From Methanobrevibacter sp. (GTDB lineage Archaea > Methanobacteriota > Methanobacteria > Methanobacteriales > Methanobacteriaceae): 64,000 nt of DNA. The notes beneath the pieces are model-generated. The model searched no databases and was not told where the DNA came from. It saw only the letters and a list, made by a program, of their open reading frames with translations. Each line of letters opens with the position of its first letter. Position 1 is the first letter of the stretch. The position numbers and the translations under genes are program-made. Of this stretch, positions 1-64,000 are shown in pieces. The stretch spans positions 1-64,000 of the forward strand of contig NZ_JAFYHP010000014.1 of assembly GCF_017539065.1 (NCBI RefSeq), read 5' to 3'.

Positions 1-132
1 CAAAAAACAATGCCAAAATCAAGAAAACGAACATTCAAGACCAAACGAGGCGTTTTAAAACGAATATATCGCAGAGATCTAATTTGGAATGACAATCGCA
101 AAAAGGATTTTGAAAATCAACAAAGTTTTTGA
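1..132 (+). CDS. Short basic reading frame at the left edge, possibly the 3' end of a gene
   Basis: The frame is open from the first base to a TGA at 130-132. An in-frame ATG at position 10 would give a 40-residue, strongly basic protein beginning MPKSRKRTFK. It uses several CGA and CGC arginine codons, which are scarce in the neighbouring genes, where AGA dominates. It could be the C-terminal end of a protein that starts outside the window, for instance a mobile-element protein, or a chance frame. No recognisable domain is visible, so no function is proposed. Confidence 0.3.
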   Translation, partial: QKTMPKSRKRTFKTKRGVLKRIYRRDLIWNDNRKKDFENQQSF

Positions 133-162
133 AAGAGTCTAAAAATTAAAAAAAAATAGTAG

Positions 163-456
163 TTATAATTTGTTAATCGGAAATTCTTCACCTTCATTTT
201 GTCCAAATTTCATACCGTTCAGCAAACCGTTAGGAAGTTCAGACAGGATAATCAGTGGAAATTCCTCATTGGGCTTTATGAACATCATATGAATGACGTT
301 TTGGCGTGTTTTAACTACTATCTTATACTCATTATCCTCAAAACTAAAGTCTCCATCAAGAAATACTTCATTGAAACGTTGATTTAGAAGATAATCCGGT
401 AAATTTTCATTTATCTCAAAATGATTCAACAAATCTTTTAAAATCACTTTAATCAT
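163..456 (-). CDS. Hypothetical protein, 97 residues
   Basis: A small soluble, mostly acidic protein with no transmembrane segment and no family that I recognise. Its ATG at 456 overlaps the stop codon of the upstream membrane protein gene by four bases (ATGA). The two are therefore almost certainly translated from one message and may act together. The composition (many Glu, Asn, Phe and Leu with alternating hydrophobic residues) suggests a compact beta-rich fold, but this is inference only. Confidence 0.6.
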   Translation of the reverse strand: MIKVILKDLLNHFEINENLPDYLLNQRFNEVFLDGDFSFEDNEYKIVVKTRQNVIHMMFIKPNEEFPLIILSELPNGLLNGMKFGQNEGEEFPINKL

Positions 457-836
457 TCCAAACTAGGAAGTTTATCTTGATCTGAATCGTATGATGAACC
501 TATCAACTCACCGGTTTCGGTGTCATACTGTCTAAATCCACCATCTTTATAGGTTACTTCACGATAATATCCTTCACCATTTTGAGCATTGAATTTTACT
601 TCCTCTTTAACAATATCGTTTACAGTATCCACAACAGACCCTCCTGAATTTGAATTTGAGTTTGAACTTCCTGAAGATTCAACATTACGTACTTTATCTA
701 ATAATTTTCCAATGATATTAGAATCAGCATCATCGATTCCAACACCCGCTTCGTTCATCACTTCATATGCCACTGCGCCACCAACAACTAAAACGGCCGC
801 AATGATGGCTAAAATAACTAAAATAAAGCCTTTCAT
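453..836 (-). CDS. Membrane-anchored hypothetical protein, 127 residues
   Basis: The protein starts with a short Lys-containing N-terminus and one hydrophobic segment (about residues 4-24), which acts as a signal anchor or signal peptide. A Ser/Asn/Gly-rich linker follows (about residues 53-67), then a small C-terminal part with GYYREVTY and ETGELIG motifs. The topology suggests a domain outside the membrane held by a flexible tether. It is the first gene of a two-gene unit with the 97-residue protein (four-base overlap) and is divergent from a small membrane protein gene at 932. Function unknown. Confidence 0.65.
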   Translation of the reverse strand: MKGFILVILAIIAAVLVVGGAVAYEVMNEAGVGIDDADSNIIGKLLDKVRNVESSGSSNSNSNSGGSVVDTVNDIVKEEVKFNAQNGEGYYREVTYKDGGFRQYDTETGELIGSSYDSDQDKLPSLE

Positions 837-931
837 ATTTTCACCTCATTAAGCTTTTCATTAGTTATATGAATATAGTTATTAAAATACTTTTCTACTA
901 ATTTATATCTGATGAAAATTAATTATTAACT

Positions 932-1138
932 ATGAATACGAAAGACACTGTAATATTGCTCATATTTTTCCTTTCAATATTAGGATTAATTATTGGAATT
1001 TACTATACAGAGGATATTAGTAGTGGCAAACCTCATGAAAAAAGTTTTGAAAGACTTTATGAGGATAATGGAGATGTTCTAACCATCACTTTGGAAAAAA
1101 ATGAGAAAAGTAGAGATTTAAGTAAATTTTTCACCTAA
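932..1138 (+). CDS. Small single-span membrane protein, 68 residues
   Basis: A hydrophobic stretch (about residues 7-24) is followed by a charged tail rich in Glu and Lys. The gene stands alone between a divergent two-gene unit and the adhesin-like gene. No ribosome-binding site is visible before the ATG; the upstream sequence is A+T-rich, so a leaderless message is possible. No family recognised. Confidence 0.5.
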   Translation: MNTKDTVILLIFFLSILGLIIGIYYTEDISSGKPHEKSFERLYEDNGDVLTITLEKNEKSRDLSKFFT

Positions 1139-1234
1139 AACCTTCTTTAAGATGTCATCATCACAATCTTATTTTGGCAAAATAGGTCTAAACTTTATTA
1201 ATTATTTAAATAGTATATGGAAGTTATTATTTTT

Positions 1235-2731
1235 ATGAATAAAAAATATCTGATTGCCCTTATTGCAATCCTAATCATAATTTGCTCATGTGCTTTTGTA
1301 CTTACGAATTCAAATAATTCAAGCAGTTCTTCCATTAATATTGATACAAATGCCCTGGAAGATAGAGGGAGTCTTGTTGTAGACTCCGAAAGTTTAGATG
1401 AAAGTAATGGTAACTACCACACAGATGATGCCGATGTCAATGCCATTTTAATCAAAAATAATGGAGCATTGAAACTTGCTGATTCATTCGTTAATAAGAC
1501 TGGAGATACATCAACAAGTGGGGATGATGCTGATTTTTATGGAGTGAATTCCGCTATTTTAGTAAATACTAATGGGTCATTAGAAATTTCAGACGTTGAA
1601 ATTAACACTAATTCCAAGGGGTCAAATGGAATTTTTGTAACAAATGCTGAAGCTTCCTCCACAGACGGCGGCCAGTCTTCCCAAGGTTCTGGAGAAGGAG
1701 GACAACCTCCTGAAGCACAGGGTTCAGGTGAAGGTGGACAACCTCCTGAAGCGCCAGATGGTGGTGGAGCTCCTGATGGGAACGGAGGAAGTCAACCTGG
1801 AGAAACAACAGTTGAAGGAACAACAGAAGCCACAATCAAAAATGTAAAAATAACTACTCATTGCGACAAATCAAGAGGTTTGGATGCAACTTACAATGGT
1901 ATAATTAATGCTGAAAACGTTATAATCAATACTGATGGTCAAAGCTGCGCCGCTCTTGCAACCGACCGTGGAGAAGGTCAGGTCCATGTTAAAAATTCTG
2001 AAATTAACACCGGCGTGAGTAAAGATAGCGGCAGAGGTTCACCGCTAATCTATTCAACAGGAAACATTACCTGTGAAAATACCCAAGGTACCTCTTATGT
2101 ATCTCAAATTGCATGTATCGAAGGTAAAAACTCAATTGAATTAACTAATTGTGATCTAACAGGTTATGCACAAGGAAACAGGCAAGATGGAGACAATTAT
2201 GTTGATTTAGGAGGAATATTCATTTACCAAAGCATGAGCGGGGATGCAGATGTTGGGACCTCCACATTCACCGCTAAAAATTCAAATCTTGAGATAGCTA
2301 AAGAGTCATCAGTTTATGACACCGCCCCAATGTTTCATATCACAAATACCGCTTGTATAATTAATTTAGAGAATACTGGAGTTTCATTTGGTAGTGGAAC
2401 ATTCCTAGAATCCTCCGGTCAAAATCAATGGGGAAACGAAGGATCTAATGGAGGAGTTTGTGAATTAAACACTGAAAACGAAGACATTGAAGGCAATGTT
2501 ATTGTCGACTCAATCAGCAGCCTCGATTGGAATATGAAAAACACTGCATTTGATGGAGCAATTAATTCAACTGGAAACACTACCGTTAATGTTGGTGAAG
2601 GATCTATCTGGACTTTAACTGGCGACAGTTCTGTTTCTTCCCTGGAATTGACTGGAAACATTGAATATGGTGAATTTAGCTTAACAGTTGATGGTCAAGA
2701 ATATAACAGTTCAAATCCTTTCAAAGGATAG
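1235..2731 (+). CDS. Secreted adhesin-like beta-helix protein with a Gly/Pro-rich insert
   Basis: The ATG at 1235 (MNKKYL) is preferred over the in-frame ATG at 1217 because it gives a classical signal peptide: Lys-Lys, then a long Leu/Ile core ending near ICSCAF. The Cys could be a lipid-attachment site. The mature part consists of imperfect beta-strand turns rich in Asn, Gly, Ser and Thr (patterns such as ...IKNVKITT..., ...ENVIINTD...), typical of right-handed parallel beta-helix surface proteins. A low-complexity insert (about residues 150-190) carries two copies of GSGEGGQPPEA. It resembles the adhesin-like proteins that are abundant in gut Methanobrevibacter, but ligand and attachment are unknown. 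The gene is monocistronic with a strong hairpin terminator starting at its stop codon. Confidence 0.7.
   Translation: MNKKYLIALIAILIIICSCAFVLTNSNNSSSSSINIDTNALEDRGSLVVDSESLDESNGNYHTDDADVNAILIKNNGALKLADSFVNKTGDTSTSGDDADFYGVNSAILVNTNGSLEISDVEINTNSKGSNGIFVTNAEASSTDGGQSSQGSGEGGQPPEAQGSGEGGQPPEAPDGGGAPDGNGGSQPGETTVEGTTEATIKNVKITTHCDKSRGLDATYNGIINAENVIINTDGQSCAALATDRGEGQVHVKNSEINTGVSKDSGRGSPLIYSTGNITCENTQGTSYVSQIACIEGKNSIELTNCDLTGYAQGNRQDGDNYVDLGGIFIYQSMSGDADVGTSTFTAKNSNLEIAKESSVYDTAPMFHITNTACIINLENTGVSFGSGTFLESSGQNQWGNEGSNGGVCELNTENEDIEGNVIVDSISSLDWNMKNTAFDGAINSTGNTTVNVGEGSIWTLTGDSSVSSLELTGNIEYGEFSLTVDGQEYNSSNPFKG
1685..1753 (+). repeat. Two 33-bp direct repeats at 36-bp period inside the adhesin gene
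   Basis: Copies at 1685-1717 and 1721-1753 differ at only a few third-codon positions and encode GSGEGGQPPEA twice. Such in-frame tandem copies are prone to slippage and give length variation of the Gly/Pro linker. Confidence 0.75.
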
Positions 2732-2762
2732 GAAAGATTCAATTCTTTCCTAATTTTTTTTT
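2729..2762 (+). terminator. Hairpin terminator beginning at the adhesin stop codon
   Basis: A perfect 9-bp stem (2729-2737 with 2744-2752) has a 6-nt loop and is followed by a run of nine T (2754-2762). The first three bases of the stem are the TAG stop codon. The T run overlaps the stop codon of the convergent flavoprotein gene. Confidence 0.75.
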
Positions 2763-3276
2763 AACAATCAAAACCTGCTTCATAAACTTCTTTTAACAAT
2801 TCCGGTTGGGATTTGGCATCACCAAAAACAGAAAATACTCCTTTTTCTGTAGGATTTTTGGAAAAGCTAATAAAGTCCCTGATTCCAGTTAACACATTAC
2901 CATTATTTGAACCAGCTGCAGTTATAATATAATACTCCTTATTTTCCAGATGCCTGAATATCGGATAACACCTGTCAAAGAACCTTTTTAATGTCCCACA
3001 CATTGAATAATAGTAAACGGGTGTTGCATATACGATTACATCAGATTCCATCATTTTATCCAAGACTTCAGCAAGGCCATCTTCCTGGAAGCATTTCATT
3101 TCAGGAGTCTGGCATTTGTAACATGCCTTGCATGCATGGAACCTGATATCCTCCAGGTTGTATTTTACAACTGCATTATCCGCATCAAGCGCACCCCTTA
3201 CAAACTCATCGCATAATGTGTCTGAATTTCCCCCGATTCTAGGGGAAGAACTTAAAACAATAACTTTTTTTGACAT
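2761..3276 (-). CDS. Iron-sulfur flavoprotein / NADPH-dependent FMN reductase family protein
   Basis: A 171-residue flavodoxin-fold protein. The N-terminus (VIVLSSSPRIGGNS) is the phosphate-binding loop for FMN. At residues about 49-62 it has the compact cysteine pattern C-x2-C-x2-C-x6-C, the signature that binds a [4Fe-4S] cluster in archaeal iron-sulfur flavoproteins (Isf, known from Methanosarcina thermophila). ATPVYYYSMCG is the family's flavin-contacting segment. Such proteins pass electrons between ferredoxin and small oxidants such as O2 or peroxide, or quinone-like acceptors; the partner here is unknown. It is convergent with the adhesin gene. A fragment of another gene lies just upstream on the same strand (3322-3468). 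Confidence 0.8.
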   Translation of the reverse strand: MSKKVIVLSSSPRIGGNSDTLCDEFVRGALDADNAVVKYNLEDIRFHACKACYKCQTPEMKCFQEDGLAEVLDKMMESDVIVYATPVYYYSMCGTLKRFFDRCYPIFRHLENKEYYIITAAGSNNGNVLTGIRDFISFSKNPTEKGVFSVFGDAKSQPELLKEVYEAGFDC

Positions 3277-3321
3277 AATAACTAACTCCCATTGATTCTT
3301 AATTAACCTTTAATCTATTCA

Positions 3322-3468
3322 TTATTTGCATAATCCAACTGCAGAATTCCAAATTATCATATCCGTTTCATAGCCATCTTTCCAAGGGTTTTTCGTAAAT
3401 CCCCTTGCGGAAAAATCAGCGACTGAAATATCAATCAATTCATCGCTATTTAAAAGTAAGTTTTCATA
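3322..3468 (-). pseudogene. Probable gene remnant without a start codon
   Basis: On the minus strand, an open stretch of 48 codons ends at a TAA (3322-3324) and contains the protein-like sequence DISVADFSARG ... NPWKDGYETD ... WNSAVGLCK. It is less A+T-rich than the intergenic DNA around it and lacks any ATG; an in-frame TAA lies directly upstream. This looks like the C-terminal remnant of a decayed gene rather than a promoter region. The family was not recognised. Confidence 0.4.
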
Positions 3469-3558
3469 TTATATACTTGTTTACATATTAATTATTAAAA
3501 AAAAATATAAACAAACAAAAACAAAATATTAATATTATAAATTGAGAAGGTAATATAA

Positions 3559-4320
3559 ATGTCAAAACCTGTCATTGCAATAACAAGACCAAAAGACAGA
3601 GCTAAAAAAGCATGTGAAATTGTTGAGAAATTAGGTGGTGAAGCGTTTTTAGCGCCGACACTTGATTTGGAACCTGTGAATTCTCAATCACTTAAAGATT
3701 TGGTAGCCAAAAAAGATGAACTTGACTGGTTAATATTCACTTCACCGACAACAATCGTTTCACTGAAAAAATTTCATCCAGACTTTTTGAAAGACTTGAA
3801 TTGCAAATTAGCAGTTATTGGAAATAAAACCGGCAAATTAGCTGAAAAACAAGGTTTGACAGTTGATTTAATGCCTGAAGAGTTTACAGCCGAAGGTCTT
3901 ATTGAAGAGTTTAAAAGACAAGGCATAACCGGAAAAACAATTGGAATTCCGAGAACTGCCTCCGCAAGACCAATATTGCCTGAAGAATTAGAAAAACTTG
4001 GAAATAAAGTAATATTAGCTGAAGCATACAAATCACTGTTCCCAATGGATGAAAAAGCGGTGCAGAATCTTATTGGAAAAATCGAAAATAAGGAAATTGA
4101 CGCTATCACATTTACCAGTCCACTGACTGTTGAAAATTTCTTTGAAATAGTGGATGATAAAGAAAAAATAGCTGAATTATTATCTAACAATTTATTAACT
4201 GTTTGCATTGGTCCGATTACTGCAAAAGTTTTAGATAAATATGACATTGCAAACATTTACCCTAACACTTACACAGTTCCTGATATGATGGAATTATTAT
4301 TTGAAGAATTAAATAGGTGA
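3559..4320 (+). CDS. hemD: Uroporphyrinogen-III synthase
   Basis: A 253-residue HemD-family protein. It cyclises hydroxymethylbilane with inversion of ring D to give uroporphyrinogen III, the branch point to sirohaem, cobamides and coenzyme F430. Visible features are the N-terminal ITRP..RA.. segment, IFTSPTTI, the mid-protein linker and the C-terminal half with ITFTSPLTVENF and CIGPITAKVLDKY, matching the two-lobed fold. The ribosome-binding site is GAGAAGGT at 3544-3551. The srp19 gene follows after 4 bp and a RecJ-like gene overlaps that, so the three are one operon. hemB, earlier in the same pathway, lies elsewhere in the window at 21474-22475. Confidence 0.9.
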   Translation: MSKPVIAITRPKDRAKKACEIVEKLGGEAFLAPTLDLEPVNSQSLKDLVAKKDELDWLIFTSPTTIVSLKKFHPDFLKDLNCKLAVIGNKTGKLAEKQGLTVDLMPEEFTAEGLIEEFKRQGITGKTIGIPRTASARPILPEELEKLGNKVILAEAYKSLFPMDEKAVQNLIGKIENKEIDAITFTSPLTVENFFEIVDDKEKIAELLSNNLLTVCIGPITAKVLDKYDIANIYPNTYTVPDMMELLFEELNR

Positions 4321-4324
4321 AAAA

Positions 4325-4594
4325 ATGATAACTGTATGGCCACAATATTTAAATAATAAGTTAACTCTTAAAGAAGGACGTAAAATCGCTAAAATAGATG
4401 CTGTGAGTGATCCTACACTTTCAGATATTGAAAGAGCCGTTAAAAGACTTGGATTAACATATGAGATTCAAAAGGATGTTGCATATCCTGGAAAATGGTA
4501 TGAAAAATCTGGAAAAATCCTTGTAGAATGGGAAGGAACAAAATTAGAGCTCATACGTGAAATCAGTAAAGAAATCAAACAAATGAAAAAATGA
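4325..4594 (+). CDS. srp19: Signal recognition particle 19 kDa protein
   Basis: An 89-residue archaeal SRP19, which binds helices 6 and 8 of the 7S RNA and prepares it for SRP54 binding in co-translational membrane targeting. The opening VWPQYLNNKLTLKEGRKI, the segment DPTLSDIERAVKRLG and the YPGKWYEKSGKILVE region are diagnostic. It is preceded by a GGTGA ribosome-binding site inside the 4-bp gap after hemD. It overlaps the next gene by four bases, indicating translational coupling. Confidence 0.93.
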   Translation: MITVWPQYLNNKLTLKEGRKIAKIDAVSDPTLSDIERAVKRLGLTYEIQKDVAYPGKWYEKSGKILVEWEGTKLELIREISKEIKQMKK

Positions 4595-6006
4595 TTAATA
4601 TGCAAATGCCACAATTAATGTCTGAACAATACAAAGAAGCTAAAAAAATCATTGAATCCTCTGAAGATATTAAAGTATATTCCCATATTGATTGTGATGG
4701 AATTTGTTCAGGCGCAATACTATCAACCATACTAGACAGACAAAATAAAGACCATGAAATTGAATTTGTTAACTTAGATGTCTTAGACAACATTGAACTT
4801 GACCATGAACTTACAATATTTTCAGATTTGGGGTCCGGTCAATTAATAGATACAAAAGCAAAAAAAGGTCAAAAGATTATAATTCTAGACCACCACCCCC
4901 CGCTAAGAGAATTAGATTATAAAAATGACAAAGAATATACCTATTTAGAAATTAATCCTATTCATCATGGCATTGATGGATCATATTATGTCTGTGGAGG
5001 TGGCCTGTGTTACTTCCTTGCAAAAGAATTTGGATATGATGATTTAAGCTGGATTGGAGTTTTATCTGCTATTGGAGATATGCAGAATACCCAAACTGGT
5101 CATTTTGAAGGATTGAATGAAATTATCCAGCAAGACGCGATTGATGGAGGATATCTTGAAGTTATAAAAAACGACATTAACATATATGGAAGAAATACCC
5201 GTCCATTATTTGTCGCTCTTTCTTATTTTAATGATGTTAAACTCCCCATTACCAATAACACAACTGAAACAATGGCAGTTTTGGAAGAACTTGGAATTGA
5301 TGAAAAAAATAATAGGAAAACATTGAATGAACTTACTATGGAACAAAAAGCTAAGTTATACCAGTGCCTTTCTGGAATGATTGCTAAAGTAGTTCCCGGC
5401 AAATATGTTCAATATATCTCACAATTAATTATTGGAGATTCATATACCTTCCTAAAAGAAGATCCTCATAGCTTTTTAAGAGATGCATCCGAATTTTCAA
5501 CAGCTATGAATGCTTGTGGAAGAAATCATGAAGAAAAAGTTGCAATGGAAGTTCTGAAAGGAGATAGAGTTGTAGCTCTAGATGAACTTGAAGTTGTAAG
5601 TCGCGACCATAAGCGCAATTTAGCTCAAGCAATAGAAAAAGTTGCTGATGGTGAACACTCAAATATAATTGAACTGGAAAACTTGCAATATTTTGATGGA
5701 ACCGGCATAAAACCTGAAATTGTTGGTACTATTACTGGAATGATTTTAGGATATTGTAATTGGAAAAAACCAGTGATTGGATTTACCCAAACAGATACTG
5801 ACGGCGTAAAAGTTTCACTTAGATGTTCTAGACTGCTCTCCTATGATGGAATTCATTTTGGAAATATTATCCGCAAGATAGCTGGTGATGTTGGAGGTAC
5901 TGGCGGTGGGCACTCAATGGCATGTGGTGCATACATACCTATTGATAAAAAATCTGATTTTATTGAACGATTCAATAATGAACTGCAAGGCAAACTTACA
6001 AATTAG
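4591..6006 (+). CDS. RecJ-like DHH-family phosphoesterase/nuclease
   Basis: A 471-residue DHH/DHHA1 protein. Motif I (SHIDCDGICSGAIL, about residues 28-41), motif II (TIFSDLG), the DHH motif itself (ILDHHPP, about residue 99) and the C-terminal DHHA1 signature (GGTGGGHSMACGAYI) are all intact, so a metal-dependent nuclease or phosphodiesterase is expected. Archaeal members act as RecJ-like single-strand exonucleases in replication and repair, some bound to the GINS complex; which paralogue this is cannot be told from sequence alone. The start is taken at 4591 because ATGA overlaps the srp19 stop; ATGs at 4600 and 4606 are alternatives. Confidence 0.85.
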   Translation: MINMQMPQLMSEQYKEAKKIIESSEDIKVYSHIDCDGICSGAILSTILDRQNKDHEIEFVNLDVLDNIELDHELTIFSDLGSGQLIDTKAKKGQKIIILDHHPPLRELDYKNDKEYTYLEINPIHHGIDGSYYVCGGGLCYFLAKEFGYDDLSWIGVLSAIGDMQNTQTGHFEGLNEIIQQDAIDGGYLEVIKNDINIYGRNTRPLFVALSYFNDVKLPITNNTTETMAVLEELGIDEKNNRKTLNELTMEQKAKLYQCLSGMIAKVVPGKYVQYISQLIIGDSYTFLKEDPHSFLRDASEFSTAMNACGRNHEEKVAMEVLKGDRVVALDELEVVSRDHKRNLAQAIEKVADGEHSNIIELENLQYFDGTGIKPEIVGTITGMILGYCNWKKPVIGFTQTDTDGVKVSLRCSRLLSYDGIHFGNIIRKIAGDVGGTGGGHSMACGAYIPIDKKSDFIERFNNELQGKLTN

Positions 6007-6017
6007 TATATATACTA
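6004..6017. repeat. 14-bp perfect palindrome at the recJ-like stop codon
   Basis: TAGTATATATACTA starts at the TAG stop codon. No T run follows, so it is less likely a terminator than a hairpin or operator 50 bp upstream of the regulator gene at 6067. Confidence 0.4.
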
Positions 6018-6066
6018 GTAAAGATAAAAATAATAATTAATCAATTTTAATTGAGGAATGATTATA

Positions 6067-6870
6067 ATGAAAACATTTAAAAAAAGAGGTGCACTCACAC
6101 ATTTCCAAATATTGAGTGAAATATCTAAACAAGATCCTCACCTTAAACAAAAAGATTTGGCTGATAAATTAGGAATAACTATTCAAGCAGTTTCTGAAAA
6201 TATTAAATCATTAATTGAATTAGGCTATATTACTTCAAAAGATGGAAGATCACCTTATAAAATAACCCAAGCAGGCATTGATAAAGTAAAAAAAGATGCA
6301 ATAGTTTTAAGGAAATATAGTGACTCCGTTTTAGAAACTATGAATCATTACAAAACAATATGGCCAGCTATTGCAAAAGAACCCCTTCAAAAAGACGACA
6401 TTGTAGGACTATACATGGATGATGGAGTATTATATGCCCATAAAAAAGAAGAAAGCGCAACTGGTGTTGTTTTAGATGATGCTGAAGCGGACATGGATGT
6501 GGCATTAACCAATCTTACTGGAATTATAGATATGAGTGTTGGTGAAGTTACTGTTATTATTGTTCCTACCATCAAAGAAGGCGGAACTAAAGTTTGCGAC
6601 ATAAATTTAATTAAAAATGTCTACGAAAAAGGAACAAATAGCGGAGATAAAATTGATAAAATAGCCGTAGCAGGTACTGTTTCACGTGCAGTAGTTAAAA
6701 AACTTGGTTTGACAATAGATATTGAATACGCTGCTCCTCAAGCAACCGCCAATGCTGCTCGTAAAGGATTAAATGTTCTTGCAATTTGTGTTGGAGATAT
6801 GAGCAAATCATTTACTCGTGAACTTGAAAAAGAAAAAATTAAATTTAATATTATAGATGGTGGAAAATAA
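6067..6870 (+). CDS. Winged-helix transcriptional regulator, 267 residues
   Basis: Residues about 7-70 form a winged helix-turn-helix of MarR type (HFQILSEISKQDP ... LKQKDLADKLGITIQAVSENIKSLIELGYITSKDG). The C-terminal 200 residues form an effector or dimerisation domain that I know only as a methanogen-specific conserved region; VGEVTVIIVP and AAPQATANAARKGLNVLAICVG are its best-marked stretches. The start at 6067 is chosen over 6058 because GAGG at 6052-6055 would be too close to 6058. The gene follows the recJ-like gene by about 60 bp and is convergent, with no gap, with the DEAD-box helicase. Target genes unknown. Confidence 0.75.
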   Translation: MKTFKKRGALTHFQILSEISKQDPHLKQKDLADKLGITIQAVSENIKSLIELGYITSKDGRSPYKITQAGIDKVKKDAIVLRKYSDSVLETMNHYKTIWPAIAKEPLQKDDIVGLYMDDGVLYAHKKEESATGVVLDDAEADMDVALTNLTGIIDMSVGEVTVIIVPTIKEGGTKVCDINLIKNVYEKGTNSGDKIDKIAVAGTVSRAVVKKLGLTIDIEYAAPQATANAARKGLNVLAICVGDMSKSFTRELEKEKIKFNIIDGGK

Positions 6871-6880
6871 TCAATTTTCC
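6862..6880. terminator. Hairpin spanning two abutting convergent stop codons
   Basis: A 7-bp stem (6862-6868 with 6874-6880) encloses a 5-nt loop. The TAA of the regulator (6868-6870) and the TGA of the helicase (6871-6873, minus strand) both lie within it. It could serve both directions. Confidence 0.55.
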
Positions 6881-8145
6881 CTCATCATTTTTAATAACGC
6901 CGCAGATAATTCTAAACCATCATATTCAGATTCATCTTTAATTATATTAATATACTCATCTAGATTGCCCTCATTAATCAATGATTTAGCATCTTTCAAT
7001 ATTTTCCTATTTTTTATTAAATTTATTTTCTGAATCGTGGGCAAATCTTTTTCAATTATGTTACCAGGATTTTCCTTTTTAATATTATTAAATCGGGAAA
7101 TCTCATCTTTAGAAACTAGTGTAAATGCAAAACCGGTATTTCCTGCTCTGGCAGTTCTTCCAATCCTGTGAATATAATCATCAGTATTTTGCGGAACATC
7201 ATAATTAATTATTACATCAACATTTGCAATATCTAATCCTCTAGCAGCCACATCGGTTGCAACTAAAATGTTAATGTTTCCATTTCTAAATTTATTCATT
7301 ACTTTATCCCTAGTCTGTTGAGCCATATCTCCATGAAGACTATCAACTTTAAATTCCTGCTTTTTTAAGTGTTTGGCAACGAAATCAACACTTTTTTTAG
7401 TATTGCAAAATATCAATGCCAAATTTACATCATAAGCTTCTATCAATCTAATTAATGAATTCAATTTATATTTTATATCGCATTTAAAAGCGTATTGAAC
7501 TATTTTAGGAATATTTTTCTTTTTATCTGCAATTTTGATAAATTTTGGATTCTTTTGATATTTTTCAGCTATTTTTCTTACTTCTGATGGAATGGTTGCT
7601 GAGAAAAGTAAAGTTTGCCTTTGAATTGGTACATTGGTTAAAATTCTTTCAATATCTTCCCTAAAACCCATTTCTAACATTTCATCTGCTTCATCCAATA
7701 TGACACTTTCAATACCGATTAAATCAAGATTGCCCCTCTCGATATGGTCAATTATACGTCCCGGAGTTCCGACAACTATATGGACGCCTTTTTTGAGAAC
7801 TCTTGTTTGTTTGCCTATTGGTTGACCTCCATAAACCGCTAAAACCTTGAGTTTCTTGATATTTGCACCCACTTTTGAGATTTCAGATGCCACCTGCATA
7901 CATAACTCCCTTGTTGGACATAAAATAATGGCCTGTGGAGATTTATCAGGAATAAAAATCTTTTCAAGGACAGGAATTGCAAATGCAATTGTTTTGCCCG
8001 AACCGGTTTGTGCCTGACCAATTACATCAAAACCCTCCAAAGCCTTAGGAATTGCTTTTTCTTGAATTGGAGTTAATCTGGTAAAATCCATATTGGCAAT
8101 AGCTTTTTTAATATCCTGTGAAATGTTTAAATCATCAAAATTCAT
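6871..8145 (-). CDS. DEAD-box ATP-dependent RNA helicase
   Basis: A 424-residue helicase core with all conserved motifs: Q motif (FTRLTPIQEKAIP), Walker A (AQTGSGKT), PTREL, GTPGR, DEAD (LDEADEML), SAT, the HGDMAQQ.R segment, ATDVAARGLD and HRIGRTAR. It is expected to unwind RNA duplexes in cold adaptation, ribosome assembly or mRNA turnover. A short C-terminal extension follows the second RecA domain and lacks the RNA-binding tail of long DeaD proteins. It is a single gene, convergent with the regulator at 6067 and upstream of nothing obviously related. Confidence 0.93.
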   Translation of the reverse strand: MNFDDLNISQDIKKAIANMDFTRLTPIQEKAIPKALEGFDVIGQAQTGSGKTIAFAIPVLEKIFIPDKSPQAIILCPTRELCMQVASEISKVGANIKKLKVLAVYGGQPIGKQTRVLKKGVHIVVGTPGRIIDHIERGNLDLIGIESVILDEADEMLEMGFREDIERILTNVPIQRQTLLFSATIPSEVRKIAEKYQKNPKFIKIADKKKNIPKIVQYAFKCDIKYKLNSLIRLIEAYDVNLALIFCNTKKSVDFVAKHLKKQEFKVDSLHGDMAQQTRDKVMNKFRNGNINILVATDVAARGLDIANVDVIINYDVPQNTDDYIHRIGRTARAGNTGFAFTLVSKDEISRFNNIKKENPGNIIEKDLPTIQKINLIKNRKILKDAKSLINEGNLDEYINIIKDESEYDGLELSAALLKMMREN

Positions 8146-8180
8146 TACTTTAATATTTAAAAAACAAGTTATATAATTAT

Positions 8181-9041
8181 TTAGATTAATTTAGATTGAA
8201 CAGTTGTTTGAGGAAATCCAGATAAATATTCGAATATTTTCTCATTATCACTTAAAATACCATGTTCAGATGTTCTTTTTTTAAAAATATTCATTAATTT
8301 ATTGTTATTTGGACTTGGCAAAACATAATTTTTTCCAAATTTTTTAATGTATTTCTCTTTTAAGCCTGGAAAATTTTCATCTAATTTCTGATAAAAATAC
8401 TCGCGATTACCTTCTCTTAAAGTAAGACCCATTTCAAAGCATAATACTCCATAAACATTGCTTTCAACACAATAATCTATAATTGCATTAATATTTTCCT
8501 CGGTATCGTTAATGTAAGGCAATATTGGACATAACCACACAACAGTTGGAATTCCTTCATCATTTAAAATCTTTAAAACTTCCACCCGTCTTGAAGTTGG
8601 GCAAACGTTTGGTTCTAATATGCTGCACAAATCGTCATTTGCTGTTGTTATGGTCATTTGAACAACAACCTTTGTTTTTTCATTGATTTTCTTAAGCAGA
8701 TCCAGATCCCTTAAGATCAAATCCGATTTTGTAATGCAAGTAAAACCAAATCCATATCGATAGATCAACTCTAGTGATTTTCTAACATACTGCAGCCTTT
8801 TTTCAAGAGGAATGTAGGGATCGGTCATTGCCCCCGTTCCAATCATTGCCTTAGGGCGCTTGATTAATTCTTTTTTGAGCAGTTCCAGTGCATTCTGCTT
8901 AACTTCAATATCCTCAAATTTATGATTCATGTTATATATTTCGCTTCTAGAATCACAGTATATGCACCCATGACTACATCCCCTATAAAGATTCATCCCA
9001 TTTTTTGGTGACAGTATACTTTTAGAATTTACATAATGCAT
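8181..9041 (-). CDS. Radical SAM protein of the SPL/SplB-like family
   Basis: A 286-residue protein with the radical SAM cluster motif CSHGCIYC (about residues 22-29, preceded by LYRG). Typical family segments are ALELLKKEL, GTGAMTDPYIPLEK and ITKSDLILRDLDLL. The family is named after spore photoproduct lyase, but most members without the lyase's extra cysteine have no known reaction, so I do not claim DNA repair. It is divergent from the Cas4-like gene with 59 bp between starts. Confidence 0.8.
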   Translation of the reverse strand: MHYVNSKSILSPKNGMNLYRGCSHGCIYCDSRSEIYNMNHKFEDIEVKQNALELLKKELIKRPKAMIGTGAMTDPYIPLEKRLQYVRKSLELIYRYGFGFTCITKSDLILRDLDLLKKINEKTKVVVQMTITTANDDLCSILEPNVCPTSRRVEVLKILNDEGIPTVVWLCPILPYINDTEENINAIIDYCVESNVYGVLCFEMGLTLREGNREYFYQKLDENFPGLKEKYIKKFGKNYVLPSPNNNKLMNIFKKRTSEHGILSDNEKIFEYLSGFPQTTVQSKLI

Positions 9042-9100
9042 AAAATTAGTTTAGCTTTCAAAGTTAATTAATTATACTACCACGAACAAAAAAAACAAAC

Positions 9101-9787
9101 ATGGAACAAAAAAACATTACGGGATTTGAAAAGGAGTATGACACAAAAGACCATCCTTCAATAAAAGGCCTTCAGATAATTGAAGGCAAAAACAATTTCC
9201 CCATTAGCTGGCTGAACCAACAGGGATATTGTGAATACCAGCTATATCTCGAGTACATGAAAGGTATAGAAACACAACCTACAGAGGCAATGACTCAAGG
9301 AACTCGAATGCACAAACAACTTGAAGATACTTTTAAACAAGATTCAACCCCCTCCACATTTGAAGATGCCGTGGAAGCTTCTAAGGAAAACGCATCAATG
9401 TCAAGGGAATGTTTTGTAGTGGCTCCAGAATATGGCATTAGAGGATATATTGATGAAATCTGGATGAAACCGGATGAAATCGTGATAATTGATGATAAAC
9501 CCGGCAGAACACCTTATGAATCAACAATGAACCAAGTAAGAGCATATTGCCTTGCATATAAAGACATGACCGGTGATGAAAGGAAAATCAAAGCTGCTTT
9601 AAGAGAAAGAGGAACTGAAAATCTGTTTTGGATTGAAGTATTCACCCCTGAAGTTGAAAAATCAATTAAATTCACAATTAATAGAATTCATGGTTTATTT
9701 GATGGAACAAAACCCTTCATAGCCACCAAAAATCCTAAAAAATGTAGGTCATGCAGATTTAAAAACAATTGCGAACATGCCAAATGA
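9101..9787 (+). CDS. Solo Cas4-like iron-sulfur nuclease (PD-(D/E)XK)
   Basis: A 228-residue RecB/Dna2/Cas4-type exonuclease. The catalytic residues are visible: His in GTRMHKQLE, Asp in RGYIDEIW, the D-x-K pair in IIDDKPG, and the NQVRAYCLAY (QxxxY) helix. Four cysteines placed as in Cas4 (one in GYCEYQL, three in CRSCRFKNNC at the C-terminus) should bind a [4Fe-4S] cluster. No Cas1, Cas2 or repeat array is present, so it is a stand-alone Cas4. It overlaps the thermonuclease-like gene by four bases. A TATA-like element about 25-30 bp before the ATG and the absence of a ribosome-binding site suggest leaderless transcription. Confidence 0.85.
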   Translation: MEQKNITGFEKEYDTKDHPSIKGLQIIEGKNNFPISWLNQQGYCEYQLYLEYMKGIETQPTEAMTQGTRMHKQLEDTFKQDSTPSTFEDAVEASKENASMSRECFVVAPEYGIRGYIDEIWMKPDEIVIIDDKPGRTPYESTMNQVRAYCLAYKDMTGDERKIKAALRERGTENLFWIEVFTPEVEKSIKFTINRIHGLFDGTKPFIATKNPKKCRSCRFKNNCEHAK

Positions 9788-10257
9788 TTAAAATGAATAA
9801 AAAAACTATCTCAATAATTTTATTAATACTGTTTCTAATAACAACAATGCTAACATTAGTTAATGTTTTTCTAGATGATTCCAACACTCAAGAAAATCAA
9901 ACAGGGACCTTAACCCTTGACAATAAGACCATACGCTATGAAAAAGTAGGAAAATGTCTTGAAGTTATTGACGGCAATACCATCCAGGTTTATGGTGTTG
10001 GACGAGTGCAATTAATACAAGTTGACACCCCCGATACGGAACCAGAATTTAGCCAAGCAAAGAACTTTGTTAGTGACAGATGTCTTGGAAAAACTGTTTA
10101 TCTAGATATTGACGATAAAAATCCAACAGATAAGTATGGACGGACATTGGCCATTATATATACAAAGGATAGTGACATTAACAAAGAGTTAATAGACAAT
10201 AATCTGGCAAAAATATCTTACTTTACTCCAAGTGAGTTTAAAAAAGGAGAAATATGA
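9784..10257 (+). CDS. Membrane-anchored thermonuclease (SNase)-like protein
   Basis: The ATG at 9784 overlaps the cas4-like stop (ATGA); ATG 9793 is the alternative. A hydrophobic signal or anchor (about residues 7-27) precedes an SNase domain: VIDGNTIQV, VQLIQVDTPDTE, then YGRTLAIIY and INKELIDNNLAK. Compared with staphylococcal nuclease, the arginine of the R-x-x-x-x-D-T-P-E signature is replaced by Gln and the catalytic Glu position appears to be Asp. The second arginine (in YGR) is kept. Activity may therefore be altered. It is expected to sit on the outer face of the membrane, unlike its cytosolic partner. Confidence 0.75.
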   Translation: MIKMNKKTISIILLILFLITTMLTLVNVFLDDSNTQENQTGTLTLDNKTIRYEKVGKCLEVIDGNTIQVYGVGRVQLIQVDTPDTEPEFSQAKNFVSDRCLGKTVYLDIDDKNPTDKYGRTLAIIYTKDSDINKELIDNNLAKISYFTPSEFKKGEI

Positions 10258-10896
10258 TTAAACAACTCTATTCAAACCTAAATAAATTTTGTTTTTCTTA
10301 TACACTTTATCTAAGATTTCATTCCATTCATCAATAGTTATGTGGCCTTTATTTGGAATTAAATTATCTAGCGACGATTCAGTTACATTCAAAATATCTG
10401 CAAGAACATAGGATAATGTCCTGCCGGTTAAAGATAAATCATAAGGGTCATAGCCTGTTACTGCTAAAACCCACACATTTTCTTTAGATGAACTATCATA
10501 TTCCCTCCTAAGTGAATCATACCAGCTAGCTATTTGTGTATTGTCATTTCCAATTCCTTCACCAATGGAGATGTAATAATCTTCACCACTAAAATCAATA
10601 GAATCAATAGCTTTTTGGATTTTACTTTTAAGTTCAGGAGAATCTAATTCCAAGTCAAATTCATTATTAGTTATCGTATCTGATAAATAGTTTTCTAGTT
10701 CTTTCTTATTTTTAAAATAACCTAAAGGCTCTAATCTATCAGGATCTCGGTCACACAAATCATAAATCAAATCTTCATCAACATCAACAATCTCATATCC
10801 GTCTAATTTATGTGATTTATACTCCTTAAAGTCAATGCAATAATTTTCTAAATCTTCTTTGTTCAAATACCAAAGAACCTGCACTTTTTTTATCAT
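10258..10896 (-). CDS. Hypothetical protein, 212 residues
   Basis: A soluble acidic protein with the segments QVLWYLNKEDLENYC and YDPYDLSLTGRTLSYVLADILN. No family was recognised. It begins 2 bp after the stop of the RDD protein gene and ends directly against the convergent thermonuclease-like gene with no spacer. It is the last gene of the hypE-RDD unit, but nothing in it points to hydrogenase maturation. Confidence 0.6.
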   Translation of the reverse strand: MIKKVQVLWYLNKEDLENYCIDFKEYKSHKLDGYEIVDVDEDLIYDLCDRDPDRLEPLGYFKNKKELENYLSDTITNNEFDLELDSPELKSKIQKAIDSIDFSGEDYYISIGEGIGNDNTQIASWYDSLRREYDSSSKENVWVLAVTGYDPYDLSLTGRTLSYVLADILNVTESSLDNLIPNKGHITIDEWNEILDKVYKKNKIYLGLNRVV

Positions 10897-10898
10897 AT

Positions 10899-11300
10899 CT
10901 ATCTATTATCATTAATAACGACAGTACGTGTAATATTGCCTAATATCCTATCAGTATTTAAAAATCTGCCAATTAACCAATCAAAAATAATAGGAACCCA
11001 ATAGATTTTAGTTAAATTACGTACGACTGCTTGTGGCCAAGATAAATCCGAACCATTTTGTGATTTAACTTGAATATACATTACAGATTTGCCAACAGTG
11101 GCCCCAAAATATTTTTCACATAACACAAAATAAATCATTATTAAAATAGGCACCAAATAAGGTAAATATTGATAAACAATATGAACTGTGCTTGGGGTCA
11201 TTACTGCAAATATAAAGTAAGATAAAATCCACATAATTGCTGAGACTACAAAAAAATCAACAACATATGCAATTACTCTTCTTGTAAATACTGTAGCCAT
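10899..11300 (-). CDS. RDD-family membrane protein
   Basis: A 133-residue protein with about three hydrophobic segments. The RDD signature is Arg-8 then Ala and Asp in RRVIAYVVDFFVV at the start of the first segment, and GATVGKSVMYIQV is typical of the loop after the second. RDD proteins are often linked to transport or osmotic stress, but most are uncharacterised. It lies 9 bp after hypE and 2 bp before the next gene, so it is part of that operon. Confidence 0.8.
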   Translation of the reverse strand: MATVFTRRVIAYVVDFFVVSAIMWILSYFIFAVMTPSTVHIVYQYLPYLVPILIMIYFVLCEKYFGATVGKSVMYIQVKSQNGSDLSWPQAVVRNLTKIYWVPIIFDWLIGRFLNTDRILGNITRTVVINDNR

Positions 11301-11309
11301 ATTATCACC

Positions 11310-12329
11310 TTAACATACTCTAGGAACTGGATCCGCTATTGGGGCTTCAAGGATTCTTTCACCACCAATTGGAGTGTTAACAATAACATAATCTCCTTCA
11401 ACAACTTCACCAATTATTGCTGCATTTTCACCATATTTTTCGCTTTTAATAGCTTCAAGGACTGCATCAGCTTTATCGGCTTTAACACCCATCACTACTT
11501 TTCCTTCATTAGCTACTTCAAATGGATCAATGCCTAACATTTCAGATACAGCATGAACTTCCTCTCTTATTGGAATTGCATCCTGTTCAAGTACAACACC
11601 AACACCCGCTTTGGAAGCCATTTCATTAATTGCATTTGCAAAACCTCCACGAGTAGGGTCTTTCATTGCTGTAACTCCTCCAACATCTAAAGCTTTTTTA
11701 ATTATATTCCACATAGGAGCAACATCTGATTTTAAATCTGTTTCAAAACCAAATCCTTCCCTAAATGACATAAGACTCATTCCATGGTCTCCTAAACTAC
11801 CGGTGACAATAATTTTATCACCTACTTCAAGACCAGAATCACGAACCACTTCGCCTTTTTTAGCTATTCCTATACCTGTTGTGACCATAACAATACCTTC
11901 AAGCTTATCTTGAGGCATTACTTTGGTATCGCCTGTAATTACTGCAACTCCAACTTCTTCGCAAGCCTCATTTAAAGATTTCATAATCCTATCTAAATCT
12001 TCAATTGGAAATCCTTCTTGCATAATAATTGCATTTGAAATAGCTAATGGTTGAGCGCCCATTACAGAAACATCATTTATTGTTCCGGCAGCTGAAATCC
12101 TACCGATATCTCCGCCTGGGAAAAATAACGGATCTATTGTATGGCCATCGGTTGTAAAGATAATTTCATAATCTCCTAAAGGGATTGATGCGCCGTCATC
12201 CAAATCATCTAAGCTAATTCCGCCATTTACGCTTTTTTTAGTAATATTGTCTAAAACTGTACTAGCAATAAGATTAGCCATGACTTCTCCGCCAGCTCCA
12301 TGATTCATATTAATTTTATCTTCTGACAT
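11310..12329 (-). CDS. hypE: Hydrogenase maturation protein HypE (carbamoyl dehydratase)
   Basis: A 339-residue HypE of the AIR-synthase-like fold. It receives a carbamoyl group from HypF on its C-terminal cysteine and dehydrates it with ATP to a thiocyanate, supplying the cyanide ligands of [NiFe]-hydrogenases. The N-terminal NHGAGGEVM and ISLDDLDDGASI, TTDGHTIDPLFFPGGDIGRI, KDPTRGGFANAINEMA and the C-terminal PRVC with the acceptor Cys as last residue are all present. It leads a unit with the RDD protein. Its client enzymes (Frh, Mvh, Eha/Ehb) are not in this window. Confidence 0.95.
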   Translation of the reverse strand: MSEDKINMNHGAGGEVMANLIASTVLDNITKKSVNGGISLDDLDDGASIPLGDYEIIFTTDGHTIDPLFFPGGDIGRISAAGTINDVSVMGAQPLAISNAIIMQEGFPIEDLDRIMKSLNEACEEVGVAVITGDTKVMPQDKLEGIVMVTTGIGIAKKGEVVRDSGLEVGDKIIVTGSLGDHGMSLMSFREGFGFETDLKSDVAPMWNIIKKALDVGGVTAMKDPTRGGFANAINEMASKAGVGVVLEQDAIPIREEVHAVSEMLGIDPFEVANEGKVVMGVKADKADAVLEAIKSEKYGENAAIIGEVVEGDYVIVNTPIGGERILEAPIADPVPRVC

Positions 12330-12421
12330 TTTATCTCCTAATTCTAATAATAACTAACAAAATAATTTTTGTAAAAACAAGTATATTAAAATTATGAAAA
12401 AAAGTTGTATAAAAAAAAGAG

Positions 12422-12447
12422 AATTTAAAGATAAAAATCTTTAAATT
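12422..12447 (-). terminator. Terminator hairpin containing the S8e stop codon
   Basis: A perfect 11-bp stem (12422-12432 with 12437-12447) has a 4-nt loop. The minus-strand TAA (12441-12443) lies in the arm, and a minus-strand CTCTTTTTTTT run follows. Confidence 0.75.
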
Positions 12448-12815
12448 AAAATTCCGTTAATAACACCATCTTGACCAGGTCTAGATGTTACTTTAGCATT
12501 ACCTTCAGGAGTTTCTACAATAGCCCCTTTGGTAATGATGTTCCTTCTTACATAGTTAGGGTTTGCGGTGTTTTCAATTACTCCTAATATGTCCACTACT
12601 TGAGTTTTACCGTTTGCATCGGTAACATTGATTTTATTACCAGTAGCTAATCTGAGTTTTTCGTTTCCACCACGAGTTCTAATTTTTCTTAATTTTTTTT
12701 CATCTAACCTAGTTTCAGCTGGGTCTCTTCCTAATTCTGATTTTCTTTTTCCACGGTGTGCAACATTCCTTGCACCAGATGGACTTCTAGTTGATTTTCC
12801 TTGAGAAATTGCCAT
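12441..12815 (-). CDS. rps8e: 30S ribosomal protein S8e
   Basis: A 124-residue archaeal/eukaryotic-type small-subunit protein. The N-terminal MAISQGKSTRSPSGARN.A.RGKRK, ELGRDPAETRL and RKIRTRGGNEKLRL are characteristic. The basic N-terminal half binds 16S rRNA, and the C-terminal half (VDILGVIENTANPNYVRRN) is the beta-barrel. The ribosome-binding site is AGGTGA (plus-strand 12823-12828). It is a single gene with two inverted repeats upstream (12876-12909 and 12927-12994). Confidence 0.96.
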   Translation of the reverse strand: MAISQGKSTRSPSGARNVAHRGKRKSELGRDPAETRLDEKKLRKIRTRGGNEKLRLATGNKINVTDANGKTQVVDILGVIENTANPNYVRRNIITKGAIVETPEGNAKVTSRPGQDGVINGILI

Positions 12816-12875
12816 TATTTCACCTAATAAATATAATCTGTAATATAATAATCGCTGTCAATAAGTCCCTTTTCA

Positions 12876-12909
12876 ATTAAGTTATTTGCAAGATTATTAA
12901 TAACTTAAT
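12876..12909 (-). promoter_or_regulatory. 11-bp perfect inverted repeat upstream of S8e
   Basis: Arms 12876-12886 and 12899-12909 are separated by 12 nt. It lies about 60-95 bp before the S8e start, just upstream of A+T-rich TATA-like sequence. It could be an operator or, if transcription starts farther up, a leader hairpin. Confidence 0.4.
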
Positions 12910-12926
12910 TTTTGAGAGCAAAAAAG

Positions 12927-12994
12927 AGCCTTAAAGAATAATGATATTTAGATATTACTTTATCATTATATATAAATGTTATATTTTTAAGGCT
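12927..12994 (-). terminator. Long stem-loop after the small acidic gene
   Basis: Outer arms AGCCTTAAA (12927-12935) and TTTAAGGCT (12986-12994) are perfect. A nested AATGATA/TATCATT pair lies inside. On the minus strand the outer stem is followed by CTTTTTTG, so it can terminate the 13008-13543 unit. Confidence 0.45.
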
Positions 12995-13007
12995 AAAAAT
13001 AAGAATT

Positions 13008-13247
13008 TTAATTTTTATTTTTTAAAATAAATTCATCAATTAATTTGTCAAATTCCTCTTCACTCAAATTTTCATCTGATGCAGCTTCAAGAATTTCTTG
13101 AATATCTTCATCAGAAACATTTTCTCCCAATAATTCAAGCAATAGTTCTTTTAAATCTCCATCATCAATATATGCTTCACCATTAGAAGAAATTGACTGT
13201 GAGTTTCCATCTTCATCAAGAGTATAATACGGAATTTCTTTAGCCAT
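13008..13247 (-). CDS. Small acidic hypothetical protein, 79 residues
   Basis: Strongly acidic (many Asp and Glu) with helical segments LKELLLELLGEN and DEDIQEILEAASDENLSEEEFDKLIDEFIL. The alternation of DEDI/SEEEF units is mildly reminiscent of EF-hand-like or SAP-like helical pairs, but no calcium loop is present. It starts 5 bp after the preceding acidic gene, so the two form one unit. No family recognised. Confidence 0.6.
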   Translation of the reverse strand: MAKEIPYYTLDEDGNSQSISSNGEAYIDDGDLKELLLELLGENVSDEDIQEILEAASDENLSEEEFDKLIDEFILKNKN

Positions 13248-13252
13248 TTTAA

Positions 13253-13543
13253 TTATTCCTCATCATCCTCATCGGGAAATTCGTAGTAGACCACATTATA
13301 TGGATCATCATCAAATTGCCATTCATTCGGTTCATCTAAATAATCTTCATCATCCAAGCCATCATCGCACAATTCTTCAGCTCCTTCCACCTGAATAACG
13401 ATATTGACCTCTTCACCTAATGATTCAATGTCAATTCCTAATTCCTCTAAATCAAGTTCCAGCTCACCATCTTTAATGGCTTCTTCAGGCACTACAATAA
13501 CAATTTCATCAACAGAATTAACATCAATTTCTGAATCTTTCAA
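13253..13543 (-). CDS. Highly acidic hypothetical protein, 96 residues
   Basis: It starts with TTG at 13543, preceded by AGTGAT as ribosome-binding site. Almost every third residue is Asp or Glu: a beta-rich N-terminal half (DEIVIVVPEEAI ... EVNIVIQVEG) is followed by an Asp/Glu tail (FDDDPYNVVYYEFPDEDDEE). The extreme charge suggests a nucleic-acid mimic, a chaperone-like tail or a partner for a basic protein; none of these is shown. A TATA box (TTTATATA on the minus strand, about 13585-13595) lies upstream. Confidence 0.6.
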   Translation of the reverse strand: MKDSEIDVNSVDEIVIVVPEEAIKDGELELDLEELGIDIESLGEEVNIVIQVEGAEELCDDGLDDEDYLDEPNEWQFDDDPYNVVYYEFPDEDDEE

Positions 13544-13628
13544 GATATCACTTCACAATTATTTTATTCTATTATACATTTAAAAGAAGTCATATATAAA
13601 ATAATCCAAATTTTAAAAAAAAAGAAGA

Positions 13629-13646
13629 TGTAACTTATATGTTACA
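13629..13646 (-). terminator. Terminator hairpin with the stop codon in the loop
   Basis: TGTAAC (13629-13634) pairs with GTTACA (13641-13646). The TAA stop of the 115-residue protein (13635-13637) is in the 6-nt loop, and a run of nine T follows on the minus strand after a short spacer. Confidence 0.65.
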
Positions 13647-13982
13647 GTCTATCAGATAATTCAAATTTGGAATTCCGAATCCATTCCTGCATTTTAGGGA
13701 ACATATTTCAGAATTTTCAACATACATGTTAAATGACAAACAATTCTCATTGCAATCAATACTGATTTTAATATCTGCACTTTCCAAACATTGTTTTGAA
13801 ACATTTAAAACTTCAGAAGCATTATTTACAACAACTGAAGTAGGAATATTGTTTTTATCAATGTTTAAAAAAACACCTTCAGAAATGCTATAATTAGCAT
13901 CATATCCATTTCTGCCTTCAATCTTTCCAACGAATGTATCGTTTAACTCATCATAACTTGAAATCAATCTTTGTTTTTCCAT
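13635..13982 (-). CDS. DUF2283-like small protein, 115 residues
   Basis: The first 60 residues follow the pattern of short DUF2283-type beta-sheet proteins: SYDELNDTFVGKI, a GVFLNIDKNNIPTSVVVNNASEVL strand pair, then an Ala/Ser-Lys helix start. The C-terminal half has four cysteines (QCLES, DCNENC, SLKCRN and the final DCNI region) that could bind a metal. The start at 13982 is ATG. The gene has its own terminator and so is probably separate from the acidic pair downstream. The assignment rests on pattern only. Confidence 0.5.
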   Translation of the reverse strand: MEKQRLISSYDELNDTFVGKIEGRNGYDANYSISEGVFLNIDKNNIPTSVVVNNASEVLNVSKQCLESADIKISIDCNENCLSFNMYVENSEICSLKCRNGFGIPNLNYLIDCNI

Positions 13983-14172
13983 GATATCAACTCCATACTA
14001 CATTATACCCTATAAAACATATATCCAAAGTCCAAGAGCATTTGAAAAGTAATATTATAAATTTTAAACTAAATTTTATCATTTTAAAGCAATGAAATTG
14101 AATTGATTTAATAAAATTGACTTCCAAAAAAATATTAACATCATCAAATAAATAATAAGGTAGGTGTAAAAA

Positions 14173-14856
14173 TTGGTTGAAGAAAGCTCCGAACAAATAG
14201 CCCTTGAAGCTGAAATTAAACAACAAGCTCAAAAATTCCTAAAATATCTTAATTCAACACTTCCCGAAAGTATGGAATTAGAATACGAAGGATTCTACAG
14301 AAGAGGATTTTTTGTAAGTAAGAAGAGATATGCCGTAATTGAAGATGGAGAAATTATAGCAAAAGGTTTAGAGTTAGTTAGGAGGGATTGGGCGCCAATT
14401 GTAAAAAATACACAGGAATCCGTTTTAATGGCTATTTTAAAAGAAGGTGATTCTGATAAAGCCATTGAAGAAGTTAAAAAAGTTCTAAAACGAATCAAAA
14501 AAGGCGAAGTTGATAAAAAAGAACTAATTATTCACACCCAAATTACCAAACCATTAAACCAATATAAACAAGTTGGACCCCATGTTGTTGCTGCTCAGCG
14601 AATTGAGGAACATGGAGTTAAGGTTTCACGTGGAACTATCATTCAATATATCATTGTTAAAGGAAAAGGCTCAATTAGCCAAAGAGCTGTTCCTTATGAA
14701 TACTGCGAAGGTTATGACTACGATAAGGACTATTACATCAACAATCAGTTAATTCCCGCTGTTGAAAGAATTATGTATTCCTTCGGATATAGTAAAAAAG
14801 ACTTGCAAGATTTAGCTGCCGGCGAAGTCCAACAAAGTTTAGATGCATTTTTCTAA
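14173..14856 (+). CDS. polB2: Family B DNA polymerase, small split subunit PolB2
   Basis: A 227-residue protein matching the C-terminal part of an archaeal family B polymerase: the [15 protein letters not shown] segment (the KKRY motif), [13 protein letters not shown], and the thumb with [10 protein letters not shown] and [12 protein letters not shown]. It lacks the exonuclease and palm domains, which must be on a separate large subunit. In Methanothermobacter thermautotrophicus the polymerase is split in just this way (PolB1 and a roughly 220-residue PolB2). The start is TTG, with AAGGTAGGTG 6-14 bp upstream. A HAD phosphatase and exonuclease III follow. Confidence 0.92.
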
Positions 14857-14892
14857 AAATTTAAATATTTTTAAAATTATAATAAAAATCAT

Positions 14893-15588
14893 ATGATTAA
14901 GAATGATGATGACCGTGTTGTATTTTTTGATGTAGATGGTACATTACTTGATACCTCTGATTTTGCAGAAACTGCAAGAAAAGCAGCTATAGGATTAATG
15001 GTAGATAATGGTTTGCCCCTTGATAAAGATGAGGCATATGGTGTTTTAAAAACTATAATTCGTGAAAAAGGTTCTAATTATGGAAAACACTTCAACGTAT
15101 TAACTCAAGTAGTTCTAGGCCATGAAGACCCTATGTTAGTTGCTCTTGGTATGATTACTTACCACAATGTTAAAATGGCGCTTTTAAGACCATATCCAGA
15201 AACAATTGACACATTAATTTATCTTAAAAGTCAAGGATATCGTCTTGCAGTTATATCCAATGGATTGACCATCAAACAATGGGAAAAACTAGTTAGACTC
15301 AATATTCATTCATTTTTCGATGAAGTAATCACATCCGAAGCGGTTGGTAAAAATAAACCAAATAAACTAATTTATGATGTGGCGCTTAGAAAAATGAAAG
15401 GAAATCCTGAAAAATCGGTTATGATCGGTAATAAGTTTAAAGAAGATGCATTAGGTGCAGTGAATGCGGGAATGAGCGCAATTCTCGTTAATGCAGACAT
15501 TACCGAAGAAGATAGGGAATACATTAAACAAGAAAAATTAGATATCACTATCATTGACAATATTGGTGATGTAAATACTATTTTATAA
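14893..15588 (+). CDS. HAD-superfamily hydrolase, subfamily IA
   Basis: A 231-residue phosphatase fold. Motif I is FFDVDGTLLDT, motif II VISNGL, the lysine of motif III KPNKLIYDVALRK and motif IV VMIGNKFKEDALGA. This group (archaeal and eukaryotic HAD-IA) includes phosphatases of small sugar or nucleotide phosphates; the substrate is unknown. It starts 36 bp after polB2. No ribosome-binding site is seen, but a TATA-like TTTAAATA lies about 25 bp before the ATG, so it may be made from a leaderless message. Confidence 0.85.
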   Translation: MIKNDDDRVVFFDVDGTLLDTSDFAETARKAAIGLMVDNGLPLDKDEAYGVLKTIIREKGSNYGKHFNVLTQVVLGHEDPMLVALGMITYHNVKMALLRPYPETIDTLIYLKSQGYRLAVISNGLTIKQWEKLVRLNIHSFFDEVITSEAVGKNKPNKLIYDVALRKMKGNPEKSVMIGNKFKEDALGAVNAGMSAILVNADITEEDREYIKQEKLDITIIDNIGDVNTIL

Positions 15589-15598
15589 TCACCAAATT

Positions 15599-16372
15599 TT
15601 AAAACTTTAATTCTAAAGTTACTGGACAATGATCAGATCCGTAAATGTCTGATAAAATTTTTGCTGATTTTACATTGTCTTTTATTTCTTCATTTACATA
15701 AAAATAGTCTAATCTCCAACCAGCATTTCTCTGACGTGCACGGGTTCTGTAACTCCACCAAGTAAAGTTATTTTCACCTTCATCAAACATTCTAAAAGTA
15801 TCAACAAAACCTGCTTCTTCAAGCCTGTCCAACCATGCTCTTTCTTCAGGCAAATACCCGGATTTCCCTTCACAGTTTTTAGGATTGTAAACATCAATAG
15901 GGTTGTGGGCAATGTTGTAATCTCCTGTGATAACCAGGTTCTTGCCTTCATTTTTAAGCTCTACCAGCTGTTCCAATAATGCATCGCAAAAAGCAACTTT
16001 AAAATCCAATCTTTTAGCTTCCATTCCGCTGTTCGGGAAGTAGATATTGTATAATATAAAGTCGGGATATTCCACTCTTAAGACTCTGCCTTCAGCATCC
16101 AGCTCTTCAACTCCAAGGCCTTTTGTAACACTTAACGGTTCTATTTTAGAGTAGGTTCCAACCCCGCTATATCCTTTTCTTTCAGCTTCATTGAAGCATT
16201 GATGGAAACCCTCAACATTAGCTAATTTCTTTGGAATCTTATCTTGTGTTGCTCTAACTTCCTGAAAATTTATAATATCCGCATCAGTATTGTCAAACCA
16301 GTCCCAAAATTCTTCTTTTTTGGAGACTGCTCTGATTCCGTTAACATTCCATGAAACTAGCTTTATTGACAT
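15599..16372 (-). CDS. xth: Exodeoxyribonuclease III (AP endonuclease family)
   Basis: A 257-residue ExoIII/APE1-type nuclease. SWNVNGIRA, NFQEVRA with the metal-binding Glu, GDYNIAHNPIDV and the C-terminal SDHCPVTLEL with the catalytic Asp-His pair are intact. It cuts DNA 5' of abasic sites. The Methanothermobacter homologue Mth212 is known also to nick at deoxyuridine, replacing uracil glycosylase; the same is possible here but cannot be read from sequence. Its ATG overlaps the pheS stop (TAATG), so it is translated with pheS. Confidence 0.93.
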   Translation of the reverse strand: MSIKLVSWNVNGIRAVSKKEEFWDWFDNTDADIINFQEVRATQDKIPKKLANVEGFHQCFNEAERKGYSGVGTYSKIEPLSVTKGLGVEELDAEGRVLRVEYPDFILYNIYFPNSGMEAKRLDFKVAFCDALLEQLVELKNEGKNLVITGDYNIAHNPIDVYNPKNCEGKSGYLPEERAWLDRLEEAGFVDTFRMFDEGENNFTWWSYRTRARQRNAGWRLDYFYVNEEIKDNVKSAKILSDIYGSDHCPVTLELKF

Positions 16373-17913
16373 TACAATTCGACTCCATTAACTGTAGGCA
16401 ATTCACGAAGCCATTTAATGTCACTTTTATAAAGCATACGGATGTCTTCCACATCATATCTTATCATGGCAAGCCTTTCGATACCCAAACCGAAAGCCAA
16501 TGCAGGCTGGTTAATGCCTAATGGTTTTAAAACTTCAGGCCTGAACATTCCTGCCCCTCCAAGTTCAATCCAACTTTCTTTTTCTTCCAAATATATTTCG
16601 GTTTCAGTAGATAAATATGTGTAAGGGAAGTATGCCGGTCTGAACCTTACTTCAAATCCTAATTTTTTGTAAAATTCTTTTAAAGTACCTAAAAGATTTT
16701 GATAGCTTATTCCTTCATCACAAACTAAGCCTTCCACTTGATGGAATTCAGGCAAGTGTTTATAATCAAAAGTCTCTCTTCTGAATACCCTTCCAACTGA
16801 AAACATTTTAATTGGAGGTTCATGATTGAACAAGTGTTTTGTAGAGATTCCTGTGGTGTGGGTTCTTAAAACACTTTGGCGTGCAATGTCTTCACTCCAG
16901 TCATATTGCCAGCCGATTGAACCTGTATCCGCACCGGTTTCATGGGTTTCGGCAGTGATTTTTACGAGTGCATCATCAGGCAAATCACAAGTTAAAGGGT
17001 TTTTAAGGTAAAATGTATCCTGCATTTCACGGGCTGCATGGTCCTGTGGCTGGAAGAGTGAGTCAAAGTTCCAGAATGCAGATTCGACAAATTCTCCATT
17101 GTCTTCTGAAAAACCCATGTTTAAAAAGATTTCCCTGATTTCATCAATGATTATTCTTAATGGGTGTTTTTTACCTGCGAAAATTACGGGAGCTTCAGCT
17201 TTGATATCATATGGACGATATTCTAAGCTTTTCCATTCTCCATCTTTTAAATGTTCATGAGTTAATTGAGTAGCTTGTTCTTTGATTTCAAAACCAACTT
17301 CAAGAATAGCTTCTCCTTTAGGCAGGATTTTAAATGAATGTGAGGTTTCTTTTTTAATATTTAAGATGTTTTTCCTACCGGTTAACTTTTTAAAACCATC
17401 TTTTAAGTCATCGGAAAAGAGTTTGACTCCATCAGCATTTGCTTTAAGATAATCTAAAACTTTTTCATCAACGCCAGCCTTATCTGCGAATTCCTTACCT
17501 TCATCAGTAATGTTGATTACGCCTTTATCAATTTGCGCCCAGTTTTTTTGACGTAGCCAACCAAGAGCAATTCCTGTTTCTTTTTTATCGATTCCTGCCT
17601 CATTAGCTAAATCTTTCATAGGAATTTGACTTTTTTTGGATAAAACATCTAAAATTTTACGCTCTGGAAGTCCGTTATTGGCATATTTAAGTCCGTCTTC
17701 TGTTAAAGAGTAAATCTTTTCAACATCTTTGCGCATTTCAATAATGTCTTTGGACGCAAGTGATCCGGCTGCACTCATTACAGATTTGATATCCATGCCT
17801 GTATTTGAAGCAATCCTTATAGGAGTAGCACCAGGATTAGCTTCCAGTTCTTTTAAAAGTTTCTTTTCATAAATATGTAATTCACTAATGGTTTTTTTAA
17901 TATCCTCACTCAT
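16372..17913 (-). CDS. pheS: Phenylalanyl-tRNA synthetase alpha subunit
   Basis: A 513-residue archaeal-type PheS. Residues 1 to about 160 contain winged-helix repeats ([21 protein letters not shown]..., [21 protein letters not shown]...). The class II catalytic core follows: motif 2 ([27 protein letters not shown], quoted in part), the [10 protein letters not shown] loop and motif 3 ([13 protein letters not shown]). It works as an alpha2-beta2 enzyme with PheT, which is not in the window. It is followed by xth in the same message. Confidence 0.95.
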
Positions 17914-18041
17914 TCAAACACCATAATTTATAGATTAATAATATAATAATATATGTTTAAATTAATTTATAAAGATAATGTTAAATTTAAAAAAAATAGC
18001 AGAGAAAAGAAAAATAATAAAAATAATATTTCGCCAACATA

Positions 18042-18067
18042 TTAAAACAATTTTTCGATTGTTTTAA
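18042..18067 (-). terminator. 10-bp hairpin starting at a stop codon
   Basis: TTAAAACAAT (18042-18051) pairs with ATTGTTTTAA (18058-18067) around a 6-nt loop. The first three bases are the minus-strand TAA. No immediate T run follows, so termination is less certain. Confidence 0.45.
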
Positions 18068-18425
18068 TTAATTCTTCTTTCAATATTTTCACACATTCTT
18101 CAGCTTCACTATCCAATCTGAACGGATCCTTTGCAGATACTTCAAGGTCGCTTAAAACATCAACAACACTAATTGTATCAGCCACATCAATTCCCTTATT
18201 TTCCAATATTTTATTTACGCATCCGTTAGAACAACCATTAACTGCAATTAATGGATACTTTTTAAGCATTTGGTCGTTCTTGCCTTCGATATCCGCTGAA
18301 GTTGAACCCATACAAATAGATATTACATTTTCATGTTCTTTTTTACAATCGCCTACTGCAACACGAGACACTAATCCATTTGGACTCATTCCGTTGCATG
18401 GAGCCAATGCAATTTTCTCGACCAT
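18042..18425 (-). CDS. Putative zinc-binding DGC-type protein, 127 residues
   Basis: The start at 18425 is used because GGGGGT lies 5-10 bp upstream; an in-frame ATG at 18452 has no such site. Cysteines are arranged as in the DGC family: APCNGMSPNG near the N-terminus, VGDCKKEHE, ISICMGS and the eponymous loop VNGCSNGCVNKIL. Such proteins are annotated as putative zinc-binding proteins, often near metal or redox genes, and none has a clear reaction. It is probably transcribed alone, between pheS and the TetR-controlled operon. Confidence 0.7.
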   Translation of the reverse strand: MVEKIALAPCNGMSPNGLVSRVAVGDCKKEHENVISICMGSTSADIEGKNDQMLKKYPLIAVNGCSNGCVNKILENKGIDVADTISVVDVLSDLEVSAKDPFRLDSEAEECVKILKEELIKTIEKLF

Positions 18426-18542
18426 AATACCCCCGCTTGCCTTTTTCAACATTCATTCATGATGAATTATTCCGTTGTATAAGAGTTATATGTATTATTA
18501 CATCTTAAATTTTTCTAGAATAATCAATTCATGGAAGTGCAC

Positions 18543-19274
18543 TTACTTTATGACTCTTTTGAGAATAAAAAACATCAATTTTGCAAATGATTTTTTCACA
18601 AAATTTAACTTCACGTCCGGCGAAAAATCATGATTCACCAAACCTGTCTTAAACCAATAATCCCTATCCGCTACAATAGGATCCTTTGATACGGCCATTG
18701 CCTTCCATACATTGAAAAACATGACATCTCCAAATTTGGGAGAATGCAATTTCTTTGATTCAACATCTTTGGAAAACTTTTGAGCGACTTTATCAATGCC
18801 CTTTGTCTCCAGTTCATCTTTTCCACCACATGCCATTGGAAGTTTAAAGACTTTATTTACACCCCAATGCCTTAAAGTTTCATCAATGTAATTGGCTACC
18901 TTTTTATGGCCCGCACCTGCTGTTGTAACTACTATCAGTGCTTTTTTGGTGAAAAACTCGGGCCTGTGATATAAATAAGCGGTATGGTCCATGAAGTTTT
19001 TCAAAATGGCCGTTACATTCATCGCATAAACAGGTGAGCCTATAATTATTCCGTCGCAGTCCCTTATCTTATCAATTATTGGTTTGATTTTTTTATGGTG
19101 AGGGCATTTATCCTCGCCAATCATGATGCAATTGTAGCATCCTTTACATAGTCCAATATCCTCTTTTGCTAAATGAATTTCCTCAAATTCCCCTTTCAAA
19201 TTAGTTTTAACCTGTTTTATAACTTCACATGTATTTCCCACTCTTGGAGATCCATTGATAATAACATATTTCAT
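18543..19274 (-). CDS. Iron-sulfur flavoprotein family, 243 residues
   Basis: A flavodoxin-fold protein with the FMN phosphate loop (INGSPRVGNT) and the compact cysteine motif C-x2-C-x2-C-x7-C (CKGCYNCIMIGEDKC, about residues 43-57), expected to hold a [4Fe-4S] cluster. GSPVYAMNVTAILKNFMD is the flavin-binding middle segment. It has a C-terminal extension absent from the 171-residue paralogue at 2761. It is the last gene of the TetR-GNAT operon, which points to an inducible redox or detoxifying role. Confidence 0.8.
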   Translation of the reverse strand: MKYVIINGSPRVGNTCEVIKQVKTNLKGEFEEIHLAKEDIGLCKGCYNCIMIGEDKCPHHKKIKPIIDKIRDCDGIIIGSPVYAMNVTAILKNFMDHTAYLYHRPEFFTKKALIVVTTAGAGHKKVANYIDETLRHWGVNKVFKLPMACGGKDELETKGIDKVAQKFSKDVESKKLHSPKFGDVMFFNVWKAMAVSKDPIVADRDYWFKTGLVNHDFSPDVKLNFVKKSFAKLMFFILKRVIK

Positions 19275-19886
19275 TTAAACACCTAACTGTCCTTCTTTGA
19301 TTAACTTTTCCTTATATTCAAACTGCCTGTCAAATTCATCCACTTCTTTTTCATCTACATTGAACACTTCAGGAATTCGGAATATTCCTAAATCTTTTTT
19401 AACTTTACCCTCATCGAATATTTTTATCATGAAAAATGGATTTTCTTCAGCCAAATCAGTTCCATCCAAGTAAAGATTATATTTTGAAGCGCTCTCAAAA
19501 CCGAATCTTGAATAATAATTTTCATCCCCCACTACGAAAACATAGGGAATGCCGTCATTTTGAGCGATTTTTAATGTGCAATCTATTAATTTTGAGCCTA
19601 ATCCCCTATTTTGACAATTTTTATCAATTGCAATTGGACCCAATATGGCTGCCGCTTCGATGCCATTTTCATAACCGATTTCGCCTTCAGAATAATTGAT
19701 ATGGCCTATGATTTTATCATCATCCTCGATGACATATGCAAGATTGCTTATGAAGCTTTCATCCTCCCTTAAGTTATGCACTATGAAATGTTCATATGCA
19801 CCAGGCCGGTATACATTCCAGAAGGAATCTCTAACAAGATTTTCGACTTCTAGGTAATCATTTTCATTTTCCAGCCTTATTTTCAT
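19275..19886 (-). CDS. GNAT-family N-acetyltransferase
   Basis: A 203-residue protein. The acetyl-CoA-binding motif is the IDKNCQNRGLGSKLIDCTLKIA segment (Q/R-x-x-G-x-G/A, about residues 98-112), followed by VVGDENYYSRFGFE, typical of the YhbS-like group. The substrate is unknown. Its ATG overlaps the TetR gene stop by four bases and its stop directly abuts the flavoprotein start, so it is the middle gene of a tight three-gene operon. Confidence 0.88.
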   Translation of the reverse strand: MKIRLENENDYLEVENLVRDSFWNVYRPGAYEHFIVHNLREDESFISNLAYVIEDDDKIIGHINYSEGEIGYENGIEAAAILGPIAIDKNCQNRGLGSKLIDCTLKIAQNDGIPYVFVVGDENYYSRFGFESASKYNLYLDGTDLAEENPFFMIKIFDEGKVKKDLGIFRIPEVFNVDEKEVDEFDRQFEYKEKLIKEGQLGV

Positions 19887-20503
19887 TTAATTCCCTCTAT
19901 TTTAACTGAATCGAAAATTGTCCTTGCATGCTTTTCTGTCTTTGTTAAAAAATCCTCCAAGAACTTATCATCATCTTCAGGATAGTTTATGAAGAAATGT
20001 TCATACAGCAAAAACATTCCATAGTAAAAAAATGATTCTGAAAGCTGGCGCACATCGCAATCATCTTTAATCAATTTTTTTGATTTCATCAGGTTGAATA
20101 AGACCATCCATCCCTCAATCGGCCCCTCGATGATTGATTTTTTCAGGAAACTTTTTACCTCCTCGTTGTGATAGGATTCTATGAAAAACAATCTTGTTAT
20201 CTTCATCATCTTGTCTTCCTTAAGCTTTGATAAAAATGCATCGCAACCAGCTTTATAGAAAAAGTCAAATCCCTTATCCAGGTTTATGCTTGCTTGATCC
20301 AATGGTATTTCATCATTTGTCATTTCCTCAACATAATAATCCAAAATAGAGTTCATGATTGCTTGTTTACTTGAATAATGATTATAAATTGAGCTTTCCT
20401 TTATACCCACTTCACTGGCAATCTGACGAACTGAAACACCATCAAATCCATATTGTGAGAACAAATCTATTGAAACGTTGAAAATTTTTTCCTTATTATT
20501 CAT
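19883..20503 (-). CDS. TetR/AcrR-family transcriptional repressor
   Basis: A 206-residue protein. The N-terminal helix-turn-helix is canonical: FNVSIDLFSQYGFDGVSVRQIASEVGIKESSIYNHYSSKQA (about residues 8-48, quoted in two parts elsewhere as SVRQIA and SIYNHY). The C-terminal helical domain binds an unknown effector. It is the first gene of the operon with the GNAT and flavoprotein genes. Two matching palindromes flank its TATA box, so it almost certainly represses itself and both downstream genes until a ligand releases it. Confidence 0.92.
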   Translation of the reverse strand: MNNKEKIFNVSIDLFSQYGFDGVSVRQIASEVGIKESSIYNHYSSKQAIMNSILDYYVEEMTNDEIPLDQASINLDKGFDFFYKAGCDAFLSKLKEDKMMKITRLFFIESYHNEEVKSFLKKSIIEGPIEGWMVLFNLMKSKKLIKDDCDVRQLSESFFYYGMFLLYEHFFINYPEDDDKFLEDFLTKTEKHARTIFDSVKIEGIK

Positions 20504-20510
20504 AATATCA

Positions 20511-20530
20511 TAACTAACACTTGTTAGTTA
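20511..20530. promoter_or_regulatory. TetR operator 1 (over the predicted transcription start)
   Basis: TAACTAACA and TGTTAGTTA form a perfect 9-bp inverted repeat around a 2-bp centre; the core is ACTAAC-N4-GTTAGT. It lies 8-27 bp before the ATG and covers the start site predicted from the TATA box near 20551. Confidence 0.75.
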
Positions 20531-20553
20531 ATATTATCTCATAATGTTATATA

Positions 20554-20573
20554 AAACTAACGATTGTTAGTTT
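20554..20573. promoter_or_regulatory. TetR operator 2 (upstream of the TATA box)
   Basis: AAACTAAC and GTTAGTTT form a perfect 8-bp inverted repeat with the same ACTAAC-N4-GTTAGT core as operator 1. The centres are 43 bp apart, about four helical turns. The TATA-like TTTTATATAAC of the minus strand lies between the two sites. Confidence 0.75.
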
Positions 20574-20595
20574 AAAAAATAAATAAAAAAAATAA

Positions 20596-20620
20596 TTATT
20601 TGAAATGGGTTTTCAAATAA
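20596..20620 (-). terminator. 10-bp terminator hairpin starting at the stop codon
   Basis: TTATTTGAAA (20596-20605) pairs with TTTCAAATAA (20611-20620) around a 5-nt loop. The stop codon of the CitG-like gene is the last three bases of the arm, and a T-rich tail follows on the minus strand. Confidence 0.75.
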
Positions 20621-21474
20621 CTTACAAAAATAGAGGCCGCTGTTAAGTCAGCAGTAGTTCCAGGATTATAACCATTTTTGAAAAGATAATCGTCAAATTC
20701 AGCAAGCTTATCCTTAAAATCAATTTCATCTTTAAGGTTAAGTAAATCCCTTGTCATCATAGATATCTTAAGAGCTTCATCTGAACCGTATTTTCTGGAA
20801 ATCAGAGTGTCAGGAACCTGTGATAGAATAGTTAAGAATGTCAAAACGCAAGCGTCACATTGGGATTTCTCTTCTTTTAGCTGATGATAAGCGGGATAAC
20901 CTATTTCAAAGACTGCCGGCATATCGGAAGTCATTTCACGAGCAAGCATGTCCCATGGAGCAGAAATTTTCAAAACATCATACATTGTCTGATTGTTTTG
21001 TCTTAATTCGTTTTTAGCATTATCACTAGCCACATCATATTCATCTTGGTCTCCCATCCCTCCAGCATCTGCAATGTTGATTGCATCATACAAATCACAA
21101 GCATCATCAACAGAAGTATTGGCCATTAACAATTTAACGTTTTCTCTTATATCATCAAATGAGTCACTGATGGCTGCTGCAACAGCAATTGGAGTTGTCA
21201 TCATCACAATTCCCAGATTAGTGTTGTTTTTAATCCATCTGTCAGTTTCGGCAACCGCTTGTAAAATGTATTTGCCGAGTAATGGATTTTCAACATCAAC
21301 ATCACTGCATGCTTCACGGATTGTATCCCCAATTACAATACCGCTTATGAGGAAGTCTTCAAATTCCATATCATCATAATCACGGGTTCTGTGGACATTT
21401 CCCGGCTTTGGATATCCGCTCACTTCAAGTGCTGAAGCAATCTGTGCTATTTTTACTATCTCATTTACATCCAT
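20596..21474 (-). CDS. CitG-like triphosphoribosyl-dephospho-CoA synthase family protein
   Basis: A 292-residue helical protein of the CitG/MdcB family. The N-terminal SALEVSGYPKPGNVHR, TNLGIVMMTTPIAVAA, DAINIADAGGMG and the C-terminal NPGTTADLTAASIFVSYL segments are the conserved blocks. Bacterial members build the prosthetic group of citrate lyase or malonate decarboxylase; methanogens lack those enzymes, so the product here must be different. Homologues are found next to tetrahydromethanopterin genes in methylotrophs, as far as I recall, which makes a ribosyl-transfer step in cofactor synthesis attractive. Its ATG overlaps the hemB stop (TAATG). Confidence 0.8.
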   Translation of the reverse strand: MDVNEIVKIAQIASALEVSGYPKPGNVHRTRDYDDMEFEDFLISGIVIGDTIREACSDVDVENPLLGKYILQAVAETDRWIKNNTNLGIVMMTTPIAVAAAISDSFDDIRENVKLLMANTSVDDACDLYDAINIADAGGMGDQDEYDVASDNAKNELRQNNQTMYDVLKISAPWDMLAREMTSDMPAVFEIGYPAYHQLKEEKSQCDACVLTFLTILSQVPDTLISRKYGSDEALKISMMTRDLLNLKDEIDFKDKLAEFDDYLFKNGYNPGTTADLTAASIFVSYLKTHFK

Positions 21475-22475
21475 TATATCAACTCATTTAAAAGAATGTA
21501 AGGTGCAAAATTAGTGATTATTAAGTCTGCTCCAGCTCTTTTAATTGAAAGTAATGATTCTAAAATTGCCCTTTCAGTTAAAAATCCTTTTTCTATAGCT
21601 GCCATAATCATTGAATATTCTCCGCTTACATTATAAGCAACCAAAGGCAACATGAACTCATCACTGACCATGCGGACAACATCCAAGTATGGAAGTGCCG
21701 GTTTAACCATTAAAAAGTCACAACCTTCAATTACATCAAGTTCACATTCCCTTATAGCTTCAACTGCATTGCCAGGGTCCATTTGATAGGATTTTCTATC
21801 TCCCACATGAGGTGATGAACAGGCAGCAACTCTAAACGGTTCATAAAATGCTGATGCATATTTAGCAGAATAAGACATTATCATTACATTATAAAATCCG
21901 TTTTCATCTAAACATTCCCTAATTGCCCCGACTCTTCCATCCATCATATCTGAAGGAGCTACAATATCTGCACCCGCTTCAGCATGAGATAACGCAACTT
22001 TTGCAATAATCGGAAGAGATTCATCATTTAAAATTTCAATACCATCATCGGTATCCTCATTTTCAACAATCATACCGCAATGGCCATGTGAAGTGTATTG
22101 GCATAAGCACACATCACTAATGACAACCAGATTTGTCTCTTTTTTAAGTTTTCTAATTGCTTTTTGAACAATTCCAGTTGCGGAGTAATCAGGAGTTGCA
22201 ATTTCATCTTTGGTTTCCTCTTTTGGTATTCCAAATACAATTATTGACCTTAAGCCCTTTGCTTCAAGCTGTTTGGCAAATTCAACACCACTATCTAAAG
22301 AGTATCTGTATTCCCCAGGAAGTGATGAAATTTCTTCCTTTTCGTCACCTTGAAGTTCTTCTTTAAAATAAATCGGATAAATCAGGTCTTCTTTCTCAAG
22401 TTTAGTTTCACGAACTATATCTCTAATTTTAGAATTTTTTCTAAGTCTTCTCATTCTTGTAGTTGGAAATTCCAT
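21474..22475 (-). CDS. hemB: Porphobilinogen synthase (5-aminolevulinate dehydratase)
   Basis: A 333-residue HemB, which condenses two 5-aminolevulinates to porphobilinogen for F430, cobamides and sirohaem. The start is ATG 22475 ([10 protein letters not shown]); the GTG at 22484 belongs to the GTGATT ribosome-binding site. Visible are the zinc-type cysteines in [15 protein letters not shown], the lysine of [16 protein letters not shown], the Schiff-base lysine in [12 protein letters not shown] and the YNVSGEYSM loop. It is cotranscribed with the CitG-like gene. Confidence 0.96.
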
Positions 22476-22572
22476 AATAATCACTTGATTAATAATTTTG
22501 ATTTAAAATTATTTAAAATTTTTACTTAAAATTAATATAATTAGAAAAACAAATAATTATGAGAGGTTAAAA

Positions 22573-23667
22573 ATGTCAAATTCAATTGGAGAAAAATTTC
22601 AAATAACAACTTTCGGATCAAGTCATGGACCTGCTGTAGGAGCTATTGTCGATGGATGCCCAGCAAACTTGGAATTAAGTGCTGAAGACATACAAAAAGA
22701 GCTTGACAAAAGAAAACCTGGAACCAGTAGTGTCACCACTCCAAGGAAAGAAGATGATGAAGTCCAAATTTTGTCCGGAATTTTTGAAGGAAAAACTGAT
22801 GGAACCCCAATTACCGGAATCGTTTTTAATAAAAATCAAAAATCCAAAGATTATTCAATGTTTAAGGATACACCACGTCCTTCCCATGGTGATTTCGGTT
22901 GGATGACAAAATATGGCAACTACGATTATAACGGAGGGGGCCGTGGAAGCGGCAGAGTTACAATTGGCCATGTAATCGGTGGAGCAATAGCTAAAAAATT
23001 ATTGCAAACCCAAAATATTGAAATTATTTCTCATGTGACTCAAATTGGAGATATAAAAGCTTCAGAAAAAGATTTTGACACAATTAAAGAAAACATCGAG
23101 AAAAATCCCGTTCGCTGTGGAGATTTAAATGCCGCCCATGAAATGGAAGAGTTGATTTTAGCAAAAAAAGAAGAAGGCGATTCTGTAGGGGGCATTGTAG
23201 AAACAATAGCTATTGGAGTTCCTGCAGGATTAGGAGAACCTGTATTTGAAAGACTTGATGGAGACCTTGCAAGGATTCTAATGAATATCGGTGCTGTTAA
23301 AGGTGTTGAAATTGGTCTTGGATTTGATGTTGCAAGCCATACAGCTTCTGAGATAAATGATGAATACCAAATTGAAAATGATAAAATTACCACTAAAACA
23401 AATAATTCAGGTGGGATTATGGGTGGTATGAGCAATGGCATGCCAATAATTTCTAGAATTGCTGTTAAGCCTACCCCATCTATTTCTAAATGTCAGAATT
23501 CAATTAATTTAGAAAAAATGGAAAATAAAAAAATAGAAATACACGGGCGCCATGACCCCTGTATTTGTCCTAGAGTAACCATTGTTGCTGAATCCAGCAC
23601 TGCAATTGTTCTTGCAGACCACATGATTCGTTCAGGATTTATACACCCTACTAATTTGAAAATCTAA
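22573..23667 (+). CDS. aroC: Chorismate synthase
   Basis: A 364-residue AroC, the last enzyme of the shikimate pathway, converting EPSP to chorismate with reduced FMN. The start [18 protein letters not shown], the RPSHGD segment, NGGGRGSGR, the long [13 protein letters not shown] block and the C-terminal [10 protein letters not shown] motif are all intact. The ribosome-binding site is GAGAGGT at 22561-22567. It is a single gene whose stop codon overlaps that of the convergent metallo-hydrolase. Confidence 0.97.
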
Positions 23668-24587
23668 TTTTTCCTTAAAATAGATAGTTCATCAAATTCA
23701 TTATGTTTGAAAGACAATTGGTAGGAGTTTTTTCTTTCATTTTCAAATAGTGTATGATCAGTGCTATGAATTGATGACTGTGTGTCTTTTAAAGAAATTA
23801 ACCTAAATCGTTTCGGATTATTGTAATTCACATTAAATGATAAACCATCATATGCTGCTATAGTTTTAATTCCTGTAGCTTTAGAAATCTTTTTAGCTTC
23901 TGTAACAGGATTGCTTGATATCATTTTAAGTCCCAAATGTGTCATTACGGCAACTTTTGGTTGTACCTCATTGATTAAATCAATGAAATTGCGAGAACAC
24001 ATGTGGCCATTTATTGTCTTGTTTCCTGGTCTTAACACACTAGCAATTAAAATATCTGCACCTTTATGTTCATCGGCCAAACCTTCAAAATAGCCAGTGT
24101 CAGATGTGTAAGATAACTTAAAACCATTATAATCAATTTGAAATCCGCATCCTGTTGGATCGCCGTGTAAAGTTTTAGTGCCTTTAATTTTTACATTATG
24201 CATTTGATTAAATTCACCTGGTTTTAAAACAATTTTGCCAGATTTTGATTTATGATATGAAGAGATACATGGTCCCCATTTTTCATATCCTTCTAAAACA
24301 CTTTCACAGCCTACAATAACTCCTCGGGCTTTAGTCATGCCTCTTGTCATTGCTTCGATGAGAATTTCCGCATCATTGTAGTGATCTGTGTGTGAATGTG
24401 AAACAATGACTCCACTTAAATTACGTGGGTCAAATCCGAATTGATAAGTTCTAATCAGTGCTCCTGGACCGGGGTCTATATGATAATTTTTTCCAGCGAG
24501 GTTATCAATTCTAATACCTCCAGTCATTCTTCTTTGGCTAATTGCGGAAAATCTTCCTCCTCCGCTGCCTAAAAATGTTATTTTCAT
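23664..24587 (-). CDS. MBL-fold metallo-hydrolase
   Basis: A 307-residue metallo-beta-lactamase-fold protein. The start at 24587 ([13 protein letters not shown]) removes an overlap with the upstream gene and places the conserved first strand at the N-terminus. Metal ligands are HSHTDHYND (H-x-H-x-D-H), a later His in TLHGDPTG, the Asp in TSDTGYF and the final His in MTHLG. The arrangement is that of the RNase Z/UlaG-like group. The substrate is unknown. It follows the DUF2121 gene by 11 bp, suggesting a joint function. Confidence 0.85.
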
Positions 24588-24598
24588 TCCAATCCCAT

Positions 24599-25519
24599 CT
24601 ATAATGAGCATAAAATTATATCACATCTTAGAGAAGATTTATCCTTTTTAAGACATAAATCCTCATTTTCTATGACAACTTTATCTCCTATTTTAACATT
24701 ATCACTGTCTGTAAACATTAATACATTCTGACCTGGAGCTGCAAGTTGTTTCCAATTTGCGTCAACTGCTTGGGTTTTGTCATTTAACTGTACAAATAAC
24801 ATGTCCCCATCAATTTGGACTACCCGACCAATATCGCCCTTATTGAGGATTTTATTAGCCATTTCTATTTCTATATTCTGTTGGACTAATTTTTCAGTTA
24901 ATTCTTGCCTAAATTTGGTTAAAACTTTAATATCATGGTCAATTGTAACATTTAAATGTCTTTGAGCTTCAGATTTATCAAATTTAGGTTGTTGCATTAA
25001 TACATCTATCTTATTTCCAACAGTAGGTGTTTTAGAAGCAACTTCTTCCAAAATACTTTGGAAAATTTCCCCCATATACCTTAAACTTTGAGAGGATTTC
25101 CATTTTCTTTTTATTAATGTTTCAGCCGTACGTTTTGCATAATCATTTCCAAAGATAATGACACCACTTTCACCGGCTTTACGAGATTCTGTATCTGAAC
25201 CTAATAATTCAACAATTTGGTAACCATTTGTAGTTCCATAAATACGTCTTCTTCTTGTTTCAAATGTTCCTTTAGTACTTACTTCTCCACGAATGGCATT
25301 TCCAATTATCTTGATTTTATTGGCATCGTCTGTTATTTTAACTGAAATTCCGAGTTCGGCGGCTCTTTTTAAAAAGTCATCGTCATTATCGATTTTCCCA
25401 TCATATAATTCTTTTTCTAATGTAGCTAAATTCTCTTTATCACCAAAATATCCTATTTTTCTTTTATCACTTGCCATTACGCATCCTTTTTTACCAACAT
25501 AAGCAATAATTAAGCTCAT
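24599..25519 (-). CDS. DUF2121 family protein with a proteasome-like N-terminus
   Basis: A 306-residue protein of a family restricted to methanogens (DUF2121). The first 25 residues, with the pattern IIAYVGKKGCVMASDKRKIGYFG, resemble the second and third strands of proteasome beta subunits, including the lysine of the DKR motif. However, there is no N-terminal threonine nucleophile. The middle part is helical with many charged residues, and the C-terminal 90 residues look like a small beta domain. It is cotranscribed with the metallo-hydrolase. The ribosome-binding site TAGGAGAT is strong, and an inverted repeat lies in the leader. Confidence 0.7.
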   Translation of the reverse strand: MSLIIAYVGKKGCVMASDKRKIGYFGDKENLATLEKELYDGKIDNDDDFLKRAAELGISVKITDDANKIKIIGNAIRGEVSTKGTFETRRRRIYGTTNGYQIVELLGSDTESRKAGESGVIIFGNDYAKRTAETLIKRKWKSSQSLRYMGEIFQSILEEVASKTPTVGNKIDVLMQQPKFDKSEAQRHLNVTIDHDIKVLTKFRQELTEKLVQQNIEIEMANKILNKGDIGRVVQIDGDMLFVQLNDKTQAVDANWKQLAAPGQNVLMFTDSDNVKIGDKVVIENEDLCLKKDKSSLRCDIILCSL

Positions 25520-25532
25520 AATATCTCCTAAT

Positions 25533-25563
25533 TTGATATTTTTCTAAATTATTAAAATATCAA
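25533..25563 (-). promoter_or_regulatory. 10-bp inverted repeat in the DUF2121 leader
   Basis: TTGATATTTT (25533-25542) and AAAATATCAA (25554-25563) are perfect partners with an 11-nt spacer. With the TATA box near 25575-25583 the transcription start would fall inside the repeat, so it could act as an operator. Confidence 0.4.
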
Positions 25564-25797
25564 TAATTTACTATTTATATATAATTATAGTTATCATACA
25601 TTATAAATGTTAATAAATTAGCACAAAAATTTTATTTAAATAATTAATTAAAAAGAAATAAGCGATTTAAACTAGTTTTTGAATGTTTAAACAATATATT
25701 TAAATAATAATATTACAATAGATATAATTATATTAATTGTTAATTATTTATCATTATAAATTAACATGAAGATATAAAAACAACAGGAGAAAAACTT

Positions 25798-27894
25798 ATG
25801 ATAGATCTCAATAAGATGTTTAAACCTGAATCTGTAGCGGTTATTGGAGCTTCCAATACCCCTGGAAAAGTAGGATATATCATTGTTGACAATCTTATCA
25901 ATGATGGATTTGAAGGTGAAATATATCCTGTAAACCCAAAAGGCGGAGAAATTCTCGGAAAAACAGCCTACCCAAACATTAAGGATGTGCCTGAAAAAGT
26001 AGATTTAGTAATTATCACTATTCCTTCAGTATTCGTAAATACTGCAGTTAAAGAATGTGGTGAAGTGGGCATAGAAAACATGGTAGTTATCACTGCCGGA
26101 TTTAAGGAAATTGGTGGAGAAGGCGCTAAATTAGAAGAAGAATTAACTGCCCTTGGAAAAGAATACGGTATAAACATCATTGGACCAAACAGTTTAGGAA
26201 TTACAGATTCACACACTCCTTTAAACGGATCCTTTTCACAAATGATGCCTCCAACAGGAAACATGGCATTCATCTCCCAAAGTGGAGCTATGATGGTAGC
26301 TATCATCGATTGGAGCGTAACTTCCGGAATTGGATTCAGTAAAGTTATCAGTTTAGGTAACAAAGCTGGAGTAAGTGAAATTGAATTATTACAATACTTA
26401 GCTGAAGATGATGAAACTAATGTAATTATTTGTTATCTCGAATCAATTTCTGATGATGATGACTTTGTAAGAACTATGAGAGAAACCGCTCACAAAAAAC
26501 CTATTATTGTGCTTAAATCCGGTTCAAGTTCAGCAGGAGCTGCAGCAGCCTCCTCACACACAGGAGCCCTCGCAGGAAGTGACCTCGCATTCGATACTGC
26601 ATTCCATCAATCCGGAATAATGCGTGTGGAAACAATGGCTGAACTATTCGACTTAGGTCTTGCATTTTCAAAAGCACCTCTTCCAAAAGGTGATAAAGTA
26701 GCTATCATTACCAATGCCGGTGGCGGAGGAGTGCTTACAGTTGACGCAATGGAAAAAGCAGGTTTACAGCTCGTTGAATTCGATGAAGAAACCACAGCAA
26801 AAATAAAAGAATGCGTTACTGAAGAAGGTAGTGCTAAAAACCCTATCGATGTATTGGGTGACGCGCCAGTAATCAGATACAAAGAATCATTGGAACTTGT
26901 TTTAGGTTACGAAGATGTAGACAGTTTAATCGTAATGGTTTGTCCAACAGCATCCGCTGATCCAGATGGAATTGCGGAAGCAATTATAGAAGAGAAAAAG
27001 AAATTTGACAAACCGGTTATCGTTGTTAACATGGGAGGACCATCCTTTGAAGACGCAAATGACGCTTTAAGAGAAAATGGTATACCAACCTATGTATTCC
27101 CAGAAACTGCAGTAACCGCACTTGAAGCAATGGTCAAATTCGCAAGATTAGAAGAACGTGAATATGATGACGTTATCGAAAACATTGATGACGTTGACAA
27201 AGACGCAGTTCAAGCAATATTCGACAAAGTTAAAGCTGACGGCAGAGACACATTACTCGGTAGTGAAGCATATGCTGTTGCTGAAGCTTATGGAATTTCA
27301 GCAGCACCAATCAAACTATCAACCTCCGCCGACGAAGCGGCCGAACTTGCAGAAGAAATGGAATTCCCAGTTGTACTTAAAATTGCATCTGACAAAATCT
27401 TACACAAATCAGATATCGGTGGTGTAAAAGTAGGAATCAGCAGTGCTGAAGAAGCAAAAGCAACTTATGAAGAAATCATTGCTAATGCTAAAGCCGCTCA
27501 TCCTGACATTGTCCCTGATGGTGTAGAAGTGCAAAAAATGATGGATTCCGGTGAAGAAGTCATTGTCGGTATGATTCGCGACAAACAATTCGGTCCTATG
27601 ATTGCATTCGGTATGGGTGGAATCTATGTTAACCTTATTGAAGATGTCTCATTCAACCTTGCAAAAGGTATGAGCTCTCAAGAAATTGAAGAACAAATCG
27701 CATCAACCAAAGTATCCAAATTGCTTGAAGGATACAGAGGAGAAGCGCCTTGTGATGTTGAAGAAGTTAAAGAAGCTATTAAAAGAGTAGCCAGATTAAC
27801 TTTAGACTTCCCAGAAATATCAGAACTTGATATCAACCCAATATTCGTTTACGAAGAAGGATCAAGTGCACTCGATATTAAAATTAAATTATAA
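25798..27894 (+). CDS. acd: ADP-forming acetyl/acyl-CoA synthetase, fused alpha-beta
   Basis: A 698-residue NDP-forming acyl-CoA synthetase. It interconverts acyl-CoA + ADP + Pi and acid + CoA + ATP. The N-terminal CoA-binding domain starts with PESVAVIGASNTPGKVGY. The ligase domain has the phosphorylated His in SSHTGALAGSD (about residue 247) and ITNAGGGGV. The C-terminal ATP-grasp domain (from about residue 480) shows ADEAAELAEEMEFPVVLKI and HKSDIGGV. In hydrogenotrophic methanogens it may conserve energy from acetyl-CoA or activate acids. The ribosome-binding site is AGGAG; a terminator hairpin starts at the stop. Confidence 0.93.
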   Translation: MIDLNKMFKPESVAVIGASNTPGKVGYIIVDNLINDGFEGEIYPVNPKGGEILGKTAYPNIKDVPEKVDLVIITIPSVFVNTAVKECGEVGIENMVVITAGFKEIGGEGAKLEEELTALGKEYGINIIGPNSLGITDSHTPLNGSFSQMMPPTGNMAFISQSGAMMVAIIDWSVTSGIGFSKVISLGNKAGVSEIELLQYLAEDDETNVIICYLESISDDDDFVRTMRETAHKKPIIVLKSGSSSAGAAAASSHTGALAGSDLAFDTAFHQSGIMRVETMAELFDLGLAFSKAPLPKGDKVAIITNAGGGGVLTVDAMEKAGLQLVEFDEETTAKIKECVTEEGSAKNPIDVLGDAPVIRYKESLELVLGYEDVDSLIVMVCPTASADPDGIAEAIIEEKKKFDKPVIVVNMGGPSFEDANDALRENGIPTYVFPETAVTALEAMVKFARLEEREYDDVIENIDDVDKDAVQAIFDKVKADGRDTLLGSEAYAVAEAYGISAAPIKLSTSADEAAELAEEMEFPVVLKIASDKILHKSDIGGVKVGISSAEEAKATYEEIIANAKAAHPDIVPDGVEVQKMMDSGEEVIVGMIRDKQFGPMIAFGMGGIYVNLIEDVSFNLAKGMSSQEIEEQIASTKVSKLLEGYRGEAPCDVEEVKEAIKRVARLTLDFPEISELDINPIFVYEEGSSALDIKIKL

Positions 27895-27912
27895 TTTCTC
27901 ATATGAGAAATT
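27893..27912 (+). terminator. Hairpin terminator at the acd stop codon
   Basis: AATTTCTC (27893-27900) pairs with GAGAAATT (27905-27912) with loop ATAT. The last two bases of the TAA stop are in the arm, and a T-rich stretch follows (from 27916). Confidence 0.65.
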
Positions 27913-27967
27913 TCTCTTTTTTTCTTTTATTTTTATTAATAATCAATCTCGTTTTTGGAGGAATTTA

Positions 27968-28594
27968 ATGAACTACGATTTAAGCAAACTTGGAATCGAA
28001 AAGGACTTGCAATACGAATGCATTACAACAACCATTAGCAAGGACGGTGTTAAGAATGCAGGAGCCTTCGCATTTATCTATTTGGGAGAGGATAAGGTTC
28101 ACTGCCACATATTTGAAGGGTCAAAGACATTGAAAAATATCCTGGATACAAATGAATATGTAGTTAACATCACACAAGACCCCTTGGTTTTCACCTATGC
28201 AACACTAGATTGTTTGGGCGATGAATATTATACAGATGATGAAGACATTGCCATCATTAGAGACACTCCAGCATACATTATTGTGGATGTTGAAAACGTT
28301 GACATCAAGACCCCTGAAAACTTCCCGATAAAGGGTGACAACAGCATATACTTCATCACCGGAAAAATAAGGGATATCGTTGTAAACGATGAAAACATCC
28401 AAGCATACAATCGTGGAATGAGCGGATTGATTGAAGGGCTTGTTAACTTCTCAAGATATAAAATCGTTGATGATGAAAAAAGAAAAGAATATATGGACAG
28501 GTTAATCGAAAATCAGCGTGTTATCAATAAGGTGTCTGATGAGAAAACAAAAAAAGCCATGGCCGATTTGAGAGCCGAATATGAAAAAAATTAA
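27968..28594 (+). CDS. DUF447 family flavin-binding-like protein
   Basis: A 208-residue protein. The start at 27968 follows GGAGG at 27957-27961; the frame is open farther up into acd but has no good start there. It matches DUF447 proteins of methanogens (split-barrel FMN-binding fold): LQYECITTTISKDGVKNAGAFAFIYLGED is the typical opening (only part quoted here as NAGAFAF), then VVNITQDPLVFTYATL and GMSGLIEGLVNFSRYKI. The C-terminal helix is basic. Flavin binding is inferred from family knowledge; the reaction is unknown. Confidence 0.78.
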   Translation: MNYDLSKLGIEKDLQYECITTTISKDGVKNAGAFAFIYLGEDKVHCHIFEGSKTLKNILDTNEYVVNITQDPLVFTYATLDCLGDEYYTDDEDIAIIRDTPAYIIVDVENVDIKTPENFPIKGDNSIYFITGKIRDIVVNDENIQAYNRGMSGLIEGLVNFSRYKIVDDEKRKEYMDRLIENQRVINKVSDEKTKKAMADLRAEYEKN

Positions 28595-28599
28595 AAAAG

Positions 28600-28620
28600 A
28601 GCATAGTTAATAACTATGCT
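28600..28620. terminator. Hairpin with the substrate-binding protein stop codon in an arm
   Basis: AGCATAGT (28600-28607) pairs with ACTATGCT (28613-28620) around TAATA. The minus-strand TAG (28614-28616) lies in the arm, and a long T-rich tail follows on the minus strand. It sits between two convergent genes and may serve both. Confidence 0.65.
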
Positions 28621-29585
28621 TCCCAATATAAATCATCCTGTGAAATAGTTTCGTTTAAGATTCCTAAATCAACTTCTAATTGTTGGAATACATCCACATT
28701 TGCTTTATAATCATCAGTTAATCCATAAATGAATGGGAAACTTTCTAAAGATGAAGCTTCAGCGACTGGATCCGCAACAATATCTTCAGGTAATAATTTA
28801 ACTACTTCTTCAGTTTTTCCATCTTCAATATTTTTATTAATGAATTCAGTTGCTTCTTTGTGAATTGCAATTATGTCTTTTGCAGTTTCATTATTATTTT
28901 CTAAGAAATCATCTGATGCCACTACAACACAACATGGGTGTCCAGGTACGATTTCAGATGAATCAGCTAATTCATTAATATTATCATCACTGACTCCAAG
29001 ACTTACATAAGGTTGGAAAGTGATTGCTGCAGGAATATTGCCTGTTTTTAAAGCATCATTAATAGAAGGCACTTTCATTGCAGATTCGTTAACGTCGTCT
29101 AAGGACATTCCGTTATCTTCCAAGTATGCTGCAAGCAATACATGTTGAATTGATGCTTCACCAGGAGTTGCAACTGTTTTACCTGCTAAATCTCCCGCAT
29201 TCTCAATACTGGAATCATTAGTTATAATAATTCCACTACCTTCTGTCTGAGCGGCAGAAATAACTTTTACTGGAACGCCAGCAGAAATGGAAGATAATAC
29301 AGGAGAAATACCTACATAACCAACATCAACATCACCACTAGCCATAGCAGTCATCAAATCTCCACCATTATTAAATTGAACAAGCTCTGTGTTAATTCCT
29401 TTATCTTCATATAAACCTTGAGCATCTGCTACAAACAATGCAGCATCATGGTCTGAAGGTAAATAACCTATTTTTACAGTGTCATCTCCCCCACCTAAAA
29501 AGTCAAAGAGACCTGCACTAGCAGAACCCATTACAAGACATGCTGCAAGTGCTAACACTAAAACAAATGTAATTTTTTTATTCAT
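28614..29585 (-). CDS. ABC-type substrate-binding protein, NitT/TauT-like (copy 2)
   Basis: A 323-residue secreted or membrane-anchored solute-binding protein with a signal peptide (residues 1-24, ending SASA). IGYLPSDHDAALFVADAQG opens the mature domain, followed by QFNNGGDLMTAMASGDVDVGYVG and GEASIQH, the pattern of aromatic-sulfonate/nitrate/taurine-type binding proteins. A HPCC pair is conserved with its neighbour. It is nearly identical to the upstream copy over the first 70 mature residues. No permease or ATPase gene is adjacent, so it must use a transporter encoded elsewhere or act as a sensor. It has its own promoter. Confidence 0.85.
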   Translation of the reverse strand: MNKKITFVLVLALAACLVMGSASAGLFDFLGGGDDTVKIGYLPSDHDAALFVADAQGLYEDKGINTELVQFNNGGDLMTAMASGDVDVGYVGISPVLSSISAGVPVKVISAAQTEGSGIIITNDSSIENAGDLAGKTVATPGEASIQHVLLAAYLEDNGMSLDDVNESAMKVPSINDALKTGNIPAAITFQPYVSLGVSDDNINELADSSEIVPGHPCCVVVASDDFLENNNETAKDIIAIHKEATEFINKNIEDGKTEEVVKLLPEDIVADPVAEASSLESFPFIYGLTDDYKANVDVFQQLEVDLGILNETISQDDLYWEA

Positions 29586-29704
29586 TTTTTCACCAATATA
29601 ATAATTTGAATTATTACAATTATTAATATTACAAGTAAGCTATAAATATATTACCTACTAACTTGATTAACAATTGTTATATTTGAATCCCCTATATTTT
29701 AATT

Positions 29705-29720
29705 AATATCTTAAGATATT
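29705..29720. repeat. 16-bp perfect palindrome between the two binding-protein genes
   Basis: AATATCTTAAGATATT lies downstream of copy 1 and about 55-60 bp upstream of the TATA box of copy 2 (near 29640-29652). It could be an operator for copy 2. Confidence 0.4.
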
Positions 29721-29747
29721 TAAAAATTTTGTAAAAAAAAGATTATA

Positions 29748-29765
29748 GGTAGTTAATTAACTACC
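29748..29765 (-). terminator. Palindromic hairpin over the stop codon of copy 1
   Basis: GGTAGTT (29748-29754) pairs with AACTACC (29759-29765). The minus-strand TAA is 29757-29759, and a run of eight T follows after six bases on the minus strand. Confidence 0.6.
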
Positions 29766-30692
29766 CTGCCAGAAAATTTGATCTTCAGAAAGTGGTTTCT
29801 TTAAAACTCCTAAATCAACTTCCAAATCCATAAAGTCCATTACTTGCTGTTTATAAGCATCATCCAAACCGGATATGAATGGGAAACCTGCCATTGCAGA
29901 TTTTTCAACTTCAACATCACTAACAATATCCTTTGGAAGCAAGGTTGCTGCTTCATCAGTATTACTGTTAATATAGTCAGTTGCATTTTCATGGATTTCC
30001 AATATTTTCTGAGTTTCATTAGGATGTTCTTCAATGAACTTATCTGATGCAACAACTACGCAACATGGATGATTTGAAATAATATCATTAGAATCAACCA
30101 ATACTTTAGCCCCATTTTTCTCAGCAATTGAAACATATGGTTCAAAAGTAATCATTCCGTCTATTTTACCGGTTTTTAACGCATCATTCATTGAAGGAAC
30201 TTTCATAGCTGAAACTTTTAAGTCATTAATTGACATTCCATTTTGTTCTAAATAATAAGTGAGCAACATGTGTTGAATAGAAGCTTCACCGGGAGTTGCT
30301 ATTTTTTTACCGGTCAAATCAGATACTGAATTTATTCCTGAATCTTTTGCAACAACGATTCCTGATCCTTCTGTTTGAGCGGCAGAAATTACCTTAACCG
30401 GAACTCCTTTAGATATTGAAGATAGCACCGGAGTTATTCCAACATAACCTACATCAACATCACCACTGGCCATAGCGGTCATCAAATCTCCACCATTATT
30501 AAATTGGACCAGTTTTGTGTTAATTCCATTTTCTGCGTATTTGCCTTGTGCATCTGCAACAAATAATGCTGCATCGTGGTCTGATGGCAAGTAACCTATT
30601 GTTACCTCTTCACCACTTCCCCCAAAAATGAAAAATGCACCAACGGCAATGACAATGATTGCTATAATGATTGCAATAATTTTATTATCCAT
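29757..30692 (-). CDS. ABC-type substrate-binding protein, NitT/TauT-like (copy 1)
   Basis: A 311-residue protein starting at 30692 (MDNKIIAIIIAI); the frame is open upstream but only this ATG gives a signal anchor and a GGTGATAT ribosome-binding site. An N-terminal hydrophobic segment (residues 5-21) is followed by GSGEEVTIGYLPSDHD and the same conserved blocks as copy 2. Differences concentrate in the second half, suggesting different ligands or ligand affinity after duplication. It is separated from copy 2 by its own terminator and from the divergent methyltransferase gene by only 49 bp. Confidence 0.85.
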   Translation of the reverse strand: MDNKIIAIIIAIIVIAVGAFFIFGGSGEEVTIGYLPSDHDAALFVADAQGKYAENGINTKLVQFNNGGDLMTAMASGDVDVGYVGITPVLSSISKGVPVKVISAAQTEGSGIVVAKDSGINSVSDLTGKKIATPGEASIQHMLLTYYLEQNGMSINDLKVSAMKVPSMNDALKTGKIDGMITFEPYVSIAEKNGAKVLVDSNDIISNHPCCVVVASDKFIEEHPNETQKILEIHENATDYINSNTDEAATLLPKDIVSDVEVEKSAMAGFPFISGLDDAYKQQVMDFMDLEVDLGVLKKPLSEDQIFWQGS

Positions 30693-30741
30693 TATATCAC
30701 CAATATTAAATATATTTGAAAAATTATTAAAGGTTTTGATT

Positions 30742-31356
30742 ATGGTAGCTGAAAAAATTGACCAATGCATGAAGCCACATGGCGAAGAAGGAATTCAAAC
30801 AATCAAAAACATGAATGAAAACCACAAGGAAATCTCTGAATTTGCATTTGAATGTATTGACGTTGGAGAAAATGACAAAATAATTGATATCGGTTGTGGT
30901 GGAGGAGTTAATATTGAAAAATTCCTGAAATTGACCAGAAACAATGTGGATGGGCTTGACTACTCTGAAGTATCTGTTGGCGAATCAATCAAAAGGAATC
31001 AGTCTGCAGTCGATAATGGAAGATGTGAAGTCATTCAAGCAAATGTGATCGATATGCCAATTGATGATGGAAGTTATGATTTGGTTACTGCATTTGAAAC
31101 AATTTATTTTTGGCCAGATATTGGCAAAACCTTCAAAGAGGTTTCTAGAATCATCAAAGCAAACGGACAATTCGTGATTGCTCAGGAAACTGACGGGACC
31201 CATCCTGATGACGAAAAATGGTTAGCTACCGTTGAAGGAATGAGAGTCTATACTGCTCCCGAATTAGAAAAATATTTATTGAATGCAGGTTTTAAGCATG
31301 TGAATGCCTTTAAAAAGGAAAATGAATACATATTAGTTGTTATTGCAAAAAAATAG
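30742..31356 (+). CDS. Class I SAM-dependent methyltransferase
   Basis: A 204-residue protein starting at 30742 (MVAEKIDQCMKPHGEEG), with AAAGG 9-13 bp upstream. SAM-binding motif I is IIDIGCGGGVNIEKF (about residues 46-60), the acidic residue is in VDGLDYSE, and later blocks are DLVTAFETIYFWPDI and VSRIIKANGQFVIAQE. It belongs to the UbiE-like small-molecule group; the substrate is unknown. It is divergent from the binding-protein gene, which may hint at a linked metabolite. Confidence 0.85.
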   Translation: MVAEKIDQCMKPHGEEGIQTIKNMNENHKEISEFAFECIDVGENDKIIDIGCGGGVNIEKFLKLTRNNVDGLDYSEVSVGESIKRNQSAVDNGRCEVIQANVIDMPIDDGSYDLVTAFETIYFWPDIGKTFKEVSRIIKANGQFVIAQETDGTHPDDEKWLATVEGMRVYTAPELEKYLLNAGFKHVNAFKKENEYILVVIAKK

Positions 31357-31669
31357 AGAATAAATCAAAATAAGATTTAAATAAGAATGAAAAACCTTTG
31401 TATAAGCATATTAAAATAATGTTTTTCGCATGTAAATAGTCACTTCCATAGTTATCCATTGAACCATTAACATGTCAAGAAAAATTTATATATTAATATA
31501 AACTATGATTATTTATGGAAAAAATAACTATTGTTATATTATTTTTCCATATCTACAAAAATTGTATTGAAACTCCAAAATCTAAAATATAATTAAAACA
31601 TAAATATTAATGAGTTTTAAAATTACCACCTAGAATAATAACTACTCATTAAATGGTTAAAGGGATAAA
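31357..31669 (+). other. 313-bp non-coding region: larE promoter and leader
   Basis: No gene is visible. A TATA-like TTTATATA at about 31487-31495 would start transcription near 31516, exactly at a hairpin (31514-31551, 12-bp stem with one bulged A). A second TATA-like ACATAAATATT lies near 31598. A 9-bp perfect inverted repeat (31607-31615 with 31644-31652) brackets CCACCT just before the ribosome-binding site AAAGGG (31659-31664). Leader control of the sulfur-transferase gene is possible. Confidence 0.45.
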
Positions 31670-32677
31670 ATGAGCTTAGAAGATAAAATTAATAATGTCA
31701 AAAATATTTTAAAAGATAAAAAAGTTGCCATTGGTTTTTCCGGTGGTGCTGATTCTACATTAATCACCTATTTATCTTCCAAGGTTGCAAAAGACACATT
31801 AGCAATAACAGTAGACAACCATTTAATGCCTACTGGATTTATTGAAAATGCAAAAAATGCCTGTGAAACATTTGGAGTCAAACATGAAATAATTGATATC
31901 AATTTTTATGAAGATGAAGAATTTCTATCCAACAGTTCAAAAAGATGTTTTACATGCCGTAATCTAATGTATTCAACAATCGAAAAGGTAGCTCATGAAA
32001 ATGGATTTGATTTCATCTGTGATGGAAATAACATTAGTGATTTGGTTGCCGATAGACCTGGCATTCTAATAACCTATGGAAAAAAATTTAAGACACCATT
32101 TATCGCAGCTAAATTAACCTCAAAAGATATTCATGAATATCTTGATAAACATGATATTGCTTACTCAAGGTCAACAACATGTCTTGCAACCAGAATCCCG
32201 ACAAATACCCCAACAACTAATGAGAAAATCAAAAGGATTAGTTGCTGCGAAGATTATATTTATGACAATACTGACTGCGAAATCGTGAAAGTTAGAGATT
32301 TAGGAGAAATTGGTATTGTTGAAGTTGATAAGATTAAGGAAGTTTTAAGTGAAGATAAATTTAAACAAATCAACGATGAATTAAAATGCCAAGGTTTTGA
32401 TAAAGTTGTTTTAAATTTATCGCAGATTGATGATAATGAATACATTAGTATCGACTATGATAACGGATCATTTTCATATCAACTTCCATTTACAATAAAC
32501 CTTGAGAATACAAAAAAACAGTTAACTGAAATTAACTATGAGTCTAGTGAAAAAATCAAATTGGATAAAATCACCATTTATGAAAGTGGATTGATTAAGG
32601 GACATGATCTGGAAACCTATGACATTGCACTAGACGCATTTATGGAAATACTACAAAAATTAAGAAGAAATATTTAG
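31670..32677 (+). CDS. larE: LarE-like ATP-dependent sulfur transferase, 335 residues
   Basis: A PP-loop protein: GFSGGADSTLITYL (about residues 24-37) binds ATP. The family block STTCLATRIPTNTP (about residues 167-180) carries the cysteine that is sacrificed in Lactobacillus LarE. An additional CFTC pair (about residues 88-91) makes a three-cysteine set like that of LarE homologues, which hold a [4Fe-4S] cluster and transfer sulfur catalytically. It is longer than usual, with an extra C-terminal domain of about 70 residues. LarB and LarC are not adjacent, so the acceptor may not be the nickel-pincer cofactor. A ThiF-like gene follows after 8 bp. Confidence 0.85.
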   Translation: MSLEDKINNVKNILKDKKVAIGFSGGADSTLITYLSSKVAKDTLAITVDNHLMPTGFIENAKNACETFGVKHEIIDINFYEDEEFLSNSSKRCFTCRNLMYSTIEKVAHENGFDFICDGNNISDLVADRPGILITYGKKFKTPFIAAKLTSKDIHEYLDKHDIAYSRSTTCLATRIPTNTPTTNEKIKRISCCEDYIYDNTDCEIVKVRDLGEIGIVEVDKIKEVLSEDKFKQINDELKCQGFDKVVLNLSQIDDNEYISIDYDNGSFSYQLPFTINLENTKKQLTEINYESSEKIKLDKITIYESGLIKGHDLETYDIALDAFMEILQKLRRNI

Positions 32678-32685
32678 GTGAAAAA

Positions 32686-33441
32686 ATGCCAACAAGATAC
32701 ATCGGGGATGGATACTGGGAAATAGCTTCCCGTCAAATGAGTATAGTAACAAGAAGCGAACAACAAAGATTTAAAGATGCCAAAATCACTGTCATCGGCT
32801 GCGGCGGAATCGGTGGAGAAACTATTGAAATGCTTGCAAGAATGGGTATTGGAGAACTTGTTCTAGTTGATAAAGATGCATTTGACCTATCCAATTTAAA
32901 TAGGCAAACATTGGCGACAATAGCTGATTTAGGTCTTGAAAAAAGCTCAGTTGCTGCCGAAAAGGTAAGATTGATAAACCCTTATGTTAAAACAACCATA
33001 TTTAATGAACACATTGACCAGACAAACATTGACAAGGTTATTGAAACTTCAGACATTGTAATCGATGCCCTGGACAATGTCTTGACAAGAGTGATTGTGT
33101 CTAGAAAAGCAAAAGAAAAAGGAATTCCGTATATTCATGGTGCAATTCATGGAACTATGGGCCAAATTACAGTATTTTTACCAAATAGTGAAAAAACTTA
33201 TGAAGAAATGTTTAATTTGCCTTCAGTTGGAAAAGAATTAAATGAAGAAACAATTGAAGCTTTAAAAGGAGTGACATCTGGAGTTCCACCAGTTATTGGA
33301 CCTACACCAAATTTAATTGGTTGTCTTGAAGCTTTTGAAGCTTATAAAATAATAACCGGAGTTGGAAAAGTTACAGTAGCTCCTGAAATTTTAACTTTCG
33401 ATTTGCTTAATTTAGGTTCATTTTCTCTAGATGAAATCTAA
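32686..33441 (+). CDS. ThiF/MoeB/HesA-family adenylyltransferase
   Basis: A 251-residue E1-like enzyme that adenylates the C-terminus of a small protein or a carboxylate. Visible are VIGCGGIGGETIEMLARMG (nucleotide loop), VDKDAFDLSNLNRQ (ATP contacts), DALDN and IHGAIHGTMGQITVF. The two CxxC zinc pairs of MoeB/ThiF are missing. HcgE of the FeGP cofactor pathway also belongs to this superfamily and is one alternative. Its place directly behind larE (GGTGAAAAA ribosome-binding site, 8-bp gap) suggests that it activates the acceptor for the LarE sulfur. Confidence 0.85.
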   Translation: MPTRYIGDGYWEIASRQMSIVTRSEQQRFKDAKITVIGCGGIGGETIEMLARMGIGELVLVDKDAFDLSNLNRQTLATIADLGLEKSSVAAEKVRLINPYVKTTIFNEHIDQTNIDKVIETSDIVIDALDNVLTRVIVSRKAKEKGIPYIHGAIHGTMGQITVFLPNSEKTYEEMFNLPSVGKELNEETIEALKGVTSGVPPVIGPTPNLIGCLEAFEAYKIITGVGKVTVAPEILTFDLLNLGSFSLDEI

Positions 33442-33464
33442 ATTTTTTAATAAACGACATAGAT

Positions 33465-33494
33465 GAATTAATTTTTATTTTTTTCAATTAATTC
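33465..33494. terminator. A+T hairpin over the channel gene stop codon
   Basis: GAATTAATT (33465-33473) pairs with AATTAATTC (33486-33494). The minus-strand TAA (33468-33470) is in the arm. The loop, not the tail, is T-rich, so its role in termination is uncertain. Confidence 0.35.
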
Positions 33495-34277
33495 TTCTAA
33501 TTCTTCTAATTTTTTATTTAACTGTTCGAATTTCTCATTATAGTGTCTTGCTGAAAGCGCCATTGTTAATGTGGCGGTACCCACACCTGAAATAATGAAT
33601 CCTGACCAAACCAATATTACGCTATTTATTTTACCCGGAACAGTAGTTCCTAAAACAGCATATCCATTACTTGTAAATGCATTAGAAACCATAACAAGAG
33701 CATCCAATGGATTTTTAGACTCGACAAACATTGTATTAATTGAACTGATAAAAACTATAGTAAATAACAAAAGAATTGTAATCCCCAAACTATTTGCTTC
33801 AGTATACTCCCTAAATTTATCATAATAATACTTAATGTAATAAACCATTATTGGAATGTGAATCAAATCCAATAATCCTATTAAAGAATCGCCAAATAAG
33901 ATAAATGTTAAAGATCCATAAGGAACTAACAACAAAATAAATAGTTTATGATACCATGAACTTTTATCTGCAGTTATTGCAATGAACAGAGATACAAAAA
34001 TGTCCAATACCGCAAAATACAGAAAATCCATTGATTGAAAAGTAAATATATAAAGTACACAAATAAAACATGCCGCCATTAAAGATAAGTAGGCTACCTG
34101 CATTAATGAATGAATTTCATCTTCCGGAAGATATTCCTTTGGATTGAAGACCCTATGAGTACTTTTAGGTATTTTTTTGATTATTAAAATTCCTAAACCT
34201 GTTAAAATTAAAAATAATGCAATTTCTATTAATAATTGTAAAAAAGATATTGTTGACATCCAAAAAAAACCATCCAA
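33468..34277 (-). CDS. Multi-span membrane protein with a K+-channel-like pore
   Basis: A 269-residue protein with six or seven hydrophobic segments. The last two, separated by about 35 residues, resemble the inner pair of a K+ channel. Between them lies a pore-helix-like NAFTSNGYAVLGTTVPG, in which TSNGY occupies the position of the selectivity filter T-x-G-Y-G; the second Gly and following Asp are replaced by Ala-Val. The C-terminal 25 residues form a Glu/Lys coiled coil (QLNKKLEELEELIEKN). No RCK/TrkA domain is present. The starts at 34277 and 34259 are both possible. Confidence 0.7.
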   Translation of the reverse strand: MDGFFWMSTISFLQLLIEIALFLILTGLGILIIKKIPKSTHRVFNPKEYLPEDEIHSLMQVAYLSLMAACFICVLYIFTFQSMDFLYFAVLDIFVSLFIAITADKSSWYHKLFILLLVPYGSLTFILFGDSLIGLLDLIHIPIMVYYIKYYYDKFREYTEANSLGITILLLFTIVFISSINTMFVESKNPLDALVMVSNAFTSNGYAVLGTTVPGKINSVILVWSGFIISGVGTATLTMALSARHYNEKFEQLNKKLEELEELIEKNKN

Positions 34278-34399
34278 AACTCATACCTCCATTTAATTAT
34301 TTAATTTAAACAATATTAATAATTTGCTAATAAGTGATTTTCAAATAATGAAAAAAAATCTTAACATATAAATAATTAAAAGAATATAAAATAAATGGG

Positions 34400-34423
34400 T
34401 TGTTGGAACTATACTTCCAGCAA
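34400..34423 (+). promoter_or_regulatory. Leader hairpin of the F420-ligase-like gene
   Basis: A 9-bp stem with one G-U pair (34400-34408 with 34415-34423) encloses a 6-nt loop. It begins near the start site predicted from the TATA box at about 34365-34375, 30 bp before the ribosome-binding site AGGAG. Confidence 0.4.
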
Positions 34424-34451
34424 ACGATTATGGTTTTTAGGAGTAAAAAAA

Positions 34452-35636
34452 ATGAGATGTGTTGGTACAGTTGTACGCGGAATAAGAACACCAATTATTA
34501 AAGAAAACGATGATTTGGCCACTATAGTTGTAGATTCATTGATGGCAGCGAAAGAAAGTGAAGGATTTGAATTTAAAGACAAAGATATCGTTGCGATTAC
34601 CGAAGCAGTCGTAGGTATCTCAGAAGGAAATTACGTGACTGTTGATGATGTTGCACAAGATTTACAAAATAAATTCCCATCTAAGAATATTGGTGTAACA
34701 AACCCTATTTTAAGTAGAAACAGATTTTCTATTATTTTGAAAGGTATTGCAAGAGGAATGGATAAAATTACATTATTAACTTCTTTTCCTGCAGATGAAG
34801 TGGGAAACGGTATCTTAGATGAAGAAATTTTAGAAAAAAGTGAATATAATTTAGGAAGCGTCATTACAGAAGAAGAATACTATGAAACTTTCGGATCATG
34901 GATTCATCCATTTACCGGAATTAATATGATTGATTTCTACAGAGAATTAATTGAAGCTGAAGACTGTGAAGTTGAATTTGTCTTCTCTAATGATGTAAAA
35001 ACCATTCTTGATTATAACAAAGACATTTTAACATGTGATATTCATACCAGAGAAAAAACCACTAAATTTCTTAAAGCTGAAGGAGCTAATGTCTACGGAT
35101 TACATGAAGTCTTAGTTGAACCTATTGGAGACTCTGGTTTTAATCCTGAATATGGACTACTTGGATCAAACAAAGCAACAGAAGAAAAATTAAAATTATT
35201 CCCAAAAACAGGAGACGCATTAGTCAATGAAGTACAAAAAAGATTAATCGACCTTACCGGCAAACAAATTGAAGTAATGGTTTACGGGGATGGTGCATTT
35301 AAAGATCCTGTTGGAAAGATTTGGGAGTTAGCTGACCCTGTTGTTTCACCTGCACATACCAGTGGATTAATAGGATATCCAAATGAAATTAAATTAAAAT
35401 ATGTTTCTGACAATAAATTCGCTGATTTGAAAGGCGATGAATTAAAAGAAGCTATTAAAGAAGAAATTAAACAAAAAGATGAAAATTTAACTGGACAAAT
35501 GATTACCGAAGGAACCACTCCAAGAGTATTAACCGATTTAATCGGTTCATTATGTGATTTAACCAGTGGTTCTGGAGATAAAGGAACCCCAGTCGTATTC
35601 ATCCAAGGATATTTCGATAATTTAGCAAATGACTAA
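34452..35636 (+). CDS. Coenzyme F420-0:L-glutamate ligase (CofE)-like protein, long form
   Basis: A 394-residue protein; the start at 34452 follows AGGAG by eight bases. The first half (VGTVVRGIRTPIIKENDDLA, KDIVAITEAVVGISEGNYV) matches the CofE/FbiB ligase domain that adds glutamate to F420-0 with GTP. The second half contains YGDGAFKDPVGKIWELADPVVSP, found in longer homologues that also occur in bacteria lacking F420. Substrate specificity is therefore uncertain: it may be a paralogue of the true CofE acting on another carboxylate. It is a single gene with an unusually structured leader. Confidence 0.75.
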   Translation: MRCVGTVVRGIRTPIIKENDDLATIVVDSLMAAKESEGFEFKDKDIVAITEAVVGISEGNYVTVDDVAQDLQNKFPSKNIGVTNPILSRNRFSIILKGIARGMDKITLLTSFPADEVGNGILDEEILEKSEYNLGSVITEEEYYETFGSWIHPFTGINMIDFYRELIEAEDCEVEFVFSNDVKTILDYNKDILTCDIHTREKTTKFLKAEGANVYGLHEVLVEPIGDSGFNPEYGLLGSNKATEEKLKLFPKTGDALVNEVQKRLIDLTGKQIEVMVYGDGAFKDPVGKIWELADPVVSPAHTSGLIGYPNEIKLKYVSDNKFADLKGDELKEAIKEEIKQKDENLTGQMITEGTTPRVLTDLIGSLCDLTSGSGDKGTPVVFIQGYFDNLAND

Positions 35637-35815
35637 ATTTCGAAAACCTTTTCTCTTTTTATACTTTTTTAGCCAAACCTGTTTTTGTATGAAATTAATA
35701 TTTTCTAAATACAAAAACACCCTTATTTGATTTTTTTAACTTCAATTTTTTAAGATATTAAATATTATATACTTTAATTTAAAGATATCATAATTACAAT
35801 AACGAGGTTTTTCAT

Positions 35816-37132
35816 ATGTTAAACAAAAAATACATACTATTTGTTTTGTTAGTTGCCATTTGTCTAATATCGACTGTTAGTGCAGCAGATATTGACAATG
35901 CCGACGAACTTACAGATACAGATGATGTTGAAGAAGTTGTCATTTATGAGAAACTTAGCGTAGCACAAGACAGTGACCTGCTATCAGAGGATTTTCTTGT
36001 TGATGAAAAAACTTTCAATGCCATACAAACTAAGGTAGATGCAGCTTCTGATGGAGATAGGATTATCCTTGACGGCTCATATGAAGGTTCCGGCTCTCCA
36101 ATCACAGTTAATAAAAACTTAACCATTCGGGGAACTGGCACTAATACTACATTAAATGCTAAAGGATCATCTGGAATAATAGTTGCTGAAGATGGGGCGC
36201 ATGTAGTGCTTGAGAATATAATATTTGCCTACGGTAAAGCAACCAACGGCGGGGCAATATATAAAGCTGATGCAATAAACTGTACCTTCATGCAATGTAC
36301 AGCAACTGAAAACGGTGGTGCGATGTATAATGGAACTGCAATCAACTGTACATTCTCAGGCTGCATTGCTGAAAATGGTGGGGGTGCATACGATTCTACC
36401 GTATATAATTCAACATTCTCCTATTGTGAGGCAAGTCATGGTGGAGCAATGTATGAAGGGGAAGCGTATAACACCAGATTTGAATGGTGCAATAAAAGAA
36501 GCGCAACTACTGATGGTGGAGTATACTGCGATCCAAATTGTGTAGAATATGAATATGAAGACGACTATGATGGTAATTATGAAGATGAATATGGTGTCAC
36601 TCGAATTGATTATGAAAAACATCTTAAAGTATACTATCATGCAGGATCATACTGTAAAGTCACTGTTTCATACAGTCCATCCGAATTCTATGAATATGCA
36701 AAATATGAATTCAGAATAAAAGGTAAAAAAATAGCTACAGGAAAAACAAATAAAAATGGTGTAGCCAAATTCAAAATTACATTAAAACCGGGCAAATATA
36801 AGGTTGAGGTGAGATTCCCTAAACTCAGTGTACGCTCTTCTTTCTACATAACAGTAAAACATGTAGTCTCTCTTAAATCAGTTAATGTTAAAAAATCTGC
36901 TAAACTAAAATTAACAGCTACTCTTAAACAAGGTAAGAAAGCACTTAAACATAAAAAAGTCACTTTCAGATTTAATGGTAAAAAATATTATGCAAAAACC
37001 AACAAAAAAGGTGTTGCAAAAGTAACCATTCCGAAATATGATTTTAAAAATCTTAAAGTAGGTAAAAAAGTCACCTATAAAGCAACTTATCTTAAAGATA
37101 CTGTTAAAAAGACTGTAAAAGTTAAAAAATAA
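35816..37132 (+). CDS. Secreted adhesin-like protein: beta-helix plus basic Ig-like repeats
   Basis: A 438-residue protein with a signal peptide (residues 1-23, ending STVSA). Residues about 60-240 are a right-handed beta-helix with Gly-Gly-Ala and NCTF turns repeated four to five times (AINCTFMQC, AINCTFSGC, VYNSTFSYC). Residues about 280-438 are two Ig-like domains rich in Lys (KVTVSYSPSEF, then GKKALKHKKVTFRFNGK), giving a strongly basic C-terminus that could stick to pseudomurein or polyanions. It is a Methanobrevibacter-type adhesin-like protein. The acidic segment at residues 24-55 may be a propeptide. Confidence 0.78.
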   Translation: MLNKKYILFVLLVAICLISTVSAADIDNADELTDTDDVEEVVIYEKLSVAQDSDLLSEDFLVDEKTFNAIQTKVDAASDGDRIILDGSYEGSGSPITVNKNLTIRGTGTNTTLNAKGSSGIIVAEDGAHVVLENIIFAYGKATNGGAIYKADAINCTFMQCTATENGGAMYNGTAINCTFSGCIAENGGGAYDSTVYNSTFSYCEASHGGAMYEGEAYNTRFEWCNKRSATTDGGVYCDPNCVEYEYEDDYDGNYEDEYGVTRIDYEKHLKVYYHAGSYCKVTVSYSPSEFYEYAKYEFRIKGKKIATGKTNKNGVAKFKITLKPGKYKVEVRFPKLSVRSSFYITVKHVVSLKSVNVKKSAKLKLTATLKQGKKALKHKKVTFRFNGKKYYAKTNKKGVAKVTIPKYDFKNLKVGKKVTYKATYLKDTVKKTVKVKK

Positions 37133-37166
37133 GGATTAAACTCCTTATTATTTTTATTTTTTAAGT
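37128..37166 (+). terminator. Terminator hairpin over the adhesin stop codon
   Basis: AATAAGGA (37128-37135) pairs with TCCTTATT (37142-37149); the TAA stop is 37130-37132. ATTTTTATTTTTT follows. Confidence 0.7.
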
Positions 37167-37215
37167 TTAAAATTAATGTGAACTAATTTTTATAGTCATT
37201 TATTTTTCATCTATT

Positions 37216-37252
37216 AGATTTGCACATTCCAGTGCGTATAAATTGTAAATCT
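37216..37252. repeat. Inverted repeat in the 37.1-37.4 kb gap
   Basis: AGATTTGCA (37216-37224) can pair with TGTAAATCT (37244-37252) with one G-U pair. An inner GCAC/GTGC hairpin is an alternative. It is relatively G+C-rich for the region and may be a small structured RNA or an operator for the following gene. Confidence 0.25.
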
Positions 37253-37380
37253 GTTATTTCTAACAAAACCAATCAATAATTATATCTAATTTAATCAGAG
37301 ACTATAATAGTATAGTAACACGAAATATCAGAAATTATAACAATATTAATATACAAATAGGATAAAAAAATTATAATTAA

Positions 37381-37944
37381 TTGATTGCTATGTTTACTTA
37401 TCCTCGAATATTAAAACGAAAAGACTTAAAAAAGATTTCCAAATATCAATGTGATGATGAAATAAAGGATGCTTACATCAAATATCTCTCAAATTACTCA
37501 TTTAAGGAATTTGTTAAATATTGTGAAGACAATAATGAAAAAGATTTAGAAGATCTAATTTTTAGTTTCACAGATTTGCAATTAGAAAGATTTGAACCGA
37601 ATTCCCTAATTTGGGTTTCACATGTAATGATTAATTTCATGATTTATTTTGAAGTGAATTTAGATTATAACGAATATTATGACGCCTATGCAACAGCCCT
37701 TCAATTAACTGTACTGTCTTGCGCTATGGATATGACATTAAAAAAGATTACATTTGATGAAGTGCCATTTCCACAATATCCAGAAATCTGTTTTGAAAAA
37801 TTATTCAATGCGAAACCTGATTTTGAATTCAATTTAGAAAACGACTGCAATTTAGCTTATAAATCATTTAATACGAATTTTGACTTTACAAGCGAAGAGT
37901 TTTACTTGAAAATGAAAGCGCATTTTGATGAATGCAGTTATTAA
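37381..37944 (+). CDS. Hypothetical protein, 187 residues
   Basis: A soluble, mostly helical acidic protein (segments RKDLKKISKYQC, EDLIFSFTDLQLERF, LQLTVLSCAMDMTLKKITF). No family recognised. The frame starts with TTG at 37381, and ATG 37390 is the alternative. No ribosome-binding site is clear; a TATA-like sequence about 25 bp upstream fits a leaderless message. It is similar in style to the unknown proteins at 39205-40390 but no clear repeat of sequence is seen. Confidence 0.55.
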   Translation: MIAMFTYPRILKRKDLKKISKYQCDDEIKDAYIKYLSNYSFKEFVKYCEDNNEKDLEDLIFSFTDLQLERFEPNSLIWVSHVMINFMIYFEVNLDYNEYYDAYATALQLTVLSCAMDMTLKKITFDEVPFPQYPEICFEKLFNAKPDFEFNLENDCNLAYKSFNTNFDFTSEEFYLKMKAHFDECSY

Positions 37945-37970
37945 TTATTTTTAAAAAAAAAGGGTGAAAA

Positions 37971-37991
37971 AAAGAATTATAATAATTCTTT
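37971..37991 (-). terminator. 9-bp terminator hairpin over the purA stop codon
   Basis: AAAGAATTA (37971-37979) pairs with TAATTCTTT (37983-37991) with a 3-nt loop. The minus-strand TAA is 37977-37979. The minus-strand tail is TTTTTCACCC followed by a run of nine T. Confidence 0.65.
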
Positions 37992-38996
37992 TCTTAAATC
38001 GATAGTATCTTTTAAATCTGGCCCAGTAGAAATAATAGTTACTGGCACGCCAGTTTCATTTTGAATATCATCAATGAAAGCTTTAGTTTCAGCAGACAAT
38101 TCATCGTAGTTTTGTACACGAGCACAATCAAATAACTTATCAACACATGTTAAAGCGATTTGGGTTGCACCATTAATTCTACATGATTCTTTTGCAAGTT
38201 CCATGTCAAAGTAACCGATTCTTCTACGACGTCCGGTTACAACACCATATTCTTCTAAACCTTTACTTTCTGCTTCTTCTTGAGTCATTTCAGTTGGAAA
38301 CGGTCCTTCTCCAACACGAGAAATATAAGATTTGAATACATTGATGACTTCATCGACTTTAGTTGGTCCAACACCAACATCAGCTGCGAAAGTTGATGCG
38401 GTAGTATCTTTACTAGTTACATATGGATAACTTCCATAGTAAAGGGATAGTGCAAAACCTTGTGACCCTTCAATAAATACCTCTTCACCATTATCAATAG
38501 CTTCATTACATGCTAAAGATACGTCAGTAATGTATTCTTCAAGTTCCGGAATATCTTTTGCTAATTCGATGGTTCTCAATACACGATCGGAATTTGCAGG
38601 TCCGCATCCTGAACCGGTACTTCCAATTTTTTTAGATAAATATTCTGATGATTTATCTCTGTTCAAATGATCTTCAGTAATAATAGCACATCTAGGGTCG
38701 ATGCACATTCTTTCTTTAACATTATATTTCTTTAAGTTTTCAAATTCATTAAATAATACATCTGGATTTACTAAAACTCCCGCTCCAATCATGAGTTTAG
38801 CATCAGTATGTACAAAGCCTGATGGGGTTAATCTTAAACCATATTTTTCTCCGTTGAATTCAACAGAATGTCCTGCATTTGGTCCAACACCTGCACGAGC
38901 GATAATATCTGGTTTATCAGCATCACAAAGGTAAGTAATACATTTTCCTTTACCTTCATCCCCCCATGCTCCACCAACTAAAATACTACAAGTCAT
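37977..38996 (-). CDS. purA: Adenylosuccinate synthetase
   Basis: A 339-residue archaeal short-form PurA, which joins IMP and aspartate with GTP to give adenylosuccinate on the way to AMP. The N-terminal [11 protein letters not shown] phosphate loop, [31 protein letters not shown] and [10 protein letters not shown] are intact. It lacks about 90 residues compared with the bacterial enzyme, as expected for many archaea. It is a single gene. Confidence 0.96.
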
Positions 38997-39141
38997 TTAA
39001 TAACTCCTTAAAATCAATTGTGAAAATTGTTAAATTTCCATAACAATAATATTATGTCATTAATCTATTAAAAAGTTTTTGTAAGATTTCCAAAAATAAA
39101 CCATTAAATTAAAAATAAGACTATAAATTTAATAGCATTTA

Positions 39142-39182
39142 AGAAAAATTCTAATTTTAATAGCTATTAAACTAATTTTTCT
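39142..39182 (-). terminator. Two-part hairpin downstream of the dapL operon
   Basis: The inner palindrome TTTAATAG/CTATTAAA (39156-39171) and outer arms AGAAAAATT/AATTTTTCT (39142-39150 with 39174-39182) form a stem with an internal loop, 23 bp after the last stop codon. The minus-strand end runs into TTTTTCTTAAA. Confidence 0.5.
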
Positions 39183-39204
39183 GAACATTTAAAATTACAT
39201 GAAA

Positions 39205-39798
39205 TTATTTTTTAGGATACATCAATGGATGATTCTCACACATCGGATCCTTAATTAAATTACGTTTTTGATGATAAGTTAAAAAATACATCATCCATTC
39301 ATTTGAAAGCTCTCTTAGAGATGCATCATCAAGCCTTTCAAAAGGTGTGAAGAAATCCATCTGATTTGCACCAACTACAAATGCAACTTCTTTAGTTTTG
39401 ACCAACATGAAAAAATCGTTACGGATGTTGTGAATACTGAAATCTTCGATATTTGTAATTGTTTTTTCACTTTTGTAATCATGGAAAAAGTTATTTAAAT
39501 ATTCAAAATCAATGAAATGCATATCTTCAACTTTAAAGAATATCTCTTCACTAAGTAATTGGTTTTTAAAATCGTATCTTGATAAAAAATCAATGTCCCA
39601 GATGTTATTGTAAAAAATTGTAAAAAATGAATCTTCCGCAAAGCGAGCGGTTAAAGACAATCCCTCATCTCCTTTAGGTTTTCCGAGTTCAATATCCTTA
39701 AACTCTATATAAATAGAATCTTGGGCTATTTCTATTGAAGTCCATTTACCTGAATTAATAATTACATCACGGATTAATTTTAAAGATCTTGTATTCAT
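39205..39798 (-). CDS. Hypothetical protein, 197 residues
   Basis: Last gene of the dapL operon, starting 1 bp after the preceding stop, with AGGTG as ribosome-binding site. It is soluble and rich in aromatic residues (DSIYIEFKDIELG, FFTIFYNNIWDIDFLSRYDF, WMMYFLTYHQKRN) and shows no family that I recognise. The pattern of strands ending in a helical C-terminus is similar to immunity-protein-like or SMI1-like folds, but this is only an impression. Confidence 0.6.
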   Translation of the reverse strand: MNTRSLKLIRDVIINSGKWTSIEIAQDSIYIEFKDIELGKPKGDEGLSLTARFAEDSFFTIFYNNIWDIDFLSRYDFKNQLLSEEIFFKVEDMHFIDFEYLNNFFHDYKSEKTITNIEDFSIHNIRNDFFMLVKTKEVAFVVGANQMDFFTPFERLDDASLRELSNEWMMYFLTYHQKRNLIKDPMCENHPLMYPKK

Positions 39799-39799
39799 T

Positions 39800-40390
39800 T
39801 TAACACCTGTTAGCTATAAAAGCTTCATATGCTCCTTCAATCTCATATTCTTTTTCATCATTATACGATTTATCCCATTTGAAAGGATTAATCTCAATTT
39901 GGTTGTTAATGGTTTCGTCCCAAATAATAGTGAAACCTTCATCTTTTAAATATTTAGAAACTGTCTTTCCTATTTCTAAAGCGTTATCTTCATTATTTGC
40001 AAAATCCCCGAAGGTGATTTTTAATATATTTTCAAAAATTCCGTCCTCCACATCTTCAAATGTGTAAAAGCAAAATCCCCGAGCTTCATATTTATTATTC
40101 AATAGATGAACATGCAATTCAAATGCATCACTAACGCCTTCTTCAATATCATAACCACAATTATGAATAGCTACAATATCCTCTTCAGCAAGATTTGTAA
40201 ATGCATGTTCCAGTTTAGAGAAATTATTGTTAGATGAATCATTTAATGAAATATCAAATTTAGAAAAATCAATTTCTTCATCAATAAATTGGTCTTCCAA
40301 TATTTCTATGATTTCACTAACACTAAAAAATCCTGATTTAGTCAACAAATCTATCATAAATTCAATTTCTTCAACTAAATCAGAATCCAT
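39800..40390 (-). CDS. Hypothetical acidic protein, 196 residues
   Basis: The start at 40390 (MDSDLVEEIEF) is directly preceded by GAGGTGAGG; an ATG at 40411 would overlap the upstream gene. Segments include LLTKSGFFSVSEIIEILEDQF (shortened here to FFSVSEIIEIL), EEDIVAIHNCGYDIEEGVSDAFELH and ARGFCFYTFEDVEDG. The last two recall a DUF6891-like arrangement seen in bacterial proteins of unknown role, with low certainty. It is the third gene of the dapL operon. Confidence 0.6.
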   Translation of the reverse strand: MDSDLVEEIEFMIDLLTKSGFFSVSEIIEILEDQFIDEEIDFSKFDISLNDSSNNNFSKLEHAFTNLAEEDIVAIHNCGYDIEEGVSDAFELHVHLLNNKYEARGFCFYTFEDVEDGIFENILKITFGDFANNEDNALEIGKTVSKYLKDEGFTIIWDETINNQIEINPFKWDKSYNDEKEYEIEGAYEAFIANRC

Positions 40391-40394
40391 ATCC

Positions 40395-41087
40395 TCACCT
40401 CTCATCGTCACCGAATATTAAAAGACGAGTTATGTTTCCTCTTTCGGTATACCCTGCCATCACACGTGCTTCACCGATTTTTGCAAGTGCAAAATCGTCA
40501 TGTGGTTTGAATCCATATCCCTTAAGTTTTGTATATGATTCAAATGCAATCTTTGGATAAATATTGAAATTCTTTTGGAAAGTATAAAAAGTGTCTCTGA
40601 ATTTTTTAGGGGAATCGTTTTCTTTAATTAAATCTGATTTAATGGCTACAAAAATATCCAAGCCTTCTTCTGATACTGCATAATATGCATCCATAGCTAG
40701 AATAGAACTTGCAGTCATTGCCAATGTATGGCAATCATCATAAGTAGCATTCAACATAGGAGTTGTGAATTCCGGAATTTCAAATTCTTCTCCGATTGTT
40801 TTGATTTGCAATGCGGATTTAATTAACTTTTCACCAAATATTTCCTCATTATCCCATGCCCATGACCATTGTTTTGATTCCTGCATGAAAAATCCTAAAA
40901 TTTGAACTTGGAAAATAATATCCTCAAATTTGAGTTCTCCTTTTTCAATATCTAACTCTCCAACTTTTTCGCCAATCAATTCTGACAAATTTTCTTGTTT
41001 GTCTAAAGCTAGAGCACCATATTTAGATAGGAGTATTTTGAATGAATCTCCTTCTTCAATTTCAACTGGTTTTTCTATAGTTTTCAA
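40395..41087 (-). CDS. DUF6882-like protein, 230 residues
   Basis: The QVQILGFFMQESKQWSWAWDNEEI block (Trp-rich WSWAW.N, about residues 58-78) and the later TYDDCHTLAMTASSILAMDAYYAVSEEG block match what I know as DUF6882, a family mostly of bacterial proteins of unknown function. It starts 9 bp after dapL on the same strand, so it is cotranscribed with an amino-acid biosynthesis gene. The three downstream unknown genes appear to be inserted as a group behind dapL. Confidence 0.65.
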   Translation of the reverse strand: MKTIEKPVEIEEGDSFKILLSKYGALALDKQENLSELIGEKVGELDIEKGELKFEDIIFQVQILGFFMQESKQWSWAWDNEEIFGEKLIKSALQIKTIGEEFEIPEFTTPMLNATYDDCHTLAMTASSILAMDAYYAVSEEGLDIFVAIKSDLIKENDSPKKFRDTFYTFQKNFNIYPKIAFESYTKLKGYGFKPHDDFALAKIGEARVMAGYTERGNITRLLIFGDDER

Positions 41088-41096
41088 TTATAACAC

Positions 41097-42332
41097 CTAA
41101 AATTCTAATTTTGAAATTCTATCCATAGCTTCAACAGTATTTTCCAATGTATTGAATGCAGTGAGTCTTAAGTATCCTTCACCGCTTGGACCAAATCCTG
41201 AACCTGGAGTACCAACTACATTTGCTTCATTTAATAAAATGTCAAAGAAGTCCCAGGAATCCATGTTGTTTGGAGTTTTTACCCAAATATACGGTGAACT
41301 TACACCACCATAAACTTCAAGGCCGATGTCAGTTAAGCTTTCACGGATGACTTTTGCATTTTCCATGTAGTAATCGATTACTTCCTGAATTTGTTTTTGA
41401 CCTTCTTCAGAGTAAGTTGCTTCAGCTGCTCTTTGAACAGGATAAGATGCTCCGTTAAATTTAGTGGTTTGCCTTCTATTCCATAACGGATTGATTTCAA
41501 CTTCATTGCCTTCACTATCATATCCTATCAATTCCTTAGGAACAACAGTGTATGCACAACGGGTTCCAGTAAATCCTGCAGTTTTTGAATAACTTCTAAA
41601 TTCAATAGCTACTTCTTTTGCACCTTCAATTTCATAGATACTGTGAGGCACATCATCTTCAGTGATGAATGCTTCATAAGCTGAATCAAATAATATTATT
41701 GCTTTGTTTTCTTTTGCATAATCAATAAATACCTTAAGTTGATCTCTGGTTAAAGTAGTACCTGTTGGGTTATTCGGATAACATAAGTAAATAATGTCTA
41801 CTGATTCTGCAGGCAATTCTGGAATGAAACCGTTTTCTGCATTACATTTAAGGTAGGTTAAACCTTCATACATTCCGTCATCACCCATTTCACCAGTCCT
41901 TCCAGCCATTACATTAGTATCCACATAAACGGTATATACCGGGTCGGTTACCGCGATTTTATTATCAATTCCAAAGATTTCTTGAATATTACCAGTATCA
42001 CATTTAGCCCCATCACTGATGAACACTTCTGAAGTATCTAATGAAATTCCATATTTTTCATAGTCATTTTTGATAATAGCTTCAGCTAAAAATTCATAAC
42101 CTTGTTCCGGACCATATCCCATGAATGTTTCTCCATCAGCCATTTCATCAACTGCTTTTCTAAACGCTTCTATTACTGCCGGGACTAATGGTTTGGTTAC
42201 GTCCCCAATACCCATTTTAATTACATCAGCATCAGGATTATTTTTTATAAATTCTCGTTCTCTTCTAGCTACCTCCACAAAAAGGTAACTGCTTTTCAAT
42301 TTTAGATAGTTCTCATTAATTTTAACAACCAT
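41097..42332 (-). CDS. dapL: LL-diaminopimelate aminotransferase
   Basis: A 411-residue fold-type I aminotransferase that converts tetrahydrodipicolinate directly to LL-diaminopimelate for lysine. The opening [16 protein letters not shown], the [12 protein letters not shown] segment, [12 protein letters not shown], the PLP lysine in [16 protein letters not shown] and the C-terminal [20 protein letters not shown] are diagnostic for DapL. It heads an operon with three poorly known genes. Confidence 0.95.
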
Positions 42333-42614
42333 GATTAATCCTCATAAATATTAATCTAATTTATATATTATTTTTGGAATATATAAAATGAATGATTAAT
42401 GAAAAATACTTTAAAAATTAAAATTCTTTAAAAAACAATTATAGGATTAAAATCAATGCAAACCGAGGATAATGAAGGAAAATAAATTGTAATCAAATAT
42501 CAAGGCGCCTTAATAATTTAACTAAAAAAATTAATACTAAACATTTAAACTATGAAAATATTTAAATTATTGAATATTCCATAAATATATACATACTAAA
42601 TAAGGGTTGGAAAT

Positions 42615-44021
42615 ATGATTTTAATAACTATTTTGATTTGGATAACTATTGCGATAATTGCCGCAATAGCCATACTAGGTGTTAGACTACACTATAGAGG
42701 CAATGAATTAGAGCATGAAGAAGGGTCAATACTCCCAAGTACAGAAAGCATTGATAAAGTATTAACTCTTGGTAAAGAAAAAATTAACAAAAACAATAAT
42801 AATTCTCAAAGAAATGCTCCTCGTAGTTTATCCCCAAATATTCCTAAACAACAACACAACCTTAACTTATTTAGAAAAAGTACTGAAACAAAAAGTAGAA
42901 ATGATGATTACATTGTTCCGGAAGTTGAAAATAGCGACTTTGCAAAATATGAATACCACTCTGCAAATCAAGTACTTATTAATTATGATAATACTGTTGA
43001 AAAATTTCAAGAACCAATTAAACAAAGCCAGATGGATATTATGACTCAAAATAACAAAGATACAAGTGAATTAAAAGATTTATTTACTATTGATGAACTG
43101 ATTAAAGAATCTAAAAGAAAAGATAGTGAAAGAGAAAAAGAATCCCAAACTATCAAAAAGGATGAAGTTGATACTGAATTAAATGAAATTAAAGAAAGTA
43201 TCAAAAATAAAACTCCAGAACCATTAATAGAAGAAGTTATCAACGAAGAGAAAACTGAAACTATTGGTGATTTAATCAATGATTCTTCTGAACCAGAGGA
43301 AAGCGAATCCCCAGTTGCTTCAGAAGAAAGTAATGAAGAAGCGGAAAGCATTTCTGAAGTTGTATTAACCCCTGAAAAAACAGCAGAAATATCTGAACCT
43401 TCTCTTAAAACACCAAGTAAAGTTGATAAAAATAAAGATTACGAATTAGGAGCTTCAATTGATGATGCTAACATATTCGGTGAAGCAAAAGAACCAGACA
43501 ACATGGATTTAGATTACAGGAAAGACATAGATAAAGTTAAAAATAAAATTACTGGATCTAGATTTTTCCAAGATGTCAAAGGAAGATTTGTTAGTGAAAC
43601 TTCTGAAACTCCTCAAGATGAAATTCAAGAAGAATTCATTAGAAATGTCAATGAATATGAGGAATACGAGCCTATCATCAATGAGACACACGCCGAATAT
43701 GACACCTATGACGAATATCATGATCAACAATTAAGGCAAGCAAATACAAGACGCGTATTTAATTTGGCTAAGAATTCACCAGAACCTGAAATGGCAAAAC
43801 CTAAAGTAGGGGAAATTAAAAATAAACCTGAAAGAGACAGCATTAAAATAGAAATCAATAACAGTGAAGCTGTTCTTAGAAAAGGAGATGAAATCATCTT
43901 CAACCATGACGGGGAAACTTATTCAAGTCAAGTCTATGCTATTAACGGTGATGACATCTCTGTCAGATACAGACGTAAAGATATTAAAATTAAAGCAAGT
44001 GATGTTAAAAAGATATATTAA
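42615..44021 (+). CDS. Membrane-anchored, largely disordered protein with a small C-terminal domain
   Basis: A 468-residue protein. An N-terminal transmembrane helix (residues 2-25) is followed by about 360 residues that are Glu-, Ser-, Asn- and Lys-rich and lack hydrophobic core patterns, hence probably disordered. The C-terminal 70 residues (INNSEAVLRKGDEIIFNHDGETYSSQVYAINGDDISVRYR, quoted in part) look like a small SH3- or KOW-type beta-barrel. It could be a tether that holds a binding domain away from the membrane on the cytoplasmic side. It is a single gene with a stop-codon hairpin. Family unknown. Confidence 0.65.
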   Translation: MILITILIWITIAIIAAIAILGVRLHYRGNELEHEEGSILPSTESIDKVLTLGKEKINKNNNNSQRNAPRSLSPNIPKQQHNLNLFRKSTETKSRNDDYIVPEVENSDFAKYEYHSANQVLINYDNTVEKFQEPIKQSQMDIMTQNNKDTSELKDLFTIDELIKESKRKDSEREKESQTIKKDEVDTELNEIKESIKNKTPEPLIEEVINEEKTETIGDLINDSSEPEESESPVASEESNEEAESISEVVLTPEKTAEISEPSLKTPSKVDKNKDYELGASIDDANIFGEAKEPDNMDLDYRKDIDKVKNKITGSRFFQDVKGRFVSETSETPQDEIQEEFIRNVNEYEEYEPIINETHAEYDTYDEYHDQQLRQANTRRVFNLAKNSPEPEMAKPKVGEIKNKPERDSIKIEINNSEAVLRKGDEIIFNHDGETYSSQVYAINGDDISVRYRRKDIKIKASDVKKIY

Positions 44022-44035
44022 TTATATCTTTTTTT
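44010..44035 (+). terminator. Terminator hairpin with the stop codon in the loop
   Basis: AAGATATA (44010-44017) pairs with TATATCTT (44023-44030). The TAA stop (44019-44021) is in the loop and the T run extends to 44035. Confidence 0.7.
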
Positions 44036-44038
44036 ACA

Positions 44039-44509
44039 CTATTTTTCTTCATTATTAATCCTATATTCACCATTTTCAACTATATATTTCGGCACACTAA
44101 TTTTTAAAGAACGGATAATGTTTAGATAAAAATCATCCAAATCCCTATCCGCATAAGGATATGTGAATTCGAAAATATAGAGATTATTGTCTTCCACATA
44201 TAAAAATTCGTTTCTTCTGACTTGATTTTCACCATCTGAAAAAGAAGTGATGATAACATAATAGATCTTATCATTTATTAGCATGAAGTCAGAGCCGATT
44301 ACATTTATCCTCTCATTAGCAGTTACATTCCTTTCGATGTCTGCTTTAATATCTGGAAGTCCTACGAGGGTGGGAGTAGTTGAAAATTTAATGGACATTG
44401 GAATTTTAGTATTTACTAAATATAATTCTGTAAATTCATCTTTTGCATTAATCGCCTCAAAATCTTCCGGCATTTGAAGTGTTGAAAATCCATTTGTAAA
44501 CATTGTCAT
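44039..44509 (-). CDS. Hypothetical protein, 156 residues (PsbP/DcrB-like fold suspected)
   Basis: A soluble beta-rich protein beginning MTMFTNGFSTLQMPEDFEA. The opening (small amphipathic strand with Leu-Pro), the central segment NDKIYYVIITSFSDGENQVRRNEFLYVEDNNLYIFEFTYP (shortened: RRNEFLYVEDNNLYIFEF) and the ending DDFYLNIIRSLKI match the general pattern of short Mog1/PsbP/DcrB-type proteins. That is a fold guess only. It starts 8 bp after gltX with an AGGTG ribosome-binding site, so it is in that operon. Confidence 0.55.
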   Translation of the reverse strand: MTMFTNGFSTLQMPEDFEAINAKDEFTELYLVNTKIPMSIKFSTTPTLVGLPDIKADIERNVTANERINVIGSDFMLINDKIYYVIITSFSDGENQVRRNEFLYVEDNNLYIFEFTYPYADRDLDDFYLNIIRSLKISVPKYIVENGEYRINNEEK

Positions 44510-44517
44510 TTTTACAC

Positions 44518-46188
44518 CTATTTATGTGCAAAGTAGAAAATTAACTCTTCATCGGTTATTTCATCAAGACGTGCAAATCCAACTCTTTCAAATTGAACAA
44601 TGTCTCCAACTTCCAAGTCTTTGAGTGCACCTTCGCCAAGACCTGTTTTAGTTGATGCATCATCCATCACTATTTTAACATTTACATTATCTTCAACCGG
44701 AACCCATTGGATTATTCTGGCTTTAACGCTTCTTGCATCCTCAAATGAAGTGGAATGATAAATTATTTCCTCACCTTTGATGTTGACGTTAACAGCATCC
44801 ATCAACCTGAATATTCCATCATTGATATCGGCTTGGGCAAGATAAGCGCTTCCATCAAACGGCAAGTGACGATTTCCCCTGTCCATGTGGTCTGCATGCA
44901 AAGGTCTTTCAATATCGACTTTGCCGTCTTCATAACCTTCAACAGTGATTAATTGAGGGTTTTCACAGAAGAAATATCTGTTTGCAATCGGTTCCAGGAA
45001 ATTGCGGTTTTGACCATATATTTTCTTCCAGCTGATTGCAGAATCGGCCATTTTAACGCCTATTTCAATTATTAAATCATAGATTGTTTTAGCTTGAATA
45101 CCTCTTCTTGCAATTGCTCTTAAAGTACCAAGTCTAGGGTCATCCCATCCACTATAAGTACCGTTTTCAATACCTTCTTTAGCTTTTGAAGTACTGAGTG
45201 CAATGTCTTCCATTTTTAACCTACCATAATGGATGTATTCAGGCACATCCCATCCCATATGGTCGTATAAGTATTTTTGCTTTTCAGTATTTGCCAAATG
45301 GTCTTTTCCTCTTAAAACATGAGTCAATCCCATTAAATGGTCGTCTACTGATACTGAAAAGTTCATCATTGGATAAATCCTATATTTTGTACCTAATCTT
45401 GGATGTTCTTCATCGGCCAATCTCATTGCAACCCAATCACGAATTGCAGGATTTTTGTGATTGATATCAGTTTTGACTCTGAGCACTGCTTCACCGACGT
45501 CCATTGTATCGAATTTTTCCCACAATTCCAAATTCTCTTCAACAGAGTTATCTCTACATGGGCAAGGTTTGCAGTTGTCTTTCAGCTCTTTAAATGCTGC
45601 TCCATCACAGGTACACATATAAGCTGCCCCTTTTTCAATTAATTGGCGAGCAATATCATAATAAATTTCAAATCTATCAGATTGATAGATTATTTCATCT
45701 GCTTTAACTCCTAACCATTCCAAATCCTCAGGAATCATTTCATAAGCAGGTTCGAATACTCTTTTTGGATCAGTATCTTCAATTCTTAAAATTAATTTAC
45801 CGTTATGTCTTTTTACATACTCCGCATTCGGTACAGCTGCACGGGAGTGTCCAATATGTAGCGGTCCGCTTGGATTTGGAGCAAATCTCAATACAATGTT
45901 TTCATGAGTGCCGGGAAGTTCTTGTAAGCCCACTTCTTTTGCTTTAGATTTTTTCTCTTGGACTTCCACACCTAATTTCTCCATTTCAGTTTTCTGTTCT
46001 TCTGGAGATAATGCATTAACTTGTGCTACAATTTTACCAGACATTGGACCTATTTCTTTTGCCCTGCTTCTAAGTTCAGGTTCATTTGACATGATTGAAC
46101 CCATTACAGCACCCGGATTAGCAGATCCTTTATGTTTTGCTGCATTGAGTAAAGCATGTTTATAGATAATCTTTTCTAAATCATTCAT
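44518..46188 (-). CDS. gltX: Glutamyl-tRNA synthetase
   Basis: A 556-residue archaeal GluRS that charges tRNA-Glu (and tRNA-Gln for later transamidation). The class I HIGH motif appears as PSGPLHIGHSRA (about residues 106-117), the KMSKS equivalent as ALSTSKAKEG, and a zinc-type Cys cluster CTCDG ... CKPCPC follows the first half of the Rossmann fold. The beta-barrel anticodon domain at the C-terminus is of the GlnRS type, as expected in archaea. About 100 N-terminal residues form the usual archaeal extension. Confidence 0.95.
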   Translation of the reverse strand: MNDLEKIIYKHALLNAAKHKGSANPGAVMGSIMSNEPELRSRAKEIGPMSGKIVAQVNALSPEEQKTEMEKLGVEVQEKKSKAKEVGLQELPGTHENIVLRFAPNPSGPLHIGHSRAAVPNAEYVKRHNGKLILRIEDTDPKRVFEPAYEMIPEDLEWLGVKADEIIYQSDRFEIYYDIARQLIEKGAAYMCTCDGAAFKELKDNCKPCPCRDNSVEENLELWEKFDTMDVGEAVLRVKTDINHKNPAIRDWVAMRLADEEHPRLGTKYRIYPMMNFSVSVDDHLMGLTHVLRGKDHLANTEKQKYLYDHMGWDVPEYIHYGRLKMEDIALSTSKAKEGIENGTYSGWDDPRLGTLRAIARRGIQAKTIYDLIIEIGVKMADSAISWKKIYGQNRNFLEPIANRYFFCENPQLITVEGYEDGKVDIERPLHADHMDRGNRHLPFDGSAYLAQADINDGIFRLMDAVNVNIKGEEIIYHSTSFEDARSVKARIIQWVPVEDNVNVKIVMDDASTKTGLGEGALKDLEVGDIVQFERVGFARLDEITDEELIFYFAHK

Positions 46189-46285
46189 TTAATCATCACA
46201 ATAATCAATTCATTTATAAAAATAAGTAATATTATTTATTTAATTGAAGATATATAAAGATTAAGAATTATATGGGTATGATAAA

Positions 46286-47296
46286 ATGAGGCTTGGAAAA
46301 ACAAACCTGGAAGTTAATAAAAATGGTTTTGGAGCACTGCCAATACAGAGAAGGAACATGGCGGATTCCATTGAAATATTGAAAACCGCATATGAAAACG
46401 GAATTGATTTTTATGATACTGCCCACTTTTATACAGATAGTGAGGAAAAAATAGGTAACGCCTTTGAAGATGTGCCTAGGGAAAGTATTTATCTTGCAAG
46501 TAAAACCGGCGCAGAAACTACAGAAGATTTTTGGAGTGATTTAGAGACATCCCTTAAAAGTTTAAAAACAGATTATCTGGATTTGTATCAATTCCATAAT
46601 ATCTCATTTGTTCCTAAAGCCGATGATGAATTATTTAAGGCAATGCTGGAAGCTAAAAACAAAGGAATGGTAAGGCATATTGGAATTACTACCCATAAAA
46701 TCACTCATGCCCATGAAGCATTAGATAGCGGCCTTTATGAAACATTGCAATATCCATTTTCTTATTTAAGTGGCCAAGAAGAGCTTGAATTAGTTGAAAA
46801 ATGTAGGCAATTAGATGTTGGTTTTATTGCAATGAAAGCGATGGGAGGAGGCTTGCTAAAAAATTCCAAAGCAAGTTTTGCATACATCAACCAATTTGAT
46901 AATGTTTTGCCTATTTGGGGAATTCAGAAACTCGAAGAGTTAAATGAATTCTTATCATATGATGAGAATACTATTTTAGATGATGAGCTTAAAAATGCCA
47001 TTGAAAATGATAAAAATGAACTTGGAGAAAACTTCTGCAGAGGATGTGCTTACTGCATGCCTTGCCCTGAAGAAATTAACATCAGTTTGTGCGCAAGAAT
47101 GTCCCTATGGATTAGGCGTTTTCCAACCGAACCGAATATGGACGAAAGAACTCAAGGGATAATGAAAAAAACCCTAGATTGTGTCGAATGCTATGAATGC
47201 GTTGACAAATGCCCATATGAACTTAACATTCCTGAATTATTAAAAGAAAATTATGAAGATTACATGAATGTTCTGGAAGGGAGGACCATCATATGA
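46286..47296 (+). CDS. Aldo/keto reductase with a C-terminal double-[4Fe-4S] domain
   Basis: A 336-residue protein. The AKR barrel has the catalytic tetrad recognisable in DFYDTAHFYTDSEE (Asp, Tyr), ASKTGA (Lys) and LYQFHNIS (His). After about residue 240 a ferredoxin-like tail follows: FCRGCAYCMPCP and CVECYECVDKCP, two four-cysteine clusters. This subfamily is found in anaerobes and probably takes electrons from ferredoxin; the substrate is unknown. It overlaps the following methyltransferase by four bases. Confidence 0.88.
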   Translation: MRLGKTNLEVNKNGFGALPIQRRNMADSIEILKTAYENGIDFYDTAHFYTDSEEKIGNAFEDVPRESIYLASKTGAETTEDFWSDLETSLKSLKTDYLDLYQFHNISFVPKADDELFKAMLEAKNKGMVRHIGITTHKITHAHEALDSGLYETLQYPFSYLSGQEELELVEKCRQLDVGFIAMKAMGGGLLKNSKASFAYINQFDNVLPIWGIQKLEELNEFLSYDENTILDDELKNAIENDKNELGENFCRGCAYCMPCPEEINISLCARMSLWIRRFPTEPNMDERTQGIMKKTLDCVECYECVDKCPYELNIPELLKENYEDYMNVLEGRTII

Positions 47297-48102
47297 AACA
47301 ATGTATAGAAAACCCGAATGATGTTGATTGGGCAAGTTTTTGGGCCGAAAGACTCGCCGGGAAAGTTAACAAGAATTGGGATGATGCCGCTCCAGGATTT
47401 TACAAAAGAACAAAAAATGAAGATTATCAGACTGCACTATTTGATAAATTAATCCTTGATGAAACCGATACTGTTCTAGATGTTGGATGCGGCGAGGGAT
47501 CCGTTACAATACCAATAGCTAAAAGAGTTAAAAAGGTAATTGGTATCGATTCATCACCTAAAATGCTTGAATACTTAGAAAAAAGAGCAGAAGACAATAA
47601 AATTTCAAATATTGAAACAATTTTAAAACCGATTGAAGAAATCGCTTATGATGACATTGGGGACGTTGATGTTGTCGTTTGTTCAAGGTCTTTAAATGGA
47701 ATCATTCCGATTGAAGAAGTGTTGAGCGAATTAAATAAAATTGCCAACAAGTATGTTTTCATAACCATTTTTGGGCCTGAAAACAAAAAATTGGAAAAAG
47801 ACTTTGATAAAAGGCTCGGCATACAAACAGAAGATTTCCCAGATTACGATTATTTCTTTAATATACTGTTCAATATGGGAATCTATGCAAATATTGAACG
47901 TTTTGACCTTAAAAACTACAAAATATATGACAGCATTGAAAATGCTATGAATAATGGCAAGTTTAGGCTTGATTTATACTCAGATAGTCAAAAAGAGGAA
48001 CTCGTTAAATATTTAGATGAAGTTCTCGTGAAAGATGAAAACGGAAAATTATTCAATGAAAAAGATAAAGCCGATTGGATAATGGTTTGGTGGAAAAAAT
48101 AG
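47293..48102 (+). CDS. Class I SAM-dependent methyltransferase, 269 residues
   Basis: The SAM loop VLDVGCGEGSVTIPIA (about residues 58-73), VIGIDSSPKMLEYL and VDVVVCSRSLNG are clear. The N-terminal WASFWAERLAGKVNKNWDDAAPGFYKR (shortened: WAERLAGK) marks a subgroup often found in methanogens and anaerobes, sometimes next to corrinoid or metal-related genes. Its ATG overlaps the aldo/keto reductase stop, so both enzymes probably work on one small molecule. Confidence 0.85.
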   Translation: MKQCIENPNDVDWASFWAERLAGKVNKNWDDAAPGFYKRTKNEDYQTALFDKLILDETDTVLDVGCGEGSVTIPIAKRVKKVIGIDSSPKMLEYLEKRAEDNKISNIETILKPIEEIAYDDIGDVDVVVCSRSLNGIIPIEEVLSELNKIANKYVFITIFGPENKKLEKDFDKRLGIQTEDFPDYDYFFNILFNMGIYANIERFDLKNYKIYDSIENAMNNGKFRLDLYSDSQKEELVKYLDEVLVKDENGKLFNEKDKADWIMVWWKK

Positions 48103-48117
48103 AAAAATAAAATGAAA

Positions 48118-48432
48118 TTAATCACTTCTAATCATGGTTAAAATCATTTTATAATGACTGTTTTCAGCTTGAAGTGCATGTGGCTCATTTGCAGGCATTA
48201 TGATAATTTCACCTGCCCTAACAGTGTGCTTTTCACCGGAAATAGTGATTTCTGCTTCACCATCGATTACTTGAACCATTGCATCAAATGGAGCGGAGTG
48301 TTCAGACAATCCCTGACCTTGATCAAAGGCAAAGAATGTGACTGTTCCTAACTCTTTTTTGATTACTTCGCGGCTGACAACAGTGCCTGATTGGTAGTCT
48401 ACTAATTTTTGGATATCAAGAGCTTTTGCCAT
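48118..48432 (-). CDS. Cupin-domain protein, 104 residues
   Basis: A small single-domain cupin. The start at 48432 follows AGGGGAT. Motif 1 appears as GLSEHSAPFDAMVQVIDGEAEI (shortened: G..EHSAP.D....V..GE) and motif 2 as PANEPHALQAENSH, with three plausible metal ligands (His and Glu/Asp). It lies 18 bp after hcp on the same strand, so it is probably part of the regulon that the TrmB-like protein controls; a metal-dependent dioxygenase, binding or sensing role is possible. Confidence 0.82.
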   Translation of the reverse strand: MAKALDIQKLVDYQSGTVVSREVIKKELGTVTFFAFDQGQGLSEHSAPFDAMVQVIDGEAEITISGEKHTVRAGEIIIMPANEPHALQAENSHYKMILTMIRSD

Positions 48433-48450
48433 AATATCCCCTCTCATGAG

Positions 48451-49761
48451 TTATTCCCCCATAATTGTTTTTATATCTGCTATTGCATCTCCAGTTGTTG
48501 GAGTCAAGTTATAGTTTTCAACCAAGACATTTAAGATGTCTTCATTTGCCCATGCAGGAAGCACAGGTCCAATCCACATGTCTGTTTTTCCAAGGTATAA
48601 CAATGCCCAGAGAACTGCTGCAGCTTTTTGTTCCATCCAACTGAGAACAATTGTTAACGGCAATTCATTTAATTCCATGTCAAATAATTCGCATAATGCA
48701 ACAGCTACATCAACTGCAACAATTGTATCGTTACATTGACCTACATCGAGCAATCTTGGAATTCCTTCAATATCTCCCAAGTCCAGATCATTGAATTTGT
48801 ATTTGCCGCATGCCAATGTTAAAATTACTGTGTCTTCAGGCAAGTTGGCTACGAATTCCCTATAGTAATCATTGTGTTTTGCTGCCTTGTCACATCCCCC
48901 TACAACAAAGAATCTTCTTATTTTACCTTCTTCAACTAATTTCTTAATTGCATCTGCATGTTCTACAATAGCTCCTGCACTCCAACCAGTTGTGATGGTG
49001 GTTAGTTCTTCTGCTTCAAGGCCTCCTAAAGATTTTGCACATTCAATAACTTCTGAAAAGTCATAATCTTCAACAGTTTTTACTCCTTCAAGTTTTGCTA
49101 CATCCATTGTGAACATTCTTTCCTTGTATGAGTCTAATGCAGGCAGTACACAGTTGCTGGTTCCAACAATTGCTGCATTGTATTTTTTAAATATTGTTCT
49201 TTGATCGTGCCATGCTCCGCCGAGTTGGCCTGCCAAGTTTTCATATTTGTTTAAACCAGGATATCCGTGAGCAGGCAACATTTCTGAATGTGTGTAAACT
49301 TTAATGTCAGTCCCTTCAACTTGTTTTAACAATTCTTCTAAAGCTTTTAAGTCATGGCCGGTTACGATAATTGCAGGCCCTTCCTGTGCACCTACACTAA
49401 CTTCAACAGGCTGTGGTTCACCATATGCTTCGATGTGTGCATCTTTGAGCAATCTCATTACATCAACACTTACCTTACCTGCTTCCAAAGCTAAATCAAC
49501 CAAGTCGCCTGCATCAAAGTTGACATTGGTTAATGTGGTGTATAGTCCTTTAGTCAAGAATGCATCTATTTCAGGATTGAATTTTCCTAAAACATTTGCA
49601 TTGTAGTTGTATGCACTAATACCTTTCATGGTAAAAATCAAGTTATCTTGTAATCTTGCTACGGTTGGTTTTTTGCCGCAAACTCCGCTTACGGTACATC
49701 CAGTACCTTTAGCGGTTTGGGAACATTGATAACAAAACATATCTAAGCTTTCGTTTGACAT
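48451..49761 (-). CDS. hcp: Hydroxylamine reductase / hybrid-cluster protein
   Basis: A 436-residue archaeal Hcp. The start at 49761 ([15 protein letters not shown]) follows AGGAGAT; the frame is open farther up but would run through the promoter. The N-terminal [4Fe-4S] cysteines are in [23 protein letters not shown] (shortened: FCYQC ... GVCGK), and the hybrid-cluster ligands are in [27 protein letters not shown] and GQCNDT. Hcp reduces hydroxylamine and NO and helps survive nitrosative stress. It is divergent from a TrmB-like gene with a long palindrome between the promoters. Confidence 0.95.
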
Positions 49762-49805
49762 AATCATATCTCCTAAATAATTGTTAATCCTAGTTTGAAA
49801 TAAAT

Positions 49806-49856
49806 CATATATAAAGATATTGTCACTATTCAAGGGTGAAAAGTAACATTTATATG
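49806..49856. promoter_or_regulatory. Divergent hcp / TrmB-like promoters with a central 28-bp palindrome
   Basis: The minus-strand TATA TTTATATATG for hcp lies at about 49806-49815 and the plus-strand TATA TTTATATG for the regulator at 49850-49856. Between them, TGTCACTATTCA (49821-49832) and TGAAAAGTAACA (49837-49848) form an inverted repeat with 10 of 12 pairs matching and a 4-nt centre. A dimer bound here would block both promoters. The regulator's ATG (49878) lies about 25 bp after its TATA, so its message is leaderless. Confidence 0.65.
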
Positions 49857-49877
49857 CTCCCAAAACATAGTATCATC

Positions 49878-50654
49878 ATGGATGAAAATATAACTGTACT
49901 TAAAGGAATGGGACTGACAATGTATGAAGCTGAGGCTTACGTTACACTTACTTCTCTAATTTCATCAAATGCAACAGAAATTTCTGAAAAGTCCGGAATT
50001 CCCAGAAGCAAAATTTATGATGTGTTGAAAGGTTTGTATAAAAAGAACTTTATTGACGTTGAGGACGGAAGGCCACTGACATATAACGTCAAATCTCCAG
50101 TTGAAGTTTTGAATCGTGAAAAGGAACGGATTAACGGAGAAATAGATGATGCAATATCCCGTTTGACAAACATATATGAAAACGGAATGAGTCAAGTTCA
50201 AGCACCTATCTGGAGAATATACGGCGTTGAAAAAATCATCAATCAGGAAGTGGAAATCATCAATAGGGCAAAATCTTCAATAAACATGAGGATAGGCTTC
50301 CTATTTGAAGGCGAAGGCAAGGCATTGGTTAATGCATTCAAGAGGAGGCGTGGCTTAAGAGTTAATATTTTGGCTTCACCAACATGTTACATCAACAATG
50401 AGGAAGTAGACATTATTAAAATGTTTGAAGATGCGAACATTAACATTCAAAAAGCAGATATTCCCTTTGTAAAGGTCCTGATTTCCGATTCAAAAGAGAT
50501 GATGCACACATACACCAAATTCAGTGAAGATAAGCGTAATGTCATTCCAGAAACCGCCATCGGAATATGGAACAAATACGAAGACGTGGCTAAAAACTAT
50601 GATGAAAGGTTCATGAACCAATTGAAAAAGTTAGAAAAGAAAAACAAGCCTTAA
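49878..50654 (+). CDS. TrmB-family transcriptional regulator
   Basis: A 258-residue protein. The N-terminal winged helix is TrmB-type (LKGMGLTMYEAEAYVTL, then ATEISEKSGIPRSKIYDVLKGL and YKKNFIDVEDGRPLTY), followed by a coiled coil (about residues 80-105) and a phospholipase-D-like effector fold. The start at 49878 is chosen because the TATA box at 49850-49856 fixes the transcription start close to this ATG. Sitting divergent to hcp with an operator-like palindrome, it is the obvious regulator of hcp and the cupin gene, responding perhaps to nitrosative or redox signals. Confidence 0.9.
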   Translation: MDENITVLKGMGLTMYEAEAYVTLTSLISSNATEISEKSGIPRSKIYDVLKGLYKKNFIDVEDGRPLTYNVKSPVEVLNREKERINGEIDDAISRLTNIYENGMSQVQAPIWRIYGVEKIINQEVEIINRAKSSINMRIGFLFEGEGKALVNAFKRRRGLRVNILASPTCYINNEEVDIIKMFEDANINIQKADIPFVKVLISDSKEMMHTYTKFSEDKRNVIPETAIGIWNKYEDVAKNYDERFMNQLKKLEKKNKP

Positions 50655-51442
50655 AATTCGTTCATAAATTTCTCTTCAAAATCGATGAAAACATTCAAAA
50701 GCCAATAATCCAAACGATGAATGGATTTATATGAAATATTTTTAGGAACATCCCAATAAGCTGAAGCAATACTTCCTGCAATGGCAGCTTGCGTATCGGC
50801 ATCACCACCAAGTGAAACGGCATTTCTAACAGCATCCTCAAAGTCATTGGCATCTAAAAAACAGATTATAGACTCCGGAACACTGCCTTTGCAAGAAACA
50901 TCAAAAGAATAGGTCGGCCTTATCTCGTCAACGCTGCGGCTTAAATCATAACCGTACCTAAGTTCAATGTGGTCTCTAATCTCATCCTTATTGGCTCCTA
51001 TTCTGGCCAGATATATGGCATCTGCAGTAGATAAAGCGCCCTTAATTCCTTCGGGATGGTCATGGGAAACAATTGCTGACATTCTGGCAAGTCTTTGAAC
51101 CTCTTCTAATGAATCTCCAACCCATGCAACGGGAGAGACCCTCATGGCTGATCCGTTTGCCCAACTGTCATAAGGTTTAGGTGAATCCTGCCTTAACCAA
51201 GAAGTGAAGCTTGCACCATAGGCTACAGGATATGCATTTCCCAAATCCTGCAGATTGTTAATTAAAACACGAGTTGAATCCTTATCTTCACATAACCACT
51301 TTGCAATAGCCAATGTTAACACTGTATCGTCAGTAAATTCAGATCTTTTTGAAAACAAGGAAAAATCTTTAGTTTTAATTGGATTAAACTCATAAGGAGA
51401 ACCTATGATATCCCCTGCAATCGCGCCAATAATTCCTTTCAT
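50651..51442 (-). CDS. ADP-ribosylglycohydrolase (DraG/ARH) family protein
   Basis: A 263-residue helical dinuclear-metal hydrolase. GAIAGDIIGSPYEF, EFTDDTVLTLAIA (metal-binding T-D-D) and GGDADTQAAIAGSIASAYW (D-x-D-T) are the signature blocks. Members remove ADP-ribose from arginine or nucleic acids or cleave ADP-ribosyl compounds. In nitrogen-fixing microbes DraG reactivates nitrogenase reductase, but no nif gene is nearby. It is a single gene convergent with the TrmB-like gene with overlapping stop codons. Confidence 0.9.
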   Translation of the reverse strand: MKGIIGAIAGDIIGSPYEFNPIKTKDFSLFSKRSEFTDDTVLTLAIAKWLCEDKDSTRVLINNLQDLGNAYPVAYGASFTSWLRQDSPKPYDSWANGSAMRVSPVAWVGDSLEEVQRLARMSAIVSHDHPEGIKGALSTADAIYLARIGANKDEIRDHIELRYGYDLSRSVDEIRPTYSFDVSCKGSVPESIICFLDANDFEDAVRNAVSLGGDADTQAAIAGSIASAYWDVPKNISYKSIHRLDYWLLNVFIDFEEKFMNEF

Positions 51443-51660
51443 GATAACCTATTGAGTTTTTCCATTAATATAATTAGTTATTTCTAACCGGGTAAAAATT
51501 ATCTATGTTTCCAAATAGATAATTTAAAAAAAGATTTTTGAATTATATTTTTTTAAAAAAGGAATTTTTAATACTCTAAGAGAGATTATTATTAATTTTA
51601 ATTTTAGAAAAACTAAAAGCTTATTTACTATTAAGTTTATATCATTTCATAGTGATTAAA

Positions 51661-52482
51661 ATGAGTTGCTGGAAATATTGGCCAAAAATAGAAGAAATTG
51701 CTAATAAGTTAGAAAATTATGGTGTCGACTCTTTAGATGACATATCTTCCTTAAATGATGTTGATTTAGATGAAGTTACCGCATTATTGGATGAAATTGA
51801 AGTTATTGCACATGACGAAACAATAGACTTTGATTCAGCAAAACACATCCTAGATGATGAAAAGATGAATAAGGCTCTAAAACTAATCAGAAAATTCTAT
51901 TTGTATATCGGTGCCAGACTGGAAACAAACAATGCACTGGAAATAATTGAGTCAGATGACCCTCATGCAACACTAGACAAGTTTCATTTCTATGAAAGAT
52001 ATCAGGGTTTGCTCACCAATGAATCCAAATTGGCACATTGGCATGAAGACAAAACCTTTGTCTTTGTTGGAAGCGGTCCTTTGCCATTGACTTTGATATT
52101 GTTCAGACAGAAATTCGGCTGCAAATGTATCGGTATCGAAATCCAGGAAGATGTTGCGGAATTGTCCAGGAAAGTCATAAAAAAATTGGGCCTTGATGAC
52201 GGCATAGAAATAATAGTCGGAGACGAAACAACCCTCAAAGACATTGATTATGACATACTAATGGTGGCAGCATTTGCCGAACCTAAAGAAAGAGTATTTT
52301 CGAATGTTTGGGAAATCGTTGATGAAAAAACACCTGTTCTTGTTAGAACATACAGTGGTATGAGAGCCATCCTTTATGCTCCATTAACCGATACCATCCT
52401 CAGAGGATTCCATAAAGAGGTAATGTTGCTTCCAATAGGAAACTCTAACAATACAAGTGTATTGCTAAGAAAAGTGGTTTAA
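51661..52482 (+). CDS. Nicotianamine synthase family protein
   Basis: A 273-residue protein of the archaeal nicotianamine-synthase-like family (MtNAS of Methanothermobacter, which makes thermonicotianamine from SAM and glutamate). An N-terminal helical domain (residues 1-115) precedes the Rossmann domain with FVFVGSGPLPLTLILF, KCIGIEIQEDVAELSRKV and VAAFAEPKERVF; LVRTYSGMRAILYAPL is typical. The start is ATG 51661; GTG 51652 belongs to the GTGATT ribosome-binding site. The product probably chelates nickel, iron or zinc. Confidence 0.88.
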   Translation: MSCWKYWPKIEEIANKLENYGVDSLDDISSLNDVDLDEVTALLDEIEVIAHDETIDFDSAKHILDDEKMNKALKLIRKFYLYIGARLETNNALEIIESDDPHATLDKFHFYERYQGLLTNESKLAHWHEDKTFVFVGSGPLPLTLILFRQKFGCKCIGIEIQEDVAELSRKVIKKLGLDDGIEIIVGDETTLKDIDYDILMVAAFAEPKERVFSNVWEIVDEKTPVLVRTYSGMRAILYAPLTDTILRGFHKEVMLLPIGNSNNTSVLLRKVV

Positions 52483-52509
52483 AAACTTCTTTTCTTTTAA
52501 ACTTTTTTT
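52477..52509 (+). terminator. Terminator hairpin over the NAS-family gene stop codon
   Basis: GTTTAAAA (52477-52484) pairs with TTTTAAAC (52495-52502); the TAA stop is 52480-52482. Seven T follow. Confidence 0.6.
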
Positions 52510-52519
52510 AAAAAAAAAT

Positions 52520-52541
52520 AGTAAACCTATTGAGGTTTACT
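52520..52541 (-). terminator. 9-bp terminator hairpin over the mtd stop codon
   Basis: AGTAAACCT (52520-52528) pairs with AGGTTTACT (52533-52541) with a 4-nt loop. The minus-strand TAG is 52527-52529, and TATTTTTTTTT follows on the minus strand. Confidence 0.75.
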
Positions 52542-53357
52542 GATAAGATCTGTTTTACAACCTGGATTTCCTTCTTTCATGTGAGGGGTTCTTAAAACAG
52601 TATCATTAGCTTTTTCGATTTCTCTTGCTTCCTGTGCTAATTTAGCAGCACATGCAGCAATTTCGTGAGCAGCAGCTACTAATGGGATGAAGTTTTCGAA
52701 ACCTTTTGTCATGAAACAACCTTTCATATCTAAGTTAGCAACGGATCCTGCCATTTCATAAGCAGCGATAGCTTTTGCTTTTGCGTATGGGTTAGCAAAT
52801 CCACCAGCTTCTGCAGCTTTTTCAGCAGTGACTATGAGTTTTGGTAATTCGATTGCTTCTCCAGCGTCAGCTTGAGCAATTACAGCATCAATGGTTTTTT
52901 GAACTAATCTTAATGCACCAGTTTCTGCAAGTACTTTTAAGATGTCTGAGTTGAAAATAGCCATTTCAGTTGGGTCTAACCATTCTCTTTTTGCACCAAT
53001 CATAGGATCAGACATCACGATAATGTAACCGAGACCTTGTTCGTCCATTTCATCTTTCTTACCTTTACCAGGTGCGTCACCAATGATAATAGCAGGGATA
53101 TCTTTAGCAGATAACATTTCTCTTGCTTTAGCTGGTCCAGGAGCTCCTGGGTTTGGGCTAATGAAAATTGCGAAATCAGGTTCGAAAGCGTCAATTTTAG
53201 GAACAACGTCTTCTACTTGTTCTGGGTTCATTTTTGCACCAGATCCAAATGTTCTTACATCGATATTTGGTCTGTCTGCTCTTTCGTCTAACAATAGGTC
53301 AATAACTGGTGAAGTACCAATATTACCACTTTTAATAATAGCAATTTTAACTACCAT
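52527..53357 (-). CDS. mtd: F420-dependent methylenetetrahydromethanopterin dehydrogenase
   Basis: A 276-residue Mtd, the enzyme that reduces methenyl-H4MPT to methylene-H4MPT with reduced F420 in methanogenesis from CO2. The opening VVKIAIIKSGNIGTSPVIDLLLDERADRP (shortened: IKSGNIGTSPVIDLL), the PNPGAPGPAKAREML stretch, SDPMIGAKREWLDPTEMA and the C-terminal RTPHMKEGNPG are characteristic. The start is 53357; the GTG at 53366 is part of the GTGAT ribosome-binding site. Its leader contains a strong inverted repeat followed by a T run. Confidence 0.97.
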   Translation of the reverse strand: MVVKIAIIKSGNIGTSPVIDLLLDERADRPNIDVRTFGSGAKMNPEQVEDVVPKIDAFEPDFAIFISPNPGAPGPAKAREMLSAKDIPAIIIGDAPGKGKKDEMDEQGLGYIIVMSDPMIGAKREWLDPTEMAIFNSDILKVLAETGALRLVQKTIDAVIAQADAGEAIELPKLIVTAEKAAEAGGFANPYAKAKAIAAYEMAGSVANLDMKGCFMTKGFENFIPLVAAAHEIAACAAKLAQEAREIEKANDTVLRTPHMKEGNPGCKTDLISKPQ

Positions 53358-53396
53358 AATTATCACATCAAATTTTTCTAAAATTTTTTAAAAAAA

Positions 53397-53440
53397 AATA
53401 GCTATTAAAGACTAGAGGAGAGATTGCTTTAATAGCTATT
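53397..53440 (-). promoter_or_regulatory. 14-bp perfect inverted repeat in the mtd leader
   Basis: AATAGCTATTAAAG (53397-53410) and CTTTAATAGCTATT (53427-53440) are perfect partners with a 16-nt spacer. Each arm contains the self-complementary AATAGCTATT. On the minus strand the repeat is followed by nine T and lies about 40 bp before the mtd ATG. A TATA-like element near 53460-53474 would start transcription at its upstream edge. It is either a leader terminator (attenuator) or a pair of operators with centres 34 bp apart. Confidence 0.6.
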
Positions 53441-53462
53441 GTAGACAGTGAAAGAAACCTAT

Positions 53463-53687
53463 ATGAGTATACAAATTTCTTTTTTTATTAATTATCATTA
53501 CATTGATGGAGAAAATAAAAGCAATATTGACTGGTTATGCCAGCAGCCAGCATCACTTTTGGCTAATGATGAAATATATCAACATAAGATAATCAACATG
53601 AAAAACAGCCAAAATATTCTCTATTTTAACTATTTTTCTAACATTAGTGATGTCTCACTAATCTTAGAAAGACAGCTAAAGAGTTAA
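53463..53687 (+). CDS. Doubtful small open reading frame, 74 residues
   Basis: MSIQISFFINYHYIDG... has a plausible amino-acid mix (a few aromatic, Asn and Ser residues, one Cys-Gln-Gln-Pro stretch) but no ribosome-binding site and no recognised family. The frame can be extended to a GTG at 53448. It lies between two AATAGCTATT-type repeats in the space between mtd and the MvhD-like gene, so it may be a chance frame within a regulatory region. Confidence 0.25.
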   Translation: MSIQISFFINYHYIDGENKSNIDWLCQQPASLLANDEIYQHKIINMKNSQNILYFNYFSNISDVSLILERQLKS

Positions 53688-53688
53688 A

Positions 53689-53715
53689 GTAAATAGCTAA
53701 TTAATAGCTATTTAC
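53689..53715. repeat. 11-bp inverted repeat containing AATAGCTATT
   Basis: GTAAATAGCTA (53689-53699) and TAGCTATTTAC (53705-53715) are perfect partners with a 5-nt spacer, 26 bp downstream of the MvhD-like stop. It may end the flp-like transcript or bind the same protein as the mtd leader repeat. Confidence 0.5.
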
Positions 53716-53740
53716 AGTGTGACTGGCTATTTTTTAAACT

Positions 53741-54145
53741 CTATTTTAATTCCAATGGACCCAATTTTGTGAGAGTTTTATGGAATTCCTCCATTGTTGT
53801 TTGGAATTTTTCTCCTTCTGATGCGGAGATCCATTCATGGCGGAACCTTTCCTTTTCAATCCCAAATTCCTCAAGAATGTCTTCTACAATTTTGGAACGT
53901 CTGGACCATTTGTAGTTACCTGCATCATAATGACAGTCCCCAATATGGCAACCTCCTACAAATACTCCATCAGCACCTTCATCAAAGGCTTTGAAAATCA
54001 TTGAAGGATTAATTCTTCCGGAACACATTACACGAATGATTCTAACATTTGGAGGATATTGCATACGTGCAGTTCCTGCAGTATCTGCACCTCCGTAACA
54101 ACACCAATTACATAATAAACCAACAATTTTTAAATCATCAGACAT
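53741..54145 (-). CDS. flpD: MvhD/FlpD-type iron-sulfur electron-transfer protein
   Basis: A 134-residue protein of the MvhD family (PF02662), which in methanogens links hydrogenase or formate dehydrogenase to heterodisulfide reductase. The conserved cysteines are in [22 protein letters not shown] and [14 protein letters not shown], ligands of a [2Fe-2S] cluster. Here it follows FdhB- and FdhA-like genes rather than MvhGA. This resembles the flp genes (fdh-like) that lie near mvh in Methanothermobacter, so the symbol is provisional. It is the last gene of a four-gene unit. Confidence 0.88.
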
Positions 54146-54154
54146 TAAACCACC

Positions 54155-55291
54155 TCATAACTCCACTTTATCTGGACTGTATAACGGAGGTTTGCTATCA
54201 GTTGAAACTCCGGCTACATAACCAGTTCTATTACAATATTTTTTCTGCAATTTGTCAAAAATCAATGAAACAGGAATATCCATCGGACATACGTCATCAC
54301 ATTGGCCACAGTCACAACAACTGAAACTCATATGGGACAATCTAACCCCCTGAAAAGCAATAGGGCTTGGAGGTATATCTTTCTCATCAAAGTAAGATTT
54401 GTTAAGCTCACAATTTTCATAACACCAACAGATTGGGCAAATATCCCGGCAAGCATAACAACTTATGCATCTGCTCCAGTCATCGATTCCATTAACTGAA
54501 GGATAAGTTGCATCTTGATTTTTCTTAGCCATTTTTATCATGATGTTTTCAACTTTGGATCTTCCTTCAACTGCAGCATCACTCGGTGATTTAGTTTCTA
54601 GAATTCCAGCTTTTTTAGCACCGTCAATTAATTCCTGGCCTTTTTCATCATTAATTTCAATGAATGTCCATCCGTCTTCTGCTCCCCAGTTCCCACATGC
54701 AAGGTTTGCTTTTCTAGGGATTTTAACATCACATCTTTGACAGTTATTACGACGACCATAACCTTTTTCTTCCAAATCATGGATTTTGACAGCTTCTTCA
54801 CTTCCATCAGCAAGTTCAATTATGAATTGTCCTTTATCAATTTCTTCTGAAATAACATCATCAGGATTAGCTTCATAGAACAAATCAATCATTTTTCTAC
54901 CAGACACTGGAGAAACGGTACCTCCACAATTTAAACCAATTGTATAAAGATTATCCGGATTGATTTTGTGTCTTTTAATAAGCTCATCAATTGATCTTAT
55001 ATCACATGGCTTTACAGAAACTGCAATTTTTTTATCTATAAGGTATTTTTGAATTAGGTCCCCAACCATTGTTGGAGCACAGTGATAAGAACCTGCAGTT
55101 CCGATTAAATCTTCAGAATTAGTAATAAGTGTTGGCACACCATCATAAACATCATCACAAGGGCGTAAAGCCAAAACACCATCAACAAGGCCTTCGTCTA
55201 ATAAATATTTGAAAATACTAGTGACTGCTCCTCCACATTCACCAGCTTTATGAATCTCTTCATCTTTAGATTTAGCTAAAACATAACTCAT
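54155..55291 (-). CDS. flpB: F420-reducing FdhB/FrhB-like subunit
   Basis: A 378-residue protein starting at 55291 (MSYVLAKSKDEEIHKAGECGG). The N-terminal half is the F420/FAD domain of FrhB/FdhB (AGECGGAVTSIFKYLLDEG, VSVKPCDIRSIDEL, NNCQRCDVKIPRKANLACGNW, shortened: CQRCDVKIPR). The C-terminal 120 residues bind two [4Fe-4S] clusters (CISCYACRDICPICW, CCDCGQCDDVCP). It should exchange electrons between F420 and iron-sulfur partners. Its partner downstream is MvhD-like and upstream is a half-length FdhA-like protein. Confidence 0.9.
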   Translation of the reverse strand: MSYVLAKSKDEEIHKAGECGGAVTSIFKYLLDEGLVDGVLALRPCDDVYDGVPTLITNSEDLIGTAGSYHCAPTMVGDLIQKYLIDKKIAVSVKPCDIRSIDELIKRHKINPDNLYTIGLNCGGTVSPVSGRKMIDLFYEANPDDVISEEIDKGQFIIELADGSEEAVKIHDLEEKGYGRRNNCQRCDVKIPRKANLACGNWGAEDGWTFIEINDEKGQELIDGAKKAGILETKSPSDAAVEGRSKVENIMIKMAKKNQDATYPSVNGIDDWSRCISCYACRDICPICWCYENCELNKSYFDEKDIPPSPIAFQGVRLSHMSFSCCDCGQCDDVCPMDIPVSLIFDKLQKKYCNRTGYVAGVSTDSKPPLYSPDKVEL

Positions 55292-55305
55292 AAAAATCCC
55301 CCAAA

Positions 55306-56334
55306 TCAACCTTTAATTTTTTCAATAACTTCCTCAACACTTAACACATCAGATTCCATAACCGGAACAAATGTTTGAGTTTCGCCCATCGCATTTACGA
55401 CAGAACCTTCATACTCTAACCAAGATTTGATCGGAATAACAATATCTGAAATTTCAGTGGTGTTATTTTTAAATGCAGAAAAACTAATTACCTTAGATAT
55501 GGATTTGAAATCAAAATCAAAATCGTCCACTACATCATCATTAAAGATTAACAAAACTTTGGTATCATTCAATGCTTCAATGATTTCCTCTTTTGAATTG
55601 GAATCGGCAATACTTAAGATACCTTTTGTATTAGTTTTACTATATACCGGCAATATTTTAAATCCTAACTCTTCAATCTTATCCAAATCATCTTCACAAT
55701 CAACAGTGTTAAATACCACTACAGATGAATCATCTAAATTATCTTTATAAGTATCTAGGAATTCCTGAACAGAACCGGAAGTTGTTTCATCAGAAATGTT
55801 TGCAGTTACGGATTTTTCAGCTTTAATATTAGAAAATATTTTTGCTCCATTCTGTTTTGCATGAACAATTCTTCTTCCAATTAAAGGATTCTCATACAAA
55901 ACGTCACCAATAACTAAAACACAAGATGCATCTTCAACATCATCATAGGAAGCAACATCTTCAAAGTTCCTTAAATCATCAGCATAGAATACTAAATCAA
56001 GATTTTTCTCCTCACTAAAAGATTTAATTGCTTCAGCATCAGCTAAACTGTTGTTTCCAGATAAGAATACTGTAACCTTATCATTAGCATTAATTTCTTT
56101 GGAAACTTCCGCAAATGCCTTATCCAAATCAACATTTGCCTGAGAGATACTAGCTTCATTTATTTTATTTACAAAATTTCCAATAGAATTTCTTCCATTT
56201 GCACAATTTTTTCCTGCATTTACCGGATGTCTTTTGTATGGAAAAGTACCAACAACCGCATTATTCTCCAAAATCACATTAATACCACAACCAACACTAC
56301 ATGAAGGGCATAACGTGTGTTTAATTTCTAACAT
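55306..56334 (-). CDS. flpC: Half-length FdhA-like molybdopterin oxidoreductase homologue
   Basis: A 342-residue protein, about half of a formate dehydrogenase alpha subunit. The N-terminal [4Fe-4S] motif is present (CPSCSVGCG, then GKNCANG near residue 44). The next segments (VTVFLSGNNSLADAEAIKSF, CVLVIGDVLYENPLIGRRI, IVIPIKSWLEYEGSVVNAMGETQ, shortened) follow the Rossmann-like domain of the superfamily. The region with the catalytic Cys/Sec and His and the C-terminal cofactor-binding domain are absent. It is not truncated by a frameshift: no remainder is found upstream or downstream. It may serve as an electron-transfer or scaffold subunit rather than an enzyme. Confidence 0.8.
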   Translation of the reverse strand: MLEIKHTLCPSCSVGCGINVILENNAVVGTFPYKRHPVNAGKNCANGRNSIGNFVNKINEASISQANVDLDKAFAEVSKEINANDKVTVFLSGNNSLADAEAIKSFSEEKNLDLVFYADDLRNFEDVASYDDVEDASCVLVIGDVLYENPLIGRRIVHAKQNGAKIFSNIKAEKSVTANISDETTSGSVQEFLDTYKDNLDDSSVVVFNTVDCEDDLDKIEELGFKILPVYSKTNTKGILSIADSNSKEEIIEALNDTKVLLIFNDDVVDDFDFDFKSISKVISFSAFKNNTTEISDIVIPIKSWLEYEGSVVNAMGETQTFVPVMESDVLSVEEVIEKIKG

Positions 56335-56348
56335 AATACATCACCAAA

Positions 56349-56714
56349 TTAGTTAAAAAGAGTACTTGAAATATGTTCACTGCCAAAATCTGATAAATTA
56401 TCCGGATTTGATAAAATATGAGTTGATTCTCTAGTTAATGAGATCATATCCATCAAAATAGAACATGATTTATGGAAAATTAATTTGGAAACATCTTCTT
56501 GAATGAATTTTTCCAAAGCATATAATTCCACAACCCCCTCTATTTTAAAATCTACACAAAATTGATGTAAAGACTTTAAAATCATGTTAAATCTTACTTG
56601 ATTTTTATCAGTATCCCAATATTCAACTGACCAATCAATATCTAAATTTAAATTTGAATTTTTTGGATTAACATCCGGCCTTATCATCGCAATTTTTTGC
56701 ACGTATATTTTCAT
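56349..56714 (-). CDS. Unknown protein at the head of the flp-like unit, 121 residues
   Basis: The start at 56714 (MKIYVQKIAMIRPDV) has GGGGAGTAGG directly upstream. It is a soluble protein with beta strands in the first half (LDIDWSVEYWDTDKNQVRFNMIL, shortened: DWSVEYW) and a helical second half containing KFIQEDVSKLIFHKSCSILMDMISLTRES (shortened: FIQEDVSKLIF). The layout recalls SecB-like chaperone folds, but I could not confirm this. It starts the operon (14 bp before the FdhA-like gene), so it may be an assembly chaperone or a subunit of that complex. Confidence 0.6.
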   Translation of the reverse strand: MKIYVQKIAMIRPDVNPKNSNLNLDIDWSVEYWDTDKNQVRFNMILKSLHQFCVDFKIEGVVELYALEKFIQEDVSKLIFHKSCSILMDMISLTRESTHILSNPDNLSDFGSEHISSTLFN

Positions 56715-57213
56715 CCTACTCCCCAACAATTATTACATTTTTATTAAAATTATCCAATTAAGAATTTAATTAAATAATCTACAATATAGTAATGAGTAAT
56801 AACTATATAAATCTTTTTAAAGTATTACATTGAATTTTTGAGCTTTAAAAATAAAATAAATGATTCTAAGGGATTTAATTTTTTTATAAATATCATAAAC
56901 GAGTAATTGAAAAGAATTCTAAATCGTGCATTCCTTAATTAAAATTAGTAATAATTCTTAAAAAAAATAGCAAATTAGAAATCGGCAACTAAATTTCAAA
57001 TAAGACTATTTAAAGAAATTAAATTGAAAAAACAACAGAAATAGAAATTTTTATAAAAAATAAACAATGCCATGATGAAATATAGTTAAAAAAGTATTGA
57101 GTATAATAATTAAATTAAGTAATACTTTTTCTAAATTTATTACTACTTTAAAACATACAAATTTATAAAAAAGTATTATAAAAATATCTAAGATTAAAAA
57201 TAGAAAGACAAAT
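56715..57213. other. 499-bp A+T-rich region: flp-like promoter and no visible gene
   Basis: No coding frame, tRNA or repeat array is seen. A minus-strand TATA box TTTATATAG (plus 56784-56792) would start the flp-like message near 56762, giving a leader of about 48 nt. Farther right, AAAAAGTATT (57089-57098) and AATACTTTTT (57121-57130) form a 10-bp inverted repeat, with a third copy at 57167-57177. Confidence 0.5.
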
Positions 57214-57228
57214 CTATGAATGTCTTTC
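57203..57228 (-). terminator. Hairpin with the idsA stop codon in the loop
   Basis: GAAAGACA (57203-57210) pairs with TGTCTTTC (57221-57228). The minus-strand TAG (57214-57216) is in the 10-nt loop, and TATTTTTAATC follows on the minus strand. It ends the isoprenoid operon. Confidence 0.6.
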
Positions 57229-58194
57229 CAATACAAAATCTGCAATGTCAACAAGTATTTGTTTAGATGAAGAGTCCTCTAATATTTCGAGCACTTCTTT
57301 TGCTTTTTCCACATATTCTTGTGCCAAATTATGAGCATATTCAATAGCACCACAATTTGTTAAAATTTCAATTGCTTCATCTACCTCATCTTGAGAATTA
57401 TTTTCAGCTTTTAAGATTTCAAGTAATCTATCATCATCAACACTAGCCAAACCTTTAATTGCGATGACGGTCATTTTACCTTTTCCAATGTCAGAACCGA
57501 TTGGTTTACCTAATGTTTCCTCATCAGATGCTAAGTCAAGATAATCATCTTGGATTTGGAAGGCAAGTCCGATTAAACGTCCGTATTCATACATTGCACC
57601 AATCACTTCATCACTAGCTCCGCCCATGATGGCTCCAGCTTTTGTAGCAGCTGCAATCAATGCGCCAGTTTTTTTGAAAATCATTTCCATGTATTCATCT
57701 TCTGTAACATCAAATCTTTCTTCAAAGCCCATGTCTAATGCCTGACCTTCACAGATTTTAACACAAGCATCAGCAACGGTGGCTAAAGATTTGTTATTTT
57801 GCTCAGAACTTGTTCCCTCAGAACCTATGATAATTTCAAATGCTTTTGAAAACAATGTATCTCCAGCGAGAATTGCAACATCATCTCCCCAAACTTTATG
57901 AACTGATGGCATTCCTCTTCTCATATCATCCTGATCCATGATATCATCATGAATTAATGAAAATGTGTGGATCAACTCAATAGCCGCACCTGCTTTAAGA
58001 GCAGTTTCACGTTTTCCGCCAACAGCTTCGGCTGTAATTAATGTTAAAGCTGGCCTTAACATCTTTCCACCAGCACGAGTTAAATATATTGATGCCTCAG
58101 ATAAATTATCTGGAGTAATAGTGGCTAATTCTTCTTCGATTGTTTTTGTAATGTCCTGTGAATAATTTCCGAGAACTTCTTTAATATCACTCAT
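57214..58194 (-). CDS. idsA: Polyprenyl (geranylgeranyl/farnesyl) diphosphate synthase
   Basis: A 326-residue trans-prenyltransferase of the FPS/GGPS group. The first Asp-rich motif is [13 protein letters not shown] (DDxxD, about residues 84-91), the second is QIQDDYLDL, and [18 protein letters not shown] lies between. It makes the C15/C20 chain of archaeal lipids from IPP and DMAPP. Chain length depends on residues before the first motif and cannot be settled by eye. It is the last gene of the rps2-mevalonate operon, 12 bp after the RNase J gene. Confidence 0.93.
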
Positions 58195-58206
58195 AAATTT
58201 TCCTCC

Positions 58207-59550
58207 TTAACTTCTAAAAACTTGTGCTTGAGCATTTCTTAAAATATGGATATCATATCCGATTCTGTAACCTTCTTCTTCGGCAAGCTCAGCATAAGCC
58301 GAAAGCATTGATAAGTCTCCGTGTGCCGGTATAATATGCTGTGGTTTCAACATACGTAAGAATTCCCTGTGGTCTTCTCTTCCAGCGTGTCCGGAAACGT
58401 GAGCATTAGGATAAATTCTTGCACCTTTCACTTTCAATCTCCTTTCCATAATGTGCCTGTTAGCAGCATTGGTCGGGTTTGGAATAATAGGTGCTGAAAT
58501 AATAATATTGTCTCCTTTTTTAATGTTAAATGGAGTTCTGCCACTAGCAATTCTTGGAAGCAGAGCATCTGGTTCCCCTTGGTGCCCTGTTGTTACAAGC
58601 AAGTAATTCGCACGGTCTTCATCTGCTTTCATTAAAGCTCTGTTAACAGCTTTTGGAGATCCATAAATACTGGCGTTTTCAGGTAATTTCAAAATTCCTA
58701 ATTTCTGTGCAATACCGCAGAATCTCTCCATTGACCTGCCCAAGAAAAATATTTCCCTATGGCTTTTCTTAGCGATGTCCGCAATGGCCTGTACACGTTC
58801 TATGTGAGATGAAAATGTGGTGACTATCATACCAGTTTTTTCATACAATGGCTCTCTCATCACATCTTCCAAAATATTTCTTGCAATTCTTTCTGAATGA
58901 GTCTTTACTTCTGAATAATTTATTGCATTAGTGGTTTCTACAATTAATGCAAGTACTCCTTTTTTACCTAATTCTTTTAATCTTTTGTAATCAGGTGGAG
59001 GAGATACCTTTTGATGGTTATCAAATTTAAAATCAAGTGCATATACAATAATTCCTTCTGGAGTATGTAAAACTGGAAATACTGCCTGTGGAATACTGTG
59101 TGTAGATTGTACAAATTCCAAAGTAATGTCTTTTGAAAGCTTTACTTTACTTCCAGGGTTTAAGACTTTAATCGGATTTTCTACTTTAAATTTGCGTTCC
59201 CCTTTAATTTGTTTTTCAATTAAAGCAGCGGTATATGGTGTTCCGATTAATGGTGCATCATATCTGTGTGCTAGTTTAGCGACCGCACCAATGTGGTCCA
59301 AGTGACCGTGAGAGAATACTATTCCTTTTACCTTACCGTCAACATCCTTCATCAAGGTGTCATCTGGAATAACTCCTCTTTCAATTAAATCTAAACTATG
59401 CATTCTATCGATATCAGTGTCCTCGTGCATACTAATCCTATCTAGATGAATTCCCATATCAAAAATAACAACATCATCATCTATACGGACAGCAGTCATG
59501 TTTTTCCCGACTTCCTGATATCCCCCTATAGCGATTACTTCAACGCTCAT
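58207..59550 (-). CDS. rnj: Archaeal RNase J (beta-CASP metallo-nuclease)
   Basis: A 447-residue ribonuclease J. Metal ligands: SHGHLDHIGA (H-x-H-x-D-H, about residues 80-85), the His in VQSTHSIPQ, the Asp in ALDFKFD and the C-terminal PAHGDLSML. The beta-CASP insert shows TGHQGEPDALL and ISAPIIPNP. It is a 5'-3' exo/endonuclease in archaeal mRNA turnover. Its position inside the isoprenoid operon (3 bp after fni, 12 bp before idsA) is conserved in Methanobacteriales as far as I know. Confidence 0.93.
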   Translation of the reverse strand: MSVEVIAIGGYQEVGKNMTAVRIDDDVVIFDMGIHLDRISMHEDTDIDRMHSLDLIERGVIPDDTLMKDVDGKVKGIVFSHGHLDHIGAVAKLAHRYDAPLIGTPYTAALIEKQIKGERKFKVENPIKVLNPGSKVKLSKDITLEFVQSTHSIPQAVFPVLHTPEGIIVYALDFKFDNHQKVSPPPDYKRLKELGKKGVLALIVETTNAINYSEVKTHSERIARNILEDVMREPLYEKTGMIVTTFSSHIERVQAIADIAKKSHREIFFLGRSMERFCGIAQKLGILKLPENASIYGSPKAVNRALMKADEDRANYLLVTTGHQGEPDALLPRIASGRTPFNIKKGDNIIISAPIIPNPTNAANRHIMERRLKVKGARIYPNAHVSGHAGREDHREFLRMLKPQHIIPAHGDLSMLSAYAELAEEEGYRIGYDIHILRNAQAQVFRS

Positions 59551-59553
59551 GTT

Positions 59554-60600
59554 TCATCTCCTTGAATAAGTCTTTGTGTTAATACCTCTCTCATTTAGCC
59601 ATTCCCTTGTTTTTCCGCGAATAACTAAATTAGATTGTTTCAATTCTTCAATATTGTTTGCTCCAACTAAAAACATAGCAATTCTTAGTGAATCATTAAA
59701 TCTATTAATAAATGTGTTTAAAGCTTCCTGAGAAGCGGAATTTTTTAGAAATGGCAAAGCCATACCGACTGCATCTGCCCCAAGGGCAATAGCTTTAGCG
59801 GCTTCAAGACCTGTGCGTATACCTCCGGATGAAATAACTGGAACATTGACTGCATTTGTAACTTCAACAGTAGAAATTGCAGTTGGAATTCCCCAATCCC
59901 AAAAAATTTCTCCTAAATACCTATCTTCTGCCCGATATGTTTCAACAGCAGCCCAACTAGTTCCTCCAGCACCTTCAATATCAATAAAATCAACTCCTGC
60001 ATCAACCAGTATTTTAGCTGACTCTGCAGAAATTCCGCAGCCGGTTTCTTTTGCAAGAACGGGAATATCAACGGTATCTGTGATTTTAGCGATTAATTCT
60101 GTATATCCTCTAGCATCCAAATCACCTTCAGGCTGTATTGATTCTTGAAGAGGATTTAAGTGAATTGCCAATATATCAGCATCCAATATCTCAACTGCTT
60201 TTTGGGCCAAATTCAATTGTGGGGCTCCAATATTTCCAACAAGTAAGCAATCTGGCGCATTTTCACGAACAATAGTATAAGTATCTTCAAGTTCAGGATG
60301 TTCGCAAGCTGCTCTTTGAGATCCAACTCCTAAAGCGATTCCATTATTTTCCGCTGCAATTGCTAATTGTTTATTAACTTCCTTAGCAGCAGGATGGCCT
60401 CCTGTAATAGCTGTAATAAATAAAGGGGAGTCTAATTTTTTACCAAAAACTGAAGTTGATAAATCTATTTCATTTTTATCAATCTCAGGCAAAACATTAT
60501 GGATTAACTCAATATCTTCGAATCCAGTAGTTTTATCCTTAAACTCCACATCATAATTTTCACAAATTAATAAATGCTCTAATTTTCTATCTGAAATCAT
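59554..60600 (-). CDS. fni: Isopentenyl-diphosphate delta-isomerase, type 2
   Basis: A 348-residue FMN-dependent IDI-2, interconverting IPP and DMAPP. It starts with [12 protein letters not shown] (the R-K-x-x-H substrate contact), then [30 protein letters not shown], the central [15 protein letters not shown] and [12 protein letters not shown], the FMN-phosphate site GGTSWA and [25 protein letters not shown] (shortened). All are typical of archaeal Fni. It lies 2 bp after ipk. Confidence 0.95.
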
Positions 60601-60602
60601 GA

Positions 60603-61403
60603 TTAATTTCCCCTTGAAATTATTGTTCCTTTTACATCTTCGTTTTCTAGTACTTTGAAAATATTATCTTTAACTTCAGCATTTATTATTTTAGATTCAA
60701 TTCCTAAATCTGCTAAAAATAAAAGCTCTTTAATCTTTCCTACCATACCACCAGTTACATCAACATTAGTGGTTCCTTCTAAAGTATCTAAATCCTTAAG
60801 TGAAGTGAATTTATCAAAAAATTGTGCATCATCATGTGTTTTAGGATTCTTATCATAAACTCCGTCGACATCTGTTCCCAGAATTACTTGGTCGGGACTG
60901 AGATTTTTTGCTAAATATTGGATTAATTGATCTCCTGATATTACGCAAAATTCCAACTCACAGTCAAGAACAACATCCCCATAAATAACTGGAATAAATC
61001 CTTTAGACAGATAATCTTTAAATAAATCCAAGTTGCCTCCGGTTATTCTTTTATTAGTTGCTGTTATAAAACTAGAAGCCGGAACGGCAATAACTGGCAA
61101 ACCCTCTTTAATAAAAGCTTCACAAACAAACATGTTTAATTTTTTAACTTCATTTTGAATTTCACAAAATCCCAATCTTTTTTGGGGATATTGCGATTCA
61201 TCAAATTTCTCTCCAATTTTATGTTTTTTTGCTGGAGGGTGTCCGAATGAACCCGCACCATGAACAATGACTAATTGTTTAGGTGAGTTATCAATTGAAG
61301 CTTTAATTTCAGATGCAATCCTTTTAAGACTAGCAGCATCGACTTCACTTGTCTTAGAATCTTTATTAGTTAATATGCTGCCGCCAATTTTTAAGATAAT
61401 CAT
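60603..61403 (-). CDS. ipk: Isopentenyl phosphate kinase
   Basis: A 266-residue amino-acid-kinase-fold enzyme that phosphorylates isopentenyl phosphate to IPP in the archaeal modified mevalonate pathway. [12 protein letters not shown] is the phosphate loop, the catalytic His is in [14 protein letters not shown], and [12 protein letters not shown] and [14 protein letters not shown] are the nucleotide-binding parts. It abuts mvk with no gap, so both are translated from one message. Confidence 0.94.
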
Positions 61404-62369
61404 TTAATCACTGTAAACCCTTGAAGAAACCCCTTTGCGAGTAAATTTAACTTTTAAAATATTATCATCACGATCAATGGCCCTTGCCACTTCCTCAACT
61501 TTACCCGGACAGAGAGCAATAATACTTCCTCCGCCACCAGCCCCCGTAGTTTTAGCACCTATAGCGCCGGCTTCTCTTGCATTATATACCATACGAGACA
61601 ATTCTAGTGTGTTTACTCCTAAAACATCTAAAAACCCATGATTAATATTCATTAATTCACCAATTTTCGCGAAATCCCCTTTTAAAATAGCTTGTTTTGC
61701 ATAATTAGTCAGATTACCCATTGCAGTAATTACTGGATTAATAATTTTTGGATTTCTATCTTTACGATGCCTTACATCTTTAACCATCTTACCAGTATTT
61801 CCATGCTTAGTAGTGTAACCAACAACAAAAGGAACATCAAACTTAACATTGAAATGCTCAACTTTTTTATTTCTTGACAAATAAACAAGTCCTCCATAAG
61901 TTGAGACCAAGGTATCTAGTGGACTTGCGACGCCCTGAACTGCTTGTTCAACCATATGGGCATCATGTGCAAGAGACTGTTTGTTAAAACGAATATTATG
62001 ATATCTGTATAATGCAGCAAGTGTAGCTACTGTTACGGCTGCTGATGAACCGAGTCCTGAACCAATTGGAACATTGGAATTTAAAATAATTTCAATTGGA
62101 GTATGGTCATGAACTCTATAAAGAGACTCTAAAATATATCTAATAATACCTGGTTTTCCTTTAAGTAAAATATATTTTTTATATTGAGTAAGCAATTCCG
62201 CTTCAAAACCAATGTCCGGAGCTCTAAAAATAGTGGCATCAGTTTCTGATGGCTTAATGGTTACATAAGCTCTTTTATTTACTGCACCCGCTATAGCAGG
62301 TTCACTATAAACTACAGAATGTTCGCCAAATAATATAGTTTTTGCCGGAGCAGAGGCTTTAGCAATCAT
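61404..62369 (-). CDS. mvk: Mevalonate kinase
   Basis: A 321-residue GHMP kinase. The N-terminal SAPAKTILFGEHSVVYSEPAIAGAV (shortened: PAKTILFGEHSVVY), motif 2 PIGSGLGSSAAVTVATL and motif 3 TGAGGGGSIIALC are complete. It makes 5-phosphomevalonate. The classical second kinase and decarboxylase are not in this operon, consistent with the archaeal route through isopentenyl phosphate and IPK. Confidence 0.95.
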   Translation of the reverse strand: MIAKASAPAKTILFGEHSVVYSEPAIAGAVNKRAYVTIKPSETDATIFRAPDIGFEAELLTQYKKYILLKGKPGIIRYILESLYRVHDHTPIEIILNSNVPIGSGLGSSAAVTVATLAALYRYHNIRFNKQSLAHDAHMVEQAVQGVASPLDTLVSTYGGLVYLSRNKKVEHFNVKFDVPFVVGYTTKHGNTGKMVKDVRHRKDRNPKIINPVITAMGNLTNYAKQAILKGDFAKIGELMNINHGFLDVLGVNTLELSRMVYNAREAGAIGAKTTGAGGGGSIIALCPGKVEEVARAIDRDDNILKVKFTRKGVSSRVYSD

Positions 62370-62378
62370 AAATACACC

Positions 62379-63227
62379 TTACTTAAAAATTCCTGAAGCA
62401 TAACCTACAACTGATGTGAAATCTCCAGTGACATCACCACTAGTCCCATAAGCCAATATTTCACTAGTTTTCTTCCCACATCGTTTAGAAAGAGCCATGG
62501 TAGCCATTACCGGACCATAACCGCACATTGTAATATTATACTGAACAACTTCTTCAAAAAGTTTAAATTCATTCATTTCCCCAATATCTTCCAAAACAAA
62601 ACCATCGACCTTATTTGCTTTTTCTTGATTATTGAAATGAGATAAATCAGTACTTGCAATCACACAATAAGATTTATTTAATTTATCTGCCGCATCAACG
62701 ATTGAATTTGATAAATCGTTTGAAGTGACAAAGTTCTGTCTTCCCATTGTGATTGGAACAATTTTAAAATCATTGGAAAAATATTGTAGGAATGGTAGTT
62801 GAACTTCAATACTGTGCTCACGAATATGGGCTGTAAAATCTGCTGAAGCAATATCTGAAGATTCAATAATAGCTTCTGCAAATTCTTTGTCCACTTCAAC
62901 ATTTCCAAGTGGAGTAATCCATTCGCCTTCGTTGAATACGGATATTTCACTACCAAATCCAGTATGGTTGGGACTTATGATTATAAAAACTTCAGGAAAA
63001 CCATTTTTAACGATTTCGCAATAACCATGTGAGGCTATTGCACCAGAATATTGATAACCCGCATGAGGAACCATGACATTTATAGGATAATCTTTATCAT
63101 CAAATGAATTAAGCTTTGGCAAGTAACCAACGCCAGCATAATCTAAAAAACAACTTTCAATAAGTTTTTTTAGGATTTCAGGATTATCCGGATAAAATGC
63201 TCCGGCTACAGCAGGTTGTCTTAACAT
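62379..63227 (-). CDS. MEMO1-family protein (AmmeMemoRadiSam system protein B)
   Basis: A 282-residue MEMO-fold protein related to LigB-type dioxygenases. The N-terminal RQPAVAGAFYPDNPEIL, MVPHAGYQYSGAIASHGY and ISPNHTGFG contain the conserved His residues of the putative metal site; STDLSHF and MCGYGPVMATMALS follow. The human homologue is a copper-binding redox protein; archaeal members are conserved in this operon but have no proven reaction. It is located between rps2 and mvk. Confidence 0.92.
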   Translation of the reverse strand: MLRQPAVAGAFYPDNPEILKKLIESCFLDYAGVGYLPKLNSFDDKDYPINVMVPHAGYQYSGAIASHGYCEIVKNGFPEVFIIISPNHTGFGSEISVFNEGEWITPLGNVEVDKEFAEAIIESSDIASADFTAHIREHSIEVQLPFLQYFSNDFKIVPITMGRQNFVTSNDLSNSIVDAADKLNKSYCVIASTDLSHFNNQEKANKVDGFVLEDIGEMNEFKLFEEVVQYNITMCGYGPVMATMALSKRCGKKTSEILAYGTSGDVTGDFTSVVGYASGIFK

Positions 63228-63236
63228 CTAACTCAC

Positions 63237-63839
63237 TTAAAATTTAAGTTCGAATTCGGTTGCATCAATATCTAAATCGCCGTCTTCTGGAATGTCTCCT
63301 CTTTCTCTTAAGATTTGTCTTGCAAGTAACCAGTAAACTAAAGCAATAGCTTTTCTACCTTTGTTGTTTACAGGTACAGCAATATCAACAAAACTGAGTA
63401 AGTTTTCAGTATCACATAATGCAATAACTGGAATACCGTTTTGTTTGGATTCTAAAATTGCTTGTGCATCTGATCTTGGGTCAGTTACAACAATGATTTT
63501 TGGTTCAATAAATTTAGCATAATTTGGGTTAGTTAAAGTACCTGGGATGAATCTTCCAGGAATAGTTTTAGCACCGGTTAATTCACCGAATTTTTTAACA
63601 GGAGCTTGACCGTATTGACGGGTAGCTACTACTAAAATATCATCAGGGTCATATTTTGCTAATAATTTTGCAATTTGTCTAATTCTTTCATCAGTTTTTT
63701 GAATATCTAATACATATAAACCGTCAGATCTTACTCTGAATATGTATTTTTCCATGTCACTAGTTTTTTGCTGGGTACCAATGTGTAAACCAGCTGCTAA
63801 ATAATTATCTAAGTCTATTAAAAGTTCTTCATTTACCAT
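63237..63839 (-). CDS. rps2: 30S ribosomal protein S2
   Basis: A 200-residue archaeal uS2. [23 protein letters not shown] (shortened: [11 protein letters not shown]), [31 protein letters not shown] and the [11 protein letters not shown] segment are characteristic of the archaeal/eukaryotic type. The ribosome-binding site is TAGGTGA. It is the first complete gene of the isoprenoid operon, and the partial ferredoxin gene lies 15 bp upstream. Confidence 0.96.
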
Positions 63840-63854
63840 TTTTTCACCTACAAT

Positions 63855-64000
63855 TTAAAAGTCATCTTCAATTTTAATACATTCATTTGGACAAACGTCC
63901 ATACATACTTCACAATAACTACATTCTTCAGGGTCGACAATTTCAATTTTGTCTCCTTTAAGAACTAATACTTCCATTGGGCAGACATCAGCACATTCTG
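63855..64000 (-). CDS. 4Fe-4S ferredoxin, C-terminal part (runs off the right edge)
   Basis: The minus-strand frame ends with TAA at 63855-63857 and stays open to the window edge. It reads ECADVCPMEVLVLKGD, then EECSYCEVCMDVCPNECIKIEDD, i.e. the end of the first and the whole second CxxCxxCxxxCP cluster motif of a 2[4Fe-4S] ferredoxin (the motif is CSYCEVCMDVCP). It precedes rps2 with a 15-bp gap and is likely cotranscribed. The N-terminus lies outside the window. Confidence 0.9.
   Translation of the reverse strand, partial: ECADVCPMEVLVLKGDKIEIVDPEECSYCEVCMDVCPNECIKIEDDF

Follow-up and report, generated by a model that had tools for sequence, protein, structure and literature searches.

A conserved structured RNA behind flpD in Methanobrevibacter with predicted pairing to the mvhDGAB message

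The inverted repeats surrounding the mtd gene in a 64,000-nucleotide stretch of Methanobrevibacter sp. DNA (contig NZ_JAFYHP010000014.1, positions 1 to 64,000; here called the window) correspond, judging from comparison with relatives, to hairpins P1 and P5 of a single conserved structured RNA of ~351 nt, designated RNA-1. RNA-1 keeps its structure and its place behind flpD across relatives, and a linker between its last two hairpins is complementary to the end of the hydrogenase gene mvhA. We consider it probable that RNA-1, the tail of the flp operon, acts as a regulatory RNA: it would base-pair with mvhDGAB mRNA shortly upstream of mvhB and reduce H2-dependent Mvh.

Methanobrevibacter species are the source of much of the methane from the rumen and gut. 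To our knowledge, little is known about what determines whether they draw on H2 or on other electron sources. If the above reading is true, an RNA linking a formate dehydrogenase-like operon with the mRNA of Mvh hydrogenase would offer a definite control point open to experiment, and would give an example of a large operon-tail RNA acting in trans in an archaeon.

Results

The repeats around mtd and the structure of RNA-1

The preliminary description of this DNA, made from the sequence alone, had pointed to a perfect 14-bp inverted repeat followed by nine T about 40 bp before mtd, to be read as a terminator, and to a further exact AATAGCTATT within another inverted repeat. Both observations are borne out by the sequence. 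The 14-bp repeat (Table 1) lies 40 bp from the mtd ATG (53357) and is followed on the transcribed (minus) strand by the nine T, two of which are part of the repeat itself, while the third AATAGCTATT copy sits within an inverted repeat of its own. The mtd leader folds more stably than its shuffles (z = −3.16). The terminator proposal likewise finds support, P5 being a terminator-like hairpin that is kept in the 40 aligned relatives and is followed by at least five T within the next 8 nt in 32 of them. A repeated TTAATAGCTATT...ACAGTG had also been described; both strings are present in the window, but the ACAGTG next to the second TTAATAGCTATT copy is not conserved in the aligned relatives, so the likeness between the two is accidental.

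TABLE 1 Positions of the genes, repeats and predicted RNA elements in the window
Feature	Position	Strand	Remarks
mtd, F420-dependent methylene-H4MPT dehydrogenase	52530..53357	-	NF002162, 442 bits; next gene downstream of RNA-1
RNA-1 (predicted structured RNA)	53390..53740	-	flpD stop codon to terminator hairpin, 351 nt; ends approximate; alignment A1 of 40 relatives
Predicted terminal hairpin P5	53397..53440	-	Same as the 14-bp repeat, T run 3'; 14 pairs, 95.9% of cells paired
Left arm of inverted repeat	53397-53410		AATAGCTATTAAAG
Right arm of inverted repeat	53427-53440		CTTTAATAGCTATT, exact reverse complement of AATAGCTATTAAAG
Stretch AGGTTTCTTTCACTGTCTACAATA	53437..53460	-	24 nt, one G-U, complementary to mvhA 3' end
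Linker CACUGUCUAC between P4 and P5	53441..53450	-	Alignment columns 372-381
Predicted hairpin P4	53451..53482	-	14 pairs, 88.5% paired; GGUUUC on the 3' strand supplies the 5' portion of the antisense stretch
Predicted long-range helix P3	53487..53597	-	21 pairs, 92.7% paired; encloses P3a
P3a, predicted inner hairpin of P3	53558-53520	-	14 pairs, 11 changed on both sides; 73.5% paired
Predicted hairpin P2	53625..53680	-	UCUUUCUAAGAUUAGU / ACUAAUGUUAGAAAGA type; 25 pairs, 93.5% of cells paired
Predicted hairpin P1	53688..53716	-	Contains AATAGCTATT (53703-53712); 16 pairs, 10 changed on both sides; 86.8% paired
Predicted helix P0	53731-53725 with 53610-53604	-	Closes the multiloop holding P1 and P2; 7 pairs, 84.5% paired
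FlpD/MvhD-like gene	53741..54145	-	PF02662 FlpD, 4.9e-55; directly upstream of RNA-1
FrhB/FdhB-like gene, same operon	54155..55309	-	PF04432, PF04422
Short FdhA-like gene (Fe4S4 plus part of molybdopterin domain)	55306..56334	-	PF04879, PF00384; in 46 of 67 genus genomes
First gene of the flp operon	56349..56729	-	No family match
flp promoter element TAATACTTTAAAAAGATTTATATAGTTATTAC	56796..56827	-	Type also preceding RNA-2 genes in relatives

The FlpD, FrhB/FdhB, Fe4S4-molybdopterin, NiFe-hydrogenase and mtd labels derive from profile matches; the names flp, mvhG and mvhB and the label ferritin are putative and follow short motifs.

Alignment A1 comprises 40 longer stretches from relatives and excludes the first RNA copy of locus L190, which at 238 nt lacks P1 and P2. 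The structure drawn on it has 112 pairs in eight helices, and 89.1% of its 4257 cells pair, against 35.0 to 49.2% when the partners were slid as a control. Pairs changed on both sides numbered 47, compared with 27.4 in shuffles and 19 to 30 on sliding, and in 500 shuffles no measure came up to its observed value, the structure having been derived from the same sequences as were counted, which favours it; the both-side changes in P1, P3 and P3a are not a consequence of this derivation. In P1, AAATAGCTA/TAGCTATTT gives way in relatives to GAATAGTTAT/ATAACTATTC, with the pairing kept and the AATAGCTATT word lost. The same helices recur in predicted folds of −84 to −105 kcal/mol (13 shown). Between P4 and P5, which flank it, the linker is predicted to be mostly unpaired (mean unpaired probability 0.56 to 0.89); its columns are identical in 38 to 40 of the 40 rows, except for column 372 (34/40).

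Alignment of the 450 nt upstream in 31 loci revealed conservation of the whole interval from the FlpD/MvhD-like gene to the hairpin, with this gene as the upstream neighbour in all 31. The linker core was present in 41/41 distinct flpD-downstream stretches, including one shortened RNA without P1 and P2, a count that is no frequency since many loci were chosen because they bear the RNA, the fairer figure being 41 of 46 FlpC-bearing genomes. No promoter of RNA-1's own was recognised.

Searches against Rfam 15 gave no match at the cut-off in the window or in five RNA-bearing loci, only weak matches far below it, and no prior description of RNA-1 was found in Rfam 15 or among the matches listed in open-licence PMC papers. 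Archaeal RNase P RNA (RF00373) was considered and rejected, the RNase P RNA of this genome lying at C9:107449-107730. A virus-borne element was also rejected, a search of IMG/VR with one 22-base pattern having returned no match.

Distribution of the RNA and its relationship with flp and mtd genes

The pattern CACTRTN{2,7}AATAGCTAT had a match in 39 of 67 genus genomes, compared with four matches in total for its reversed control over the same 67, and CACTGTCTACAATAGCTAT was found exactly in 30 of these genomes and as a one-letter variant in 3 more. Covariance model R1, built from P1 and P2, finds the family in 44 of the 67. Across the order, R1 again recovered 44 of 150 genomes, all of them in Methanobrevibacter, one genus of 19, under strict filters with which weak copies may be lost. 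A FlpC-like gene is carried by 46 of the 67 genomes: RNA and FlpC-like gene occur together in 41, FlpC alone in 5, the RNA alone in 3 and neither in 18. Four of the five FlpC-only genomes have a FlpC that is just 38 to 42% identical.

Two further observations concern these operons. At L190 (G001:C2:233500-243500) there are two flp-type operons in tandem with an RNA behind each flpD, the first being the shortened form without P1 and P2. A FlpC-like gene with an internal TGA was seen in G025 (C25:53635-54632) and G056 (C2:84398-85444), where the gene may be broken, the codon may be read through or the sequence may be in error.

The upstream stretches of mtd were compared at 53 of 75 loci plus the window. 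An ordinary promoter without such a hairpin is seen in most, contrary to what the attenuator proposed in the preliminary description would lead one to expect, and a few share a AGGTTTCTTTCACTGTCTACAATAGCTATT...CTTTAATAGCTAT block. Only 8 of the 67 genomes have mtd right behind the RNA, within ~200 nt (G000, the genome of the window, G021, G043, G047, G048, G052, G057 and G065; contig ends may hide others), so the RNA is not simply an mtd leader. The next gene behind it differs in other genomes, one such neighbour being what we take to be a ferritin-like gene. G000 itself has a second mtd (C9:25294-26118), 97% identical, whose promoter is ordinary and which lacks the hairpin. After this comparison and the genus-wide pattern search, a leader or attenuator of mtd was rejected as the general function of the element. 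The Hmd gene is present in the window's genome, and no link between it and the mtd-leader hairpin was found.

Convergent with mtd, on the plus strand of the window at 51652-52482, lies a nicotianamine synthase-like gene (PF03059, CntL-like). An mtd 97% identical to that of the window was also encountered in L051 (JAFRCV010000017.1), a sequence titled Erysipelotrichaceae bacterium that is probably a mixed or mislabelled MAG.

The linker region is complementary to the end of mvhA

When the RNA was compared with the genus by BLAST, many genomes gave a 42-nt match of 86% identity that was not a copy of the RNA. In three examples this match ran antisense to the final part of mvhA ([NiFe]-hydrogenase large subunit, PF00374), a gene encoded at a locus apart from RNA-1. 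The mvhA codons opposite AGGTTTCTTTCACTGTCTACAATA encode (D/N)IVDSEGNL, and the pairing stops ~35 nt short of the start codon of mvhB, which follows mvhA. Allowing up to three mismatches, GGTTTCYTTCACTGTCTACAATA had matches in 56 of the 67 genomes and its reversed control a single match; those inspected were the RNA or mvhA, apart from four with two to three mismatches in other ORFs.

Pairing energies point to the same site. Among 22 genomes tried, two (G040 and G041) were dropped as no mvhA frame was recognised in the locus; in 20 of the 20 evaluated, the best site for the linker within mvhA was that at the mvhA end, at −25.4 to −37.6 kcal/mol, versus −11.7 to −17.0 for the next best mvhA site and −22.6 for the most stable among 100 shuffled linkers. 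When the P5 loop was added and the scoring extended beyond mvhA to 12 to 13 kb in three genomes, the values were −50.0 (G008), −66.2 (G031) and −57.1 (G063), against −34.7, −36.8 and −34.8, respectively, for the next unrelated sites. The complementary core coincides with the predicted unpaired part of RNA-1, and P4 buries the GGTTTC of the antisense stretch. This GGTTTC is lost in the group formed by G004, G005, G019, G022 and G035, and the four of these that were evaluated nevertheless pair at −25.4 to −28.5. Complementarity is also broken at column 372 in up to 6 of the 40 RNAs and at column 373 in two (G003 and G027).

In G048, the only genome whose RNA has CACTATC, one of the two mvhA copies carries the matching synonymous change, the single natural paired change observed, and the second copy does not match the variant. 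The seven codons of the site are synonymously invariant in 12/12 RNA-bearing genomes, with G006, G023 and G029 differing among nine genomes without the RNA; G019, an RNA-bearing genome, has an amino acid change and a mismatch at the site. As proof of pairing, this codon constraint is weak, the sample having been gathered through similarity to the site and the mvhA end being conserved anyway (11 of 476 windows are equally invariant in RNA-bearing genomes). Five genomes that lack the RNA (G010, G012, G014, G032 and G054) also have a perfect site, so the RNA is not needed for the mvhA sequence to stay unchanged.

No match to mvhA was found in the window's own assembly, G000 (93.7% complete), and the target here is thus assumed from relatives; the related G063 carries both the RNA and mvhA. 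In nine genomes examined, three with the RNA and six without, mvhDGAB occupies its own locus with the same neighbours, which leaves an origin of the RNA from a broken flp-mvh operon unsupported. That the mvhA end might serve an integrating element as its attachment site, an idea suggested by the likeness, was set aside as the RNA keeps its place behind flpD.

Overall, on sequence and modelled energies, RNA-1 appears to combine two of the properties expected of a trans-acting base-pairing sRNA, namely an exposed pairing region in a structured RNA and conserved complementarity, beyond chance, to an mRNA encoded at another locus.

The flp promoter and a second RNA type

The promoter element at the head of the flp operon is of the type TAATACTTTAAWAA..TTTATAT..TTATTAC. 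Among 20 sources scanned, this type precedes flp in G008, G013, G050 and G063, and it also precedes a second kind of RNA, RNA-2, in G013, G015, G050 and G053. Around its TATA box there is an inverted repeat (GTAATAC...GTTATTAC type), common to RNA-2 genes, that by its sequence resembles an operator serving a small regulon.

Across the 11 aligned genomes, RNA-2 has P1 and P2 as in RNA-1, in most cases a terminal hairpin of its own, and no linker; it was matched in at least four more. An example is G008:C1:395829-396189 (L189, 9830-10190), with an flp-type promoter, P1, P2 and a terminator-like hairpin. The window's genome shows a weak RNA-2 likeness at G000:C16:36941-37081, and copies without P2 also occur, for instance near hmd in G020. 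One RNA-2 was run by BLAST over the genus, which recovered the promoter before flp and no recognisable common antisense target.

Discussion

Several other explanations of the repeats and of the mvhA complementarity have to be weighed. That AATAGCTATT serves a DNA-binding regulator as its operator is barely credible. The word does occur five times in the window versus 0.17 expected from shuffles, and the two members of a palindrome pair are spaced 34 bp apart. However, when the stretches round all 37 copies in the whole 1.84-Mb assembly were placed, 29 fell within an ORF (a mechanical one of at least 80 aa) and 8 outside, so the excess is mostly coding sequence and the sites, which are not concentrated in promoters of related genes, do not form the operator family that had been envisaged. 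The copies around mtd are RNA stems that covary, and P1 goes on pairing in relatives with other letters, unlike a fixed operator; the copy at 39159, in a hairpin (39156-39171) that had been counted into the same family, is a separate intergenic site. Control of mtd by P5 as an attenuator is very unlikely, too. The hairpin and its T run do stand 40 bp in front of mtd, and mtd follows the RNA in eight of the 67 genomes, yet the RNA is retained with other genes or with nothing downstream, and most mtd genes are without it. In the window's genome, read-through control of mtd across P5 is possible.

Two further alternatives accept the RNA and question the pairing. One, which is unlikely, is that the mvhA likeness is a relic, the 3' part of RNA-1 having originated as a copy of the mvhA end in antisense orientation and now serving another purpose. 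As a copied piece would, the likeness extends beyond the linker into the P5 loop and further, and the mvhA site is perfect in the five RNA-lacking genomes. A relic should drift, however, whereas few parts of the RNA vary as little as the linker (identical in 38 to 40 of the 40 rows, column 372 excepted); moreover, the P5 stem, flanked by the matching parts, is not itself matched in mvhA, and the paired change in G048 also argues against mere descent. The other alternative, which we regard as unlikely, is a scaffold or protein-binding RNA (RNP) whose linker is conserved for a protein. The size of the RNA, its seven to eight helices and the strong predicted folds would fit such a role, as would the RNA-2 type, with P1 and P2 and without the linker; a complementarity of 23 to 24 nt to one mRNA would be left unexplained.

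Our preferred reading, a regulatory RNA directed at the mvhDGAB message, would operate as follows. RNA-1 would be made as the 3' tail of the flp operon message, ending at the P5 hairpin and T run, and would be stable enough to act. With the flp operon on, RNA-1, either freed or still joined to the operon message, would expose the P4-P5 linker, which in the cell would pair with the mvhDGAB message over the last mvhA codons, ~35 nt before the mvhB start codon. Such pairing would lower the output of Mvh hydrogenase, that of mvhB first and perhaps that of mvhA as well, the expectation of a lower mvhB output being based on analogy with Methanosarcina mazei sRNA162. The presumed metabolic reason is that the electron routes through the flp proteins and through H2 would thereby not both run at full strength. 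In the window's genome, mtd could perhaps be reached by read-through behind RNA-1.

More tentatively, RNA-1 as the flp tail and RNA-2 as the product of an flp promoter copy may be large RNAs restricted to Methanobrevibacter that together make up a post-transcriptional circuit. In this two-RNA scheme, which we regard as plausible but less likely than not, expression of the flp route would silence Mvh by antisense pairing at the mvhA-mvhB junction, with one promoter choosing the electron donor.

Under the regulatory reading, RNA-1 is a base-pairing regulatory RNA of a known kind, yet large, located at an operon tail and forming a family of its own. Its closest counterpart in way of working is sRNA162 of M. 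mazei, which is reported to pair through a single-stranded linker within a bicistronic mRNA, most likely to repress the second cistron by masking its ribosome-binding site, and has been proposed to act in discoordinate operon expression and substrate switch (PMC3510493). Like it, RNA-1 is a methanogen RNA with a single-stranded linker, predicted to pair within an mRNA of several cistrons, close to where a later cistron starts. Unlike sRNA162, for which there is bench proof, RNA-1 is a predicted ~350-nt operon tail, and its predicted pairing ends ~35 nt before the mvhB start instead of masking a ribosome-binding site.

With intrinsic terminators and attenuators RNA-1 shares P5 and the T run; it differs from them in that several conserved helices precede P5 and the downstream gene varies. 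In bacteria, regulatory RNAs derived from 3' UTRs provide cases of an RNA from the end of an operon acting on another message. Like these, RNA-1, lying at the end of an operon message, would couple two sets of genes.
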